A stretch of DNA of 64,000 nt from Parafrankia discariae (lineage in GTDB: Bacteria; Actinomycetota; Actinomycetes; Frankiales; Frankiaceae), in NCBI RefSeq assembly GCF_000373365.1, contig NZ_KB891230.1:217975-281974 (forward strand), in the 5' to 3' direction. A program made the position numbers and the translations under genes. The notes beneath the pieces were generated by a model. It searched no databases and was not told the DNA's origin. It saw nothing but the letters and a program-made list of their open reading frames with translations. Positions 1-64,000 of the stretch are shown piece after piece; positions within the stretch are counted from its first letter, which is position 1; the number at the start of each line of letters is the position of its first letter.

Positions 1-870
1 AGCAACGCCGGTGACCTGCGCAGCGCGCTGTCCGCGGCGAAGCCGGGCGCCGTCATCCGGATGACGGACGGCACCTACGGCGGCGACTTCCGGCTGGCCG
101 CCTCGGGCACCGAGGCCGCGCCGATCTGGCTGTGCGGCTCGCCCAAGGCCGTCCTCGACGGCGAGGACGACGCGGACTACGTGCTGCACCTGGACGGCGC
201 GTCCTGGGTGCGGGTGGTCGGCTTCACCGTGCGCAACGGCCAGAAGGGCGTGATGGCGGACCGCGTCCAGCACTCGATCATCGCCCAGCTGCAGGTGAAC
301 ACGATCGGCGACGAGGCGATCCACCTGCGCACGGCGAGCTCGGACAACCAGGTCATCGGCAACGTCATCCGCGACACCGGCAACCGGCGGGAGAAGTTCG
401 GCGAGGGTGTCTACGTCGGGAGCGCGAGCAGCAACTGGTGCAAGTACACCGACTGTGGGCCGGACCGCAGCGACCGCAACTCGGTGATCGGCAACGACAT
501 CGCCGGCACGACCTCGGAGAACATCGACATCAAGGAGGGCACGACCGGCGGGGTGATCAGCGGGAACACGCTGTCGTCGGACGCCCTCACCGAGGCCGAC
601 TCGTGGATTGACATCAAGGGCAACGGCTGGCTGATCGAGGACAACACCGGAATCGGCGGCGGCGCCCTGGAGGACGGTTTCCAGACCCATGTCGAGCAGA
701 AGGACTGGGGCCGGCAGAACACCTTCCGCCGTAATCGACTCCCGGTGAACGCCAAGGGCTACGGCATCTACATCCACGAGGGCGCCGAAACCGAGAACAT
801 CGTCAGCTGCGACAACCAGGTCAGCGGGGCGTCGTCGGGGCCGTCCAACATCGACTGCTCGTCCGCCTGA
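1..870 (+). CDS. Right-handed parallel beta-helix repeat protein, 5'-truncated by window edge
   Basis: The reading frame is open from base 1 to the TGA at 868-870, so the true start lies upstream; the ATG at 61 is internal. The product has successive short strands rich in Asn/Asp/Gly (NSVIGNDIAGTT, GVISGNTLSSDA, WLIEDNTGIGG) that are typical of PbH1 / pectate-lyase-like beta-helices. The opening DGTYGGDFRLAASGT resembles the first coil of such extracellular polysaccharide-binding or -cleaving proteins. No catalytic residues could be assigned with confidence, so substrate and activity are unknown. A signal peptide would be expected upstream of the window. The next gene is on the other strand. 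Confidence 0.8.
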   Translation, partial: SNAGDLRSALSAAKPGAVIRMTDGTYGGDFRLAASGTEAAPIWLCGSPKAVLDGEDDADYVLHLDGASWVRVVGFTVRNGQKGVMADRVQHSIIAQLQVNTIGDEAIHLRTASSDNQVIGNVIRDTGNRREKFGEGVYVGSASSNWCKYTDCGPDRSDRNSVIGNDIAGTTSENIDIKEGTTGGVISGNTLSSDALTEADSWIDIKGNGWLIEDNTGIGGGALEDGFQTHVEQKDWGRQNTFRRNRLPVNAKGYGIYIHEGAETENIVSCDNQVSGASSGPSNIDCSSA

Positions 871-945
871 CGCGGGCCGGCACGACGCCGGCGCGGTCAG
901 CGACACGGCACGGCCAGTGACACCGGCACGGCCAACGGGTCCGGC

Positions 946-1269
946 TCAGGGCACCATCGCCCTGAGCCGGACCTGTTCCTGCAGCCAGTAGAGCTCCTGC
1001 GCCCAGAGCCGGAGCCGGGCGACCGCCGTGAGCTGCGCCGACAGCGCCCGGGCGACGACCGGCCTGGCCAGATTCTGCGGCGACTCCGGCGGCCACTGCC
1101 AGTCGGCGGCGTCCTGGGCCGCCCGCCGGTAGGCCGCTCCGCGCAACGCGACCTCCGCCAGGGCGAAGTCCACCTGCTCGGTGACCATCGCGAGGCGGGC
1201 GCGCATGTCCTCGGTACTGACGGTCGGACCTCCCCCGCCGGCGGAGAGATCCGCGCGTCGCACAGACAT
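946..1269 (-). CDS. Small helical hypothetical protein (about 107 aa)
   Basis: The product is Ala/Leu/Arg-rich and looks like a short helical protein (MVTEQVDFALAEVALRG, LSAQLTAVARLRLWAQEL). No family recognised. The start is uncertain. I chose the ATG at 1269 (MSVRRADLS). The frame stays open upstream but becomes Pro/Gly-rich and is unlikely to be coding, and an ATG at 1206 (MRARLAMV) would give an 85-aa protein. No clear Shine-Dalgarno precedes either start. It stands alone on the minus strand between the beta-helix gene and the STAS gene. Confidence 0.5.
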   Translation of the reverse strand: MSVRRADLSAGGGGPTVSTEDMRARLAMVTEQVDFALAEVALRGAAYRRAAQDAADWQWPPESPQNLARPVVARALSAQLTAVARLRLWAQELYWLQEQVRLRAMVP

Positions 1270-1478
1270 GGTGAAGGAAGGGTACGAGGAGTTGGGCTGG
1301 GAGCACAGCACCGGATAGCCCACACTCTGGCGACCTGGCGCACCGGGTGGGTGATTACCCGGCTCGGGTGAGTCCGGGACCGCACCGGCCCCCCGCGTGA
1401 GGTGACCTCCGGTCCGGGTAAGCGGACCTGCGGGGACACCGATCCGGCTCCCCGACGGCCCGACCACTGGGGGCACTG

Positions 1479-1898
1479 GTGGACCTGACATCACCGGCGA
1501 TTCTGATCATGCTCGGCTTCCCGCTCGTCGCGATGGCCGGGATGTTGATGATGAGCCGGCTCGAACGCAGCCTCACCGTTACCGTCACCGGTGCCGGCAC
1601 CGGTGACATGACCGGCGACAACGTGAGCGGCCGGCTGGACGGCGGCTCAGTGGCCGTGGCCGCGGCCGGCCTCCTCCACCCTGAGCCGGCCGGCGAGCCC
1701 GGTCTCGCGGACGAGCTCGACGAAGGCCGGCGCGGCCGCGCGGATACGCAGCTCGGCGTGGACCCGACGGAGCAGGAGGTCCGCGCGGAGCAGGGCGGCG
1801 AGCCCCGCGATGTCGATCGCCCGAAGTTCGGCCACATCCACCGTCACCACTCCGCCGCCCCGGCCCAGCAGCTCGCCGACCTGCTCGCGGAAACGTAG
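1479..1898 (+). CDS. Possible small membrane protein (only the N-terminus looks genuine)
   Basis: A GTG at 1479 opens a frame whose first 30 residues (VDLTSPAILIMLGFPLVAMA, then GMLMMSRLERSL) look like a real single transmembrane segment followed by a basic stop-transfer. After about residue 45 the composition becomes that of a shadow frame and it overlaps the oppositely oriented STAS gene by about 250 bp. Either it is a small membrane protein whose frame runs on antisense to its neighbour, or it is fortuitous. No good ribosome-binding site is visible. Low confidence. Confidence 0.22.
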   Translation: MDLTSPAILIMLGFPLVAMAGMLMMSRLERSLTVTVTGAGTGDMTGDNVSGRLDGGSVAVAAAGLLHPEPAGEPGLADELDEGRRGRADTQLGVDPTEQEVRAEQGGEPRDVDRPKFGHIHRHHSAAPAQQLADLLAET

Positions 1899-1994
1899 CC
1901 GGCCGACCGTGTCGAACTCGCCCCCGAGCTCGATCACGACGTCGTCCCCGGTCCGCCGCACCGTCATCCGCGTGGCTGTCGCGTCGACCCGCAT
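1647..1994 (-). CDS. STAS-domain protein, anti-sigma-factor-antagonist-like
   Basis: The 115-residue product has the STAS fold pattern: FDTVGRLRFREQVGELL for the first helix region, then VVTVDVAELRAIDIAGLAALLRA for the strand-loop-helix that in SpoIIAA/RsbV carries the phosphorylated serine. Here that loop reads D-I-A-G-L instead of D-S-S-G-L, so no phosphorylatable Ser/Thr sits at the switch position. A kinase-controlled partner switch in the classical sense is therefore doubtful. The ATG at 1994 is preceded by a G-rich stretch; the frame extends to 2066 (MLLSVIDSRGG), an alternative start. A monocistronic gene upstream of the 3' end of pgi. Confidence 0.72.
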   Translation of the reverse strand: MRVDATATRMTVRRTGDDVVIELGGEFDTVGRLRFREQVGELLGRGGGVVTVDVAELRAIDIAGLAALLRADLLLRRVHAELRIRAAAPAFVELVRETGLAGRLRVEEAGRGHGH

Positions 1995-2166
1995 GCGTGC
2001 GCCCCCCCGGACTCCAGCCGTCGCAGCACGGGCACCGCCCCGTGAGTCGATTACAGAGAGTAACATAGATCAAAGAATCGTCGAACCTTGCTGACTGATT
2101 GACGGCGCCGACGGACTGGCAGCGCCCAGCCCAGCCCCTGACCGGGCCGGACTGGGCGGTCGCGGC

Positions 2167-3819
2167 TCAGACCGACCGGAACAGATTGATCAGCGCGTTG
2201 GTGGAGCTGTCGTGCCGCGGCGGCGCTGACGGGTCGGTCAGCTCGGGGATGATCCGCCCGGCCAGCACCTTGCCCAGCTCCACACCCCACTGGTCGTAGC
2301 TGTTCACCCCCCACACGACACCCTGCGTGAACACCTTGTGCTCGTAGAGGGCGACCAGCTGCCCCAGAGTGAAGGGTGTCAGCTTCGGCGCCAGCAGAGT
2401 GTTCGTCGGGCGGTTGCCGGCGAACGTCCGGTGCGGGACGAGAGCGGCGTCCACCCCCTCGGCCGCGACCTCCTCGGCCGTCCTGCCGAAGGCGAGGGCC
2501 TCCGTCTGGGCGAAGAGGTTGGCCATCAGCAGGACGTGCTGGTCGACGTCGCCGACACCGGGATGGTTGGGCGAGAGGAAGCCGATGAAGTCGGCCGGGA
2601 CGACCGTCGTGCCCTGGTGCAGGAGCTGGAAGTAGGCGTGCTGGCCGTTCGTTCCCGGGGTGCCCCACACCACCGGGCCGGTGGGCACCGGTACGGGCCG
2701 GCCGGCCAGATCAACTGACTTGCCGTTGCTCTCCATGTCCAGCTGCTGCAGGTACGCGGGGAAGCGGTCCAGGTACTGGCTGTAAGGGAGCACGGCGTGG
2801 CTCTGGGCGCCGAAGAAGTCCCGGTACCACAGCCCGAGCACGCCGAGCAGAACCGGCAGGTTCCGTTCGAACGGGGTGTTCCGGAAATGAACATCCATCG
2901 CATGGAATCCGGCCAGCATCTCCCGGAAGTGCTGCGGGCCGATCGCGACCATCAGGGCGAGACCGATGGCCGAGTCCATCGAGTACCGGCCGCCCACCCA
3001 GTCCCAGAACTCGAACATGTTGGCCGTGTCGATGCCGAACTCGGCCACCTTCTCCGCATTCGTTGACACGGCAACGAAATGGTGCGCGACGGCGTCCTGG
3101 CCGAGCGCGGCGGTGAGCCAGGCCCGCGCGGCGCGGGCGTTCGCGAGCGTCTCCAGCGTGGTGAACGTCTTGGACGCGACGATGAAGAGCGTCTTCGCCG
3201 GGTCGAGGTCGTGGGTGGCTTCCCAGATGTCCGTCGGATCGACGTTCGAGACGAACCGGACGGCGATCGAGCGGTCGGAGTAGTCGCGCAGCGCCTGGTA
3301 GGCCATCGCGGGCCCCAGGTCGGAGCCGCCGATGCCGATGTTCACGACGGTCGTGATGTGCTCGCCGGTCGCCCCCGTCCACACCCCGGAGCGGACCCGG
3401 TCGCAGAAGGCCGACATCCGGTCGAGCACGGCGTGCACCTCGGGCACCACGTCGACGCCGTCCACCTGGATGGCGGTGCCGAGCGGGGCTCGCAGCGCCA
3501 CGTGCAGCACCGGCCGGTTCTCGGTGATGTTGATGCGCTCGCCGCCGAACATCGCCTCGATGCGCCCGGCGAGGCCGGCGCCGCGGGCCAGCGCGAGCAG
3601 CAGTTCGACCGTCCGGGCCGTGACGATGTTCTTCGAATAGTCGAGCCGAAGGCCGTCCGCCTCGACGGTGAACGAATCGGCGCGGCCCGGATCATCGGCG
3701 AAGAGCTTCCGCAGGGTCACTCCGGAGATCTCCGCGTGGTGCGCGGTCAGTGCGGCCCACTCCGGGGTCCGGTCGACGACCGTTCCAGCGGCGAGGGCGG
3801 TGGACTCGGTGTTCGCCAT
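2167..3819 (-). CDS. pgi: Glucose-6-phosphate isomerase
   Basis: The 550-residue product interconverts glucose 6-phosphate and fructose 6-phosphate in glycolysis/gluconeogenesis, in the cytoplasm. Signature segments are intact: [20 protein letters not shown] (phosphate binding), [13 protein letters not shown] and [15 protein letters not shown]. The length matches the family (about 550). The frame stays open a further 360 bp upstream, but the family N-terminus and the GAGGAAGG-type ribosome-binding site place the start at the ATG at 3819 ([12 protein letters not shown]). It is divergent from the first receptor kinase, with a 412-bp gap between them. Confidence 0.96.
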
Positions 3820-4231
3820 GACGTTGCCAGGTCCTTCCTCGGAGGAGTGCTGTCGTGTGCCGCGCCGTCCGCGCGCCCACACGGCCGAACACCTGTCGAC
3901 GACGACCAGCATGGTGCAGTCGCGCATCTGACGCGCCTGTCGGGTCCCTACGAGGGGCGGAATGTGGGGGAACAGGCCGTAGGATCGCCGAGAACGCGAC
4001 GAAGAACACCAAAAGACCGCGGTGCACCCACGCGACCGCGTCTCGCCCGACGAACCGCTCTGAACCCCGCCCGATGAACCGAGGTGGAACCAGCACCATC
4101 CAGCGCGGCGACGAGTACGAACAACCCGCGGGACAGCCAACGCACGACCCGCACGATGTGGCCCTCGGGATGTCACCACCGCGTGGTGATCGTGGTGACG
4201 GCCCGGCAGCCGGCGACGGACGGAACCGACC
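3820..4231. other. Intergenic region between divergent pgi and kinase genes
   Basis: About 410 bp with no convincing gene; the frames open here are extensions of pgi or of the kinase in shadow frames. It must carry the promoters of pgi (leftward) and of the kinase pair (rightward). I see no unambiguous -35/-10 pair. Confidence 0.5.
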
Positions 4232-6979
4232 TTGCTTATCGACAGATCTCTCGTGGAGGCGGCACTCCCCGGCTACGCGGTCGAGGGGGACCTCGGCAAG
4301 GGGGGCTACGGCCTCGTGCTCGCCGGGCAGCACCGGCTGATCGGCCGCAAGGTGGCCATCAAGATCCTCCTTGACACGACCGACGACCCCGATCTGCGCG
4401 CCCGCTTCCTCTCCGAGGCCCGGGTCCTGGCCGAGCTCGACCATCCGCACATCGTGCGCATCCACGACTACGTGGAGCACGAGGGAACCTGCCTGCTGGT
4501 GATGGAGCTGCTCTCCGGCGGCACCCTCAAGCAGCGGATGACCGCCGGCAAGCTCTCCCCGGAGACGATCTGCGCCGTCGGTGTCGCCGCGTCGGCCGCG
4601 CTCGCCACCGCGCACCGCCAGGGCGTGCTGCACCGCGACGTCAAGCCGGACAACATCATGTTCGACGGCGCCGGGCTGCTCAAGGTCACCGACTTCGGCA
4701 TCGCGAAGATCTTCGACGGCGCGGAGACCACGGCCAGCGCCATCCTGGGAACACCGCGCTACATGGCGCCCGAGCAGATCATGGGCGCCCGGCTGTTCCC
4801 CGCCACCGACCTGTACGCGCTGGCCGGCGTCCTCTACGAGATGTTCGCCGAGCGGCCGCTGTTCGGGCGCCCGATGGCGGTGCAGCCGCTGACCCATCAC
4901 CACCTGACGGTGCTGCCCGACCCACTCACCATGGTGCCGCCGCCGATCTCGGCGGTCATCATGCGCACCCTGGCCAAGGACCCGGGCGCCCGCGTCTCCG
5001 ACGCCTCCGAGTTCGCCCTCGAGCTGGCCCGTGCCGGCGCCAGCTCGTACGGGCCGAACTGGGTGGCCCGCTCGGACGTCAAGCTGCGGGTGGACGACGA
5101 GATCCGCGGCGCGATCGGCGGCTCGACCACCTCGGGCAACTCCGGCGGGTTCCCGGCCGCCACCCGTCCGGGGCCCGGCTACCCGGGCCCCGGCGGGCCG
5201 GGCGGGCCGGGCGGGCCGGGCTACGCGCCCGGGCAGCCGGGCGGGCCCGGTTACCGCGGGCCGGTGCCGGGCTCCGGCCCGCAGCAGCCCGTCGGCGGTG
5301 GCTACGGGGTGGGCGGGCCGGGCGGGCCCCGGCCCGCGCAGCAGCCGCGTCCCACCGGCGGGCACCCGTCCACCGCGGGCTTCCCCGGCGCCGCGCCGGT
5401 CAGGCCCGGACCGGGTGTGCCGGGCGGGCAGGGTGTGCCGGGCGGGCAGGGCCGGCCCGGCCCGACGCCCGGGACGCCCCCCGGTGGCTGGCGCGGCTAC
5501 GGCCCGCCCGGCGGGGCCACCCCGCAGCCGATGCCGCTCGCGCCACCCGGCGCGACACCTCGCCCCGGCCCGCTGGGCCCGCCCAGCTCCACGCCGCCGG
5601 CGCGCCCCATCCCCGGCTACGGCGGGCAACCCGGGCCCGGCCAGCCGGGGCCCGGCCAGCCCGGGCCGAGCGGCCCGCGGCCCGCCGGCGCCCAGAACTT
5701 CGGTGGCCAGGGCTGGCAGGGCTCCGGGCCCCGGCCGGCCGTCCACCAGCCCCCGCCCCGGCCGGCCGTGCACCAGCCCCCGCCCCGGCCACCCGTGGGC
5801 GGCCACCGTCCCCAGCAGGGACCCCCGAGCCACAACAACCAGAACCGCAACAACCGCACGCTGATCCTCGCCGCCGTCGGCGCCGCCGTGGTCGTGGCGC
5901 TGATCGTCGGTCTCGTCGTGGGCCTGTCCGGCGGCGGCGGTGGCGGCGACCCGAGCCGCGACGAGGCGTCGCCGCTCCCGATCTCCGGCGTCGCCTACAC
6001 CGGCGCGCCGGTGACGGTGCAGGGCCTCAGCCCGTACAGCGTCGCGATCGACCCGCAGGGCACGCTGTTCATCACGAGCCTGTCGTCCGACCGGGTCCAG
6101 AAGGTCACCAGGACCGGGCAGGCCTCCGACCTCGCCGGCACCGGCGCGGAAGGGTTCGGCGGCGACAACGGCCCCGCCACGGCCGCCCAGCTCAACGGCC
6201 CCGGTTCCGCGGTGCCGGACAGAGACGGCAACATCTACATCCCGGACGCGCAGAACTACCGCATCCGGAAGGTCACCCCGGACGGGATCATCACCACGAT
6301 CGCCGGCACCGGCACCGCGGGTTTCTCCGGCGACGGCGGCCCCGCCACCGCCGCCCAGATCAACAGCGCGGAGAAGGTCGCCGTCGGCCCGGACGGCTCG
6401 ATCTACATCGCCGACTACGACAACCACCGCATCCGGAAGATCACCCCGGACGGGATCATCACCACGATCGCCGGCACCGGCGTCCAGGGCTACTCCGGCG
6501 ACGGCGGCCCCGCCACCGCGGCCAAGCTCGACGGCCCGAACGACGTCGAGCTCGGCGACGACGGAACGCTCTACATCGCCAACCTCGGCAGCAACACCCT
6601 TCAGAAGATCACCCCGGACGGGATCATCACCACGGTCGCGGGCAACGGGCAGAAGGGCTTCTCCGGCGACGGCGGCCCCGCCACCGCCGCCCAGCTCTCC
6701 GTCCCCTCGGTGTCGCTCGGCCACGGCGGGGAGATCTACATCGCCGACTACGGGAACAACCGGGTCCGCAAGGTGGACCCGAACGGGACGATCACCACGA
6801 TCGCCGGCACCGGGGACGAGGGCTCGGCCGGCGACGGGGGTCAGGCCACGGCCGCCCAGTTCAACGAGCCCAGCTCGGTCGCCGAGGACGCCGACGGCGC
6901 GCTCTACATCGCCGACTCGGGCAACCACCGGCTGCGCCGCATCGCCCCGGACGGGACGATCGTGACGGTCGCGCAGTAG
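4232..6979 (+). CDS. PknD-like transmembrane Ser/Thr protein kinase with NHL beta-propeller sensor
   Basis: 915 residues. The N-terminal kinase domain (about 12-265) has the Gly-rich loop [14 protein letters not shown], the Lys in VAIKIL, the catalytic loop [12 protein letters not shown] and the DFG motif VTDFGIAKI, so it should be active. A long Pro/Gly linker (about 300-540) follows, then one transmembrane helix (about 543-566, [20 protein letters not shown]) and an extracytoplasmic NHL propeller (about 590-915) of near-identical blades ([17 protein letters not shown]). This is the architecture of mycobacterial PknD. The start codon is taken as the TTG at 4232; this is not certain. It lies 56 bp upstream of a paralogue and is probably co-transcribed with it. 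Confidence 0.93.
6162..6860 (+). repeat. Tandem 168-bp DNA repeats encoding NHL blades
   Basis: The block beginning GGCGACGGCGGCCCCGCCAC recurs at about 6162, 6330, 6498, 6666 and 6831, a period of 168 (last 165) bp. Sequence is nearly identical between copies even at third positions, which suggests recent duplication or gene conversion of propeller blades. Confidence 0.85.
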
Positions 6980-7035
6980 GACGGCGGGAACATGACCCGA
7001 CAGCGAGCAGGACGTCCGACCCGCCGGGCCGTCGC

Positions 7036-9438
7036 GTGACGTTCGTCGACACGAACCGCGTCGCCGCGGCCCTGACCGGCTACGAGCTCGGTGGCGAACT
7101 CGGCCGGGGCGGCTTCGGTGCCGTCCTGGCCGGTCGGCACCGACTGATCGACCGCGACGTCGCCGTCAAGGTCCTGCTGGAGCCGGGCGGCGGCGACCAC
7201 GGCGGCGGCGACGCCAGCGGCGACGGCGGCGACCTGCGCGGGCGGTTCCTCTCCGAGGCCCGCGTCCTGGCTGGCCTGGACCACCCGCACGTCGTGCGCA
7301 TCTACGACTACGTCGAGCAGGACGGCCTGTGCCTGCTTGTGATGGAGCAGCTCACCGGCGGGAGTTTGAAGAACCGCGGGCCGGTCCTGCGCGACCCGCG
7401 GGCCGCCTGCGCGATCGGGCTGGCCGCGGCGAGCGCGCTGGCCGCCGCGCACGACCGCGGCGTGCTGCACCGCGACATCAAGCCGGACAATCTCCTGTTC
7501 ACCGGGGACGGCATTCCCAAGGTCACCGACTTCGGCATCGCCAAGATCCTGGAGACCACGGCGGCGACCACGACCGGCCTCGTCGGCACCCCGCGGTACA
7601 TGGCTCCGGAGCAGATCACCGGCGGCCGCCTCGGGCCGGGCACCGACCTGTACTCACTCGGCGTCGTCCTCTACGAGCTGCTCGCCGGGCGGACCCCGTT
7701 CCCGCCGGGGCTGACCGTCCCGGCGCTGCTGCACCACCACCTGTCGGTGGCCCCGCTGCCGCTGGTCGAGGCGCCGCCACCACTGGCGTCGGTGATCCTC
7801 TCGACGCTCGCGAAGGAACCCGGGTGGCGCCCGCCGACGGCCCGCGACTTCGCGCTCGCGCTCGCCGGCTCGGCGACCTCCGTCTTCGGGCCGGGCTGGC
7901 TGGCGGCCTGCGAGGTGCCGGTGCGACTGCCGGACGAGATCCTCGCCGCCGCGGGCCACACCCAGGGCACCACCCCCACCCCCGGCGCGCTCGCCGCGCA
8001 CCTCGGACGGCAGCGGCCCGGACCGCCGCCCACCGCGCCCATGGGCCACTTCCGGTCCAGGCCGAGCGGGCCATCCGGGCCCGGCGGGCCGGGTGGCTCC
8101 GGTCCGTACGCGACGCTGGCACCCACCGCGGTCGACCGGGACGGCGCCGGCCGGCGGGCGGCCGGCGGACGGCGGCGCGCGAACGGCGGCCGGCATGGCC
8201 CGGGGCGCCCGACGGCACTGATCGCCTCGGTCGCCGTCCTCGCGGTGCTCGCCGCGGCGATCGGGATCGGGTTCTGGCTGTCCGGGCCCGGCGACGATCC
8301 GGACCGCCCCGCCTGGAGCGGCCCCGCCGCCGAGGTCAAGGGCCTCTACACGACCGAGGGCCTCGACGTCGGCCCGGACGGCTCCCTCTACGTCGTCGAC
8401 GGCGGCGGCTCGTCCGGCCAGGGCCAGGTGCTCCGGCTCCGCCCGGACGGCACGGTCACCCGGACCGCCGGGGTCGGCCCGCCCGCTCCCGTGCCCAGCG
8501 CCACGGCGACCGACAGCGGCAGCGGTACCGGCGCGGCCACCGGCAGCGCCAGCCCGTCCCCGTCCCCGTCTCCGTCCCCCAGCCCCACCCCCGTGCTCGG
8601 CGACGGCGGCCCGGCCCTGGCCTCGAACCTGATCGGGCCGGCCGGGGTCGGCGTCGGCCCGGACGGCGAGGTGTACGTCGCCGACAGCGACGGCGGCCGG
8701 ATCCGCCGCGTCGACGACAACACGACGATCACCACGGTCGCCGGCGCGGGCCCGGGCACCGGCTTCGGCGGGGGCGCCGGCCGTGCCGTCGACGCGAAGC
8801 TGTCCAGCCCCTCGGCGGTGGTCGCCGCCGAGGACGGCACCCTCTACATCTCCGCCGGCTACCGGGTCCGCAAGGTGACCACCGACGGCCTGATCTCGGT
8901 GGTGGCCGGCAGCTCCGACGAGTCGGGCACGGCCGGCGACGGCGGGCCGGCGGTGAACGCCACCCTCACCGCGCCGTCCGGGCTGGCACTCGCCGCCGAC
9001 GGCACCCTCTACGTCGCGGACAGCGGCGCCCACACCGTCCGCAGGATCACGAAGGACGGAAAGATCACGATCGTCGCCGGGAAGCCCGGCCAGTCCGGGT
9101 ACGAGGGCGACGACGGTCCCGCGGTCGACGCGCTGCTCTCCTCCCCGGAGGACGTGGCCCTCGGCCCGGCGGGCGAGCTGTACATCGCCGACACGTACAA
9201 CGACGTGATCCGGGTGGTCACTCCGGACGGTAAGATCACGACGTTCGCCGGCAGCGACGAGTACACCGCGGACGACGCGGACGGCGCCCTGGCCACCGAG
9301 ACCCGGATCTCCTCCCCCACGGGGCTGGCCGTCGACACGTCCGGGGCCGTCTACGTGAGCGAGGGCAGCTACGGCGTCGTACGGCGGATCGCCCCCGACC
9401 TCACCGTGACGACCGTGCTGCGGCAGGCGGAGAAGTAA
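7036..9438 (+). CDS. PknD-like transmembrane Ser/Thr protein kinase with NHL beta-propeller (paralogue)
   Basis: 800 residues, GTG start 56 bp after the preceding kinase stop. The kinase domain is intact ([44 protein letters not shown]). It carries a Gly/Asp-rich insertion ([15 protein letters not shown]) right after the beta-3 lysine strand. A shorter Pro/Gly linker leads to a transmembrane helix at about 393-416 and an extracytoplasmic NHL propeller (about 430-800). The propeller itself is interrupted by a Ser/Pro/Thr/Gly insert near 8490-8600 (an SPSPSP run). It is a tandem duplicate of the upstream gene that has diverged in linker and sensor. Ligand unknown. Confidence 0.92.
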
Positions 9439-9506
9439 GCGGAGCAGGCGAAGCAGCACAGGCGGAGAGGTGTACAGGCCGGGCGAGGTGCCAGGGCCGG
9501 GCGGGG

Positions 9507-11264
9507 ATGAACGAGACGGGCAGCATGTTCGATCGGCGCGGGATGTTGCGGCTCGCCGGGGCGGGCCTGGTGGCGTTGGGTACCGGTGGGCTCGGCGCGG
9601 GCCTCACCGGTTGTAGCGGCGGTGACGACGCCGCCGAGCCGACCGAGCGGGACTGGAACCGGCTCGCCGACCGGCTCACCGGCCGGCTGGTCCGGCCCGG
9701 CGCCGCCGAGTATCCCGCCGCCGGCCAGCTCTTCGACCCGGCCTTCGACCGGATCCGGCCGCGGGCGGTCGCCTACTGCGCCTCCGCGGCCGATGTGGCC
9801 GCCGGTGTGGCCTTCGCCAGATCCGCCGGGCTCCCGTTCACCGCCCGTGCCGGCGGGCACAGCTACGGCGGCTACTCGACGACGAACGGCCTGGTCCTCG
9901 ACGTCTCCACCCTGAACTCGGTGCGCCCGGGAACCCGGTCGGGGATGGGCGGCCCGACCGGCGGCCCCGGAACCGCCGGCCCCGGAACCGCCGGCCCCGG
10001 AACCGCCGGCGCCGGGATCGCCAGCTCCGGGATCGCCAGCTCCGGGATCGCCACGATCGGCGCCGGCGCCCAGCTCGTGGACGTCTACGCCCAGCTCGCG
10101 GCGGCGGGCGCCGCGCTGCCGGCCGGCTCCTGCCCGACGGTCGGGATCGCCGGGCTGGCGCTCGGCGGCGGGATCGGGGTCGTCGGCCGGCGCCACGGCC
10201 TGACCTGCGACCGGATGCTCGCCGCCGAGGTGGTCCTCGCCTCGGGCGAGACCCTCCGGGTGGACGGCCGGCGCGACGCCGACCTGTTCTGGGCGTTGCG
10301 GGGCGGCGGTGGCGGCAACTTCGGCGTGGTCACGTCCTTCACCTTCGCCACCCACCGGGCGACACCGCTGACCCTGTTCGCCTACCGCTGGCCCTGGGCC
10401 GCGGCCGCGGGCGTCGTCGCGGCCTGGCAGGAGTGGAACCTGCGCCCGGACGCACCGGACGAGCTGTGGTCGACCTGTGTCGTCACCACCGTGCCGACAC
10501 CCGACGGGACGGGAACGCCCGCGATCCGGATCAGCGGCGTGATCAGCGAACCGGCCGGCACGGCGGGCGGTTCCGGCACGGGGTCAACTGCTTCGGGGGC
10601 GGGTGGCGCGGGGGCGGGCGAGGGCGTTCCGTCCTCGGCGCGCGCGCTGCTGGCGGAGCTGGTCGACGCCGTGGGCAGCGCGCCGTCGTCCACCTTCGCC
10701 GCCCAGCGCGACCCGCTGGAGGCGATGCTGATCGAGGCCGGCTGCTCGGGGCGGACGGTCGCGCAGTGCCACCTCGCCGGACGGAGCCCGGACGGGGCCC
10801 TGCGGCGGGTCGCCCAGCTCGCCGCCTCGAACTTCCTCACCGGGCCGCTGTCCGCGACCGGGGTGGAGGCGCTGCTGGGCGCCGTCGAGAGCCGGCAGCG
10901 GGAGGCCGGCCTGCGCTCCGGCGGGGTCATCCTCGACTCCTGGGGCGGCGCGATCGGCCGGGTCGGGGCGGGGGAGACGGCGTTCGTGCACCGTGACGCG
11001 CTGGCCAGCGCGCAGTACATCGCCGGCTACGACATACGGGACAGCGCCGAGCTGCGCGGCCGCAACGCCGAATGGCTACGGGGCACGGTGGCGGCCCTGG
11101 CGCCCCACGTGTCGCCGTCGGCCTACCAGAACTACATCGACCCGGAGCTCCGGAACTGGGCAAAGGCCTACTACGGGGCGAATCTGCCGCGCCTGCGGTC
11201 GGTCAAGCGCGCCTACGACCCGGACAACGCCTTCAGCTTCGCCCAGAGCATCCCGCCCGCCTGA
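9507..11264 (+). CDS. Secreted FAD-dependent oxidoreductase, berberine-bridge-enzyme-like
   Basis: 585 residues. The N-terminus FDRRGMLRLAGAGLVALG has a twin-arginine pair and a hydrophobic core, then a lipobox-like LTGC, so a Tat-exported lipoprotein is likely. A PCMH FAD-binding domain follows. TARAGGHSYGGYSTTNGLVL supplies the His for 8-alpha-histidyl-FAD, and AGSCPTVGIAGLALGGGIGV supplies a Cys at the 6-S-cysteinyl position, so bicovalent flavinylation as in BBE/GOOX enzymes is plausible. The C-terminal BBE segment YQNYIDPELRNWAKAYYG is present. Two low-complexity insertions (Gly/Thr/Ala/Ile near 9965-10053, Gly/Ser/Ala near 10560-10630) interrupt the fold. Substrate unknown; an oligosaccharide or alcohol is typical of the family. 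Confidence 0.85.
   Translation: MNETGSMFDRRGMLRLAGAGLVALGTGGLGAGLTGCSGGDDAAEPTERDWNRLADRLTGRLVRPGAAEYPAAGQLFDPAFDRIRPRAVAYCASAADVAAGVAFARSAGLPFTARAGGHSYGGYSTTNGLVLDVSTLNSVRPGTRSGMGGPTGGPGTAGPGTAGPGTAGAGIASSGIASSGIATIGAGAQLVDVYAQLAAAGAALPAGSCPTVGIAGLALGGGIGVVGRRHGLTCDRMLAAEVVLASGETLRVDGRRDADLFWALRGGGGGNFGVVTSFTFATHRATPLTLFAYRWPWAAAAGVVAAWQEWNLRPDAPDELWSTCVVTTVPTPDGTGTPAIRISGVISEPAGTAGGSGTGSTASGAGGAGAGEGVPSSARALLAELVDAVGSAPSSTFAAQRDPLEAMLIEAGCSGRTVAQCHLAGRSPDGALRRVAQLAASNFLTGPLSATGVEALLGAVESRQREAGLRSGGVILDSWGGAIGRVGAGETAFVHRDALASAQYIAGYDIRDSAELRGRNAEWLRGTVAALAPHVSPSAYQNYIDPELRNWAKAYYGANLPRLRSVKRAYDPDNAFSFAQSIPPA
9965..10053 (+). repeat. 15-bp in-frame tandem repeat in the flavoenzyme gene
   Basis: Three copies of CCCCGGAACCGCCGG are followed by three diverged copies (CTCCGGGATCGCCAG type). 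They encode GTAGP-type then GIASS-type pentapeptides inside the FAD domain. The array is absent from the conserved core of the family. Confidence 0.85.
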
Positions 11265-11310
11265 CCACCCCGGGATAATTACTCCGGGTAGTCGAGCGGG
11301 AGGGCTGGCT

Positions 11311-11353
11311 GTCGCTCCGAGCAGGGAGTCGACGTCAACCTGCCCGGAGCGAC
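11311..11353 (+). terminator. Hairpin downstream of the flavoenzyme gene
   Basis: A 9-bp perfect stem (GTCGCTCCG / CGGAGCGAC) continues past one mismatch for 5 more base pairs, with a 13-nt loop. It starts 47 bp after the stop codon at 11264. No U-tract, as is usual in high-GC actinobacteria. Confidence 0.6.
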
Positions 11354-11645
11354 ACGGATCAGTACACCCGTTGACCCCCCGGTCCGACTACTGGCTACGG
11401 ATGGTCTAACCACTGTCCACCCTGTGTCTTCCGACACATAGCGGTGTTCGCCTGGCGACAGACGTTCCCGGCATCCGGCCGCCGCCCGCGTCGGCGGGGC
11501 CCGGCAGCGGTCCGGACGAAGACCGCACCCCCGTCGAGGAAGCCGAACGACGGCATCGGAGGACCACCGGGAGGCCCAACGCGGACCCCGCCGTGGCACG
11601 GCGGTTCCCCTTGCGACCACTACTTAAAGTCAGTACACACGCTCT

Positions 11646-11668
11646 GTCGGTAACCACCGACGGTTACC
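11646..11668. promoter_or_regulatory. Inverted repeat, candidate operator upstream of the 53-aa membrane protein
   Basis: GGTAACC-N6-GGTTACC (11649-11668) is a perfect 7-bp inverted repeat. It overlaps a second palindrome, GTCGGT-N4-ACCGAC (11646-11661). It lies about 55-78 bp upstream of the ATG at 11724. The rest of the 11265-11723 gap shows no gene. Confidence 0.4.
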
Positions 11669-11723
11669 AACGGCACCGGTGACTGACGCCGCCGGCTGCC
11701 CACAGTTCCCCAGGAGGACCCAC

Positions 11724-11885
11724 ATGAAGCAGCTGATCTGGCCATGGGGTGTGACCATCTTCATCATCTTCTTCTTGGTCACCTCTCCGGGAGACGCAGC
11801 CGATGTGGTCCACAGCGCGGTCGGCGCGCTGGGCACCGTGGCCGACGGTCTCAGCAACTTCGTCTCCGACGTGGCCGCCGTCTGA
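11724..11885 (+). CDS. Small single-pass membrane protein (53 aa)
   Basis: An ATG with an excellent ribosome-binding site (CAGGAGGACCCAC-ATG) opens a 53-residue protein. It begins MKQLIWPWGVTIFIIFFLVT (one transmembrane helix), followed by SPGDAADVVHSAVGALG and an amphipathic tail. Small proteins of this design are common next to transfer and secretion loci in actinobacteria (general recollection). It converges on the NlpC/P60 gene, which ends 69 bp further on. It may belong to the adjacent secretion-like locus. Function unknown. Confidence 0.7.
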   Translation: MKQLIWPWGVTIFIIFFLVTSPGDAADVVHSAVGALGTVADGLSNFVSDVAAV

Positions 11886-11902
11886 CCCGCCCCGCTCCCG
11901 GC

Positions 11903-11974
11903 AGAGGTCCCGAGCCGCCCAGAGGTTCCGAGCCGCCCAGAGGTTCCGAGCCGCTCAGAGGTTCCGAGCCAGCG
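11903..11974. repeat. 18-bp tandem repeat spanning the stop codon of the hydrolase gene
   Basis: Four units of AGAGGTTCCGAGCCGCCC lie at 11903-11920, 11921-11938, 11939-11956 and 11957-11974. The minus-strand hydrolase CDS ends (LARNL-stop, stop at 11955-11957) in the unit at 11957-11974, so the other three copies lie in its 3' flank. Confidence 0.85.
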
Positions 11975-12944
11975 GACGGGTGACCGCGACGACCGTCGTC
12001 CAGTCCGACAGCTCCGAGAGCACGACCCCCCACCGTGCTCCCTTCGCCGCGATGACCTGCCCGTTCCCGACGTACATGCCGACATGGCCCGGGGCCAGGG
12101 CCGTTCCGTCCGAACCGGGGGTGAACAGCAGGTCGCCGGGCTGCGGGTCGACGCCCGACACCCGCGGGCCGAAGGCGAGCTGGTCGGTGGTCACCCGGGG
12201 GATGGAGAGGCCGATCGTCCGGTAGGCGGCCTGGACGAGCGACGAGCAGTCCCATGCTCCCGGCCCGGTCGCGCCCCACACGTAGGGCTTGCCGATCTGG
12301 GAACGCATGAACTCGATCACCGGGACCAGCGCCTCGACGGACACCGTCTCCCCGGTGTCGAGGGCGTCGCCGTACACCTGGGCCTGCGCCAGGATGGTGC
12401 GCACGTAGTTGCGCGTCTCCGGGTAGGGCGGCACCCCCGCGAAGGCGAGCACGGCACCCGGCCCGGCGTTGTAGGCCGCGAGCATCTTCTCCTGCCCCGA
12501 CCCCGGGACGGACGCCACCGACGCCGCCACCGCGCAGTCGTAGCGCGCCGCGGCCGGGATCGCGTCCACCGGGTTCCACACGTCGCCGGTGCCGTGCGAG
12601 GCCCAGGTGCCCGGCATGAACTGGGCGATGCCCATGGCGCCGACCGGTGACTGCGCCCGGGGGTTGAACCCGGACTCCTGGCGCAGCTGCGCCGCCAGCA
12701 CCGAGGGCGTGACCTCGGGGCACCCCGCCGCGTTCGCCGCGTCGATGATCATCTGGACGTACTCCGCCGGGATGCCCTCGGAGTTGACGATCGTGCGGCT
12801 GCCGGTGTTCTGGTCGTCCAGGAACGGCGCGGCGATCAGCAGGATCAGCACGGAGATCAGCAGGAACGATCCGGCGATGGTCACGAAGCCGCCGACACCC
12901 AGCCAGACCAGCCAGCTTCTCCGCCGGCCCGATCGCCGCGCCAT
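11955..12944 (-). CDS. Membrane-anchored bifunctional lytic transglycosylase / NlpC-P60 hydrolase (VirB1/CwlT-like)
   Basis: 329 residues. A basic N-terminus (MARRSGRRRSW) and a transmembrane helix (FVTIAGSFLLISVLILLIAA) anchor it. The SLT goose-lysozyme-type domain (about 60-190) has the catalytic Glu in LRQESGFNP, then GAMGIAQFMPGTW and AAYNAGPGAV. The C-terminal NlpC/P60 domain (about 205-325) has the nucleophile in WDCSSLVQAAYR and the His in GHVGMYVG. The same two-domain combination is found in peptidoglycan hydrolases of Gram-positive conjugation systems (for example CwlT of Tn916), where it opens the wall for the channel. It is last in the minus-strand operon behind the lipoprotein (27-bp gap). 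It ends inside an 18-bp tandem repeat. Confidence 0.9.
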   Translation of the reverse strand: MARRSGRRRSWLVWLGVGGFVTIAGSFLLISVLILLIAAPFLDDQNTGSRTIVNSEGIPAEYVQMIIDAANAAGCPEVTPSVLAAQLRQESGFNPRAQSPVGAMGIAQFMPGTWASHGTGDVWNPVDAIPAAARYDCAVAASVASVPGSGQEKMLAAYNAGPGAVLAFAGVPPYPETRNYVRTILAQAQVYGDALDTGETVSVEALVPVIEFMRSQIGKPYVWGATGPGAWDCSSLVQAAYRTIGLSIPRVTTDQLAFGPRVSGVDPQPGDLLFTPGSDGTALAPGHVGMYVGNGQVIAAKGARWGVVLSELSDWTTVVAVTRPLARNL

Positions 12945-12971
12945 CCCAGCCCGCCCCCGTCCGTCCCGCCG

Positions 12972-13676
12972 CTACCGGCCCGGCGCGTCGCCGGCGGCGT
13001 TCGCGAGATCGGCGCCGGCGAGGCGCCAGGTGCCGTCGGTGCCGACGAGCATGGTCACCGCGGGCGTGGAGACGGTGACCTCGGGCGGCCCGTCACCGGT
13101 CACGGTCTCCCGGCGCACGTTGAGCAGGAGCGACACCTGCCCGGAGGCGGTCGTGTCCGCACCCCCGACGGGGGTCGCGGCGAGCACCGTGACGGTTGAC
13201 CGCGTGCCGGCGGCGCGCAGCTCGTCCCAGGCGCGGCCGGCCTGGGGGTCGGCGGCCGGATCGCCGGCGCCGGACCCGCCGGCGTCGGATCCGTTCAGTT
13301 CCCCGGTGAAATCCGGCGTCAGACAGTCACGGGCGCGTTCGACCCCGGCTGACGGGCCGGAGTCCGTCCGGGCGTCGAACGACTGCCATTTCGTGAAGCA
13401 GTCCCGCGCCACGGAGACCGGGTCCGTGGGATCGACCGTGCCCTGAGCGTCGGCCGTCGCGGTGGCGAGCGGGGGGCCGGGTGCCTGACTGGCGCCCGGC
13501 GGAGGCCCGGTGGTCGCCGAGGGTGCTGGCGGTTGGGTGGCGTCGCCGATCGCCCCGCAACCGGCCGTGACGACTAACAGCGACGAGATCAAAATCACGG
13601 AAGCCACGGGTGCCCCCGACCGAGAGCAACCAAAGTGCCGATGCGGTGATTCTTTCTCGTGCCTGCGTGGTCTCAC
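12972..13676 (-). CDS. Lipoprotein of unknown function in the T4SS-like locus
   Basis: 234 residues from a GTG that overlaps the stop of the HTH gene (GTGA), so the two are translationally coupled. A hydrophobic stretch (VILISSLLVVTAGC) ends in a lipobox with Cys at about residue 40. A Pro/Thr-rich spacer follows, then a globular part with alternating strands (SLLLNVRRETVTG, TMLVGTDGTWRLAGADL). That pattern recalls NTF2-like/VirB8-like periplasmic domains, but I cannot assign a family. An internal GTG (residue 24) is an alternative start. By position it is a candidate wall-side component of the secretion-like apparatus. Confidence 0.75.
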   Translation of the reverse strand: MRPRRHEKESPHRHFGCSRSGAPVASVILISSLLVVTAGCGAIGDATQPPAPSATTGPPPGASQAPGPPLATATADAQGTVDPTDPVSVARDCFTKWQSFDARTDSGPSAGVERARDCLTPDFTGELNGSDAGGSGAGDPAADPQAGRAWDELRAAGTRSTVTVLAATPVGGADTTASGQVSLLLNVRRETVTGDGPPEVTVSTPAVTMLVGTDGTWRLAGADLANAAGDAPGR

Positions 13677-13984
13677 TCGTGGCCGTCCAACCAGTCACGG
13701 ACCCGGCCACGGCGGATCCGCCACTGATGCCCGACCTTGCGCGCCGGGATCGCGCGCTCCGACAGGAGCTTGAGCACGGTGCTCTCGGACAGCCGCAGCC
13801 AGGAGACCAGCTCGTCCACGGTCAGCACGTCGTCGTCGTCCGCATGACGCGGCGGGCGGGGCGTCGTCGCAGGTGGGGCGCCCGCCGCGGCGGGCGGAGC
13901 CATCGGCTCCGCGGTCCTGGAGACGGGCCGCGCGGGCATCCGCGCCGGGCGTGACGAGGCCACCGAGAAGCCGTCCTGCACCAC
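13673..13984 (-). CDS. Excisionase/BldC-type helix-turn-helix DNA-binding protein
   Basis: About 103 residues. A Pro/Ala-rich N-terminal half precedes a compact HTH_17-type winged helix (about 52-100). It contains LTVDELVSWLRLSESTVLKL, then LSERAIPARKVGHQWRI and a C-terminal RRGRVRDWLDG. Such domains occur in phage/ICE excisionases and in BldC-like actinobacterial regulators. It is first in the operon with the lipoprotein and hydrolase, and divergent from the large MinD-like gene. It is the obvious candidate regulator of both arms. The GTG start is not well fixed. Confidence 0.78.
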   Translation of the reverse strand: MVQDGFSVASSRPARMPARPVSRTAEPMAPPAAAGAPPATTPRPPRHADDDDVLTVDELVSWLRLSESTVLKLLSERAIPARKVGHQWRIRRGRVRDWLDGHE

Positions 13985-14080
13985 CCAGGGCCCCTTTCCC
14001 AGCCGGCGACCGCCGGTCGTTACGCACCGGCGAGGGAGGCTAACACCGCAATGCCCGCCCTGGCGAGTCCCAACTGGCGC

Positions 14081-14154
14081 TTGTCATACTTGAATGGCTC
14101 GTGTTACATCGATCCGACCGCAGCCGAGAGCAAGTAACAGTAAGTAACCGTAAC
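14081..14154 (+). promoter_or_regulatory. Candidate promoter and GTAAC direct repeats upstream of the MinD-like gene
   Basis: TTGTCA (14081-14086), 17 bp, then TTACAT (14104-14109) is a possible promoter facing the plus arm. Downstream are three direct GTAAC motifs at 14134, 14144 and 14150. A BldC/MerR-like HTH protein is encoded divergently and relatives can bind direct repeats. The link is inference. Confidence 0.35.
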
Positions 14155-14212
14155 TGGCACCAACTAGCCCAGACCTGCAATCAGCCCAGACCGGCCAGGA
14201 GGGCGACGGCGC

Positions 14213-17200
14213 GTGAGCGATGTGCCACAGGCACCGTACGGCGAGGAAGGGGACGCGCGGCCCGTTTCGTTGATAGGTGCGCGAATCCCCTCACCTACGC
14301 CTTCCGCGGCCAAGCTCCCGGCTCGCGATGGCGAGAGCGACGACCGACCGGCGGCCAGGGAAGCCCGCCGTCGGAACCGTCGGCGCGGCGGTCCCGACGA
14401 TCCCTCAGCCACCGACGATGGTGACGGATCGTGGCAGGACCAAGCGTTCCATCTAGAGGATGCGGTGTCCGGCGACCCGCCATCCGCAGGCCGATCCGGC
14501 ATGTCGGGGTCAGACCGGGCAGGCGTCCCCCGCGACCCCACCCCGGTGCCGCGCGAGCCCGGGCAGCGCCGAGGGCGGCGCCTGCCGCGCACGCCGCCGG
14601 CCGCCGGGCGCTCCGCCGCGCCCGGCTCACCCGTCCCGCCGAGGTCGTCCGTTCCGCCCGGAACACCGGTTCCATCGGGCCGGGCTGTTCCGCCCGGCCC
14701 GCCCGTTCCGCCCGGCGATCCGGCCCGCGGCGGCCGCGCCGTACCGTCACGTTCGCCGCGCCCCGAATCGTCCAGGGCCGCTGACCAGGCGCGGCGGCTC
14801 GACGCCGGCGCCGCGGCGGCGACCGACCCGGCCGAGGGCTCCTTCGACGGCTCCACCCCGCCGCGCCGGCCGATGCTGCGCCGGGCCGCCACGCCCCGCG
14901 CCGTCCCACCGCCGGCTCCGATGGGCCGTAAGGACCCGAGCTTCCCGCCCGCGACCTCCACCGCCGCGGCTGCCGCTGCCGCCGCGGCGGCCGGCGCGGG
15001 CACCACGACCGCTCCGGGCCACCCCGGCGGCGCGGGAACCGCCGGGGGTTCGGCCTCGTCAACCGGCTCGGGTGGGTACCCGGGCTCGGCCACGTCTGGC
15101 GGCGCGGCCCGGCCCGGTGCCAGCGGATCAACTGCCGGTGGGCCCGGTCCCGGTGCTTCCGGTGTCGGCGGGTCGGCCGCGACCCGATCCGGGAGCACGC
15201 GGTCCGGGGGGACCGGCCGGTCCGCCGGTCCAGGTGGGTCCGCCGGTCCGGCCGGGTCCGCGGTCGCCCGCGGCCCACAGCGTCCTGAGGCCCCGGAGGC
15301 GCCAGGCCGGCGCTCCGGCGGATCGGGCGGCACCAGCGCGCCCCCGCCCGGCCGCCGGCCGACGTCGGCCGGCCCGCGCCGGCCCGGCCGCCCCTCCGCA
15401 CTCGCGCCCCGGACCCCCGCCACCAGCCCACCCCCGGCCGCTCCGGAGACGGACTCGACCATGTGGCCCGCCCCGTCCAGCGGTTCGTTCGGCGAGCCCA
15501 CGCCGGGCGTGGGGCCTGGGCCGTACGACGCGCCCGCGCCGTACGACGGGCCGTACGACCGGTCCGATCCGCTCACGGCCGGCGAGGCCCCCGGCGGGCC
15601 GGCGGTCTCGCCGGCCACGGCGTGGCCTCCGCCCGGCTACGGGCCGGCCGACGCCTCGCCCCCGGACCCGTCACCCGGCGGCCTCCCGGTGGAGAACCGT
15701 TCGCCGGGTGCCGGCCACCCGGGCGGCGAACCGTACTACGACCCCTGGGCCCCCCAGCCGCCGGCGAGCCCGTCCCCGGCGCCAGTGGCCGAGCCTCGCG
15801 AGTCGGCCGGTGCGCCCGCGTGGGGCGCCACCGACACCTGGCAGCAGGGCGGCGAACCGACCAGCCTCGGTGAGTCGACCCGGCCGGGTGAGGCCGTCCC
15901 ACCCGGCGGTCCCGCCGACGTCGACGGCCCGGCGGAGCACGCCGGGCACGGCGCGGCGGCCGGCGCGACGGAGATGGAGACAGAGACAGAGGTCGAGACC
16001 GGGACCGGGACCGGGCTTTCAGCCGCGGCCGGGCTTTCGGTCGCTGCCGAAAGCCCCGTGGAGGGCGACACCTCGCCCGCGGGCGAGGGAACACCCACGG
16101 ACGCGGCCTGGGCCGATGCCGGCGTCGCGGACTCCGGGCGGACGTCCACCGCGCCCGCGCGGCCGTCGACCGAGCTCGTTCCCGCCGGTCACCTCCCGAG
16201 GCCGGGCACCGGCTCCGACCACACACCGGCGCTGCCCGGCCCGGGCCGGGGCCTGTGGCCGTGGCAGGAGCCCTGGGACGACCTCGACGACCTGGAGCCG
16301 TGGGAGGAGATCCCGCTGCGGATCACTCTCTCGGACCGGGCCGCGGTGGCTCTGCCGGGCTCGTGGCGGATCGCCGTCACCTCGTTGTTCCCCTACTCCG
16401 GCACCACCACGTTGGCCGGGGTCGTCGGTCTCACCCTGGCCGGGGTGCGGGCCGAGCCGGTGCTCGCGCTCGACCTCTACCCCGGGGCCGCCACGCCCGG
16501 TTTCGTGCCACCCACCTCGTCGGAGAGCGACGAGATCGACGAGTCCCGGGGCGACAACCTGGTCGCGCGGGTCGGTAGCCGGGGCACCACCACGGTCGCG
16601 GACATCCTCCGCCAGCGGCGTTCCGCCGCCAAGGTGACGCCCGACGAACTGCGTTCGCGCATCGGCTCCCGGCGGGCCGGCAGCGTCTTCGACCTCGACG
16701 TGCTGCCGGTCAATCGCCCGGCCGGCGACGAGGAGACCACGAACGCGCTGGTGCCGGTCGACGAGCCGGTCACCCCGGCCATGCTGCGCTCCGCCCTGGG
16801 CGCGCTTGGTCATGCCTACCCGCTGATCCTGATGGACGCCCCCGCGACCGCACCGCTGACCCCGGAGGCGATCCGCGCCGCCGACGTGATTCTCCTGGTG
16901 ACCCTCGCGACCGCGTCCGATCTCGAGGCCACCCTCGCTGACCTGCGCGATCCCCAGGGGTCGCTGGCGGGGGTCGGGGTCAGCGCGCGGGAGCGCGTCC
17001 CCTCAGGCCAGGCCCCGGGCCTGCCACCGCACGAGCGGACAGGCCCCGCGGTCATCGCGGCCGTCGTGTCGCCACGCCGCGGCCGCCCGTCACCACGGAC
17101 ACGCACCGCCACGGCGCGGCTGGCCCGCCACGTCGACGGCATCGTCCGGGTCCCGTACGACCCACGGCTCGACCCGAGCAGGGGGACCCCGGTCCGCATC

Positions 17201-17503
17201 CCACGGCTGCGGTGGGCGACCCGGAGGTCCTACCTCCGGCTCGCGGCCGAGACCGTGGACGCGCTCGCCGGCATCGCCGACGCCGATGTCGGGACACCGG
17301 CCGGCGGAGAACATCCCTCCTTTCAACCGCAGTTCGAACGACCGATACGCACCGCTCCGGTGTTGCCACGCAACGCCGATACTGATCACGCAGAGGTGTC
17401 AGGCGTATCATTTGGCGACCTGCGGCACGGAAGCACACCCACGCGGGTGTCCGGGCCGGATCGTCCGGGCGGCCAACCGCCCGCAGGAAGGGAACCACGA
17501 TGA
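14213..17503 (+). CDS. Giant MinD/ParA-like protein with disordered N-terminus, first gene of the T4SS-like plus arm
   Basis: 1096 residues from a GTG preceded by CAGGAGGG. Residues 1 to about 690 are Pro/Gly/Ala/Ser/Arg-rich and look disordered. From about 700 a P-loop-NTPase-like domain follows: WRIAVTSLFPYSGTTTLAGV for the phosphate-binding loop, VLALDLYPGAATPGF for the A' strand, YPLILMDAPATAPLTPEAI for the Walker-B-like strand, then DVILLVTLATASDLEATL. The loop lacks the two lysines of the deviant Walker A (KGGxGKT), so ATP binding is doubtful. The stop overlaps the next start (ATGA). MinD-like proteins also occur with type VII and type IV systems, where they may localise the machine. 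Its role here is inferred from context only. Confidence 0.8.
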   Translation: MSDVPQAPYGEEGDARPVSLIGARIPSPTPSAAKLPARDGESDDRPAAREARRRNRRRGGPDDPSATDDGDGSWQDQAFHLEDAVSGDPPSAGRSGMSGSDRAGVPRDPTPVPREPGQRRGRRLPRTPPAAGRSAAPGSPVPPRSSVPPGTPVPSGRAVPPGPPVPPGDPARGGRAVPSRSPRPESSRAADQARRLDAGAAAATDPAEGSFDGSTPPRRPMLRRAATPRAVPPPAPMGRKDPSFPPATSTAAAAAAAAAAGAGTTTAPGHPGGAGTAGGSASSTGSGGYPGSATSGGAARPGASGSTAGGPGPGASGVGGSAATRSGSTRSGGTGRSAGPGGSAGPAGSAVARGPQRPEAPEAPGRRSGGSGGTSAPPPGRRPTSAGPRRPGRPSALAPRTPATSPPPAAPETDSTMWPAPSSGSFGEPTPGVGPGPYDAPAPYDGPYDRSDPLTAGEAPGGPAVSPATAWPPPGYGPADASPPDPSPGGLPVENRSPGAGHPGGEPYYDPWAPQPPASPSPAPVAEPRESAGAPAWGATDTWQQGGEPTSLGESTRPGEAVPPGGPADVDGPAEHAGHGAAAGATEMETETEVETGTGTGLSAAAGLSVAAESPVEGDTSPAGEGTPTDAAWADAGVADSGRTSTAPARPSTELVPAGHLPRPGTGSDHTPALPGPGRGLWPWQEPWDDLDDLEPWEEIPLRITLSDRAAVALPGSWRIAVTSLFPYSGTTTLAGVVGLTLAGVRAEPVLALDLYPGAATPGFVPPTSSESDEIDESRGDNLVARVGSRGTTTVADILRQRRSAAKVTPDELRSRIGSRRAGSVFDLDVLPVNRPAGDEETTNALVPVDEPVTPAMLRSALGALGHAYPLILMDAPATAPLTPEAIRAADVILLVTLATASDLEATLADLRDPQGSLAGVGVSARERVPSGQAPGLPPHERTGPAVIAAVVSPRRGRPSPRTRTATARLARHVDGIVRVPYDPRLDPSRGTPVRIPRLRWATRRSYLRLAAETVDALAGIADADVGTPAGGEHPSFQPQFERPIRTAPVLPRNADTDHAEVSGVSFGDLRHGSTPTRVSGPDRPGGQPPAGREPR

Positions 17504-17937
17504 TCGTCGATGCAGCCGCCGCCTCAGTAGCGGCCATTCTGGCCGTGGAGGTCAACCCGGACGACACGAAGGCGCCCGGCATCAACGCCTTGAAAGACCT
17601 GGTCAACGGCCTTGCGGCCTACGCTGTGATCGCCGCCGTGGCCGCCGTGCTCCTCGGGGGAATCGCGTGGGCGCTCGGCGAACGCATGGGTCTCGACCGT
17701 GCCTCGATGGTCGGCAAGAGCGGCGTACTGGCCGGCTTCGGCCTGGCGTTCCTGGTGGGTGCCGCCGCCGCCTTCGTCAACTTTTTCCTGGCGACGGGCG
17801 CCTCCGCCTCCAACAGCACCGACGATACGAACGGCATGCGCCCGCCCGCCGTGGTCCAGACTGTCACCCCCCAGCCCGCAGAAGACATCGTCGATGACCC
17901 CGACGTGGTCCATGAGCTGCCGTCCACAGGCTTCTAA
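17500..17937 (+). CDS. Two-helix membrane protein, VirB2/DUF6112-like pilin-type subunit
   Basis: 145 residues, ATG overlapping the previous stop, ribosome-binding site AGGAAGGG. A short N-terminus (VDAAAASVAAILAVEVNPDD) is followed by two transmembrane helices (AYAVIAAVAAVLLGGIAWAL and GVLAGFGLAFLVGAAAAFVN) separated by a short polar loop, then an acidic C-terminal tail. The size and hairpin topology resemble VirB2/TrbC pilins and the actinobacterial DUF6112 family found beside VirB4-like ATPases. A channel or pilus-forming role is inferred. A 69-bp gap follows before the next gene. Confidence 0.78.
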   Translation: MIVDAAAASVAAILAVEVNPDDTKAPGINALKDLVNGLAAYAVIAAVAAVLLGGIAWALGERMGLDRASMVGKSGVLAGFGLAFLVGAAAAFVNFFLATGASASNSTDDTNGMRPPAVVQTVTPQPAEDIVDDPDVVHELPSTGF

Positions 17938-18006
17938 GCGGTTCCGGGGGTATCTGGGCCCCGACATTGCGATGATGACCCTGCCGACACGGGAGGGGAG
18001 TAGGCG

Positions 18007-18789
18007 TTGGTGAGCCTGGCAGAGTGGGCAATCAGGCGCCTGATCATCGTCATCGTCGCGACAGCCACGGTGAGCGCGGTCGGGGCCGGAGCGTTCGGCT
18101 TCTTCGTGGGGCGGAATTCATCGGACGACGGTTCCAAGGCCTCGGCCGACCCGGAGCCGACCTCCAGCGTGCCCACCGAGGCGCCCCCGACAGGGGCGCC
18201 TGACGTGGTGGTGCCGCCGAGCAGCGACGCGACGACGGCGCCCGCCGCCGACAGCCCGATCGGCGCACCCACCCGGGTCAACGAGTTCGGCGTGCCTGTC
18301 GGCTACCCCCACACAGAAGCCGGCGCAATCAGCGCCTGCGGCAACTACATCGCGGCGACCAGCATTACACGCAACCGCGAACACACAAGATCACACGACT
18401 TGATCCTTTCGATCTCAGACGAAGAGACCGCAAAGAGACTTTCTGACCTACTCGCTGAAATTGATGCGGAGACCGCTAAAAATTTTGGCGTTCCTTCCGT
18501 AATCTCTCCACAATTCACCCTGAATCATCGAGTTATTGGATATCGCGTCAGCAATTTTAGTGGCGAAGAAAGTAAAGTAGAAGTGCTTTCTGCTATCGCC
18601 GCAGGAGTAAGTGGGGCAAGCCCCGATTTGCAACCCGCCATGCATTGGGGCACCGATATATGTACGATCAACTGGGACGGCTCGGATTGGAAACTGCGCG
18701 ACGTCTCAGGTGGAGTAGAAGGACACGCGATGACTGAGCGGAGTTCAGAGGCCTTCGAGCGCTTCGCTCTTTCGGGGGTGACATCATGA
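18007..18789 (+). CDS. Single-pass membrane protein of the T4SS-like locus, C-terminal domain of atypical base composition
   Basis: About 260 residues, TTG at 18007 or GTG at 18010 behind GGGAGGGGAG. An N-terminal transmembrane helix (LIIVIVATATVSAVGAGAFG) precedes a Pro/Thr/Ser-rich spacer and an extracytoplasmic domain from about residue 95 (SACGNYIAATSITRN...). Topology resembles a VirB8-like or assembly protein, but no family is recognised. From about 18340 on, the DNA is clearly AT-rich with codons such as ATT, AAA, AGT and TTT that neighbours avoid. The N-terminal part is normal GC-rich. This chimeric composition suggests recombination with foreign DNA. The stop overlaps the next ATG (ATGA). 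Confidence 0.8.
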   Translation: MVSLAEWAIRRLIIVIVATATVSAVGAGAFGFFVGRNSSDDGSKASADPEPTSSVPTEAPPTGAPDVVVPPSSDATTAPAADSPIGAPTRVNEFGVPVGYPHTEAGAISACGNYIAATSITRNREHTRSHDLILSISDEETAKRLSDLLAEIDAETAKNFGVPSVISPQFTLNHRVIGYRVSNFSGEESKVEVLSAIAAGVSGASPDLQPAMHWGTDICTINWDGSDWKLRDVSGGVEGHAMTERSSEAFERFALSGVTS

Positions 18790-18970
18790 CCGCCACTCCC
18801 ACAGTGGAGATTCTGGCTGTTCCAAATCCAGTGTCTGGCATTGGCGATGCAATCGCAGGCCTCGCCGGTGGTGCGGCTGACGAGTTTTTGGGGTCGGTTG
18901 GTAAAGCCTTTTGTAACATGGCGGCCGACCTTTCATCTTCTGTCTTCAGCTTTGCGGCGCAGAAGACAGC
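18340..18970. other. AT-rich patch inside the T4SS-like locus
   Basis: By my count 18481-18600 is about 42-43% GC, against well above 65% in the flanks. The patch covers the 3' two-thirds of the gene at 18007 and the first 60 codons of the gene at 18786, and both frames stay open through it. Confidence 0.8.
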
Positions 18971-20213
18971 GGTCGACCTGAACGCGCAGTACGTCGTCGA
19001 CAATTACAACATCGTCTTCGGCATGTCGGTGCTGATCGTCACCGGGCTCTTCCTCTGTTCGTGCACCGTGGCGGCCCTGCGGGGTGATCCGCACGTCTTC
19101 TTCCGGGCCCTGGCCACGACCGGCACCGCGATCATCGGGTCGTTCATCGCGCTGACGCTGCTGCAGATGGTCCTCGCCGCCTCGGACGGCATGGCGGAGG
19201 CGTTCGGCGACAACAAGGCCTTGGGCGCGGACCTGGTCGGGCAGCTGCGAGAACTACCCGAACAGGGCAATTTCGCCCTCGACCTGGTGCTGTCACTGCT
19301 CGTGGCGATCTTCTCGTTCGCGCTGTTCGTGGTGCTCTACATCCGGAAGGTCGCGATCATCGTCGTGGCCGTGTTCATCCCGCTGTATCTGGCGGGCCAG
19401 CCGACGATGACGACGAGCGCCTGGATGAAGCGGGCCACCGAGATGCTGGTGGCGTTGATTTTTGCGAAGCCGGTGATCTACGCGATATTCGCCCTCGGGG
19501 CCGGCATCGCCCAGGATCCCAGTGGATCGGCCGTTGATCAGACGCTGAGCATTCTCAGTGGTGTCGTTGTGATGATCGCGGCAGTGTTCTCGCCGTTTAT
19601 GCTGATGCACCTGCTCGGGTTCGCCGACGTCCAGCTGATGCGCGCGGTCGGATCGGCCGGGCGCCGTAGCGCGGCGTCGTTCGGGCACGGAGCGGGTGCT
19701 CTGCTCGGTTCCTCGTCCCGGGAGACGTTCCGTGGCATCGGCTCGCGTCTGCAGACCCGGAACCGGGGAATGCTCGGCGACGCGGGTGCCATCGCGGGCG
19801 CCGGTGTACCGACGGCCCGCCCGAGTGTTCGCCCGGGTCGCGGTGGCATCGGCTCCCCGCTCGGAGTTCCGGCCCGAGCCGCCGCGGGGGCGGCCGGCGG
19901 AACCGCGGCGGTCCGCGGCGTCCGCGCCAGGGTGAACCGTTCCGGTGCGGCCCCGGCCGTGGCCGGGGGCCGCGAGGCGGCGTCCAGCGGTACGCGGGCG
20001 ACCGCTTCCGTCCGGGCTACGTCCACCGCGCGGCCCCAGACCGCGCGGGCGATCACGTCAGGTGGCGGCGGCACGGCTCGTCCGGGCACGTCCGGCGGCG
20101 GGCGCGGTACCGCGCCCGCGCCGAGCGGGTCGGCGGGCGCGGCCGGCCGGCCCCCGGTGACGCCGTCACCACCGCCGCGGGTCACCCCGCCGGCGCGTAC
20201 CGGGGGTGGGTGA
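18786..20213 (+). CDS. Polytopic membrane protein, TrbL/VirB6-like
   Basis: 475 residues, ATG overlapping the preceding stop. After an N-terminal stretch (IAGLAGGAADEFLGSVGKAF) come about six hydrophobic helices between residues 75 and 290 (VLIVTGLFLCSCTVAALRG, IIGSFIALTLLQMVLAAS, FALFVVLYIRKVAIIVVAVF, GVVVMIAAVFSPFMLMHLLG). A long Ala/Gly/Arg/Thr-rich cytoplasmic tail follows. The arrangement matches TrbL/VirB6 inner-membrane channel proteins of type IV secretion systems. The first 60 codons lie in the AT-rich patch and the rest is typical GC-rich. The gene is coupled to the SCO6880-like gene that follows. Confidence 0.83.
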   Translation: MTATPTVEILAVPNPVSGIGDAIAGLAGGAADEFLGSVGKAFCNMAADLSSSVFSFAAQKTAVDLNAQYVVDNYNIVFGMSVLIVTGLFLCSCTVAALRGDPHVFFRALATTGTAIIGSFIALTLLQMVLAASDGMAEAFGDNKALGADLVGQLRELPEQGNFALDLVLSLLVAIFSFALFVVLYIRKVAIIVVAVFIPLYLAGQPTMTTSAWMKRATEMLVALIFAKPVIYAIFALGAGIAQDPSGSAVDQTLSILSGVVVMIAAVFSPFMLMHLLGFADVQLMRAVGSAGRRSAASFGHGAGALLGSSSRETFRGIGSRLQTRNRGMLGDAGAIAGAGVPTARPSVRPGRGGIGSPLGVPARAAAGAAGGTAAVRGVRARVNRSGAAPAVAGGREAASSGTRATASVRATSTARPQTARAITSGGGGTARPGTSGGGRGTAPAPSGSAGAAGRPPVTPSPPPRVTPPARTGGG

Positions 20214-20220
20214 CCAGGTC

Positions 20221-21723
20221 ATGGCAGCTGAACGCAGCTACCGCTTCGGGCCGCTGGAGCGCGCCGGTGTGCTCCTCGGCATGCGCTGGCCTCAGCTCGC
20301 GCTCCTGATCGGCGTGATGCTCTGTGTTCTGGGAGCGCTGCGTTCGCCGTTGGTCTTCGTGCCCGTGTGGCTGCTGCTGGCCGCGGGGTTCGCCTTCGTC
20401 GCGTTCGTCCGGGTGGAGGATCGTAACCTCGACCAGTGGGTGCCGATCGTGTTCGGCTTCACGATGCAGAAGGTGACGGGCGAGACGGTGTTCCGTGGAG
20501 GCTTCTTCCGGCTCGGCCCCGGCGACGACCGGATCACCAGGACGGTCCTGCCGGGTCCGCTGTCGAATCTGGTCATGCTGTCGGTCCCGGTCGGCGGCAG
20601 TCGGTACGTGGCCGTGGTCAAGGACGTGAAGAAGCAGACGTACACCGCCGTGCTCCAGGTGAAGGGCAGCCAGTTCGCGCTGCTCGAGTCCGGGGACCAG
20701 CAGGCCCGGGTGGACGCCTGGGGCGAGCTGCTGGCCGGGCTGACCGGTGGCGGCGGCCGGCTGTCCCGCATCCAGTGGCTGGAGCGGACGCTGCCGGACT
20801 CGGGTGACCAGCTCCAGCGGCACTGGCGGGTGCGCGGCCACCACGACGACTCGTGGGCGTCGCAGGCCTACGAGCAGGTCATCGACGCGGCCGGGCCGGT
20901 GGCGCAGCGGCACGAGACCTACCTCTCCTTCCAGCTGAAGGCGAAGGACGCCCGCCGGGCGATCCAGCGCGCCGGCGGCGGTGACCAGGCCGCGTGCGCC
21001 GTCCTGCTCGGTGAGCTGCGGACCATGGAGGCGGCGCTGGCCAGGGCGTCGATCAGCACCGTCGGCTGGCTGCCGCCGCGGGCGCTGGCCGCGGTCATCC
21101 GCACCACCTACGACCCGTACTCGATCGAGATGATCGACGCGCGGGGCGGGGCGAGCACCGACCTCGCGGGTGGGCTGAAGGGCCTGCCGTCCGGCATCGA
21201 CCCGGCGATCGCCGGCCCGGTCCGGACGGTCAACGCCTGGGACCACTACCGCACCGACTCCGGCTTCCACACCACGTACTGGATCAACGGCTGGCCCCGG
21301 GTCCCGTCGCCGGCCGCGTTCCTCGCGCCGCTGCTGATGGAGACCACCTGCCGGCGCACGGTGTCGCTCGTCGTGGAACCGCTGCCCGGCCGGAAGGCGG
21401 AGAAGGCGGTCAACCGGCGGCGGATGGCGCACCTCGGTGAGCAGCAGATGCGGGACAAGGTCGGCAAGGTCACGACCCAGCGGGATGTGGCCGAGGCCGA
21501 CGAGGTCGAGCGCCGTGAGCAGGAGCTGATCGCGGGCTTCGGCGCCTTCCGGTTCCACGGGTTCGTCACCGTCTCCGCCGACGACCTCGACTCACTCGCG
21601 GACGCCTGCGGTGAGGCGGAGACCCTGGCCTCGCGCAGCCGGCTCGAGATGGTCCGTCTCGTCGGCGAGCAGGACCAGGGCTTCAGCGTCGGCGCCCTGC
21701 CGCTCGCCGTGGGGGTGGCGTGA
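20221..21723 (+). CDS. SCO6880-family protein with VirB3/PrgI-like N-terminus
   Basis: 500 residues. I chose the ATG at 20221 (MAAERSYRFGPLERAGVLLG) because GGGGGTGGG lies 10 bp upstream; a GTG at 20206, overlapping the previous gene, is the alternative. Two adjacent transmembrane helices (ALLIGVMLCVLGALRS, VFVPVWLLLAAGFAFVAFV) near the N-terminus resemble VirB3/PrgI. A large soluble part follows (WINGWPRVPSPAAFLAPLLM, MRDKVGKVTTQRDVAEADE) resembling the region that in fused systems precedes the VirB4 ATPase. The family is widespread in actinobacterial chromosomes and mobile elements beside VirB4. The stop overlaps the next start (GTGA). Confidence 0.85.
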   Translation: MAAERSYRFGPLERAGVLLGMRWPQLALLIGVMLCVLGALRSPLVFVPVWLLLAAGFAFVAFVRVEDRNLDQWVPIVFGFTMQKVTGETVFRGGFFRLGPGDDRITRTVLPGPLSNLVMLSVPVGGSRYVAVVKDVKKQTYTAVLQVKGSQFALLESGDQQARVDAWGELLAGLTGGGGRLSRIQWLERTLPDSGDQLQRHWRVRGHHDDSWASQAYEQVIDAAGPVAQRHETYLSFQLKAKDARRAIQRAGGGDQAACAVLLGELRTMEAALARASISTVGWLPPRALAAVIRTTYDPYSIEMIDARGGASTDLAGGLKGLPSGIDPAIAGPVRTVNAWDHYRTDSGFHTTYWINGWPRVPSPAAFLAPLLMETTCRRTVSLVVEPLPGRKAEKAVNRRRMAHLGEQQMRDKVGKVTTQRDVAEADEVERREQELIAGFGAFRFHGFVTVSADDLDSLADACGEAETLASRSRLEMVRLVGEQDQGFSVGALPLAVGVA

Positions 21724-23825
21724 CCGCCCGCCCGCCCGCGGTGGGGGGCGACGCCGCCTGGGGCGACCCGATCCGTTACGACGCCCCTGGCAGCGGCTCC
21801 GGCGGCGCCACCGACGGCTACGACGCGGGCTACGAGTACGACTACGACGACGCCGACCCGATCGACCCGGGCCACGATCCGGGCCGTGACGCCGACGGGT
21901 TCGTCGACCTCGGCGGCAGCCCGCGCACCCGCCGCCGGAGCGCGAAGACCGCGGCGGCGCACGACCGCCGGTCGCGGCGGGCCGAACGGGCCGCGGCCAA
22001 CGCGGAACGGGCCGCGATGCGGCGCGCGCAGGCCGCCCTGCGCCGCGGTGCGCAGCCCCCGAAGCTGCTCGGCTCGTTCGCCGGACGGGCGTACCACAAG
22101 CTGCGCCTGCCAGCTCACATGGAGACCACGGCCCAGATCGCCGGGATCTATCCGTTCGTCGTCGACTCCGGGCTCGACGCGCCCGGCATGTACATCGGCC
22201 GGCACGTCTGGTCGGGCAACTCGTTCGACTTCGACGTCTTCGAGCTCTACCGGCAGCAGGTGATCGAGAACCCGAACTTCGCGGTGTTCGGCGCGGTCGG
22301 CTCCCGGAAGTCCGCGCTGCTGAAGACGCTGATCTCCCGAGGCTCGGCCTTCGGCTACCAGGCCGCCGTCCCCTGTGACCCGAAGGGTGAGTACACCCGG
22401 CTGGCGCGCCGGCTGGGCTGCGAGCCGACCTACATCGGGCCTGGCATGTCCACCCGGCTCAACCCGCTGGACGCCCCGCCGCGCCCACGCGGCATCGCGG
22501 ACGCCGACTGGGCCCGTGAGGTGAAGCGGGCGCGTTCGTCCCTGCTCTCGTCGCTGATCGAGACCGCGAAGGGGGTGCCGCTCACCCCGGCCGAGCACAC
22601 CGCCGTCGATCTCGCGCTGGACGTCGTCACCCGGCAGATCACCGGCGCGACACCGGACCGCTGGGCCACCCCGCTGCTCCCGCACGTCCTGGAGGCGATG
22701 ACCGACCCGAGCGAGGAGGACTGCTCGGCGCTGCCGATGACCGCCACCGAGCTGCGCGACGCGTCCCGGGACGCGACGCTGACCCTGCGCCGGCTGACGC
22801 ACGGTGCCCTCGGTGGTCTCTTCGACGGACCGACGACGTCCCCGCTGGACTTCGACCGGCCGATCGCGGTGCTGAACCTGGAGCGGGTCCAGGGCAGCGA
22901 CGAGATGATCGCGCTGATCATGACCTGCGCGCAGGCGTGGATGGAAGCCGCGCTGATGCGCCAGGACGGCGTGCAGCGCTACGTGGTCTACGACGAGTGC
23001 TGGCGGCTGATGCGCTTCGCCGGACTGGTCCGCCGGCTGTCGGCCCAGCAGAAACTGGCCCGCCAGTGGGGCTGCGCCAACGCGATCGTGGCGCACCGCA
23101 TCTCCGACCTGCTCTCGGCCTCCCCCGACTCCGTGGAGATCGCCAAGGGCCTGCTCGCCGAGACGGCGATCCGCATCCTGTACAAGCAGGCGTCCGACCA
23201 GATCGCGGACACCCAGGAGGCCCTCGGGCTCACGGACGTGGCCGCCGACCTGCTCCCCCGGCTCGACCCCGGCTATGCGCTGTGGCTGATCCAGAACCGG
23301 GCGTTCTACGTCGAGCACGTCGTCGGCGACCTGGAGATTCCGGTCGTCCTCAACGGCTCCAAGATGCACGGCGAGGTCGACGACACCAACCTCGTGCCGG
23401 ACGACCTGGACCCCAGCGAGCTCGACCCGCCTGAGCTCGCCCCCCGGGCGTGGACCGATCCCCCCGGGCCACCCGCCTTCGTGCGGCGGGCCGCCGCACC
23501 GGCGCTGGAGACCGGGCATCCGCTGGGAGACCCGGCGCCGGGCATCCCCGGCGACCGGCCCGGCCCGGCCGACGGCCATCACGACAGCGGCCACCACGGC
23601 GACGTCCACTACAACGATGGCCACCACGACGGTGGCTACGGGTACGGGCACGACCCGGCGGAGGAGGTCGAGGAGAACCTCGTCGCCGGGCAGCCGCGCT
23701 GGTCCGCGCCATCACCCGCCGGGGACGGCTTCCACCACATCCAGGTGGGCGACCCGCACGGCCTCGACGCGCCGCCGCGCCACGGCCGCGGCGGCCACGC
23801 GAGCGGGCCCGACACCGCCGGCTGA
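21720..23825 (+). CDS. VirB4-like ATPase (conjugation/T4SS motor) with variant Walker A
   Basis: 701 residues, GTG start coupled to the preceding stop. The N-terminal 100 residues are charged. The ATPase core has a Walker A at about 191-198 reading GAVGSRKS, where Arg replaces the Gly before the invariant Lys. Then come CDPKGEYTRLARRLGCEPTY and GPGMSTRLNPLDAP, typical of VirB4/TraC/HerA-type enzymes. The Walker B (RYVVYDECWRLM, about 420-431) is followed by a conserved helix (RQWGCANAIVAHRISDLLSA). The C-terminal 150 residues are His/Gly/Pro-rich and look disordered. It should power substrate or pilin movement through the membrane proteins encoded upstream. Confidence 0.9.
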   Translation: MTARPPAVGGDAAWGDPIRYDAPGSGSGGATDGYDAGYEYDYDDADPIDPGHDPGRDADGFVDLGGSPRTRRRSAKTAAAHDRRSRRAERAAANAERAAMRRAQAALRRGAQPPKLLGSFAGRAYHKLRLPAHMETTAQIAGIYPFVVDSGLDAPGMYIGRHVWSGNSFDFDVFELYRQQVIENPNFAVFGAVGSRKSALLKTLISRGSAFGYQAAVPCDPKGEYTRLARRLGCEPTYIGPGMSTRLNPLDAPPRPRGIADADWAREVKRARSSLLSSLIETAKGVPLTPAEHTAVDLALDVVTRQITGATPDRWATPLLPHVLEAMTDPSEEDCSALPMTATELRDASRDATLTLRRLTHGALGGLFDGPTTSPLDFDRPIAVLNLERVQGSDEMIALIMTCAQAWMEAALMRQDGVQRYVVYDECWRLMRFAGLVRRLSAQQKLARQWGCANAIVAHRISDLLSASPDSVEIAKGLLAETAIRILYKQASDQIADTQEALGLTDVAADLLPRLDPGYALWLIQNRAFYVEHVVGDLEIPVVLNGSKMHGEVDDTNLVPDDLDPSELDPPELAPRAWTDPPGPPAFVRRAAAPALETGHPLGDPAPGIPGDRPGPADGHHDSGHHGDVHYNDGHHDGGYGYGHDPAEEVEENLVAGQPRWSAPSPAGDGFHHIQVGDPHGLDAPPRHGRGGHASGPDTAG

Positions 23826-23837
23826 TGCCCGGCGCCG

Positions 23838-24629
23838 TCACCGGCGCAGCAGGCCACGCAGCCGGGAGCGGGCCGGCCACGACGGGGGCGGCCCGGCGAC
23901 CTCGTAGCGCGGGAACACCCGCTCGGCGACGTCGACCAGCATCGCCACGTCGATCGGGCGCAGCACCACCCCCGCGGAGAGGATGTAGTCGGCGACTCCG
24001 GCCATCGGCAGCAGCAGCACGCCGTCGACCAGCGCCAGGCCGTTCGGCACCTCGGTACGGGCGAAGGCGACGACCGACTGGGCCTCGAGCTGCCATCCGG
24101 AGGGGAGCTCGGCGACGAGCTGGCCGGTGGCCTCCTCGCCCATCCAGGCGATCAGGCCGAGCATGGCGCGCAGCGGCACCTTGCCCGCCCACACCCCGGC
24201 CGCGTTCTGCCGGATCGGGCCACGGTGGGCGTCGGTCTCCACCACCCAGGCGCCCGACGGGCCGATGACCAGGTGGTCGATGTTGCCCGCCGAGTCGGCG
24301 AGCTGGCGGTCGTGCAGCACGGTGTAGCCCGCCCGGGTGAGACGGTCCAGCGAGCGGGCGGTACGGCGCTCGGCCTCCGCGTCCACCCGCCAGGCCTCGA
24401 TCTCCGGCGGCACGCGATAGTGCCGGGCGGCCAGGACGCCGAGCACGGCCAGCCCGGCCAGCACCGCGACCTGCGCGACCACCCCGCTCGCCAGCCCGGC
24501 GGCACCGCACACCAGCCCGGCGAGCACGGCGGCACCGACGGCACCCGCCGCCGCGATGATCATCACTCGTCTTGATCTGTCGCCGCGTTCAGCGGCGTAC
24601 AACTGTCTTCGGCGCAGATACTCGGCCAT
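23838..24629 (-). CDS. NERD-like (nuclease-related domain) membrane protein
   Basis: 263 residues from the ATG at 24629 (MAEYLRRRQLYAAERGDRSR); the frame extends to 24677. Two hydrophobic helices (MIIAAAGAVGAAVLAGLV and VVAQVAVLAGLAVLGVLA) are followed by a NERD fold: VLHDRQLADSAGNIDHLVIG then PSGAWVVETDAHRGPIRQ. In typical NERD proteins the last motif reads E-T-K with a catalytic Lys; here it is E-T-D, so nuclease activity is doubtful. It converges on the VirB4-like gene with only 12 bp between the stops. Whether it belongs to the secretion-like locus is unknown. Confidence 0.75.
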   Translation of the reverse strand: MAEYLRRRQLYAAERGDRSRRVMIIAAAGAVGAAVLAGLVCGAAGLASGVVAQVAVLAGLAVLGVLAARHYRVPPEIEAWRVDAEAERRTARSLDRLTRAGYTVLHDRQLADSAGNIDHLVIGPSGAWVVETDAHRGPIRQNAAGVWAGKVPLRAMLGLIAWMGEEATGQLVAELPSGWQLEAQSVVAFARTEVPNGLALVDGVLLLPMAGVADYILSAGVVLRPIDVAMLVDVAERVFPRYEVAGPPPSWPARSRLRGLLRR

Positions 24630-25020
24630 GGCTGACCTACCGGCCGACACGCGATCGGACGTGTCCGCGGTCACCACCTCCCGTCAGGTCGATACCGCCG
24701 CCGCGCTTCGGCGGACCGCAGGGGGGTAACTGCGAGTCTGCCGTGCCCCGGTCACCGCGCGCTACAGGGGATCTCCCCCATCAGAGTCACACTTCCATCC
24801 AATTCACAACCACGACAGCCCTGAAGCGTTGAATAACCGGAAGAACCACAGAGGACCCATGTCCCACCTTTGGGGAAGTGGAAGCCACCACCACGGGTTG
24901 TGTCCGGTGGGCATCCGCCCGCGGCGGCCCCACGAGGGGTAGCCGGGCCGCCGCCGTGGGGAGAACGCCCTCACGACAGGCGCCTTCTGAGGACCGAGGC
25001 GCCGGGAGAGGAGCCACTCG
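24630..25020. other. Intergenic region upstream of egtA
   Basis: About 390 bp with no credible gene. It includes a stretch less GC-rich than its surroundings (about 24780-24880) that probably holds the egt promoter. I see no clear riboswitch or operator. A ribosome-binding site GGGAGAGGAG precedes the egtA ATG by 7 bp. Confidence 0.5.
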
Positions 25021-26622
25021 ATGCCACCCTGCGTGACACCTGAGGCTTCTGGACGCCGACGACCGGGCACGACCGGCCAGGAGGCATCGGCCGCTCGACC
25101 CGGGGCGATCAGCGAGACAGATCACACCGCAGATCACATAGAGCCCACAGTTACCGGCAGCAGTCCTGCCACCAGCCCCGCCACGACGCCCATCGCCACC
25201 TTCGGCGATCTTCTCCGGCTCGCCGCCCGGGACGTGGCCCCGGCCACCGCGGGCGCGCCGGTTCCGGGCACGGGCACGGGCACCGCCACGGCGAACCGGG
25301 TCGGCATCGAGACCGAGTGGTTCGTCGTCGACGTCGCGAACCCGCACCGGCCCGTCCCCGCGGACGAGACCGCCGCGGCGGTGGCGGCCCGCACGGGCAC
25401 CGACTCGCCACCGCAGCTTCCCGGCGGCAGCCGGCTCACCTTCGAGCCGGGCGGCCAGCTCGAGCTCTCAGGGCCGCCGCTGGACCTGACCGCCGCCGTG
25501 AACGCGATGCGCGCCGACCTCGCGTTCGTCCGCGGGGCCCTCGCCCGGCGCCGGCTCGGGCTGGTCGGGATGGGGGTCGACCCGCTGCGCGCCCCGGTCC
25601 GCCACACCACCGCCTCCCGGTACGTGGCCATGGAGCAGCACTTCCTGGCGCGGGACTGCGACGACGGCCGGACGATGATGTGCTCGACCGCCTCCGTCCA
25701 GGTCAACCTGGACGTCGGCGCGGACGCGACCCAGGCCGTCGAGCGTTTCCGGCTCGCGCACGCGCTCGAGCCGGTGCTGATCGCCATGTTCGCCGCGTCG
25801 CCGCTGGCCCGGGGCCGGCGGATCTCCTGGCAGTCGGGCCGCCAGGCGGTCTGGGCCGGCCTCGACCCGAGCCGCACCGGGCCCGTCCTGCCCGACCCGG
25901 CGGCGCCCGCGGCGGCGTGGCTCGCCCAGGCGGACCAGGACAGGCCCGGCGACGCCCTCGGCACCCCCGGTGCCCCTGGCGCCCTTGATGCCCTCGGCGC
26001 CCTCGGCGCCCCGCCAACCGGGGAGGCGCGGCTGGCCTGGCTCTGGGCGCGCTACCTGCACGACGCGGAGCTCATGATGGTCGGCGAACCGGACGGGCGG
26101 TACCAGCCGGTCCGGAACCGGACGACCTTCGGGGACTGGATGGCCGGGGCGGGCCCGGTGGCCCGTCCCCCGACCGCCCAGGACCTCGGCTGGCACGCGA
26201 CGACGCTGTTCCCGCCCGTCCGGCCGCGGGGCTGGCTGGAGCTGCGCTACCTGGACGCTCAGCCGTCCGACCTGTGGCCGGTGGCCGTCGCTGTGCCGGC
26301 GGTGCTCCTCGACGAGCCGGCGGCCGCTCGGGCCGCGCTCGCCGCCTGCCTCCCGGTCGCCGGGCAGGGGCGCCTGGCGGCCCAGCTCGGCCTGCGGGAT
26401 CCGGAGCTGGGGCGCGCGGCGGTGGCGTGCGTCGACCTGGCCCTGGACGCGCTCACCCGTACCGGCGCCGATCCCGGTCTGCGGGCCGCGGTGGAGGCCT
26501 TCGCCAACCGTTACACGCGGCGCGGGCGCTCCCCGGCGGATGACCTGAGCGCGCGTTTCGAGGCGCGCGGGCCGGCTGAGCTGCTGCGTGAGGAGGCGTC
26601 CCAGTGCGTTCCGGTGCCTTGA
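25021..26622 (+). CDS. egtA: Glutamate-cysteine ligase EgtA (ergothioneine pathway)
   Basis: 533 residues. It makes gamma-glutamylcysteine from Glu and Cys with ATP, the sulfur donor for EgtB. The GCS2-type core starts near residue 95: VGIETEWFVVDVANPHRP, SRLTFEPGGQLELSGPPLDL, MEQHFLARD, TASVQVNLDVG and LELRYLDAQPSDLWPVAVA. An N-terminal extension of about 60 residues is Thr/Pro/Ala-rich. A Gly/Ala/Leu/Pro repeat (about 25955-26015) interrupts the middle of the enzyme. It is first in egtABCD, and its last codons overlap the egtB start by 19 bp, so coupling is likely. Confidence 0.93.
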   Translation: MPPCVTPEASGRRRPGTTGQEASAARPGAISETDHTADHIEPTVTGSSPATSPATTPIATFGDLLRLAARDVAPATAGAPVPGTGTGTATANRVGIETEWFVVDVANPHRPVPADETAAAVAARTGTDSPPQLPGGSRLTFEPGGQLELSGPPLDLTAAVNAMRADLAFVRGALARRRLGLVGMGVDPLRAPVRHTTASRYVAMEQHFLARDCDDGRTMMCSTASVQVNLDVGADATQAVERFRLAHALEPVLIAMFAASPLARGRRISWQSGRQAVWAGLDPSRTGPVLPDPAAPAAAWLAQADQDRPGDALGTPGAPGALDALGALGAPPTGEARLAWLWARYLHDAELMMVGEPDGRYQPVRNRTTFGDWMAGAGPVARPPTAQDLGWHATTLFPPVRPRGWLELRYLDAQPSDLWPVAVAVPAVLLDEPAAARAALAACLPVAGQGRLAAQLGLRDPELGRAAVACVDLALDALTRTGADPGLRAAVEAFANRYTRRGRSPADDLSARFEARGPAELLREEASQCVPVP

Positions 26623-28100
26623 CCGGCTCGGCGCCCGCCGCCGTCCACGACGCGGAGGCGCTGGCGGCGGCGCTGGCGGCGGCCCGGGCCCGGTCGCTCG
26701 CCTACACCGACCTCGCCGAGGGCGACCTGCTGCGCCAGCACTCACCGCTGATGTCACCGCTGGTCTGGGATCTCGCCCACATCGGCAACTACGAGGAGAT
26801 CTGGCTGCTGCGCGCCCTGACCGGCGCGGCCGAGCTGCGGCCGGGCCTGGACGACGTCTACGACGCCTTCCGGCACAGCCGGGCCAGCCGGACCGCGCTG
26901 CCGCTGCTCGGCCCGGATGAGGCCCGCGCGTACCTGCGCGACGTCCGCGGGCGGACGCTGGACGTCCTGACCGGGCTGGACCCGGACCTGCTGCGCGCCC
27001 CGGAGACCGCCGGCGAGGCCGTGGCCCGGCGGGCTCGGCTGCTCTCGGGGTCGTTCGTCTACGGCATGGTCATCCAGCACGAGCACCAGCACGACGAGAC
27101 GATGCTCGCGACGCTGCAGCTGCGCGCGGGCCCGCCCGTCCTGGCCGACCCGCGGCCGACGCCGCCGCTGGCACCGGCACCGCCGTCCCCGGCGGGCGGC
27201 GCCAGCCCGGTGGCCGTGGCGGCCGAGGTGGACGAGGCGGCCGAGGTGGACGAGGCGGCCGAGGTGGACGAGGCGGCCGAGGTGGACGAGGCGGCCGAGG
27301 TCCTGGTGCCGGCCGGGGAGTTCACCATGGGCACCTCCGCCGAACCCTGGGCGTACGACAACGAGCGGCCGGCGCACCGGGTGTTCGTGCCGGCCTTCCA
27401 CCTCGGCCGCTACCCGGTCACCAACCGGGCCCACCTGGCCTTCATCGCGGACGGCGGCTACGACGACGAGCGGCTCTGGTCCGCCGAGGGCTGGGCGTGG
27501 CGCTGCCAGGAGGGCCTGACGGCGCCGCTTTTCTGGTCACGCGACGGCGACGTCTGGACACGCCGCCGATTCGGGCGGGTCGAACCGGTGCCTCTCGACG
27601 AGCCCGTGCAGCACGTGTGCTGGTATGAAGCCGAGGCCCACGCCCGCTGGGCCGGACGACGGCTGCCCACGGAGGCCGAGTGGGAGAAGGCGTGTGCGCA
27701 CGACCCCGTCACCGGGCGTTCACGACGGTATCCATGGGGCGACACCAACCCGACTCCCGAGCTTGCGAACCTGGGGCACCGCATCGCGCGGCCCGCACCA
27801 GTGGGCGCCACTCCGGCCGGCGCGAGCCCGTACGGCGCCGAACAGATGATCGGGGACGTCTGGGAATGGACCGCCGGCGGGTTCACCCCTTACCCGGGCT
27901 TCGCGTCGTTCCCGTACCGGGAGTACAGCGAGGTCTTCTATCCTCGCGAGGCGGCCCCGGCCCGGTTCCGGGTGCTGCGCGGCGGCTCCTGGGCGACCGA
28001 TCCCAGTGCCGTCCGGTCCACGTTCCGCAACTGGGACTTCCCGATCCGGCGACAGATCTTCTCCGGGTTCCGGCTCGCCCGCGACGCCGACGCCTCCTGA
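26604..28100 (+). CDS. egtB: Ergothioneine sulfoxide synthase EgtB
   Basis: 498 residues, GTG start inside the end of egtA. This non-heme iron enzyme joins gamma-glutamylcysteine to hercynine with O2. The N-terminal DinB-like domain has LVWDLAHIGNYEEIWLLR and VIQHEHQHDETM, supplying the three iron-binding His. The C-terminal FGE-sulfatase-like domain runs from PAGEFTMGTSAEPWAYDNER to LRGGSWATD and FRNWDFPIRRQIFSGFRLAR. Between the two domains a perfect 18-bp tandem repeat encodes (AEVDEA)n, unusual for the family. Third-position sequence is identical between copies, so expansion is recent. Confidence 0.95.
   Translation: MRSGALTGSAPAAVHDAEALAAALAAARARSLAYTDLAEGDLLRQHSPLMSPLVWDLAHIGNYEEIWLLRALTGAAELRPGLDDVYDAFRHSRASRTALPLLGPDEARAYLRDVRGRTLDVLTGLDPDLLRAPETAGEAVARRARLLSGSFVYGMVIQHEHQHDETMLATLQLRAGPPVLADPRPTPPLAPAPPSPAGGASPVAVAAEVDEAAEVDEAAEVDEAAEVDEAAEVLVPAGEFTMGTSAEPWAYDNERPAHRVFVPAFHLGRYPVTNRAHLAFIADGGYDDERLWSAEGWAWRCQEGLTAPLFWSRDGDVWTRRRFGRVEPVPLDEPVQHVCWYEAEAHARWAGRRLPTEAEWEKACAHDPVTGRSRRYPWGDTNPTPELANLGHRIARPAPVGATPAGASPYGAEQMIGDVWEWTAGGFTPYPGFASFPYREYSEVFYPREAAPARFRVLRGGSWATDPSAVRSTFRNWDFPIRRQIFSGFRLARDADAS
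27222..27293 (+). repeat. 18-bp tandem repeat in the egtB interdomain linker
   Basis: Four perfect copies of GCCGAGGTGGACGAGGCG plus a partial fifth encode repeated AEVDEA hexapeptides. They lie between the DinB and FGE domains. Copy number may vary between strains. Confidence 0.95.
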
Positions 28101-28237
28101 CCCCGCCGCCACCCGCCCGTACCCGCACCGGCACCGGCACCGGCACCGACGCCCGCGTCCCCGCCGGCGTCGGTGCCGGCGGGCTGCCGCCCGGGGCGGG
28201 GCGCCGAGGCCCGCGCTCAGAAAGGTCACGCCTGCCC

Positions 28238-28981
28238 GTGTGCCGTCACCTGGCCTGGCTCGGTGCTCCGCGCACGCTCGCGGCGCTGACCCTCGACCGG
28301 CCGTCCAGCCTGCTGCGCCAGTCCTGGGCGCCCCGCCGGATGCGGCACGGGACCGTCAACGCCGACGGCTTCGGCGCCGGCTGGTACGCGCCCGACCTGC
28401 GCCCCGAACCCGCCCGTTACCGGCGCGCGGTGCCGATGTGGACGGACGCGTCCTACGCTTCGTTCGCCGGCGCCGTGACCTCGGGCTGTGTGCTGGCCGC
28501 GGTGCGCAGTGCCACCGTCGGGATGCCCGTCGAGGAGACCGCGACCGCCCCGTTCACCGACGGCCGGCTGCTGCTGAGCCACAACGGGCGGGTGTCCGCC
28601 GCCGGGGCGCTGCGCGTGCTGGCGGACCGGCCCGGCGCGCCGGTGCCGGACTCCCGCTGCGACTCGGCCCTCGTGGCCGCCCTGCTGTGGGAGAGCACGT
28701 CCCGACTGCCGCTGCCGCGGGCCGTGGCGGACGTCGTCCTGACGCTGGGCGGGCTGAGCGAGCCGGACGGGACGCCGTCCCGGCTGAACCTGCTGGTGAC
28801 CGACGGTACGCAGATCGTGGGGAGCACCTGGCGGGACACCCTCAGCTATCGGGAGGAGGCGGACGGGATCATCATCGCCAGTGAGCCAGATGATGACGAA
28901 TCGGGTTGGGTCGACGTACCGGACCAATATCTCCTGGTGGCCGACACACACAAAGTCACTCTTAGTAGTTTGATCTCTTAG
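28238..28981 (+). CDS. egtC: Gamma-glutamyl hercynylcysteine sulfoxide hydrolase EgtC
   Basis: 247 residues, GTG start immediately followed by Cys (V-C-R-H-L-A-W-L-G). Removal of the initiator Met exposes the N-terminal nucleophile of class II glutamine amidotransferases. It removes the glutamate from the EgtB product. Family segments include NADGFGAGWYAPDL, LLSHNGRVSA and SDSALVAALLW-like DSRCDSALVAALLWE. The 137-bp gap after egtB holds CACCGG repeats but no gene. The frame is open far upstream in shadow frame; Cys2 fixes the start. Confidence 0.93.
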   Translation: MCRHLAWLGAPRTLAALTLDRPSSLLRQSWAPRRMRHGTVNADGFGAGWYAPDLRPEPARYRRAVPMWTDASYASFAGAVTSGCVLAAVRSATVGMPVEETATAPFTDGRLLLSHNGRVSAAGALRVLADRPGAPVPDSRCDSALVAALLWESTSRLPLPRAVADVVLTLGGLSEPDGTPSRLNLLVTDGTQIVGSTWRDTLSYREEADGIIIASEPDDDESGWVDVPDQYLLVADTHKVTLSSLIS

Positions 28982-29024
28982 AACGACTACGGTGAGTCGT
29001 ACGAGGCAGACGGAGGGCACCACG

Positions 29025-30194
29025 ATGACATCGAGGACACCGGCTACCGCCCCGGAGACGATTCCCGTGCCCGGCAGGCAGCCGCATCCCGCCACGACCG
29101 GCAACGGGTCCGACCCGTCGGGCGGACCCGACGAACCCGCCCGAACGGACCAGACCCCGCAGATCACCGTGGACCGCCACCTCACCGACACCGAACGGCA
29201 CGCCTCGCTCGCCGCGGACGTGCGCGCCGGCCTGACCTCCCAACCCCGGGAGCTGCCGCCCAAGTGGTTCTACGACGCCACCGGCAGCCTGCTCTTCGAC
29301 CGGATCACCCGCCTGCCCGAGTACTACCCGACCCGCCGCGAACACGCCGTGCTCACCGCGCACGCCGCCGAGATCGTGGCCGCCTGCCCGGCCGGCACCC
29401 TCATCGAGCTCGGCTCCGGCACCTCGGAGAAGACCCGCCTGCTCCTCGACGCGCTGCGCGCCGCCGGGGTGCTGCGCCGCTTCGTCCCCTTCGACGTGGA
29501 CGAGGAGACCCTCCTCCAGGCCGGCCAGGACATCCTGCGGGCGTATCCGGGCATCTCGGTGCACGCGGTCGTCGGGGACTTCGAGCACCACCTCGGCCTC
29601 CTCCCCGGTGCCCGGCCCGGTACCGGCACCGGCACCGGCACCGGTGACAGCCACGGCGAAGGCCACCGAGAAGGCCACGGTGACCGGCGGCTCGTGGCCT
29701 TCCTCGGCGGAACCATCGGCAACCTGCGGCCCACGGCGCGCACCGCCTTCCTGCGCGCCCTGAGCGACCAGTTCACCGACGGCGACGCCCTGCTCCTCGG
29801 CACCGACCTGGTGAAGGACCCGCGGCGCCTCGTCGCGGCCTACGACGACAGCGCCGGCGTGACAGCCGCCTTCAACCGCAACGTCCTCTCGGTGATCAAC
29901 CGGGAGCTGCGGGCCGACTTCGACCTGCGCGGATTCGCCCACGTCGCCGCCTGGGACGCGGAGAACTCCTGGATCGAGATGCGCCTGCGCAGCGTCCGCA
30001 GGCAGAAGGTCGCGGTTCGCGCCCTGGACCTGGTCGCCCGCTTCGACGCCGACGAGCAGATGCGCACCGAGATCAGCGCCAAGTTCACCCGCGACGCGAT
30101 CGCCGCCGAGCTGGCCGCGGCCGGCCTGGCCGTCAGCCACCAGTGGACGGACCCGGACGGCGACTTCGCCCTGACCCTGGCAGTCCCCTCCTGA
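29025..30194 (+). CDS. egtD: L-histidine N-alpha-methyltransferase EgtD
   Basis: 389 residues. It trimethylates histidine to hercynine using three SAM. The ATG at 29025 has CGGAGGG 8 bp upstream; a GTG at 28992 is less likely. An N-terminal extension of about 45 residues precedes the family core. Core segments: PPKWFYDATGSLLFDRITRL, PEYYPTRREHAVL, TLIELGSGTSEKTRLLLDAL (SAM site), VPFDVDEETL, and FLGGTIGNLRP. A Gly/Thr then His/Gly/Glu-rich insertion (about 29610-29690; GTGTGTGTGD) splits a conserved stretch after EHHLGLLPG. It is last in the operon; no egtE (PLP lyase) follows. A 51-bp palindrome lies downstream. Confidence 0.95.
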   Translation: MTSRTPATAPETIPVPGRQPHPATTGNGSDPSGGPDEPARTDQTPQITVDRHLTDTERHASLAADVRAGLTSQPRELPPKWFYDATGSLLFDRITRLPEYYPTRREHAVLTAHAAEIVAACPAGTLIELGSGTSEKTRLLLDALRAAGVLRRFVPFDVDEETLLQAGQDILRAYPGISVHAVVGDFEHHLGLLPGARPGTGTGTGTGDSHGEGHREGHGDRRLVAFLGGTIGNLRPTARTAFLRALSDQFTDGDALLLGTDLVKDPRRLVAAYDDSAGVTAAFNRNVLSVINRELRADFDLRGFAHVAAWDAENSWIEMRLRSVRRQKVAVRALDLVARFDADEQMRTEISAKFTRDAIAAELAAAGLAVSHQWTDPDGDFALTLAVPS

Positions 30195-30264
30195 CCTGGC
30201 CGCTCGCCCCGCCCCACCAGCCCGCCCCGCCCCGCCCAACTCCCCGTGAACACCGGCACGCGCT

Positions 30265-30315
30265 CGAAGCGAGTTGTCTCAGCCGCTCCATACGCCGCCA
30301 GGACGACTCGCTTCG
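30265..30315. terminator. 51-bp dispersed palindromic element, copy 1 (bidirectional terminator-like)
   Basis: A 14-bp stem (5' arm 30265-30278, starts CGAAGCGAGTTG; 3' arm 30302-30315) with one G-U pair encloses a 23-nt loop containing CTCAGCCGC and CCAT. It sits between convergent egtD and the GH16 gene. A second copy of identical length is at 54323-54373. Confidence 0.75.
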
Positions 30316-30369
30316 GCGCCAGCCGCGTGGGGGCCGGCCCCGCTTGGCCCGGAGGGCAGGGGGGTGGGG

Positions 30370-31806
30370 TCAGGGCTTGGTGGCGTAGACGCGGAGGTAG
30401 TCGACCCCCATCCGCTGCGGGTAGTCGGTGGCCGTGGCGCCCGCGCCCTGCGAGTTCACCGCCACGTTGAGGATCACGTAGTGCTCCCGGTCCCACAGCC
30501 AGACCGGAACCTGCTCGCGGGTGACGGTCCGGATGAGCCGGCCGTCGAAGTAGAACCGCAGCGCGGACGGCGTCCACTCCAGGCCGTAGGTGTGGAAGGC
30601 CGCGGCGAGGTCGGCCCCGGCGTCGTACATCCCGCCGTTGCCCCAGGTGGCCTGCCAGTGAGCTCCCGCGGTGTCCACGCCGTGGACGTTCGTGTGCACG
30701 GTCGTGGGCGCCGTCGAGACGGCCTCGACGACGTCCAGCTCGCCGCTGGCCGGCCAGCCGACGGCCGGCATGTCGGAGCCGAGGAGCCACACCGCCGGGA
30801 AGGCGCCGCGGCCGGTCGGCAGCACGGCCCGGGTCTCCAGGTAGCCGTAGCGCATGGTCCGCTTGCCGAGCGTCTCGATCCGCGCGGACGAGAAGCGCGC
30901 TCCGTCGCAGGACGGCTCCCTGCGCGTGGTGATCACGAGGTTGCCGTGGCCGTCGGTCGCCAGGTTCCGCGGGTCGCGGGTGTAGCACTGCAACTCCTGG
31001 TCGCCCCAGCCGAAGCCGGTCTGGGTGATCCAGGTACCCGGGTCCGGTGCCGCGCCCGCCGCGCCGCCGAACTCGTCCGACCACAGCAGACCGGCGCCGT
31101 CGTCTCTCCCGGCGACCGGTGCGGGGCTGGTCGAGGGGCTCTTCGAGGGGGTCATCGCCCGCTCCACGGCGGGCTGCGGCGTGCTGGTGGCCGCGCCACC
31201 CGCGCCACCCGCGCCTGATCCCGGCATCCGGGGCTCCTGCCGGCCTGTGGTGCCCATGGCCTGGCCACCTCCCACCCTGCCCTGCGCCGCGCCCTCCCGA
31301 AGGGTCCCCGCTGGTGCCGGGCCCACTCCCGCCGCCCGCGAGCCCTCCCCCGCGGACCCGGTAGCCCCAGCCCCAGCCCCAGCGGCCCCGGCCCCGGCAG
31401 CACCAGACCCAGCAGCACCAGACCCAGCAGCACCGGACCCGGCGGCATCAGGCTCACCAACGCCCGGTCCTCCGGAACCCGGCCCCACGGCACCCGACTC
31501 GGCGGCACCCGATTCGGCGACACCTGACCCGGCCCCGCCCGAGTGGGTGGTGTCCGGGTCGGTGGCGCCGGGCGCCGCCAGCGGTCCGGGTGACCCTTTC
31601 AGCCCGGTGGGGATCTCCGCCGCACCGAGACGGGTCGGCCCGTCGCCCGATCTGGACCCGCCGGTACGGTCCAGACCCGCGACCAGGCCGAGAGTGGCCA
31701 GTCCGACCACCGTCACCGCGACCACCGCCAGTAGCAGCCGGGCCGGGTGCGAACGCGCCCGTGAACCCCCGCGCCGATGGACGCGAGGATTCACGGGAAA
31801 CCTCAC
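30370..31806 (-). CDS. Secreted/anchored glycoside hydrolase family 16 (beta-glucanase-like)
   Basis: About 478 residues with GTG at 31806 (VRFPVNPRVHRRGG), chosen for the G-rich sequence upstream; the frame extends to 31950. A basic N-terminus and a hydrophobic helix (LLLAVVAVTVVGLATLGLVA) export or anchor it. Then comes a long Gly/Ala/Ser/Pro linker, partly made of 15-bp repeats (about 31396-31446), and the GH16 domain in the C-terminal 240 residues. The catalytic motif ExDxxE appears as GELDVVEAV, with LLWSDEFGG at the domain start and HTYGLEWTPSALRFYFDG. Likely substrate: beta-1,3 or mixed-linkage glucan or a galactan (inference). It is convergent with egtD. Confidence 0.9.
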   Translation of the reverse strand: MRFPVNPRVHRRGGSRARSHPARLLLAVVAVTVVGLATLGLVAGLDRTGGSRSGDGPTRLGAAEIPTGLKGSPGPLAAPGATDPDTTHSGGAGSGVAESGAAESGAVGPGSGGPGVGEPDAAGSGAAGSGAAGSGAAGAGAAGAGAGATGSAGEGSRAAGVGPAPAGTLREGAAQGRVGGGQAMGTTGRQEPRMPGSGAGGAGGAATSTPQPAVERAMTPSKSPSTSPAPVAGRDDGAGLLWSDEFGGAAGAAPDPGTWITQTGFGWGDQELQCYTRDPRNLATDGHGNLVITTRREPSCDGARFSSARIETLGKRTMRYGYLETRAVLPTGRGAFPAVWLLGSDMPAVGWPASGELDVVEAVSTAPTTVHTNVHGVDTAGAHWQATWGNGGMYDAGADLAAAFHTYGLEWTPSALRFYFDGRLIRTVTREQVPVWLWDREHYVILNVAVNSQGAGATATDYPQRMGVDYLRVYATKP

Positions 31807-32017
31807 CCCACCCCCGGCAGGGCGAGCCGGGCGGACGCGACGAGCGAAGTGGCCGGGGCCGGTCCGGAGAACGTGACGGGTCCGGAGAACGCGGCGGGTC
31901 TCGGGGACGCGGCGAGCGCGAAGGCGGTCTGGGTGCCGGTGACGAGCCATGGCGAGGCGGATCTCCTGGAACGGTCGCGCCCCCCGCGGCCCCAGCCACG
32001 ACCACCCGCACCCACCC

Positions 32018-32032
32018 GATCACTAGGTGATC
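32018..32032. promoter_or_regulatory. Short palindrome upstream of the GH16 gene
   Basis: GATCAC-TAG-GTGATC is a 6-3-6 inverted repeat between the GH16 start and the end of ilvD. It could be an operator or a weak terminator. No further support. Confidence 0.25.
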
Positions 32033-32115
32033 AGATGGCTACCTGAAGTCGCGCCAAGCGAACAGACCCCACCTTCGCATACACACCGCGATCAACTCAG
32101 CTACCGAACGAGATC

Positions 32116-33969
32116 TCAGCCGGTAATGAGCCGGACGTCACGGACGGCACCGGTCGAAGCGGACGTCGCCATGGCCGCGTAGGCGCGCAGCGCGGCCGAC
32201 ACGACACGCTCCCGGTTCGCCGGGTGGTAGCCGCCGTTCGCCTCGATCTCGGTCCGCCGCGCGGCGAGCTCGGCGTCCGGCACCAGCAGGTCGATCCGGC
32301 GCCGCGGGATGTCGATCTCGACGAGGTCTCCGTCCCGGACGAGCGCGATCGGGCCACCGTGCGCGGCCTCCGGGGAGACGTGGCCGATCGACAGGCCCGA
32401 GCTGCCCCCGGAGAAGCGGCCGTCGGTGATCAGCGCGCACTTCGGCCCGAGGCCACGGCCCTTGAGGAACGCCGTCGGGTAGAGCATCTCCTGCATGCCG
32501 GGGCCACCGCGGGGGCCCTCGTACCGGACGATGATCACATCGCCCGCCTTGACGACCTTGTTCAGGATCGCGTCGACCGCGGCCTCCTGGCTCTCGACGA
32601 CCAGCGCGGGTCCGCGGAACGTCCACTGGCTCTCGTCGACGCCGGCCGTCTTCACCACGGCGCCGTCGGGCGCCAGGTTGCCGCGCAGCACGGCCAGGCC
32701 GCCGTCGGCCGAGTAGGCGTGCTCCACCGAGCGGATGCAGCCGCTCTTCGCGTCGGTGTCGAGGGTGTCCCAGCGGTTCGTCGAGCCGAACGGCTCGACG
32801 GTGCGCACACCGCCGGGCGCGGCGTGGAACAGCTCGACCGCGTCCGGAGCCGGGTCGGTGCCGCGAACGTCCCAGCGGTCGAGGAACTCGCGCAGGCTGG
32901 CCGCGTGCACGCTGTGCACGTTCGGGTCCAGCAGGCCGCCGCGGTCGAGCTCGCCGAGGATCGCCGGGATTCCGCCGGCCCGGTGGACGTCCTCCATGTA
33001 GTAGTCGGTCGAGCTGGGAGCCACCTTGCACAGGCAGGCCACCGAGCGGGAGATCTGGTCGATGTCGTCGAGGGTCACCCCGACCTCGGCCTCGACCGCG
33101 GCGGCGAGCAGGTGCAGGACGGTGTTCGTCGAGCCGCCCATCGCGACGTCCACCGCGAACGCGTTACGGAAGGCCGCCGCGGTCGCGATCGAGCGCGGCA
33201 GGACGGCCTCGTCGTCCTTCTCGTAGTACCGGCGGGCCAGGTCGACGACCAGGCGACCGGCCTCGACGAACAGGCCACGCCGGGCCGCCGCGGTGGCCAG
33301 CGTCGTCCCGTTGCCCGGCAACGCCAGACCGAGGGCCTCGGTCAGGCAGTTCATCGAGTTGGCCGTGAACATGCCGGAGCAGGACCCGCAGGTCGGGCAG
33401 GCGGACCGCTCGATGGTCTCGAGGTCGGCGTCGCTGACGTTCGGGTTGACCGCCGCGGTCATCGCGTCGATCAGGTCGAGCCGTGAGCGCACGATGCCGC
33501 CGGTGACGACGGCGTTGCCGGACTCCATCGCGCCGCCGGAGACGAAGACGGTCGGGATGTCGAGCCGCAGCGCGGCGATCAGCATCCCCGGAGTGATCTT
33601 GTCGCAGTTCGAGATGCAGACCAGCGCGTCGGCGCAGTGGGCGTTGACCATGTACTCGACGCTGTCCGCGATGATCTCCCTGGACGGCAGGGAGTACAGC
33701 ATGCCGCCGTGGCCCATCGCGATCCCGTCGTCGACGGCGATCGTGTTGAACTCCTTGGCCACCCCGCCCGACCCGACCACCGCGTCCGCGACGATCTTCC
33801 CGACGTCCCGCAGGTGGACGTGTCCGGGAACGAACTGCGTGAAGCTGTTCGCGATCGCGACGATCGGCTTGCCGAAGTCGTCGTCGGTCATTCCGGTCGC
33901 CCGCCACAGGGCGCGGGCACCGGCCATGTTGCGACCGTGGGTGGTGGTGCGGGAACGCAGAGCGGGCAT
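32116..33969 (-). CDS. ilvD: Dihydroxy-acid dehydratase
   Basis: 617 residues, the usual length of E. coli-type IlvD. It dehydrates 2,3-dihydroxy-isovalerate/methylvalerate in Val/Ile/Leu synthesis. The iron-sulfur ligands are seen in [14 protein letters not shown] and [20 protein letters not shown]. The segment [20 protein letters not shown] is of the E. coli (oxygen-labile [4Fe-4S]) type and not the WNxxxPCN type. The frame continues open for 1.2 kb upstream, but [20 protein letters not shown] at 33969 is the family N-terminus. No other ilv gene is adjacent. Confidence 0.97.
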
Positions 33970-34306
33970 CTCGACCTCTGAGCTGGGCTGTGGGGCACTG
34001 GAGACGGGCGGTGCGTCGGGGTGCCGGACGCGGGCTGGCGAACACGCCGCCGTGCGACGGCGCCGACGTCGGTGACCCGCCATCGGTGTTTCCGAAGCCC
34101 GACAGCGGTGTTTCCGACGTCGCTGCTCCCGAGTCGGCGGGGTTCCCGAGTCGACGGGCGGCACGCGGGCGCGCTCCGATCCGGAGCGTTCGCCACCGAT
34201 CAGGCTACGCCTCGCGCGCGCCCGGCCAGCCAGGCCACCCGCCGGCCCGGCCCGGCCGCCGGCGATGCCACCCGGCGAACCGGCCCGGCCCCGGCGAACC
34301 TGGAGG
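33970..34306. other. Intergenic region between ilvD and the Pro/Gly-rich membrane protein gene
   Basis: About 340 bp with no supported gene. The long open frames across it are GC-driven extensions of ilvD and shadow frames. It presumably carries the ilvD promoter; no T-box, leader peptide or operator was recognised. Confidence 0.45.
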
Positions 34307-35557
34307 TCAGGGCCTCCGGCCGCCGGGGGGACCGGAGGCCGGGTCGTCCGGGTCGTCCGGGTCGTCCGGCCCCGCGGAATCATCGGATCCAGCGGAATCC
34401 ACCGGACGACCCTGGGCACTCGGGCCACCCTGGGCACCTGGGCCGCCCTGAGTACCTGGGCCACCCAGGCCGCCGGGCTCGCTGGCGAGGAACTCCAGCC
34501 AGGTCGGGTCGATGTCCGGCTCGTCGCTCCAGGCCGACGACCCCACGCCCGGTCCACCGGACACCGGACCACCCCCGCCCGGCATCGGACCGTCCGGCAC
34601 CGGACCACCTGGCACCGGACCACTCGGCGCGGGTCCGCCCGATGCCTCCGGTGTGGTCCCCGCCGGTCCACCGGGTGCCGGGCGTTCCGGCGGCGGATAC
34701 CCGGGCGGGCCGGACGACAGGTCCGGCGGCGGCGCCGCGAGCGGATAGCCGGCGATCCGGCCGGTCCGGCCGGGGACGGGTGGCTCGCCGGCACCCGTCG
34801 CACCTGGGAGCTCACCCTCCAGGCCGGGGGTCCAGCCGGGATCTCCCGGCCGAACGGGACCACCCGCGGGCGGGCGGCCGGCCGGCCCGGATGGACCATC
34901 CCCGGCCGCGGCCCCCGGATGGCCGGGACGGCTCCCCTGACCGGGCGGGGTCTGCTCTCCCGACGGAGTGGCCTGGCCGGGCATGCCCGGATACCCGGGC
35001 CCGCCGTACGGCCCGGGATACGCACCGGGCCGGACCCCGTACTGACCAGGCTGGACGCCCCACTGCCCCGGGTGGCCGGGTTGCCCCGGTTGGGCGCCGT
35101 ATGGACCAGGCTGGCCGCTCCACGGTCCAGCCTGACCGCCGTACTGACCCGGCTGGACGCCCCACTGGCCCGGGTGGGCTCCGTACTGGCCCGGGTGGGG
35201 GACACCGGGTCCGTCCGTGGGCGTTCCCGGACGCTGCCGGGGGCCGGTCAGCCGGTTGAACCCGGCGACCGTGCGGGAGCCGCGCCGCGAGCGCCACCAC
35301 CGCCGGACCGCCCACACCAGGCCCAGCGACGCGACCGTTCCGAGGAACGGCGCCACCTCATGATCCTCATAGAAGACCAGCAGGTAGAAGCTCATCAGGC
35401 CGATGAAGACGTAGCCGGTCACGAAGAACGTGAACGGCTTGATCCGCATGCGGCCGATCACGTCGCGCATCGCGATCGCGGGCAGCAACCACACCAGAAA
35501 ACCGAAGAACGCGGCCGAGAGGGGCGCCAGAAAGAGGTACCCGATGAAGGTCAGCAT
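34307..35557 (-). CDS. Membrane protein with long Pro/Gly/Gln-rich C-terminal tail
   Basis: 416 residues. The first 95 residues hold three or four transmembrane segments ([60 protein letters not shown]). The rest is a disordered tail with degenerate GQYG/GQWG/PGPY repeats ([20 protein letters not shown]). No family recognised. It is the last gene of a probable dnaB-ABM-membrane-protein operon, 30 bp after the ABM stop. The tail composition resembles the linkers of the receptor kinases and of the MurJ and PBP proteins in this window. Confidence 0.75.
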
Positions 35558-35587
35558 GGCGGCGGAGGCGCGCGACGGCCGGCGGGC

Positions 35588-35959
35588 TCAGGAACTGGCC
35601 GGTCGGTCCGCCGACGCCGCTGCCGGCACGACTGGATCCATGATCGCCACGACGTGCTCCACCGACGGCGCCGCCGCGAAGAACGGGGAGAGCGCCGCCC
35701 GCCACCGGGTGAACCGCTCCGAGCCGCGGAAGGTCTCGGTGTGCGCTTCCAGGCTGTCCCAGTCGACCAGGAGCACGAAGCTGGACGGGGACTCGACCCC
35801 CCTGGTCATCCGGGCGGAGCGGCACCCGGGCGTGTTGACCAGCTCATGCCGGACCGCCCGGTACGCCACGGCGAACTCCTCCTCGCGCCCTGGCAACACG
35901 TCGAACCGCGCGACCTCGACGACCCCGGAGTCGCGCGGGGGAACACCGGAAACGCTCAT
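35588..35959 (-). CDS. Antibiotic-biosynthesis-monooxygenase (ABM) domain protein
   Basis: 123 residues. The ferredoxin-like ABM fold is apparent: VVEVARFDVLPGREEEFAVA, then NTPGCRSARMTRGVESPSSF, VLLVDWDSLEAHTETFRGSE and WRAALSPFFAAAPSVEHVVA. Members include quinone monooxygenases and heme-degrading enzymes, but most are uncharacterised; no heme-binding Asn/Trp pair could be assigned. The ATG at 35959 (MSVSGVPPRD) is preferred over upstream extensions. It lies between dnaB (143 bp upstream) and the membrane protein gene. Confidence 0.85.
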   Translation of the reverse strand: MSVSGVPPRDSGVVEVARFDVLPGREEEFAVAYRAVRHELVNTPGCRSARMTRGVESPSSFVLLVDWDSLEAHTETFRGSERFTRWRAALSPFFAAAPSVEHVVAIMDPVVPAAASADRPASS

Positions 35960-36102
35960 GTCGCCCAGTCTGTCACCGCGGAGCCGGCTCTTCAGCCGCG
36001 TGGACGCGCGGGCCCGTTTTCCGCCACCGTCAGCCACCCGAACGGATGCCATCTCCGGAATTCGTCGCGTCTCAGCCACCGCGGACGCATCACCCGGCGA
36101 GG

Positions 36103-37461
36103 TCAGTTGGCCATGTCGACGAACCGGGAGTAGTGGCCCTGGAAGGCCACGGTGACGGTACCGGTGGGGCCGTTTCGGTGCTTGGCGATGATCAGGTCGG
36201 CCTCGCCGGCCCGTGCCGACTCCTTCTCCACCGTGTCCTCCCGGTAGAGCAGGATGACCGCGTCGGCGTCCTGCTCGAGGCTGCCGGACTCGCGCAGGTC
36301 GGAAACCTGTGGGCGTTTGTCGGCCCGCTGCTCGGAGGCCCGGTTGAGCTGCGAGATCGCCACGACGGGGACCTCCAGCTCCTTCGCGAGCAGCTTCAGC
36401 GACCGGGAGATCTCGCTGACCTCCTGCTGACGGCTCTCGACCTTCTTCGGCGAGGACATCAGCTGCAGGTAGTCGAGGATGACCAGCCGCAGGTCGTTGC
36501 GCTGCTTGAGCCGCCGCGCCTTCGCCCGGATCTCCATCATGGTCAGGTGCGGGCTGTCGTCGATGTACAGCGGCGCCTCGGCGACCTCGCCCATCCGCCG
36601 GGCCAGCCGGCCCCAGTCGTCGTCGGTCAGCCGGCCGGTGCGGATGTTCTGCAGCGACACCCGGGCCTCGGCGGAGAGCAGCCGCATGGTGATCTCCATG
36701 CGGCTCATCTCCAGTGAGAAGACGACCGAGGTCATCCCGTTCTTGATCGACGCGGCGCGGGCGAAATCCAGGCCCAGGGTCGACTTGCCGACCGCGGGCC
36801 GGGCCGCGACGATCCACAGCTGGCCGCCGTGCAGGCCGTTGGTGAGCTCGTCGAGGTCGGTGAACCCCGTCGGCACCCCGGTCAGGGCGCCGTCGTGGGC
36901 CTGGATCGCCTCGATCTCCTCCAGCGCCGGGTTCAGCAGCTCGCCGAGTGGGGTGTAGTCGTCGTTCGTGCGCCGCTCGGTCACCTCGTAGACGGCCGCC
37001 TGGGCCCGGTCGACGACGTCGGTGACGTCGGGCGCCGGGCCGAAGGCGAGCTGCACGATGCGCGTGCCGGCCTCGGCCAGCCGGCGCAGCACGGCCTTCT
37101 CCGCGACGATGCGCGCGTAGTAGCCGGCGTTCGCCGCGGTCGGGACGCTGGAGATCAGGGTGTGCATGTAGGACGGCCCGCCGACCCGCTCCAGCAGGTT
37201 CTGCCGGCCCAGCTCGGCGGCGACGCTGATGACGTCGGCCGGCTCCCCACGGCCGTAGAGGTCGCCGATCGTGGTGTAGATGGTGGCGTGCGCCGGCCGG
37301 TAGAAGTCACTCGTCCGGAGGACCTCGACGACGTCCGCGATCGCGTCCTTCGAGAGCAGCATGCCCCCCAGCACGCTCTGCTCCGCCGGGAGATCGTGGG
37401 GCGGGGTGCGATCGAACTCGACCGCGGATCCGGGCCCGCGCGTGATGTCGGCGACGCTCAC
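36103..37461 (-). CDS. dnaB: Replicative DNA helicase DnaB
   Basis: 452 residues from a GTG with GAGAGGGGGAGG immediately upstream (VSVADITRGPGSAVEFD). It unwinds DNA at the replication fork as a hexamer. The N-terminal domain begins PHDLPAEQSVLGGMLLSKDA. The RecA-like domain has the Walker A in IVAARPAVGKSTLGLDFARA, DDSPHLTMMEIRAKARRL, and LVILDYLQLMS, then VVAISQLNRASEQR. There is no intein, unlike mycobacterial dnaB. It follows the rpsF-ssb-rpsR-rplI cluster as in Streptomyces and Mycobacterium, after a 740-bp gap containing DnaA boxes. Confidence 0.96.
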   Translation of the reverse strand: MSVADITRGPGSAVEFDRTPPHDLPAEQSVLGGMLLSKDAIADVVEVLRTSDFYRPAHATIYTTIGDLYGRGEPADVISVAAELGRQNLLERVGGPSYMHTLISSVPTAANAGYYARIVAEKAVLRRLAEAGTRIVQLAFGPAPDVTDVVDRAQAAVYEVTERRTNDDYTPLGELLNPALEEIEAIQAHDGALTGVPTGFTDLDELTNGLHGGQLWIVAARPAVGKSTLGLDFARAASIKNGMTSVVFSLEMSRMEITMRLLSAEARVSLQNIRTGRLTDDDWGRLARRMGEVAEAPLYIDDSPHLTMMEIRAKARRLKQRNDLRLVILDYLQLMSSPKKVESRQQEVSEISRSLKLLAKELEVPVVAISQLNRASEQRADKRPQVSDLRESGSLEQDADAVILLYREDTVEKESARAGEADLIIAKHRNGPTGTVTVAFQGHYSRFVDMAN

Positions 37462-37778
37462 GCCTCCCCCTCTCGGATGTCGGCCGGCCCGCCGGCGCAC
37501 CGCGACCGGGCGGTCGGAGCGGCGCCGTGCGGCGCGAGCTCCCGGCCCGATCCCACCGAAGGCGAGCCCACCGCGGGGAAGCCTGCCAGGCCCGAACCTG
37601 TCGACATCATCGAACATATGTTCGATCGCGGAGAGGAGGGTGTCAACTCGCCCGCCCGCCCGCCCACCGACCCGAAGATCACGTCCACCTCACCCGTCTG
37701 GACTATCCCGTTCCCACGGATACCTGGCCAGTGTGGAGGGCTCGACGGTAGAGGCCCACATGGGGCAGCGCCAAAAAG

Positions 37779-37932
37779 TTATCCACATCCTCCTGTGGAC
37801 AACCTGTTGGTAACGAGCGAGTTTCTGGGGAACGCCTCGGGACAGGCGGCAGCGACGTTGTGGATGACGGCGTCATAACCGCCCAGAACCGCAGCGCCAG
37901 TAGGACTACAGGGACGACACACCTGTGGACAA
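37779..37932. promoter_or_regulatory. DnaA boxes upstream of dnaB
   Basis: A perfect TTATCCACA (37779-37787) and a reverse box TGTGGACAA (37794-37802) are 6 bp apart; a further TGTGGACAA lies at 37924-37932. They sit in the otherwise gene-free 37462-38154 region upstream of the dnaB start. They may link dnaB transcription to DnaA or help titrate DnaA. Confidence 0.75.
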
Positions 37933-38154
37933 AAAGAAACTTTCGAGTTACCCCGAGATCGTGGTGTGACTAATCATTTCGAGCTATACCGCCCAGGGGA
38001 GGGATCTCCCGGCGACAGGCCCACGAGCATTCTGCCCGAATCGAAGCGTCACCGCCCGCTCACACGCGGACACAGAAGTGATCCGAATGTGGTCGCGCCA
38101 CCCGGTCAGGTCACCGTGAACCGCCTCGGCGAGGTGAGTGGGGGAAGACGAGAG

Positions 38155-38193
38155 CAGGCCAGGGCGGCGCCGTGAGCGGCGCGCCCTGGCCTG
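38155..38193 (-). terminator. Strong hairpin after rplI
   Basis: CAGGCCAGGGCG pairs with CGCCCTGGCCTG, extended by CGCC/GGCG past one bulged G, with a 6-nt loop. It lies 8 bp beyond the rplI stop codon and should end the ribosomal-protein operon before dnaB. Confidence 0.8.
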
Positions 38194-38201
38194 CGCCGTG
38201 A

Positions 38202-38648
38202 TCAGGCCGAGGTGACCTGGACGGTCAGCTTCGCGCTGACCTCGGGGTGCAGGTGCACCGCGACGGTGTGCGAACCGAGCGACTTGATCGGGGTGCTCAG
38301 CTCGACCCGGCGCCGGTCCAGCGCGGGGCCGCCGGCGTCGGTCACCGCGGACACCACGTCGGCGGCCGTGACCGAGCCGAACAGCCGGCCCTCCTTGCCC
38401 GCGCGGCTGACCAGCCGGACGGACAGGCCGGAGAGCTGGCCGGCGATCTCCTTGGCGTGGTCGAGGTCGCGGACCGCCCGGGCGTCCCGCGCCCGCTTGA
38501 TCTGGGCGACCTGACGCTCGGCGCCACGGGTCGCGAGAATCGCGTACCGGCGCGGCACCAGGTAGTTCCGGCCGTAGCCGTCGGCCACATCGACGATGTC
38601 CCCCGGGCTGCCGAGCCCCGGGACCTCCTGGGTGAGGACGAGCTTCAT
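38202..38648 (-). CDS. rplI: Ribosomal protein bL9
   Basis: 148 residues. MKLVLTQEVPGLGSPGDIVD and VADGYGRNYLVPRRYAILAT are the canonical N-domain of bL9, followed by the long connecting helix and a complete C-domain (ELSTPIKSLGSHTVAVHLHP). The ATG at 38648 is chosen because AGGAGG lies 6 bp upstream; an ATG two codons earlier abuts the ribosome-binding site. It is last in rpsF-ssb-rpsR-rplI. Confidence 0.97.
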   Translation of the reverse strand: MKLVLTQEVPGLGSPGDIVDVADGYGRNYLVPRRYAILATRGAERQVAQIKRARDARAVRDLDHAKEIAGQLSGLSVRLVSRAGKEGRLFGSVTAADVVSAVTDAGGPALDRRRVELSTPIKSLGSHTVAVHLHPEVSAKLTVQVTSA

Positions 38649-38659
38649 CGTCATCCTCC

Positions 38660-38896
38660 TCAGCGGGCCGTCGAGGTGTACGGCAGCAGCGCCATCTCGC
38701 GGCTGTTCTTCACCGCGGTCGCGACGTCACGCTGGTGCTGGCTGCAGTTGCCGGTCACCCGACGGGCACGGATCTTCCCCCGGTCCGAGATGAACTTCCG
38801 GAGCAGGGAAGTGTCCTTGTAATCGATGTAGTGGACCTTGTCCTTGCAGAAGACGCAAACCTTCTTCTTGGGCTTGCGCACGGCCGCCTTGGCCAT
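38660..38896 (-). CDS. rpsR: Ribosomal protein bS18 (Cys-containing type)
   Basis: 78 residues, [20 protein letters not shown] at the N-terminus, then [20 protein letters not shown] and [18 protein letters not shown]. The CVFC pair and the later NCSQH are the C+ (zinc-ribbon) form of S18. Actinobacteria often carry a second, Cys-less copy for zinc starvation; none is in this window. It lies 11 bp upstream of rplI and 62 bp after ssb. Confidence 0.97.
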
Positions 38897-38958
38897 GGAT
38901 GTGCTCCTACCTCGTTTTGCGCCCGAGTTCCGGTCGCGCGAAGATGACACGCGGCCGC

Positions 38959-39534
38959 TCAGAACGGCGGCTCGTCGGAGTAACCACCCGCGGGCTGCGA
39001 CCACGGGTCGTCGACGGCGCCGCCGGCATAGCCGGAGCCACCGCCCTGCGGGGATCCGCCGTTGTAGCCGCCACCGGGCTGGCCACCGGGGCCACCGGGG
39101 CCGCTCGGGCCGCCCTGGCCGCCGTTGAATCCGCCGCTACCACCCTGGCCACCACCGAAGCCGCCACCGCGGGCAGCCTTGGTCACCTTCGTGGTCGCGT
39201 AACGGAGCGAGGGGCCGATCTCATCGACGTCCAGCTCGATCACCGTTCGCTTCTCGCCTTCACGGGTCTCGAAGGAGCGCTGCTTGAGGCGCCCCTGAAT
39301 GATGACGCGCGCGCCCTTGGTGAGGGATTCGGCGACGTGCTCGGCAGCCTGCCGCCAGATCGAACAGCGAAGAAAGAGCGCCTCGCCGTCCTTCCACTCG
39401 TTCGTTCCACGGTCGAGCGTGCGCGGGGTGGACGCGACCGTGAAGCTCGCGACCGCGGCGCCGTTCGGCGTGAAACGCAGTTCGGGGTCGTTCGTCAGAT
39501 TACCGACGACCGTGATCACCGTCTCACCGGCCAT
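38959..39534 (-). CDS. ssb: Single-stranded DNA-binding protein
   Basis: 191 residues. The OB fold spans about 1-115 ([44 protein letters not shown]). A Gly-rich linker follows and the C-terminal tip [11 protein letters not shown] ends in the acidic DEPPF partner-binding motif. The start is the ATG at 39534, 7 bp after GGAGGAG; the GTG two codons upstream is less well placed. As in other actinobacteria it sits between rpsF and rpsR. Confidence 0.97.
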
Positions 39535-39597
39535 GATCACGCTCCTCCGGTCGGGTGGCCCGCGGCAGCGCGCTCAGCGCCGACCGGGCCGAGCACG

Positions 39598-39924
39598 TCA
39601 CGCTGCCGCCCGGCGGTTCGGCCGCGGGGCCTTGGGCTCGGGCAGCCGGATCACCTTCGTCCGGATCACGGACTCGTTGAGGACGAGCTGGCGGTCCAGC
39701 TCGGCGACGACGGCCGGCTCCGTGTGCAGGTCGATGACGGCGTAGATGCCCTCGAAGCTCTTGGCGATCTCGTAGGAGAGCCGGCGACGGCCCCACACGT
39801 CGACCTTCTCGACCACTCCGCCGCCCTGTCGGACGACGTTGAGGTACTGGTCGAGCGAGGGTGCGACCGTGCGCTCCTCGAGCTCGGAATCGAGGATCAC
39901 CATCAGTTCATAGTGGCGTGGCAA
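39598..39924 (-). CDS. rpsF: Ribosomal protein bS6
   Basis: 108 residues. [40 protein letters not shown] and [14 protein letters not shown] match actinobacterial bS6. AGGAGG lies 11 bp upstream of a TTG at 39924 (LPRHYELM), which gives the family N-terminus. A GTG at 39936 would overlap the ribosome-binding site and is less likely. First gene of the rpsF-ssb-rpsR-rplI operon. Confidence 0.93.
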
Positions 39925-40045
39925 GGCTGAACCCACCTCCTGTGGACTCTAGCGGCCACGGATCATCCGTGGCAGGAGGGACCGGTGCCGGAGGTCCGCC
40001 CAACGGGCGAGCTGAAACGTCGGCACACGGTGTGTCTGGACGAGA

Positions 40046-40321
40046 TTACTCGACCCGACGACGACCCACGGAGCGGCCGACCAGGCGGACCACCCGGATC
40101 CACACGACGCCGACCCCGGCCACGCCCACCAGGTCGACGACCACCAGCAGCCCGTGGGCGTGCCGGGACGGATCGGGCACGACGACGGCGAGGACCAGGA
40201 ACACCAGCGCCAGCAGGCCCGCCACGGCGGCGGACACCGTCACGCCCGACGGCGGTCGCGACGAGGACCCTGATCCGCCCACCCGTACGTCGTCTGCCGC
40301 CACCGCCCCATCCTCGCGCAT
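40046..40321 (-). CDS. Small two-helix membrane protein
   Basis: 91 residues. After a polar N-terminus come two hydrophobic segments (VTVSAAVAGLLALVFLVLAV and LLVVVDLVGVAGVGVVWIRV) and a basic end (VGRSVGRRRVE). No family recognised. It lies between the PIG-V-like gene (96 bp upstream) and rpsF, all on the minus strand, and may be co-transcribed with them. Confidence 0.6.
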   Translation of the reverse strand: MREDGAVAADDVRVGGSGSSSRPPSGVTVSAAVAGLLALVFLVLAVVVPDPSRHAHGLLVVVDLVGVAGVGVVWIRVVRLVGRSVGRRRVE

Positions 40322-40417
40322 GTGCCGGCCGCCCGGACCGACATCCGGTCCCGACGGTCGTGTCGCCGCCGTCCCCGCCGCTCCCTGCGGGCGACGGGCG
40401 ACGGGCGACGGGCTGGA

Positions 40418-41767
40418 TCAGTCGACCCAGTTGCCCTGAGTGAAGGCCACGACGAAGACCACCATGATCGGCGCGCAGAGCCAGACGTAGGCGCCGCGGA
40501 CCCACGGCCGGCGCGCGGCCATCCGCGCCAGCAGCAGGTAGAGCGGGAAGGCGACCAGGATCCCGCGGATCCCCGAGGCGTAGTAGTTCGAGAAGCTCAT
40601 CAGGACGGTCATCAGCCCGACGAAGGTCGCCTCGCCCCAGCGTCTGCTCCACAGCAGCACGCCCGTCAGCAGCACGCCGATCACGACGGCGAGCAGCTCC
40701 CCGCGCCAGAACCAGACGAACGTCGACGCCCCGCTCCCGTCGAACGCGGACTCCCAGGTCCGCGACCACCCCCGCCACGGCCAGTCGACGCCGCGGTTCC
40801 AGCCGGCGTGCATCGCCTCGGTGTAGGTGTCCCACCGCCCGGTCCGGGCGCGCAGGTAGAGGACGTAGCCGACGATCGGCAGCGGGGGCAGGGCGAGCGC
40901 CAGCGCCGGCGGGGCGAACACCGGACGCCCGGCGGCACGGCGCACGAGCACGTACTGCACGACCAGGGCGGCGCAGAACGGGATCCCGGTCACCCGCGCC
41001 GAGGCGGCGCCGGCGCCCAGCAGGCCGGCGAGCAGCCACCGGTCGCGCCGCGCGGCGAGCCAGGAGGCCACCGCGAAGCCCAGGAAGACACCCTCGGAGT
41101 ACGCGGCGAACAGGAAGACCGCGTACGGGAAGCAGACGAGCGCGACGACCGCGAACCGCGCGTCCTCCCGCCCGACCTCGTCGGCGGCCAGCCGCCACAG
41201 CGCGGCGGCGGCGAGCGTGCCGGCGAGGAACGAGACCACCAGCCCGGCGGCGATCCAGTCGGGGACGACCACGTGGACGAGACGGATGGCCAGCGGCAGC
41301 CCCGGGAAGTCGACCTCCGTCCGGTCGGCGTAGGCCGACGACAGGTAGCCGTAGCGGGCCACCTTGGTGAACAGGCCGACGTCCCAGCGGTCCCAGAGGG
41401 TGGTGAGGCCGGGCGCGTCGCCGGCCGGGCCGTTCGAGAGCGCGCGGGCCCCCGCCAGCGACGCGACCACCACAGCCACCCGGCTGGCGAACCACACCGG
41501 GAGGGAGGCCCGCACCGCGTCGGGCAGCCGGGCCCAGCCCGCCCGCACCGGCCCGGCGACGCCGGGAGCGGCGTGCCTCGCGGTCGGTCCGGCGGCCGGT
41601 CCGGTGGCCGGTCCGGAAATCGGCTCAGCGGCCGGCTTGATGGTCGGTCCGGTGGTCCGCTCGGTGGTCCGCGCCGTGGGTGGTCCGGTGCTCGGCTCGG
41701 CGGTCGGCTCGCCGCCCGGCTCGACGGGACGCCCGGCGTGCGACTCGGCCGGGGCGTCCGCCGTCAC
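40418..41767 (-). CDS. GT-C glycosyltransferase, PIG-V-like mannosyltransferase
   Basis: 449 residues with about ten transmembrane helices. The motif WDRWDVGLFTKVARYGY near the N-terminus is that of the PIG-V/GT76 family, with the catalytic Asp in the first extracytoplasmic loop; FPGLPLAIRL and VCFPYAVFLFAAYSEGVFLG also fit. It probably transfers mannose from a polyprenyl-phosphate donor to a cell-envelope acceptor (inference). The N-terminal 65 residues are a low-complexity Thr/Pro/Gly/Ala stretch. Its GTG start overlaps the stop of the GT87-like gene (GTGA), so the two glycosyltransferases are translationally coupled. Confidence 0.85.
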   Translation of the reverse strand: MTADAPAESHAGRPVEPGGEPTAEPSTGPPTARTTERTTGPTIKPAAEPISGPATGPAAGPTARHAAPGVAGPVRAGWARLPDAVRASLPVWFASRVAVVVASLAGARALSNGPAGDAPGLTTLWDRWDVGLFTKVARYGYLSSAYADRTEVDFPGLPLAIRLVHVVVPDWIAAGLVVSFLAGTLAAAALWRLAADEVGREDARFAVVALVCFPYAVFLFAAYSEGVFLGFAVASWLAARRDRWLLAGLLGAGAASARVTGIPFCAALVVQYVLVRRAAGRPVFAPPALALALPPLPIVGYVLYLRARTGRWDTYTEAMHAGWNRGVDWPWRGWSRTWESAFDGSGASTFVWFWRGELLAVVIGVLLTGVLLWSRRWGEATFVGLMTVLMSFSNYYASGIRGILVAFPLYLLLARMAARRPWVRGAYVWLCAPIMVVFVVAFTQGNWVD

Positions 41768-43683
41768 TCCTTCTCCTGCCCGTCACCGGGCCGCGGGGAC
41801 GGTGGTTCCACCACTCCCACCAGGCCCGCCGGCTCCCCGCCGGGGACGGGCGTCTCACTGCCGGGGCCGAGCGGGTCGCCACCGGGAGCGAATGGCCCGG
41901 CGGGCACCGCCCGGGCCCAGGGCCGGGACGGCAGCAGCAGGCCGAGGCGGCCGCCGCGCACGTCGGGCGCGCCGTCGAGGATCCCGCCGGCCGGGTCGTC
42001 CACACCGCCGTCACGCACGACGTCCAGCTCGGGGCGGAGGATCTCGCGCACCACGAAGGCCGCGACGACGCAGAGCATCAGGTCACGGAGCACCACGGCG
42101 CTGACGAACCAGCCCCGGTCGATCCCGTCGGAGCCCGAGGTGTCGTTGTAGATGAAGTGCATGAACCGGGTGAACAGCACCCAGATCTCGCAGGCCTGCC
42201 AGACCAGGAACAGCCGCCAGCGCGGCCGGGCCAGCGCCAGCAGCGGCAGCAGCGGCAGCAGCCAGATCGTGTACTGCGGCGAGAAGACCTTGTTGGTCAG
42301 CAGGAAGGCGATCACCAGGAGGAGCACCACCTGGGGCACCCGGGGTCGCCGCGGCGCCAGCAGGGCCAGCGCCAGGATGCCCACCACGGCCAGGACGAGG
42401 CCGATCGCGGTCAGCACGTTCAGCGTCCCGACCGGGATGCCGTGGTCGCGCACGGCGCCCAGGACCAGCGGCGTGGCCACCAGCAGGATCAGCCAGCACC
42501 CGACGGCGGTGCCGATGACCTGCGCGCGCAGCCACGGCCAGCGCCGCACCGCCAGCGCGGCGGTGGCCCCGGCGACGGCCAGCCCGACGGCGAGGACGAC
42601 CAGGTGCAGGGGCGCGAACCAGCCGGTGTCGTACTTGCCGGCCAGCCAGGTCGTCGCGAAGGCCAGCGAATCCCAGTCGGCGCCGCGCTCGGAGTTGAGC
42701 TCGAAGAAGCGTTGCAGGCCGTTGTGCGCGCCGGCCTGCTCCCCGTCCAGCAGCGCGACCCAATCGCCGCCGCCCCAGAAGGTGGACCAGATGCCGTCAC
42801 TGACCTTCGTCGTGCCGTCGAAGTAGCCGGCGGTCAGCCAGACGGGCAGCATCACGGCGACCGCGGCGCCCACCGCGTAGACCACGGTGCGCGCCCATTC
42901 CCGCATCCTGCCCGTCCGCAGGCAGAGCACGGCGAGCCCCAGCAGGAACAACGCCGGGTAGAGCTTGGTGACCACCCCCAGCCCGAACAGGATGCCGGCC
43001 AGCCGTGGGGCCCGCCGCGACCAGGCGAGCAGCCCGCCGGCCGCGAAGGCCACGGCGAGGACGTCCCAGTTGGTCAGCAGGTGCAGCGCGAGCGTCGGTG
43101 CCAGGGCGAGCAGGGCCGCGTCCCAGATCCGGGAGGGCGCCATGGTCAGCGCCGTGCAGAAGACCGCCACGCAGGCGGCCACCAGGAACAGCAGTGCGGT
43201 GAGGTCGTAGAACAGCGCCGAGCGGGAGTCCATCGAGTAGTGGTCGAAGACCTGGGCGCCCGCCTTGTCGGTGCGGAACACCGCGGCCGGTGCCGAGCCG
43301 AGGCCGGCCAGCGAGGAGACCAGCTGCATGGCGCCACCGATCACCGGCGGGTACTCGGTCGGGTAGTCCAGATAGGGAATCTTGCCGTCGACCAGGCCCT
43401 CCTGGCTGTAGAGGGCCACCACGTCGGAGTAGCACATCCGGGTGTACTGGTACTCGTCCGTCCAGTTGCGGGTGTCGCGGCAGCCGGACTTCTGCGCGTA
43501 GCCGAGCACGCAGGTGAGTGTCACCAGGAGCATCAGCACGCGCAGCGGCGTCCACCAGCTCCGGCCCGCGCCGGGCAGCGCGTGCCGCCCCGGTGGGCCC
43601 CCGATGAGCTCACTCGCGCCCGCGACCACCGGGTCGGTGCGCGCCGGGCTGGTCCGGTGGGGCGACGCCGGTGTCGTGGCCAT
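41764..43683 (-). CDS. GT87-family polytopic glycosyltransferase (Rv0051-like)
   Basis: About 639 residues from the ATG at 43683 (MATTPASPHRTSPART); ATGs at 43692 and 43728 are alternatives, but the latter lies in a terminator hairpin. About a dozen transmembrane segments. The extracytoplasmic loop contains YLDYPTEYPPVIGGAMQL, typical of GT87/DUF2029 mannosyl- or arabinosyl-type transferases that use polyprenyl-phosphate sugars. C-terminal cytoplasmic tail Pro/Gly-rich. In M. tuberculosis the homologous position beside ponA1 is held by Rv0051, so synteny agrees. Confidence 0.85.
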   Translation of the reverse strand: MATTPASPHRTSPARTDPVVAGASELIGGPPGRHALPGAGRSWWTPLRVLMLLVTLTCVLGYAQKSGCRDTRNWTDEYQYTRMCYSDVVALYSQEGLVDGKIPYLDYPTEYPPVIGGAMQLVSSLAGLGSAPAAVFRTDKAGAQVFDHYSMDSRSALFYDLTALLFLVAACVAVFCTALTMAPSRIWDAALLALAPTLALHLLTNWDVLAVAFAAGGLLAWSRRAPRLAGILFGLGVVTKLYPALFLLGLAVLCLRTGRMREWARTVVYAVGAAVAVMLPVWLTAGYFDGTTKVSDGIWSTFWGGGDWVALLDGEQAGAHNGLQRFFELNSERGADWDSLAFATTWLAGKYDTGWFAPLHLVVLAVGLAVAGATAALAVRRWPWLRAQVIGTAVGCWLILLVATPLVLGAVRDHGIPVGTLNVLTAIGLVLAVVGILALALLAPRRPRVPQVVLLLVIAFLLTNKVFSPQYTIWLLPLLPLLALARPRWRLFLVWQACEIWVLFTRFMHFIYNDTSGSDGIDRGWFVSAVVLRDLMLCVVAAFVVREILRPELDVVRDGGVDDPAGGILDGAPDVRGGRLGLLLPSRPWARAVPAGPFAPGGDPLGPGSETPVPGGEPAGLVGVVEPPSPRPGDGQEKE

Positions 43684-43726
43684 GCCGGCCATTCTGGTAC
43701 ACGCGGTGACGAGGCCCCCCGACGAC

Positions 43727-43763
43727 ACAGCGCCGCGGGTGCCAGGGGCACCCGCGGCGCTGT
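43727..43763 (-). terminator. Strong hairpin between the PBP and GT87 genes
   Basis: A 17-bp perfect stem (ACAGCGCCGCGGGTGCC with its complement) and a 3-nt loop. It lies 41 bp past the PBP stop codon on the minus strand and should terminate the PBP transcript ahead of the glycosyltransferase pair. Confidence 0.85.
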
Positions 43764-43804
43764 TCGCTCAGCCGTCGGCTCGCTCGGTTCCGGAGTCGGC
43801 TCGC

Positions 43805-46800
43805 TCAGTTCCGGAACGGATCGACCGTGATGCCGCCGCCCCCGCCGGGTTGCTGGGTCGCCCGGGGACGTCCCGGCGTCTGACCGGTCTGCCCGGTCTG
43901 CCCGGCGCCGTTCTGGCCACCGTTCTGGCCGTTGTTCTGGCCACCGTTCTGACCGTTGTTCTGGTGGTCACCGAAGATGTCCCAGTCGTCGGTCCCCGCG
44001 ACCGGCGGCTGCGTGGGCAGGTCGGACGGGGTCGGCGCCGGCGCGGGGCTGCGCTGGGTGACGATCCCGCCGTAGGCGGGCGGGTCGAACGACTTCGGCG
44101 CGATGCCCTGCAGCGCCGCGTCCATGAACGCCTTCCAGATCTTCGCCGGGTAGGTGCCTCCGTACACACCCCGCTCGGCGCCGGGGATGCCCCGGAGCTG
44201 GTCGGCCACCTCGCCCTTGCCGCGGAACATGTTCACGCAGGAGGCGATCTCCGGTGTGTACCCGCAGAACCAGGCGGACCGGAAGTCGTCGGTGGTGCCC
44301 GTCTTCCCCGCCGCCGGCCGGTTGTTCGCCAGCCGGGCGCTCTTGCCGGTGCCGTGGTCGATCACGCTCTCCAGCGCGAAGGTCACGTCCTTCGCCACCG
44401 ACGGCGGCACGACCGGCTCCTTGTCGACGACCGGCTTCGAGCCGACGCTCATCCCGTCCAGGATGACCCGGCCCGAGTTGTCCTCGACCTTGGCGACGAT
44501 GTGCGGGGTGGCCCGGTAGCCGCCGCTGGCCAGCGTGCCGTAGACCTCGACCATGTCGAGCGCGGTCACGCCGTCCTTGCCGAGGCTGACGCCGGCGACG
44601 TTCTCGAGGTCGGCGTCGACCCCCATGTCGTGGGCGGTCTGAATGACGTTCGCGACGCCCACGTCGACACCCAGTGGCACGAACACGGTGTTGATCGACT
44701 CGGCGGTGGACTCCACGAGGTCGGGGTAGCCCAGGTCTCCGGGGTCGCTCTCGTCGTTGCTGACCGGGTAGTCCAGGACCTGCAGATGGGCGGGGGCCGG
44801 GTAGGTGGACTTAAGGCTGATGCCTTTTTTCAGGGCGGTCACCAGGGTGATGGGCTTGAACGTCGAACCGGGCGGAAGTTTTGCTCCGGAGACGTTGTCC
44901 ACGTACTGTTCCTGGCCGTTCGTGCCCTTGCCGTAAAGGGAACCTCCGTACCAGGCGAGCACCTCACCGGTTCCCGGTTTTATCGCCACCAGCCCCGTGC
45001 GCAGGTCGGGTACGGCCGCATAGGCCTTCGAGATCTGGCTGGTCACCGCCGAGAAGGCCGCGGTCTGCCGGCCCAGGTCGAGGGTCGTGGTGATACGCAG
45101 TCCACCGCGGTTGATCTGGTCCTCGGTGATGCCGGCGGCGGTGAGTTCGCGTTTGACCTGGTCGCGGATGTACTTGACCTGATCGGAGGAACTACCGGAG
45201 CTGTCGGTCTTCTCCTGCACGGGCGGCGGCTTCTCGCTCGCCAGTGACGCCGGGGCCCAGCCCTTGGCGACCATCGTCGCGACGACGTCCTTCCAGCGGG
45301 ACTCCGCCGGCCCCGGATTCTCCTTCGGGTCCAGGTAGTTCGGGGATCTGATGAGTCCCCCGATAACCGCGCCCTCCCCAGCCGTCAGCTGCGCCGCCGG
45401 TTTCCCGAAGTAGGTCTTCGCCGCCGCCTCGATGCCGTACGAACCACGCCCGAAGTAGATCGTGTTCAGGTAGAACTCGAGGATCTGGTCCTTCGAGTAC
45501 TTGTGGTCGAGCTTGATGGCGAGCACGATCTCCCGCATCTTCCGGGTGAACGTGCGTTCCTGGGTGAGATAGGCGTTCTTCGCGTACTGCTGGGTGATGG
45601 TCGAACCGCCCTGGGCGATCTCGCCGCCGCTGAGGTTCACCCACAGCGCCCGCGCGATACCCCGTGGGGAGATACCCGGCTCGTTGTAGAAGTTCTCGTT
45701 CTCGGCGGCCAGCACCGCGTGCTGGACGTCCTTCGACACCTGCGAGAGCGGGACGTCCGTGCGGTTCACGGTGCCGATCCGGGTGAGTTCGGCGCCGGGC
45801 TTTCCGTCCGGGCCGGCCCACGAGATGATCGACGTCTGGTCGGTTTTCACCTCTTCGGGCAGTGGCACCCGGGTCGCCGCGTAGATCACCGCGATGCCCG
45901 CGACGAACAGCAGCGCCCCGGACGTCATCCCGATGAGCACCAGTCGGCGCAGCCACCGGGGCCGGTTCCGCCACCACCGCGGGCCACGCCTGCCCGCGTT
46001 CGGCCGGACGCGGCCCCGGGCGCCCGTCCGGCCACCGGTCGCGTGCGCGGCGGAGGTGTCCCCCGCGCCGGGCCGCCGGCCCCGCTCTCCCGGACGGGTC
46101 GGCCCGCCCGGCCGGCGACCGGGTCCGGTGCGGCCGGTGCCGGTACGGCCGCGGCCGTCCTCCAGCGCGTCCAGCCGGGTGCCGGCCGAGCGCGACGTGC
46201 CGCCGCCGGTGCGGTCGAGCAGGCCCGTGCGGTCCGCGTCACCGAACGAGTCGAGTCCGTCGCCGGGCGCGACCTTGTGGTAGACGGTCGCGTCGGCGGT
46301 GCGCTCGCGTACGTCGACGCGGCGCAGCGCGGCCTGGTCGACCGTGTCGTACAGGGCGTTCGTGCGGCCGGTGGGCTCCTCCGGCCCGGCCCCGCGCCCG
46401 CCGCCCGGGCGGTACGCCCGCAGCCGGGTGGTGGCGCCGGTCAGCCGGCCGTCCCGGCCGGTCGCCTCGGCGGCTCCGACTCCGGCCGCCGACCGGGCCG
46501 CGGCTCGATCAGCGGCCGCCCGACCCGCCACAGGACGGGACGCCCGCCCACCCGCCCGCCGCTGGGTCCGGGTGGCCGCCGGGTCGGCGTCCGGGGCCGC
46601 GGCCCGGCCACGGCCCTCCGGGCCGCCGGGCCGAGGCTCGCCGCGCCCGGGTTCGTGCTGGCCCGGGGCACCACGGCCGGGGCCGGCGGCACCCCGGCCG
46701 GAGTCGCCGCGAGCGAGCTCACCCCGGGCGTCGCCGCGTGGGAAGCCACCGCCGGCTGAATCACCGCGGGCGCCACCGCGGGTGGAGTCCCCACGGGTCG

Positions 46801-47572
46801 CCTCACCGCGGGCAGCGTCAATGCGCGCCGAGTCACCGCGGGCAGCGTCACCGCGGGTGGCGGGAAGGCGGTCGGATCCGGTGCGGCCCGGCTCCACGGG
46901 CCCGGCACCGGGACGGCCCGAGCCGCCACGATCAGAGACACCACGATCGGAGACACCGCGCTCGGAGCCGCCACGGCCTGGGGCCTCGCGCCCCGCGGCA
47001 CCACGATCGGAGAGACCACGGTCCGGGACACCGCGGTCCGGGACACCGCGCTCGGGGGCGCCGCGGCCCGAACCGGCACGGTCGGAGACGCCGGTCGCCC
47101 GGCCGGCCCCGGTTCGCCCGGTGGCCGGGCCGCCCGCCGCGGACCGCCCCGTCTCGGCAGGCCCGGACCGGCCGGCGCCGCCCGGACCGGCGGTACCGCT
47201 CGTACCGCCGGAAGCACCAGAAGCACCAGAACCGCCGGAAGCACCTCGCGGGCCCGGCGGGCGCCCGGCGCCCCGGTCAGCCGCCCGGCGGCCGGACGTA
47301 CCGGACGTACCGGAGCCGGTCGTGGCCGCGCGGCGGCGCGCGGCGGCGCCGCGGTCCGGGGTCCAACCACCGGCGTCCTGGTCGGGGGCGGTGCTCCCAC
47401 CGGCCGCGCCACTGCCGGCGGGCGGCCCGCCGGGCGAACCCGCGCCGGCCGGCCGGCCGCCCGGGGCCGGCCTCCCGCCGCCCGGACCGGGCACGGCGGA
47501 ACCGGGCGGAACCCGCCCGTCGCCGGCACGAGGTCCTATCGTCCGCGCGCCCTGGTCATAGGGAGTACTCAC
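43805..47572 (-). CDS. Class A penicillin-binding protein (PonA1-like) with giant disordered N-terminus
   Basis: About 1255 residues, GTG at 47572 (VSTPYDQGARTIGPR). Residues 1 to about 540 are cytoplasmic, Gly/Arg/Ala/Pro-rich, with degenerate RGVPDRG/RGVSDRG repeats; ordinary PonA1-type proteins have far shorter tails. A transmembrane helix follows (VLIGMTSGALLFVAGIAVIY), then the GT51 transglycosylase domain (VLAAENENFYNEPG, catalytic Glu; GGSTITQQYAKNAYL). The transpeptidase has PGSTFKPITL (SxxK), TAESINTVF (SxN) and GKTGTTDDFRSAWF (KTG). The C-terminus is a Gln/Asn/Gly repeat (NGGQNNGQNGG). It polymerises and cross-links peptidoglycan. Confidence 0.93.
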   Translation of the reverse strand: MSTPYDQGARTIGPRAGDGRVPPGSAVPGPGGGRPAPGGRPAGAGSPGGPPAGSGAAGGSTAPDQDAGGWTPDRGAAARRRAATTGSGTSGTSGRRAADRGAGRPPGPRGASGGSGASGASGGTSGTAGPGGAGRSGPAETGRSAAGGPATGRTGAGRATGVSDRAGSGRGAPERGVPDRGVPDRGLSDRGAAGREAPGRGGSERGVSDRGVSDRGGSGRPGAGPVEPGRTGSDRLPATRGDAARGDSARIDAARGEATRGDSTRGGARGDSAGGGFPRGDARGELARGDSGRGAAGPGRGAPGQHEPGRGEPRPGGPEGRGRAAAPDADPAATRTQRRAGGRASRPVAGRAAADRAAARSAAGVGAAEATGRDGRLTGATTRLRAYRPGGGRGAGPEEPTGRTNALYDTVDQAALRRVDVRERTADATVYHKVAPGDGLDSFGDADRTGLLDRTGGGTSRSAGTRLDALEDGRGRTGTGRTGPGRRPGGPTRPGERGRRPGAGDTSAAHATGGRTGARGRVRPNAGRRGPRWWRNRPRWLRRLVLIGMTSGALLFVAGIAVIYAATRVPLPEEVKTDQTSIISWAGPDGKPGAELTRIGTVNRTDVPLSQVSKDVQHAVLAAENENFYNEPGISPRGIARALWVNLSGGEIAQGGSTITQQYAKNAYLTQERTFTRKMREIVLAIKLDHKYSKDQILEFYLNTIYFGRGSYGIEAAAKTYFGKPAAQLTAGEGAVIGGLIRSPNYLDPKENPGPAESRWKDVVATMVAKGWAPASLASEKPPPVQEKTDSSGSSSDQVKYIRDQVKRELTAAGITEDQINRGGLRITTTLDLGRQTAAFSAVTSQISKAYAAVPDLRTGLVAIKPGTGEVLAWYGGSLYGKGTNGQEQYVDNVSGAKLPPGSTFKPITLVTALKKGISLKSTYPAPAHLQVLDYPVSNDESDPGDLGYPDLVESTAESINTVFVPLGVDVGVANVIQTAHDMGVDADLENVAGVSLGKDGVTALDMVEVYGTLASGGYRATPHIVAKVEDNSGRVILDGMSVGSKPVVDKEPVVPPSVAKDVTFALESVIDHGTGKSARLANNRPAAGKTGTTDDFRSAWFCGYTPEIASCVNMFRGKGEVADQLRGIPGAERGVYGGTYPAKIWKAFMDAALQGIAPKSFDPPAYGGIVTQRSPAPAPTPSDLPTQPPVAGTDDWDIFGDHQNNGQNGGQNNGQNGGQNGAGQTGQTGQTPGRPRATQQPGGGGGITVDPFRN

Positions 47573-47575
47573 CAA

Positions 47576-47899
47576 CTACCCCGTCCGTTGCCGTGAATCC
47601 CCCCGGTCACCGTGCCGATGCCATAGTCCGGCCAGTGCCCCCAGATTCCGGTACAGCGCGCCGAAGGCGGCCGCACCCACGTGGAAGCCCACATGGCAGA
47701 CCAGAATCTCACGCCAGATCGGGGCCCCTGCGGCAGGGCACTGAAGTGGGGATGGCGCGCACTCTCGGCACACCGCGGCCCGGCCCTGTGCCAACAGGGC
47801 GCGGGCAGAAAGGCCGAGGAGGACTCGCCGCTCACACCGGGTATTCGGCCGGGTTACCCGTACCCCTCGCCGGACGCCGCCGGACCGCCCCGACCGGGC
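47576..47899. other. Intergenic region between the PBP and DUF5318 genes
   Basis: About 320 bp with no supported gene. It should contain the PBP promoter (leftward). No palindrome or promoter stands out. Confidence 0.45.
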
Positions 47900-48307
47900 C
47901 TAGGTGTCGGCGGCGCGGCGGCGCGGCTGCTTCTTCGCCGGCGGCTCGCCGGTGCCGATCACATAGGACGTGATCAGATGGTTCCAGCCGCAGGGCGGGC
48001 ACACCTCGACGACGTACACATTCAGCTCGCTGTACCGGGAGGCCAGCCCGGGAAGCTCCTTGGTGGCCCGGACCCGGCCGGAGCTCGGGCCGAGCTCGTC
48101 ACCGTAGGTATAGGTGACGTTGATGAGCGGCTCAGCCCCGCGGCAGACCGGGCAGCGCTTCTTCGTGGGCTCTCCGTGGTACTTCGCCGCACGGAGCAGA
48201 TAAGGGTGCGCGTCACACACGTCCGGCGCGGAGATCCGCCCCGCGAACAGGTCGCCCAGCGTCGCCCGGCGGGCGAGCGCGTAGTCGATGACCGACCGTG
48301 GACGCAT
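47900..48307 (-). CDS. DUF5318 zinc-ribbon-like protein (Rv0049-like)
   Basis: 135 residues. MRPRSVIDYALARRATLGDL and GRISAPDVCDAHPYLLRAAK open the family. Two CxxC pairs (KKRCPVCRG and VEVCPPCGWNHL) are likely zinc ligands. Function unknown. In mycobacteria its orthologue sits between the PadR gene and ponA1, exactly as here. The start is the ATG at 48307; the frame is open but implausible upstream. Confidence 0.88.
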   Translation of the reverse strand: MRPRSVIDYALARRATLGDLFAGRISAPDVCDAHPYLLRAAKYHGEPTKKRCPVCRGAEPLINVTYTYGDELGPSSGRVRATKELPGLASRYSELNVYVVEVCPPCGWNHLITSYVIGTGEPPAKKQPRRRAADT

Positions 48308-48539
48308 GGCATCCACGGTACGCCGACGCCGCGGCCCGGGCAGACGGTACCGACAGAAGGTGACAGGCCGGCTGGGCCGTTCGTACTGGTGAAAGCCGGT
48401 CCGCCAGTGGGCGTTTCCCGGCCCCGGGCGCGTCCCGCGCCACCGCGCCGGCACGCCCGACACGCCCCCCGGCCGGCCGGCCGCGTGCTGTTGTCCGCGC
48501 CCGTCCGTCATCAGCCGGTCGCCGATCGGCCATCCCTAG

Positions 48540-48631
48540 TTGCGGTAGTAGTACCGGCGCGTCTATCCTCGATGTATCGCCTCGATATGTCGGGGCGACA
48601 GGACAAGGCGATACAGAACCAAGCGATACAG
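48540..48631 (+). promoter_or_regulatory. Candidate promoter with repeated ATGTATCGC/GCGATACAG operators upstream of padR
   Basis: TTGCGG (48540-48545), 18 bp, TATCCT (48564-48569) forms a promoter candidate. Directly downstream are ATGTATCGC (48572-48580) and, inverted to it, two direct copies of GCGATACAG (48608-48616 and 48623-48631). Inverted ATGTAT/ATACA-type half-sites are typical of PadR autoregulation (inference). Confidence 0.5.
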
Positions 48632-48695
48632 TCCGCCGACACACCCGGCCGTCGTGAGACGGCGGGCGCCGGCCCGGTGCGAGAGGAGAGCGCGC

Positions 48696-49376
48696 ATGTT
48701 GGAGCTGGCGGTGCTCGCGCTCCTGTCGGAGAGCCCGATGCACGGCTACGAGCTGCGCAAGCGGCTCGCCGCCGTTCTCGGCTCGTTCCACCGCTTCAGC
48801 TACGGGTCGCTGTACCCGTGCCTGCGCCGCCTGCAGGCCTCGGGGTACGTGACGGCGGACGACGTCGGCGCGGCCACCCGGCTGGGTGGCCGCAGCCGGG
48901 TCGTCTACACCCTCACCGGCGAGGGCAAGGAAAAGCTCGCGGAGCTGCTGGGCGAAGGTGGGCCGTCCTCATGGGAGGACGAGATGTTCGGCGTCCGCTT
49001 CGCCTTCTTCGCCAAGACCGACGCGGCGGTGCGGCTGCGGATCCTCGAGGGGCGGCGCGGCCGGCTCGAGGAGCGTGGGGAGAAGGTGCGTTCGGCGCTG
49101 ACCCGCACCACGAAGCGGCTCGACTCCTACACCCTCGAGCTGCAACGACACGGCCTCGAGTCGGTCGAGCGCGAGGTCCGGTGGCTCAGCGAGCTGATCG
49201 AGACCGAACGGGCACAGACGCCCGGCTCGGCCCGCGGGGCACAGGTGTTGTCCACATCATCCACAGAGTTGTCCACAGGTTCGTCCACAGCCGGGGCGGG
49301 GCGGGACGAGGCGGTGGGCGGCCCGGAGCACGATGACGAGGGCCCCGGCGGCGCCGGCCCATCCCCCGACAGCTAG
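48696..49376 (+). CDS. PadR-family transcriptional regulator
   Basis: 226 residues from the ATG at 48696, preceded by GAGAGGAGAG. The winged-helix domain (about 1-80) has LELAVLALLSESPMHGYELR, FSYGSLYPCLRRLQASGYV and RVVYTLTGEGKEKLAELLG. A helical C-terminal dimerisation domain ends near residue 172. The remaining tail of about 55 residues is low-complexity ([17 protein letters not shown]). Its DNA is an array of four DnaA-box-like 9-mers. Same position as Rv0047c next to ino1, but here co-directional and about 200 bp upstream of it. Confidence 0.92.
   Translation: MLELAVLALLSESPMHGYELRKRLAAVLGSFHRFSYGSLYPCLRRLQASGYVTADDVGAATRLGGRSRVVYTLTGEGKEKLAELLGEGGPSSWEDEMFGVRFAFFAKTDAAVRLRILEGRRGRLEERGEKVRSALTRTTKRLDSYTLELQRHGLESVEREVRWLSELIETERAQTPGSARGAQVLSTSSTELSTGSSTAGAGRDEAVGGPEHDDEGPGGAGPSPDS
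49248..49289 (+). repeat. DnaA-box-like array in the 3' coding end of padR
   Basis: Four 9-mers: TTGTCCACA (49248), TCATCCACA (49257), TTGTCCACA (49269), TCGTCCACA (49281). Spacing start-to-start is 9, 12, 12 nt, all on one strand. Two are perfect actinobacterial DnaA boxes. The last three spacings match the array at 56774-56815. Confidence 0.85.
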
Positions 49377-49450
49377 CGGGCGGCCGGGCGGAACCGGCGG
49401 CGCGGCGGCGATCGGTCGCCCGGCGCCGGCGCCATCCGGTGTCTCAGCAC

Positions 49451-49493
49451 CACGCGGCGTCAGTTCCACGCGGCGTCAGTTCCACGCGGCGTC
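49451..49493 (+). repeat. 16-bp tandem repeat upstream of ino1
   Basis: Two full copies and a partial third of CACGCGGCGTCAGTTC lie in the gap between padR and ino1, roughly 90-130 bp before the ino1 start. Possible regulatory role, unproven. Confidence 0.7.
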
Positions 49494-49580
49494 GGCATCA
49501 GCCGGTGTCCCGGTCAGCACCGGCCTGTCCCGTCCGCCGGGAACGCCAGTATCCCCCATCAGCTAAGGAGCGCATCCGTC

Positions 49581-50654
49581 ATGGGTTCGGTACGTGTCGC
49601 CATCGTGGGCGTGGGCAACTGCGCCGCATCTCTCGTCCAAGGGGTCGAGTACTACCGCGACGCCGATCCCTCGGCCCAGGTCCCAGGCCTGATGCACGTC
49701 ACGGTCGGCGACTACCACGTCTCCGACCTGACCTTCGTCGCCGCGTTCGACGTGGACGCGAAGAAGGTGGGCCGTGACCTCTCCGAGGCCATCGTCGCCA
49801 GCGAGAACAACACCATCAAGATCGCGGACGTCCCGCCGCTGGGCGTGACCGTGGCCCGCGGGCACACCCTCGACGGTCTCGGCCGCTACTACCGCGAGAC
49901 GATCGACGAGTCGGACGAGGCCCCGGTCGACGTCGTGGCCACGCTGCGCGAGACCCGCGCCGACGTGCTCGTCTGCTACCTGCCGGTCGGGTCCGAGGAC
50001 GCCGCGAAGTTCTACGCCCAGTGCGCCATCGACGCGGGCGTCGGGTTCATCAACTGCCTGCCGGTCTTCATCGCCGGTGTCCCCGAGTGGGCCGAGAAGT
50101 TCCGCGCGGCGGGCGTGCCGATCGTCGGCGACGACATCAAGTCGCAGGTCGGCGCCACCATCACCCACCGGGTCATGGCGAAGCTGTTCGAGGACCGCGG
50201 CGTCGTCCTCGACCGCACGATGCAGCTCAACGTCGGCGGCAACATGGACTTCAAGAACATGCTCGAGCGGGACCGGCTGGAGTCGAAGAAGATCTCCAAG
50301 ACCCAGGCCGTCACCTCCCAGGTCTCCCACGACCTGGGCAAGGACAACGTGCACATCGGCCCGTCCGACTACGTCGCCTGGCTCGACGACCGCAAGTGGG
50401 CCTACGTCCGGCTCGAGGGCCGCGCGTTCGGCGACGTCCCGCTGAACCTGGAGTACAAGCTCGAGGTCTGGGACTCCCCCAACAGCGCCGGCGTGGTCAT
50501 CGACGCCGTCCGCTGCGCGAAGATCGCGCTGGACCGCGGCGTCGGCGGCCCGATCCTCTCCGCGTCGTCGTACTTCATGAAGTCGCCGCCGGAGCAGTAC
50601 CGCGACAACGAGGCCCGCGACAAGGTCGAGGCGTTCATCCGCGGCGAGAACTGA
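49581..50654 (+). CDS. ino1: Inositol-1-phosphate synthase
   Basis: 357 residues, the prokaryotic length. It converts glucose 6-phosphate to inositol 1-phosphate with NAD, for phosphatidylinositol and mycothiol synthesis. The NAD site [20 protein letters not shown] opens the protein; [40 protein letters not shown] and KSKTQAVTS-like [11 protein letters not shown] supply the catalytic lysines. The ATG at 49581 follows TAAGGAGCG at about 10 bp. Its substrate is also the substrate of pgi encoded elsewhere in the window. Confidence 0.97.
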
Positions 50655-50743
50655 CCTCCGCGGTACCAGCGGTACCAGCAGCGCCAGAAGGCAGTACCAG
50701 AAGTACGACCACCAGAAGTACGAGCACCACCCGCTGTCCGTCA

Positions 50744-50782
50744 GGTGGGCCGGTCGTCCGGAGGGGGGACGACCGGCCCACC
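50744..50782. terminator. Strong bidirectional hairpin after ino1
   Basis: A 16-bp perfect stem (GGTGGGCCGGTCGTCC with its complement) and a 7-nt loop lie between the convergent ino1 and VWA genes. It should terminate both. Confidence 0.85.
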
Positions 50783-50845
50783 GGCGTGCGCGCCGGTGCG
50801 GGAACCGGCCCGCGCCCAGCCGGGAATCCAACGCTCAGCCGGGCG

Positions 50846-52672
50846 TCAACCGGGAACCTCGGTCAGCGCGTCGACGAGGACCTCGAAGATGTTGTTCGGG
50901 TCCAGCGCGGGATACGTCTCGGCGCCGGTCGCGGCCGAGATGCGCGACAGCGCGGCGAGATCCGTGTCGGCCCCGTAGCCGATCGTGATCACCTGGACGG
51001 GCCGTTGCGGCGAGTGCTCCCGGCGCAGGATCCGCACCAGCTCGTCGAGCTCGATGCTGCCCGGATCGGAGTTCTTTCCGTCGGTCACCAGCACCACCTG
51101 GTTCGGCCGGCCCGGCACGTAGTGCTGGTTCAGGTACCGGAACGCGGCGAGCGCGGTGTCGTAGAGGCCGGTGTCGCCGCGCGGCTCGATCCGGTCCAGC
51201 GCGTCCGCCACCGCCTGCGAACGGGTGCCGGCGCCCAGCCGCTCGCCCATCGGCCCGAGCGGCACGAGCTCCTCCCAGTCCTGGTCGCCGCGCAGCCGGG
51301 TGGAGAACTGCCACAGCCCGAGGTTGCTGTCGTCGGCGAACAGCGGGACGGCGGACCTCGCCGCGTCGAGCGCCACCGACAGCCGGCTGCGGCCCGCGCT
51401 GCCGGGCACCTCCTCGTTCATGGAGCCCGAGGTGTCCAGCACGGCGAGGGTGTTACCGCGCTGATGGACCCCGGCGAAGCTCCCCTGGAGCGCGGTCAGC
51501 ACCGTCGCGTCCAGGGTCCGCTCGGGCGTCAGCCGTGGCCGGGGGGTGAGGCCCGTCCGGGCGGTGAACGAGTCGGCGATGCCGTTCGGGGGGCGCAGGC
51601 CGTTCCCGAGCAGGGCCTCCCGCCCCGGCCCGGAGGTCAGCGTCCGCAGGAAGTCCCGCGCCACCTCGGCCTTCACCGGGTCGGCCGACGCCCGGCTCAG
51701 CACGGTGTACCGGATCTCGGCGAGCTCGGTGCCGTCCCGCGGGTAGAAGGCGGCCAGCGCCGGCCCGGGGCCGTCCGGCAGCGCGGCACCGAGGCCCACC
51801 CGGTGGTTGTACTGGTAGACGAGGCTCTCCTGGAGCGGGAACGCGGCGAGCCTGGTCGCCGCGGGATCCTCCAGGTTCGCCGCGCGGACGGCGTTGAGCA
51901 GGTCGGTGTCGGAGGCGGCGACCAGCACCGACGAGCGCTCCAGATTCAGCAGGGCGCCCTTGGCCGCGAGGCCGTCGGTGAACATGTTCTCGGTGAGCCG
52001 GTCGACCGGGGTCTTCAGCGCGGCGGAGACGACCTCGGCCAGCGCGGTCATCCCGGCGGTCGAGGCCCGGGGGTCGGCCAGCCCGAGGGTGAAACCGCCC
52101 CAGGCCGGCCGGCCCCGTGATCCCCAGTAGTCCTCGTCGCCACCGAGGCCACGCAGGTCGGCCCAGGAGAGCTCGCGCCGCGGCCAGCCGAACGCCTCGG
52201 CCATCGGGCGGGGCATCGCGATGACGACCGGTGAGGTGGCGATCACGCTGCCGTTGTCGACCAGCAGCCGGTTCGCCGGCTCGGTGGTCCGCGCCAGCGT
52301 GAGCCAGTCCGCGGAGTCCGGCACCCAGACGTCCGGGATGGAACCGGCCGCCGGCTCGGTCCAGCCGCCTCTCATGTACGCGGCGACCTGGCCGCCGCCC
52401 TGCGTGTCCACCCGGACGGACACGCAGTACCCGGACACCGTCGGCCGCCCGCTGCCGTAGGCCGCGGCGGCCTCGCTCAGCGCCGGGGTCAGGCTGGGCG
52501 AGGCGGTCACCGCGAGGGTGACCGAGCGATCGCAGCGCACGGGGCCGGCACCCCCGCGCAGGACGAGCCATCCGCAGGTCGCGGCGCCGACCATGAGGGG
52601 TACGGCGGCCACCGCCGCGACCACTCGTAACGAGGGACCGGAACGGCGGTTCCGGTGACGGGCACCAGGCAT
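50846..52672 (-). CDS. Secreted solute-binding-like protein fused to a von Willebrand A domain
   Basis: 608 residues from the ATG at 52672 (MPGARHRNRRSGPSLRV), GGGAGG 10 bp upstream. A signal anchor (VVAAVAAVPLMVGAATCGWL) precedes a periplasmic-binding-protein-like part (about 45-395; IPDVWVPDSADWLTLAR, DYWGSRGRPAWGGFTLGLAD, ESLVYQYNHRVG). The C-terminal VWA domain (about 415-605) has an intact metal-binding MIDAS motif (LAVLDTSGSMNEE) plus LVTDGKNSDPG. Combined SBP-VWA proteins occur widely in actinobacteria; ligand unknown. It is divergent from the MFS gene and convergent with ino1. Confidence 0.88.
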   Translation of the reverse strand: MPGARHRNRRSGPSLRVVAAVAAVPLMVGAATCGWLVLRGGAGPVRCDRSVTLAVTASPSLTPALSEAAAAYGSGRPTVSGYCVSVRVDTQGGGQVAAYMRGGWTEPAAGSIPDVWVPDSADWLTLARTTEPANRLLVDNGSVIATSPVVIAMPRPMAEAFGWPRRELSWADLRGLGGDEDYWGSRGRPAWGGFTLGLADPRASTAGMTALAEVVSAALKTPVDRLTENMFTDGLAAKGALLNLERSSVLVAASDTDLLNAVRAANLEDPAATRLAAFPLQESLVYQYNHRVGLGAALPDGPGPALAAFYPRDGTELAEIRYTVLSRASADPVKAEVARDFLRTLTSGPGREALLGNGLRPPNGIADSFTARTGLTPRPRLTPERTLDATVLTALQGSFAGVHQRGNTLAVLDTSGSMNEEVPGSAGRSRLSVALDAARSAVPLFADDSNLGLWQFSTRLRGDQDWEELVPLGPMGERLGAGTRSQAVADALDRIEPRGDTGLYDTALAAFRYLNQHYVPGRPNQVVLVTDGKNSDPGSIELDELVRILRREHSPQRPVQVITIGYGADTDLAALSRISAATGAETYPALDPNNIFEVLVDALTEVPG

Positions 52673-52900
52673 CAGACCGGGACCTCCCGGGACAAACCGA
52701 GGTCTGGACCGCGACCGTAACCGAACGTGCCGAGGTCGGCGCCGGATGGGACAACCGAAGTCCCTGCATTGATTCGACGTCGGAATGCTGTCCCTGTGCC
52801 GTCGGGCCATAGCTATCGTCGGCTTCCGCTGTGCCGGCGGAGGGATCGGACGTGCCGCCCGGCGCCACGGGGCCGCCGGCGGCTCCGTAGGCTGGCCGTC

Positions 52901-54319
52901 GTGGCCTGGACCGGCAACCTGCGCGCACTGCTCGGCGGTCGCACGTTCCGGCAGCTCTACGCCTGCCGACTGACGTCACAGGCCGCCGACGGCGTGTTCC
53001 AGGCGAGCCTGGTCAGCTACGTGCTGTTCTCCCCGGAACGCGCGACGTCCGCCGGGGCGCTCGCCGCCTCCCTCGCCGTGGTCGTGCTGCCGTTCAGCGT
53101 CATCGGGCCGTTCGCCGGCATCGTGCTGGACCGGGTCTCCCGCCAGCGGGTACTCGTTGTCTCCTCTGTGGTCCGCACGCTGCTGATGATCGTGCTCGTC
53201 GGCCTGATCCTCGGCGGCCACACCGGCGCCGACTTCTACGCGACGGCGCTGGCCTCGGTGAGCGTGAACAGGTTCGTCCTGGCCGCGCTGTCCGCGGGCC
53301 TGCCGATGGTCGTCGACGTCGACCGGCTCGTGACGGCCAACGCGCTGTCGGTCACCTCCGGCACCATCGCCACCCTGGTCGGGGCCGGTGTCGGCAGCGG
53401 GCTGCGCGGGCTCACCGACGGCGACGACCGGGCCGTCGCGCTGGTGGCCGGCCTGGCGGCCCTCGCCTACGTCGTCGCCGCCGGCACCGCGGCCCGCCCC
53501 GCCCGCCTCACCTTCGGCCCGGTCGAGACGATGCCCTGGCAGGGCGCCTGGTCACAGGCCCACCGCGTCGTCGCCGACATGCTGGACGGCGTCCGCTACC
53601 TGTGGAACCACGGGCCCGCCCGGCGCGCGCTCGCCGCGCTGACGACGTCCCGCGCCGCCTACGGGCTGGTGCTCGTCATGACGGTGCTGCTGTACCGCAA
53701 CCACTTCACCGGGGCCGGCGGGGGGCTGGCCGGGCTCGCGGCGGTGGTCGCGGCGAGCGGCGTGGGGACGATCCTCGCCGCCGTCGTCACCCCCCGGGTG
53801 ACCCGGCGGATGCCGAAGGCCACCTGGATCGCGATCGTCCTCGGCGCCGGCGGAGTCGTCGAGGTGGTGCTGGGGCTGCCGTACCTCTCCCCGCTGTACA
53901 TCGCCGCCGGGCTGCTCCTCGGCTTCTCCGCGCAGGCGAGCAAGATCTGCGTCGACACGATCGTGCAGGAGGAGACCCAGGACGCGTACCGCGGACGGGC
54001 CTTCTCCCTGTACGACCTGTTGTTCAACGTGGCCTTCGTGGCCGCGGCCGCGGTCGCCGCGGTGGTGGTCCCGGAGGACGGGCGGTCCTCGCCGACCATC
54101 ATCGCCGCGGGCATCGGCTACAGCCTGGCGGGCCTTCTCTACTACCGGGCCGCCATGCGCCACCCGGAGGACCGGGTGATCCGCGGCATCGGCGACTCCC
54201 ACACCGAGCCGCCCGTCTCCACCGAGCCCCCCGGCCCGGTCACGGGCCCAGAGCCGACCACCGGCCCGAGCCGATCCGCGGGCCCGGTCTCAGCCACCGG
54301 GTCCGGCCCGGCCCGCTGA
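52901..54319 (+). CDS. Major facilitator superfamily transporter
   Basis: About 472 residues from a GTG at 52901 (VAWTGNLRALLGGRTFRQLY); the frame is open to 52727 but that extension is Arg/Pro-rich and implausible. Twelve hydrophobic segments are discernible, with the loop 2-3 motif GIVLDRVSRQRVLVVSS (MFS signature A-like) and a matching second-half loop (VTPRVTRRMPKATWIAIVLG). A Pro/Thr/Ser-rich C-terminal tail follows. Substrate unknown. It ends 3 bp before a 51-bp palindromic element. Confidence 0.85.
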   Translation: MAWTGNLRALLGGRTFRQLYACRLTSQAADGVFQASLVSYVLFSPERATSAGALAASLAVVVLPFSVIGPFAGIVLDRVSRQRVLVVSSVVRTLLMIVLVGLILGGHTGADFYATALASVSVNRFVLAALSAGLPMVVDVDRLVTANALSVTSGTIATLVGAGVGSGLRGLTDGDDRAVALVAGLAALAYVVAAGTAARPARLTFGPVETMPWQGAWSQAHRVVADMLDGVRYLWNHGPARRALAALTTSRAAYGLVLVMTVLLYRNHFTGAGGGLAGLAAVVAASGVGTILAAVVTPRVTRRMPKATWIAIVLGAGGVVEVVLGLPYLSPLYIAAGLLLGFSAQASKICVDTIVQEETQDAYRGRAFSLYDLLFNVAFVAAAAVAAVVVPEDGRSSPTIIAAGIGYSLAGLLYYRAAMRHPEDRVIRGIGDSHTEPPVSTEPPGPVTGPEPTTGPSRSAGPVSATGSGPAR

Positions 54320-54322
54320 CGC

Positions 54323-54373
54323 CGAAGCGTGTTGCCTCAGCCGCGCCATCCGCCGGTGACACAACACGCTTCG
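54323..54373. terminator. 51-bp dispersed palindromic element, copy 2
   Basis: A 12-bp perfect stem (CGAAGCGTGTTG at 54323-54334, CAACACGCTTCG at 54362-54373) and a 27-nt loop containing CTCAGCCGC and CCAT as in copy 1 (30265-30315). It lies between convergent MFS and cca genes. Confidence 0.8.
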
Positions 54374-54404
54374 GGACAAGCCCGGGGCGAGCCCCGGGCC
54401 GGCG

Positions 54405-55973
<1,569 letters not shown>

Positions 55974-56174
55974 CTGTTCAGATTACGGGCGAGCGGGCGG
56001 TTGCTGATGGCCGTGCCTGTTCGGCACGTGTCCGGCCCCCCTCGACACGGGACCATCGTCGTATGGTGCCCCGCACGACGGACGAAAGTGCCCACTCGGG
56101 CCCCTGCGGCGATTTTCCCGGACGAGCGGGACACACAACGGGGCTGTTTCGGCTGGTGCTCGTACGATCAGTCC

Positions 56175-56645
56175 ATGCCCTCCCCGCCCAGGACGCCCGG
56201 CCGCAGGCCGTTGCGCAGGGTGGAGGAGACCTCGGCCGGGGGCCTCGTGCTCGACACCGCGTCGGCCGGCGCGAACGCGGCGCTGATCGCCCGCAGGGAC
56301 AAGCGTGGCCGGTTGTTGTGGTCGCTGCCGAAGGGCCATGTCGAGCGCGACGAGACCACGGAGGAGGCCGCCGTCCGAGAGGTCGCCGAGGAGACCGGTG
56401 TGACCGGAGCGGTGCTGGGCCCGCTGGGCACGATCGACTTCTGGTTCGTCGCCGGCGAGGCGCGCGTGCACAAGACCGTCCACCACTTCCTCCTGCTCCG
56501 GACGTCGGGCGACCTGTCCGACGACGACGTCGAGGTCGCGGAGGTCGCGTGGGTCCCGCTGCCCGAGGTGGCCCGCCGGCTCGCGTACGCCGACGAACGA
56601 CGGCTGCTCGACGGGGTGCCGACGATCCTCGCCGACGCCTCGTGA
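56175..56645 (+). CDS. Nudix hydrolase (MutT4-like)
   Basis: 156 residues from the ATG at 56175 ([20 protein letters not shown]). The Nudix box is perfect ([20 protein letters not shown] then TG, matching GX5EX7REUXEEXGU). The flanks SAGGLVLDT and [11 protein letters not shown] are usual. It hydrolyses a nucleoside diphosphate-X compound; position between cca and the DUF6049-like gene matches Rv3908 (mutT4). The frame is open further upstream but the family starts here. The stop overlaps the next start (GTGA). Confidence 0.92.
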
Positions 56646-59275
56646 CCGGCCGTACCCCGTTCCGCCGGCACCGGCTGGCGGCCGCGGCGCTGCTCGGGTC
56701 CGCCGCGCTGCTCTGGCCCGGGGCCGGCGTGAGCCTGGCGAGCACGAAGCTCAATCCGCATAATCCACAGGCTTCATCCACAGTTTCCACAGGGCTGTCC
56801 ACAGAGTTGTCCACAGGATCAGCCTCATCTGTGGGAATCTCGCCGGACGGCGGGACGATCGCCCAGCCGATAACCCGGACGAACCCCGGCACAAGCGGCA
56901 CATCGAGCACGCAACAGACCACACCGGGTACCGCTGGAGCCACGAACGGGACCACGGGCCTGCCCATCGAGGTCCGCCTCACCAGCCTCGTCACCCCGAG
57001 TGCCGCCGCCCCCCAGCTCCGGATGACCGGCACGGTCGACGTGGGCGGGACGGTGCTGCCGACCGACCTCGGCGTCGTCCTCGAGGTGGGCGGCCCGTTG
57101 CGGTCCCGCGGCGAGCTCGCCCAGCTGACCAGCGGCGGCCCGCCCCCGCAGATCCGTTACTCGACGCTCGCCAGCGGGCCGCTGACCATCAGCCCCACCG
57201 CGACGACCCCCGGCCAGTTCGCCGCGCAGGCGGACGTGCCCGCGCTGTTCCGCTCGTCGACCGTGAGCGTGCGGCCGGTCCAGATCAGGATCGTCGGCCG
57301 GGTCGGCGAGCGCGCGCGGAGCACCGTCGCGTCGCTGACGACGTTCATCGTCGTCTCGCCCCCGCAGGCGGCGGCACGCACAGCGGTCGTCACCGTCCTG
57401 CCCGTCTCCAGCAAGCCCCGGCTGCGCTCGGACGGCCTGCTCACCGACGACACCCTCACCGACGAGGTCCGCGACGGCGGCCGGCTCGACGCGCTGCTCG
57501 ACCCGCTCGAGTCCACCGCCCCCGGGGCACCGCCGCCCCAGGTCGCCCTCGCGGTCGACCCCACGCTGGTACAGGCGTTGCGGCGCATGGAGGACCCGTA
57601 CCGGTACGCCTCCCCGAGTGGGGCGAGAGACGCCCCGGCCGACCCCGACGCGGGCGCCTTCCTCGACCGGATCAAGGATTTCGCGCGGCGGGGCGGCACC
57701 GTCATCGCCCTGCCCTACGGGGACACCGACCTGCCGGCGCTCGTCCGCGCCGACCAGCTCGACACGCTGCAGTACTCGGTGAACACGGGCCAGGTCGTCA
57801 TCGCCGGGCTGCTGGGCGGCGGGATCCAGAGGAGCGGCACGATCGCCTTCCCCGCCGACGGCATCGCCGACGCGCCCACCGTCGACGTGCTCGGTGCCAA
57901 CGGCGCCGGCACGGTGATCGTCGACGACCGGCTGCTGCCCGCGGCCCAGGCCGTGCGGTACACCCCGTCCGCGGCGGTCACCGTGGCGACGTCCACCGGC
58001 CAGGTCCGCGTGCTCGCGGCGGACCACCGGCTGGCCGACGCGGTCGCCGGCTACGACGGCCAGCAGCTCCCGGAGCAGGCCCTCGCCCGGTTCCGCGCCG
58101 AGCTGGCGATGATCACCGCCGAGCAGCCGAACGAGCGGGCCGCGGTGCTGGCCCTCCCGCGCGACTTCACGCCGCCCGCCGGCTGGCTCAACTCGATCCT
58201 GCGCAGCCTCGACAGCGCCTACTCCAGGCCGGTCGGCATCAGGGAGCCGTCCCCGGACGCCACCCGGCAGCGTGCCGGCCTGACCTACAACGCCGACGCG
58301 CAGAGCCGGGAGCTGCCGGTCGACTACGTGAAGGGCGTCGGGCAGATCCGCGGCGAGGTGGCCGTCCTCAGCGCGGCCTTCTGCCCGCCGACCACCATGA
58401 CCGGGCTGGGGCTGCTCAAGTGCCAGCAGGACCTGGTCGCCCCGATGAGCAACACACTGATCACAGCCCTGTCGGCGTGGTGGCGCACCGACCGGCTCGG
58501 CGGGTTCTCCCTGGCCCAGCAGGCGGACGGACAGGTCGGTGACTACCGGTCGAAGATCCGGGTCGTCGCGTCCCGGATCGTGAACCTCACCAGCAGCCGC
58601 GGGCGGGTCCCGGTGACGCTGGAGAACGGTTCTGACTGGAATGTGACCGTGGTCCTGAAACTCTCGTCCACCGACCGGGGGCGGCTCGTCTCGGCGACCG
58701 AGGTCACCCGGGTCCTCGAACCGTTCCAGAAGGACCAGTTCGAGATCGAGGTGGACGCCGAGAGCGCCGGCACCTTCCCGGTGGACATCCGGCTCGAGAC
58801 CGTCGACGGGCAGGCCGTCGGCCCGGACGCCGCCGCCCGGGTGCTGGTGCGTTCGACGGTCTACGGGGCCATCGCCACGGCGATCACGATCGGCGCGATC
58901 GGCGTGCTGATGCTGGCCGTGCTGATCCGCCTGCTGCGCAGGCTCCGCGCGCGCTCCCGCGGCGGATCGGCGGCGACAGCGGCGACGGCGACGGCGACAG
59001 CGACGACGGCGGTGGACGCGGCGGCGCCCGGGACCGGCCCGGATCCGGGCTGGCCGGAGCGGCCCGTCGACGATCCCGTGCCGGCCGGCCCCGGGCACGA
59101 TCCCTACTTCGACGGGCTGACCGCTCCCGCCGCCTACCGGGAGCGGGAGCCCACCGGCTCCCCGTACGGCCAGCCCACCGGTGGTCCCGGTGGCAGGGCG
59201 GCGGGGCCGTGGTCCGAGCGTCCCGCGGCCCCGGCCGGATCCGCGTCCCAGCCGCGGCGCCGGGACGGCCGGTGA
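56642..59275 (+). CDS. DUF6049-like large secreted/anchored protein (Rv3909-like)
   Basis: 877 residues, GTG overlapping the nudix stop. A signal peptide ([20 protein letters not shown]) is followed by a Ser/Thr-rich spacer encoded by a DnaA-box-like array, then an all-extracytoplasmic body ([40 protein letters not shown]) and one C-terminal transmembrane helix at about 742-766 ([20 protein letters not shown]). The family is always upstream of murJ in actinobacteria and probably acts in envelope assembly with it, though its role is not known. The stop overlaps the murJ start. Confidence 0.9.
56761..56815 (+). repeat. DnaA-box-like array in the 5' coding end of the DUF6049-like gene
   Basis: Five 9-mers ending in CCACA: TAATCCACA (56761), TCATCCACA (56774), GTTTCCACA (56783), CTGTCCACA (56795), TTGTCCACA (56807). 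Only the last is a perfect box. The final four are spaced 9, 12, 12 nt, as in the padR array. Confidence 0.82.
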
Positions 59276-62200
59276 CCCCGGCCGACGAGTCGCGCTGGCC
59301 GCCCGACGACGGCCGCCACGACCCCCGGGACGGCCCGGGCACCCCCCGCCACCCGGACGACCGCTATCCGGACAGGCGTTATCCGGATGACCACTACCCC
59401 GACGAGCGCTACCCCGACGAGCGGTACGCCGGCGACGGTTACCCGAGCGGCGGCCGGGACGACGGCCGGGGTGGGGGCCGCGACGGGGGCGGAACCCACC
59501 GGGACGACGGGTACGCCGCCGGGCGGTACGACGGCGGTGGACGTCCCGACCAGCACTACGACGGCACCGGCGGGTACGCGGGCGACGGCTATCCGGCGGG
59601 CCCGAGCGGCCCGGGGGGTCGATACGGGGACGGCGGGGACAGTGGGTACGACGACCGCCCGTACCGGGGCAGTCCGTACCCGGACGACCGGTACGCGGAC
59701 ACCGGTGAGCCGCATCGGCCGGGTTCGCCGTTTCCTCATGCCGATGAGCAGCCGGCCCGCTACCGTCCGAACGTGAACCGGCCCGCTCAGGACCCGCCGA
59801 CGCCGTGGGGCGATCGGGAAGCGCCGTCGGAGCGGCCCCCCGGACCGCCGCCGTACGAGCCTGACCGCGGCGGGTGGGACCCACGCGACGGCGATCCCCG
59901 GTACGACGAGGCGCCCTACGGCGAACCGCCGTACGACGAGGCGCCCTACGGCGAGGCCCAACGCGGCGAACCCCGGTACGGGGATCGCCGGTACGACGGG
60001 CGTGACCAGCCCCGGTACGACGACTCCCGCCCCGACGAGCCGCGATACGACGAGCTCCGGTACAGCGAGCCCCGATACGACGGCGGACCCCGGTACGGGC
60101 AACCTCGCCACGGCGAACCGCCGGACTGGTACGCGGACGGGTCGCACACCACGGCCCGGGTGCCCACCGGCTCCGCCTACCCGGACACCCCCCCGCCGGT
60201 GCCCGGCCGGCGCCGCCCCGATCCCGACGATCCCTACGACGCCGCGCCGCACCCGACCGCGCCGCACCCGACCGGGCCGCGTCGTGCCGGTCCGGGCGCG
60301 GGCAGGTCGCCCCAGTCCCGTCAGGAGGACGGCCCGGAGATCGGCGGGCGTCCACCCGAGGGACGGCCGCCGGCAGGTGAGCAGACCCGCAGACTGCCGA
60401 GCGCCCCCGCCGTGCCACCGCCGTCCGAGGGCGGCCCGGCGATGTGGTCGTCCCGCTCCCGCACGCCGGCCCCCGGCGCGGCTCCGCGGGCCGGCGCCGG
60501 TCCGGCGCGCCGGACCCGGCCACCGGTCGAACCGTTCGCGGATCCGCCGGTGGAGCCACCGGTCGAGCCGTTCGTGGACCCGCTGGTGGACCCGCTCGAC
60601 GAGCTGCCCGCCGACGAGCGCACCAGCAGGCTGGCGCCGCCCGTGACACCGCCACCGGCGTCCAACCGGCGCCCCGCGCCCGAGGGCGCGCGGCCGGCCG
60701 GGCGCGGGCGGGCCCCGGGCCGACAGGCCACCGACCGGCCCGCCACCGGCAAGCAGGCCACGGGCCGGCAGGCCGGGAGCCGGCCGGCGCCGGGCAAGCA
60801 GGCCGGTGGCACCACGCGCGGCGCCGCCACGGCGAAACGCGGTGGGCTCGGCCGCGCCAGCGGGACGATGGCGATCGGCACCATCGCCTCGCGGGCCTCG
60901 GGCTTCCTGCGCACGGTCGCGATCGCCGCGGCGATCGGCACCGGGGCCGTCGGCCAGGCCTTCAACGTCGCCAACACGACCCCGAACATCCTCTACGACC
61001 TGCTGCTCGGCGGGATCCTGACCAGCGTCGTCGTACCGGTGCTGGTGCAGGCGTCCAAGGAGGACCCGGACGGGGGCGACAGCTTCGCCTCGTCCCTGAT
61101 CACGCTGATGGTGCTCGGCCTGGGCGCGGCGGTCCTGGTGGGGATGTTCGCCGCACCCCAGATCATCAGCCTCTACCTGAACGCCGGGCCGGCACAGCGC
61201 GCACTGGGCGCGGACCTGCTGCGCTGGTTCATGCCGCAGATCCTCTTCTACGGCGTCGGCGCGACGCTCGGGGCGATCCTCAACACCCGCCAGTCCTTCG
61301 CCGCGCCCATGTTCGCGCCGGTGCTGAACAACCTGGTGGTGATCGCCACCTGCGTGGTGTTCATCTTCCTGCCCGGACCGCGCCCGCCGACCCTGGACGG
61401 CATCACCGACGCCCAGAAGATCGTTCTCGCGGGCGGCACGACGCTCGGCGTGGTCGTGATGACCATCGCGCTGCTGCCCTCGGTGCGCTCCGTGGGGTTC
61501 CGCTACCGACCTCGGCTCGACCTGCGCCACCCCGGGCTGATCACGGCGGCCCGGCTGGCCGGCTGGACGCTGCTCTACGTCCTGATCAGCCAGCTCGGCT
61601 ATCTGATGATCACCCGGCTGTCGTCGTCGACCACCGCCTACTCGATCTACACCTACGCCTACCAGATCTTCCAGCTGCCGTACGCGATCATCGGCGTCTC
61701 GGTGATCACCGCGCTGCTCCCCCGGATGAGCGGCCACGCCGCCAGCGAGCAGGCCGACCTGGTGCGCGAGGACCTCTCGACGGCGGCCCGGATGACGGTC
61801 ACCGCGATCGTCCCCTCGGCGCTGTTCCTGCTGGCGCTGGGACGCCCGATCGCCGTGACGGTCTTCAACCACGGCGCGGTCGGCTACGACGACGCGATCG
61901 CGATCGGGGACACGCTGAGCGCCTTCGCGATCGCGCTCGTGCCGTTCTCGCTGTTCCAGGTGCAGCTGCGGGCCTTCTACGCCTACCGGGACAGCCGCAC
62001 GCCCGCCCTGGTCAACATCGGCGTGGTCGCCACGAACGTGCTGGCAGCGTTCGTGCTGTCGGAGGTGGTCGCCGAGAAGCACCGGGCGGCCGCGCTGGCG
62101 CTGGCCTTCTCGCTGGCCTATCTGATCGGCCTGGTCGCGACGACGGTCCTGCTGCGCCGCCGCCTGCGTGGCATCGACGGCAACCGCATCGCGCGGGTGA

Positions 62201-62697
62201 CGACCCGGGTGAGCGTGACGGCCGGGGTGGGCGCGGTCCTCGCCAGCGTCATCGCGAGCGGCCTGCGTGACCTGCTCGGCAGGGGCTGGCTCGGTTCCGG
62301 GGTCGCGGTGGTGCTGGCGCTGGTCGTCGGCGGCCTGGTCTTCGTTGTGATCTCCGTGCGCACCGGCATGCACGAGATGACGGCACTGATGCGCATCGTC
62401 GGTGGCCGGCTCGGCCTCGGCCGACGGGCCAAGGCCGCCGGCGCTGGTTCCGGTGCCGGCGCGGCGCCGGCGTCCGCGACGCCGTCACCGCGATCGGCCG
62501 GCCGGGGAGACGGCGGCCGGGGCGGGCCCTCAGGCGGTCGTGGCGGCCCCCCCGGTGGGCGTGGCGGGCCCGCGGGCGGACGCGGCGACGGTGGGCGTGG
62601 CGGGCCCGCGGACGGTCGTGGCGGGCGCGGCGGACCTTCCGGCCGGCCCGGCGGGCCGTCAGGGCGGCGCGGCGGCTCCTCGGGCCGCCGCGGCTGA
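59272..62697 (+). CDS. murJ: Lipid II flippase MurJ (MviN) with very long disordered N-terminus
   Basis: 1141 residues, GTG overlapping the previous stop. About 1-520 is Tyr/Asp/Pro/Arg/Gly-rich and disordered, with RYPDERY and YGEPPYDEAPYGE repeats. The MOP-superfamily core spans about 523-1046 with some fourteen transmembrane helices (RASGFLRTVAIAAAIGTGAV, NVANTTPNILYDLLLGGILT, MFAPVLNNLVVIATCVVFIF, QIFQLPYAIIGVSVITALLP). The C-terminus is an RGG/GGRGG tail. It flips lipid II for peptidoglycan synthesis. In M. tuberculosis the orthologue carries a pseudokinase domain; here that domain appears as the separate next gene. Confidence 0.95.
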   Translation: MTPADESRWPPDDGRHDPRDGPGTPRHPDDRYPDRRYPDDHYPDERYPDERYAGDGYPSGGRDDGRGGGRDGGGTHRDDGYAAGRYDGGGRPDQHYDGTGGYAGDGYPAGPSGPGGRYGDGGDSGYDDRPYRGSPYPDDRYADTGEPHRPGSPFPHADEQPARYRPNVNRPAQDPPTPWGDREAPSERPPGPPPYEPDRGGWDPRDGDPRYDEAPYGEPPYDEAPYGEAQRGEPRYGDRRYDGRDQPRYDDSRPDEPRYDELRYSEPRYDGGPRYGQPRHGEPPDWYADGSHTTARVPTGSAYPDTPPPVPGRRRPDPDDPYDAAPHPTAPHPTGPRRAGPGAGRSPQSRQEDGPEIGGRPPEGRPPAGEQTRRLPSAPAVPPPSEGGPAMWSSRSRTPAPGAAPRAGAGPARRTRPPVEPFADPPVEPPVEPFVDPLVDPLDELPADERTSRLAPPVTPPPASNRRPAPEGARPAGRGRAPGRQATDRPATGKQATGRQAGSRPAPGKQAGGTTRGAATAKRGGLGRASGTMAIGTIASRASGFLRTVAIAAAIGTGAVGQAFNVANTTPNILYDLLLGGILTSVVVPVLVQASKEDPDGGDSFASSLITLMVLGLGAAVLVGMFAAPQIISLYLNAGPAQRALGADLLRWFMPQILFYGVGATLGAILNTRQSFAAPMFAPVLNNLVVIATCVVFIFLPGPRPPTLDGITDAQKIVLAGGTTLGVVVMTIALLPSVRSVGFRYRPRLDLRHPGLITAARLAGWTLLYVLISQLGYLMITRLSSSTTAYSIYTYAYQIFQLPYAIIGVSVITALLPRMSGHAASEQADLVREDLSTAARMTVTAIVPSALFLLALGRPIAVTVFNHGAVGYDDAIAIGDTLSAFAIALVPFSLFQVQLRAFYAYRDSRTPALVNIGVVATNVLAAFVLSEVVAEKHRAAALALAFSLAYLIGLVATTVLLRRRLRGIDGNRIARVTTRVSVTAGVGAVLASVIASGLRDLLGRGWLGSGVAVVLALVVGGLVFVVISVRTGMHEMTALMRIVGGRLGLGRRAKAAGAGSGAGAAPASATPSPRSAGRGDGGRGGPSGGRGGPPGGRGGPAGGRGDGGRGGPADGRGGRGGPSGRPGGPSGRRGGSSGRRG

Positions 62698-63326
62698 CCG
62701 GCCGCGACACCTGCTGGCACTGGTCCCGCCCGTGCGGGCCGATGGTCTCGATTCCGTCGCCCGGATTCCCCACCGGCATGGCACCAAGGTCCCATCGGCG
62801 TGGCGGACGGCGCCCGGCGGCGGGAGCGGAACCCCAACCACGCCCATGCCACCGGCCACCCATCAACACGACTTTAAGTGACAGCAGCAAATCATTCGGC
62901 AAAGATTTGACACACCCGAACACAGATAAGCACAGAAAGTGATCCTCTAGTGGCGTCGAACGGGTGTAGGGGTGAAGATGGGTGTGTTACCACTGATTTC
63001 GCACGAGCGCACGCCGGGTCCATGGCGTGTCCATAGGCGGATGGTTCGCCCCGGTGTGCCAAGCTGGCTTGTCCGGAGACATCCGCGAGATGCCAGGGCC
63101 GGACTCGTACACTGAACACGCTGTGCGCGGGCCCCGCCCAACGTCGCCGGTGAACCAGGCGCAGCACCCAGCTCGTCGCGTTGGTCACACGATGCGTTCC
63201 GATGCGACGGAGGGTGTCCGGGATGTTCGTTCGCAGTAGCGGAACGCTGGGCGGATCCCCTGCCCGGGTGAGGTGGGGCAACCCGCCGTCGGGTCGGCCG
63301 GCGGGTGTGCGGACGACGGAGGCGCT
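62698..63326. other. Intergenic region between murJ and the kinase-like gene
   Basis: About 630 bp without a supported gene; the frames across it look like shadows. A less GC-rich stretch (about 62870-62945) includes a TTGACA at 62907-62912 but no convincing -10 at standard spacing. The promoter of the downstream gene probably lies here. Confidence 0.45.
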
Positions 63327-64000
63327 GTGGTCGACGGAAGCAACCGACCGCAGGGCGCGGACGTCGATAACGACGTGACCACCGACTCGCCGGGCGAGCG
63401 CCCGGCCAGCACAGCCGTGCTGGCCGAATCCGTCCTCGACCGCCGCTACCGCCTCCTGGCGCCGCTGAACACCCGCGGTCCGGTGACCCTGTGGCGGGGT
63501 GACGACAACACCCTCGCCCGGCCGGTGGCCGTCCGGATCGTCGAGCACGTCGACCCCGGCACCGACCCCGACGCCGCGGCGGAGATCGATCCGGGTGTCC
63601 GGGAGGACGCCGCCCGCGCCCTGCTGAAGGCGGCGATCAACTCCGGGCGGCTGGTCCACCCGGGTGCCGCGTCGACCTACGACGCCACGACCACGACCAC
63701 CGGCACGGCCCGTGTCTCCTATGTCGTCTCGGAGTGGGTGGAGGGGCGCACCCTGCGCCAGCTCGCCACCAACGGGCCACTGCGCCCCGAACAGGCCGGG
63801 GCCATCGTCCTGGCGGCGGCCCGGGTCCTAGCCGCCGCGCACGACCGCGGCATCCACCACGGCGGGCTCAACCCCGGCGACGTGATCGTCTCCGGCCACG
63901 GCACCGTGAAGGTCGTCGACCTGGAGATCGGCGGTGTCCTCGCCGGGCTGGACGGCGCGGCGACCGGCGCGGAGCCGACCATCGGCTCCGACCCGGAGAA
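63327..64000 (+). CDS. Kinase-like (probable pseudokinase) protein, 3'-truncated by window edge
   Basis: A GTG at 63327 with GGAGG 4 bp upstream opens a frame that continues past the window end (224 codons seen). From about residue 35 it resembles a Ser/Thr kinase: DRRYRLLAPLNTRGPVTLWR for the N-lobe, PVAVRIVEHVD at the beta-3 strand (Arg where Lys is expected), VVSEWVEGRTLRQLA for the hinge. At the catalytic loop it reads IHHGGLNPGDVIVS, with no HRD and no Asn, so catalysis is unlikely. Equivalent to the pseudokinase region fused to mycobacterial MurJ (Rv3910), where it recruits an FHA protein after phosphorylation. sigM and trxB would be expected next. Confidence 0.85.
   Translation, partial: MVDGSNRPQGADVDNDVTTDSPGERPASTAVLAESVLDRRYRLLAPLNTRGPVTLWRGDDNTLARPVAVRIVEHVDPGTDPDAAAEIDPGVREDAARALLKAAINSGRLVHPGAASTYDATTTTTGTARVSYVVSEWVEGRTLRQLATNGPLRPEQAGAIVLAAARVLAAAHDRGIHHGGLNPGDVIVSGHGTVKVVDLEIGGVLAGLDGAATGAEPTIGSDPE

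Follow-up and report, generated by a model that had tools for sequence, protein, structure and literature searches.

The window, a 64,000-nt stretch of the 7.9-Mb genome of the Frankia-like soil bacterium Parafrankia discariae (Frankiaceae), carries padR, a gene for a PadR-family regulator. The next gene downstream is ino1, which encodes myo-inositol-1-phosphate synthase; the closest named relative of its product is that of Frankia sp. QA3 (97%). We find that PadR is split into a conserved core (codons 1 to 173) and a low-complexity tail formed by its last 53 codons. Within the codons of this tail lie four 9-mers that resemble boxes for DnaA, the initiator protein of chromosome replication; two are perfect and two have one mismatch, and they are arranged head-to-tail in a single orientation. 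They follow one another as TTGTCCACA, TCATCCACA, gag, TTGTCCACA, ggt, TCGTCCACA over 42 bp (49248-49289). Start-to-start distances are 9, 12, and 12 bp, leaving no gap between boxes 1 and 2 and gaps of 3 bp thereafter. All four are in frame with padR, occupy 14 codons, and read as the peptide pattern LST-x-ST-x-LST-xx-ST, which begins 11 codons past the end of the PadR core. A previous, sequence-only reading of this DNA had described four such 9-mers, two of them perfect, in the padR tail, and we verified both their coordinates and their frame.

Features of the padR region and its companion clusters in the window. Conservation counts refer to the 19 genomes of the window's genus and Frankia.
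Feature	Position	Strand	Details
padR, PadR-family regulator	48696..49376	+	Pfam PF03551, E=1.1e-19, residues 6-83
DnaA box 1, TTGTCCACA, perfect	49248..49256	+	unchanged in 19/19
DnaA box 2, TCATCCACA, weaker	49257..49265	+	TCCACA core in 18/19
DnaA box 3, TTGTCCACA, perfect	49269..49277	+	unchanged in 18/19
DnaA box 4, TCGTCCACA, weaker	49281..49289	+	TCCACA core in 19/19; perfect TTGTCCACA in 3
ino1, myo-inositol-1-phosphate synthase	49581..50654	+	Pfam PF01658, E=1.3e-35
Second coding DnaA-box array, in the gene starting at 56642	56761..56815	+	four boxes at <=1 mismatch
Third cluster, dnaB-rplI intergenic	37779..37932		TTATCCACA(+), TTGTCCACA(-), TCATCCACA(-), TTGTCCACA(-)

Traced into the adjoining contig, the gene order is dnaB, rplI, ssb, PBP, DUF5318, padR, ino1, NUDIX, DUF6049, and then trxA, continuing with parB/A, gidB, rpmH, dnaA, oriC, dnaN, recF, gyrB, and gyrA. 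The origin (the dnaA-dnaN interval, which extrapolation of window coordinates puts at 86.6-88.5 kb) lies ~39 kb to the right of the padR array and outside the window. The earlier reading had placed the region near the predicted oriC; the array is ~39 kb away from it and not adjacent to it. The possibility that the array is oriC itself is ruled out, since it sits in padR and not in the dnaA-dnaN interval. Among the 12 genomes mapped, the start of padR is 27.9-40.4 kb from the start of dnaN, and 33-40 kb in the six that have the complete array. This is the proximity to oriC that characterizes a titration cluster.

We find the padR array in all 19 genomes searched from the window's genus (6/6) and Frankia (13/13), with constant spacing throughout. 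Two Frankia genomes depart from the pattern: box 2 is lost in one (G013), and box 3 is substituted in the other (G008), where it reads TTGCCCACA. A further Frankiaceae genus, g6, has between zero and two boxes at padR, with two perfect ones in G024. No boxes occur at padR in Pseudofrankia, whose PadR is also without the LST motif (its tail matches that of Pseudofrankia sp. BMG5.36), and the outgroup padR loci have no array. A general actinobacterial feature of padR-ino1 is ruled out, with 0 arrays among the Streptomyces, Geodermatophilaceae, and Pseudonocardiaceae loci in a set of 80; the Streptomyces genomes that we examined have no counterpart of the array at their ino1 locus. In two Streptomyces, two or three perfect boxes spaced by 14 bp (L087 5972-6008 and L107 5988-6010) appear to lie immediately 5' of a gene for a glycosyltransferase-like membrane protein, ~4 kb from ino1.

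A tree of the PadR core and Ino1 places Pseudofrankia outside a clade in which g6 is sister to the window's genus and Frankia (support of 100 for all three and 88 for the latter two, with values taken from the re-rooted Newick string). Given this topology, the simplest history is that the array arose in the common ancestor of the three genera and would have been completed before the window's genus and Frankia split. Pseudofrankia retains padR-ino1 without the array, which is therefore not essential across the family. Loss in Pseudofrankia through a shift away from oriC is ruled out: despite an inversion of the segment, padR has stayed 31-40 kb away from dnaN in this genus. Specifically, in three Pseudofrankia genomes (G028, G030, and G031), the padR, ino1, ssb, rplI, and dnaB segment is inverted relative to oriC when compared with the other three genera. 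The padR match of a genome from another group (G020 of g4; L190) has one TGA inside and a very long branch.

The padR array has two companions in the window. One is a second coding array, in the DUF6049 gene that follows NUDIX, where it follows the signal peptide and precedes the DUF6049 domain (the PF19516 match spans only residues 107-771). Like the padR array, it reads as xST, and it occupies the same place in four Frankiaceae genera (the window's genus, Frankia, g6, and Pseudofrankia). The other, the dnaB-rplI intergenic cluster, is kept in these same four, which are all the genera mapped. Both are still within ~24-62 kb of dnaN in Pseudofrankia despite the inversion. Beyond the window, several genomes of its genus have three tandem boxes past gyrA, ~11 kb from oriC on its other side (L002 15587-15619; C129:317087-317116). 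Four TCCACA units are found on another contig in 6/6 genomes of the genus (L003 1803-1841; C184:93302-93339).

DnaA bound in the padR tail might block or modulate transcription from padR into ino1, tying the supply of inositol and phosphoinositides to the cell cycle. The array precedes ino1 and shares its orientation, with 291 bp left to the ino1 start in the window, and PMC8203912 describes DnaA as doubling as a bacterial transcription factor. However, anywhere from 245 to 428 bp separate the array from the ino1 start, depending on the genome, while the distance to the end of the PadR core holds steady at 10-14 codons. Furthermore, Pseudofrankia has padR-ino1 without the array, and a second array of the same layout occurs in an unrelated gene. 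We thus consider transcriptional control unlikely, and the variable spacing disfavors the earlier suggestion that the array regulates ino1.

The identification of the 9-mers as DnaA boxes draws on both motif and geometry. TTGTCCACA is listed as a high-affinity DnaA box in Streptomyces coelicolor and Mycobacterium tuberculosis, while the Bacillus subtilis consensus is TTATCCACA (PMC4285127). The DnaA of the window genome has the usual domain IV signature, FGGRDHTTV. We surveyed 297 Actinomycetes for TTRTCCACA-NNN-TTRTCCACA and found it at 48 places in 43 genomes; the reversed-pattern control gave 0 matches in the same set. Among 30 of these tandem loci that were inspected, 17 are at dnaA (14 in flanking intergenic DNA and 3 at the coding start), 2 are beside dnaB, and 3 are in Frankiaceae padR. 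Since tandem loci are mostly at dnaA and dnaB, the padR array has the same geometry as the principal DnaA sites of Actinomycetes. Sequence and geometry together support the assignment of the padR 9-mers as DnaA boxes. The assignment rests on sequence, and the array might be the binding site of another protein, or a signal for chromosome organization or orientation, that shares TTRTCCACA. This is very unlikely, as copies of the 12-bp tandem throughout the class gather at oriC, at dnaA promoters, and upstream of dnaB, which is what DnaA predicts.

It could also be that the Ser/Thr-rich LST repeats serve the protein (for example, in phosphorylation or tethering) and that the DNA is a by-product. 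All boxes share one frame, and the LST-x-ST-x-LST-xx-ST peptide is kept in 17 of the 19 genomes of the window's genus and Frankia. Because the array peptide is conserved too, we tested its codons. Between the two genera, 46.6% of comparable four- and six-fold codons of the PadR core differ synonymously, as opposed to 2.9% for the array; the DNA is conserved beyond what the protein needs, as in a titration cluster. Nine of 10 amino acid-conserved columns in the array use a single codon, versus 7 of 40 Leu, Ser, and Thr columns in the core (Fisher P = 3.9e-5, which is indicative only, as kin genomes are non-independent). The array is frozen at rare codons, although synonyms would serve: ACA represents ~1% of Thr codons and TTG ~2% of Leu codons in the window genes. 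Third-position GC falls from 0.91 in the PadR core to 0.57 in the array. Against a protein-level function stand also the rest of the tail, which varies freely in length and sequence, the Frankia genome with the broken box 2, where the Thr codon has switched to ACC, and the Pseudofrankia PadR, which does without the motif. Such a function is nearly refuted, and we regard it as extremely improbable.

DnaA itself provides a natural control. The protein has a similar conserved LSTALST, the codons of which drift freely in the window's genus and make two boxes in g6 and in some Frankia genomes. At the dnaA coding start (e.g., L198 and L200 at position 1501, and L199 at position 278), some Frankia genomes have two perfect boxes with a 3-bp gap, encoding FLSTALSTAYG. 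The g6 genus has one perfect box plus CTGTCCACA there, and the window's genus largely keeps the peptide without boxes.

The codon tests indicate that constraint on the array acts on the DNA and not on the peptide. To the sequence-only reading, it appeared that the DNA signal, and not protein function, had shaped the PadR tail, a view that the synonymous differences and the rare ACA and TTG codons bear out. It had proposed checking whether relatives conserve the array though not the peptide; the array is in 19/19 genomes, and the peptide is conserved as well. We sought the result that it had named as refuting, genomes in which the 9-mers are lost and the peptide kept, and found none; the array-less Pseudofrankia is also without the peptide.

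The earlier reading had called chance occurrence very unlikely, and we agree that the array is not a product of chance. Significance figures count kin genomes as independent and were computed after the array was seen. TTRTCCACA sites at <=1 mismatch number 16 in the window, compared with 5.3 expected, and 0/100 shuffles reach that count. The genome-wide scan that had been proposed for TTRTCCACA clusters finds perfect boxes concentrated near oriC, with 9 of 36 within ~100 kb around it (0.46 expected). Short-gap TCCACA triplets number 13 in the whole genome and 1 in the reversed control. A neutral expansion that merely resembles DnaA boxes, conceivable where tandem TCC-ACA units can expand in frame in a low-complexity tail, has almost no probability left, since >2 boxes arise in 0 of 300,000 recodings of the array peptide with synonymous codons at genome usage, and synonymous-site conservation is greater in the array than in the PadR core, which contradicts chance.

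We favor the interpretation that the padR array is probably a conserved, oriC-proximal DnaA-titration cluster located in the coding tail of PadR. It comprises several boxes of the high-affinity type, clustered in 42 bp outside oriC. The predicted cluster sits in a low-complexity, probably disordered C-terminal tail, and its head-to-tail boxes, at a spacing of ~12 bp, would accommodate a short oligomer of DnaA. Together with the DUF6049-gene array and the cluster upstream of dnaB, it may form a group of sinks for DnaA at 30-50 kb from oriC. These loci would be copied early after initiation, so that the number of clusters would double early in the cell cycle. Because of this doubling, the sinks would bind extra DnaA and delay re-initiation. 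A titration role fits the array because the boxes are strong and share one orientation, the position is early-replicated, the clusters are redundant, and there is no fixed distance to ino1. That the DNA has been kept where harmless synonymous change was possible suggests that the array helps to control the timing of replication start. The boxes, their conservation, and their geometry are consistent with the DnaA titration proposed in the earlier reading; from analogy with known clusters, we infer DnaA binding in the cell and a titration effect on initiation. Counting against titration, two perfect boxes are few relative to the total number of DnaA sites.

There might be a broader phenomenon, which we put forward tentatively. 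Frankiaceae as a family may carry replication-control DnaA arrays in low-complexity protein segments (the PadR tail, the DUF6049 linker, and, in some genera, DnaA), always in a Ser/Thr-repeat frame. Titration sites would then have moved into coding DNA and shaped the proteins there. As a titration cluster, the padR array would clearly exemplify how a DNA signal for replication control can dictate codon and peptide choice in unrelated genes, and would add another lineage, Frankiaceae, and coding DNA to the range of DnaA-titration clusters. The sites are dense and conserved enough for a synonymous-recoding test that leaves the protein untouched. Caution is also warranted elsewhere: where low-complexity LST repeats are conserved close to an origin, they may represent DNA signals and not protein motifs. 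Our literature search found no paper naming both DnaA boxes and Frankia.

For coding DNA, the contrasting case is rplB of B. subtilis, where DnaA binds boxes in the reading frame in vitro while binding is undetectable in the cell, with transcription as a possible cause (PMC4447404). This is the main caution for a titration reading of the padR array. To our knowledge, an IHF of the Escherichia coli type is not expected in actinobacteria. The E. coli datA locus is, like the padR array, a DnaA-box cluster outside oriC, and lowers initiation potential; unlike the array, it is non-coding and depends on an IHF site for its stimulation of DnaA-ATP hydrolysis (PMC5742627). Its boxes also differ from those of the array in number and spacing. 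DARS1 and DARS2 of E. coli are also DnaA-box clusters outside oriC. The DARS core comprises three DnaA boxes, of which box I faces the other way from boxes II and III; a DARS-like site, another of the earlier proposals, is ruled out by the four padR boxes all being on the + strand. DARS loci are intergenic and lie between oriC and terC (PMC5742627), whereas the padR array is intragenic, 39 kb away from oriC, and made up of four direct repeats.

In B. subtilis, several redundant DnaA-box clusters are present outside oriC, and their joint removal leads to early initiation, according to PMC5295017 (citing Okumura et al. 2012). The Frankiaceae clusters are similar in that several lie near, and outside, oriC; they differ in phylum and box consensus, and embedding in a low-complexity protein tail is particular to those described here. 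The DnaA-box clusters of S. coelicolor are said to have been named D78, H24, and H69 by Smulczyk-Krawczyszyn and colleagues in 2006. As in Frankiaceae, they comprise DnaA boxes around oriC in an actinobacterial host, and such non-oriC clusters are reported to repress untimely initiation (cited in PMC5742627). Unlike in S. coelicolor, two of the three oriC-proximal clusters found here lie in coding sequence. Thus, an oriC-proximal DnaA-box cluster is of a known kind, and what is new is its retention inside a coding tail.
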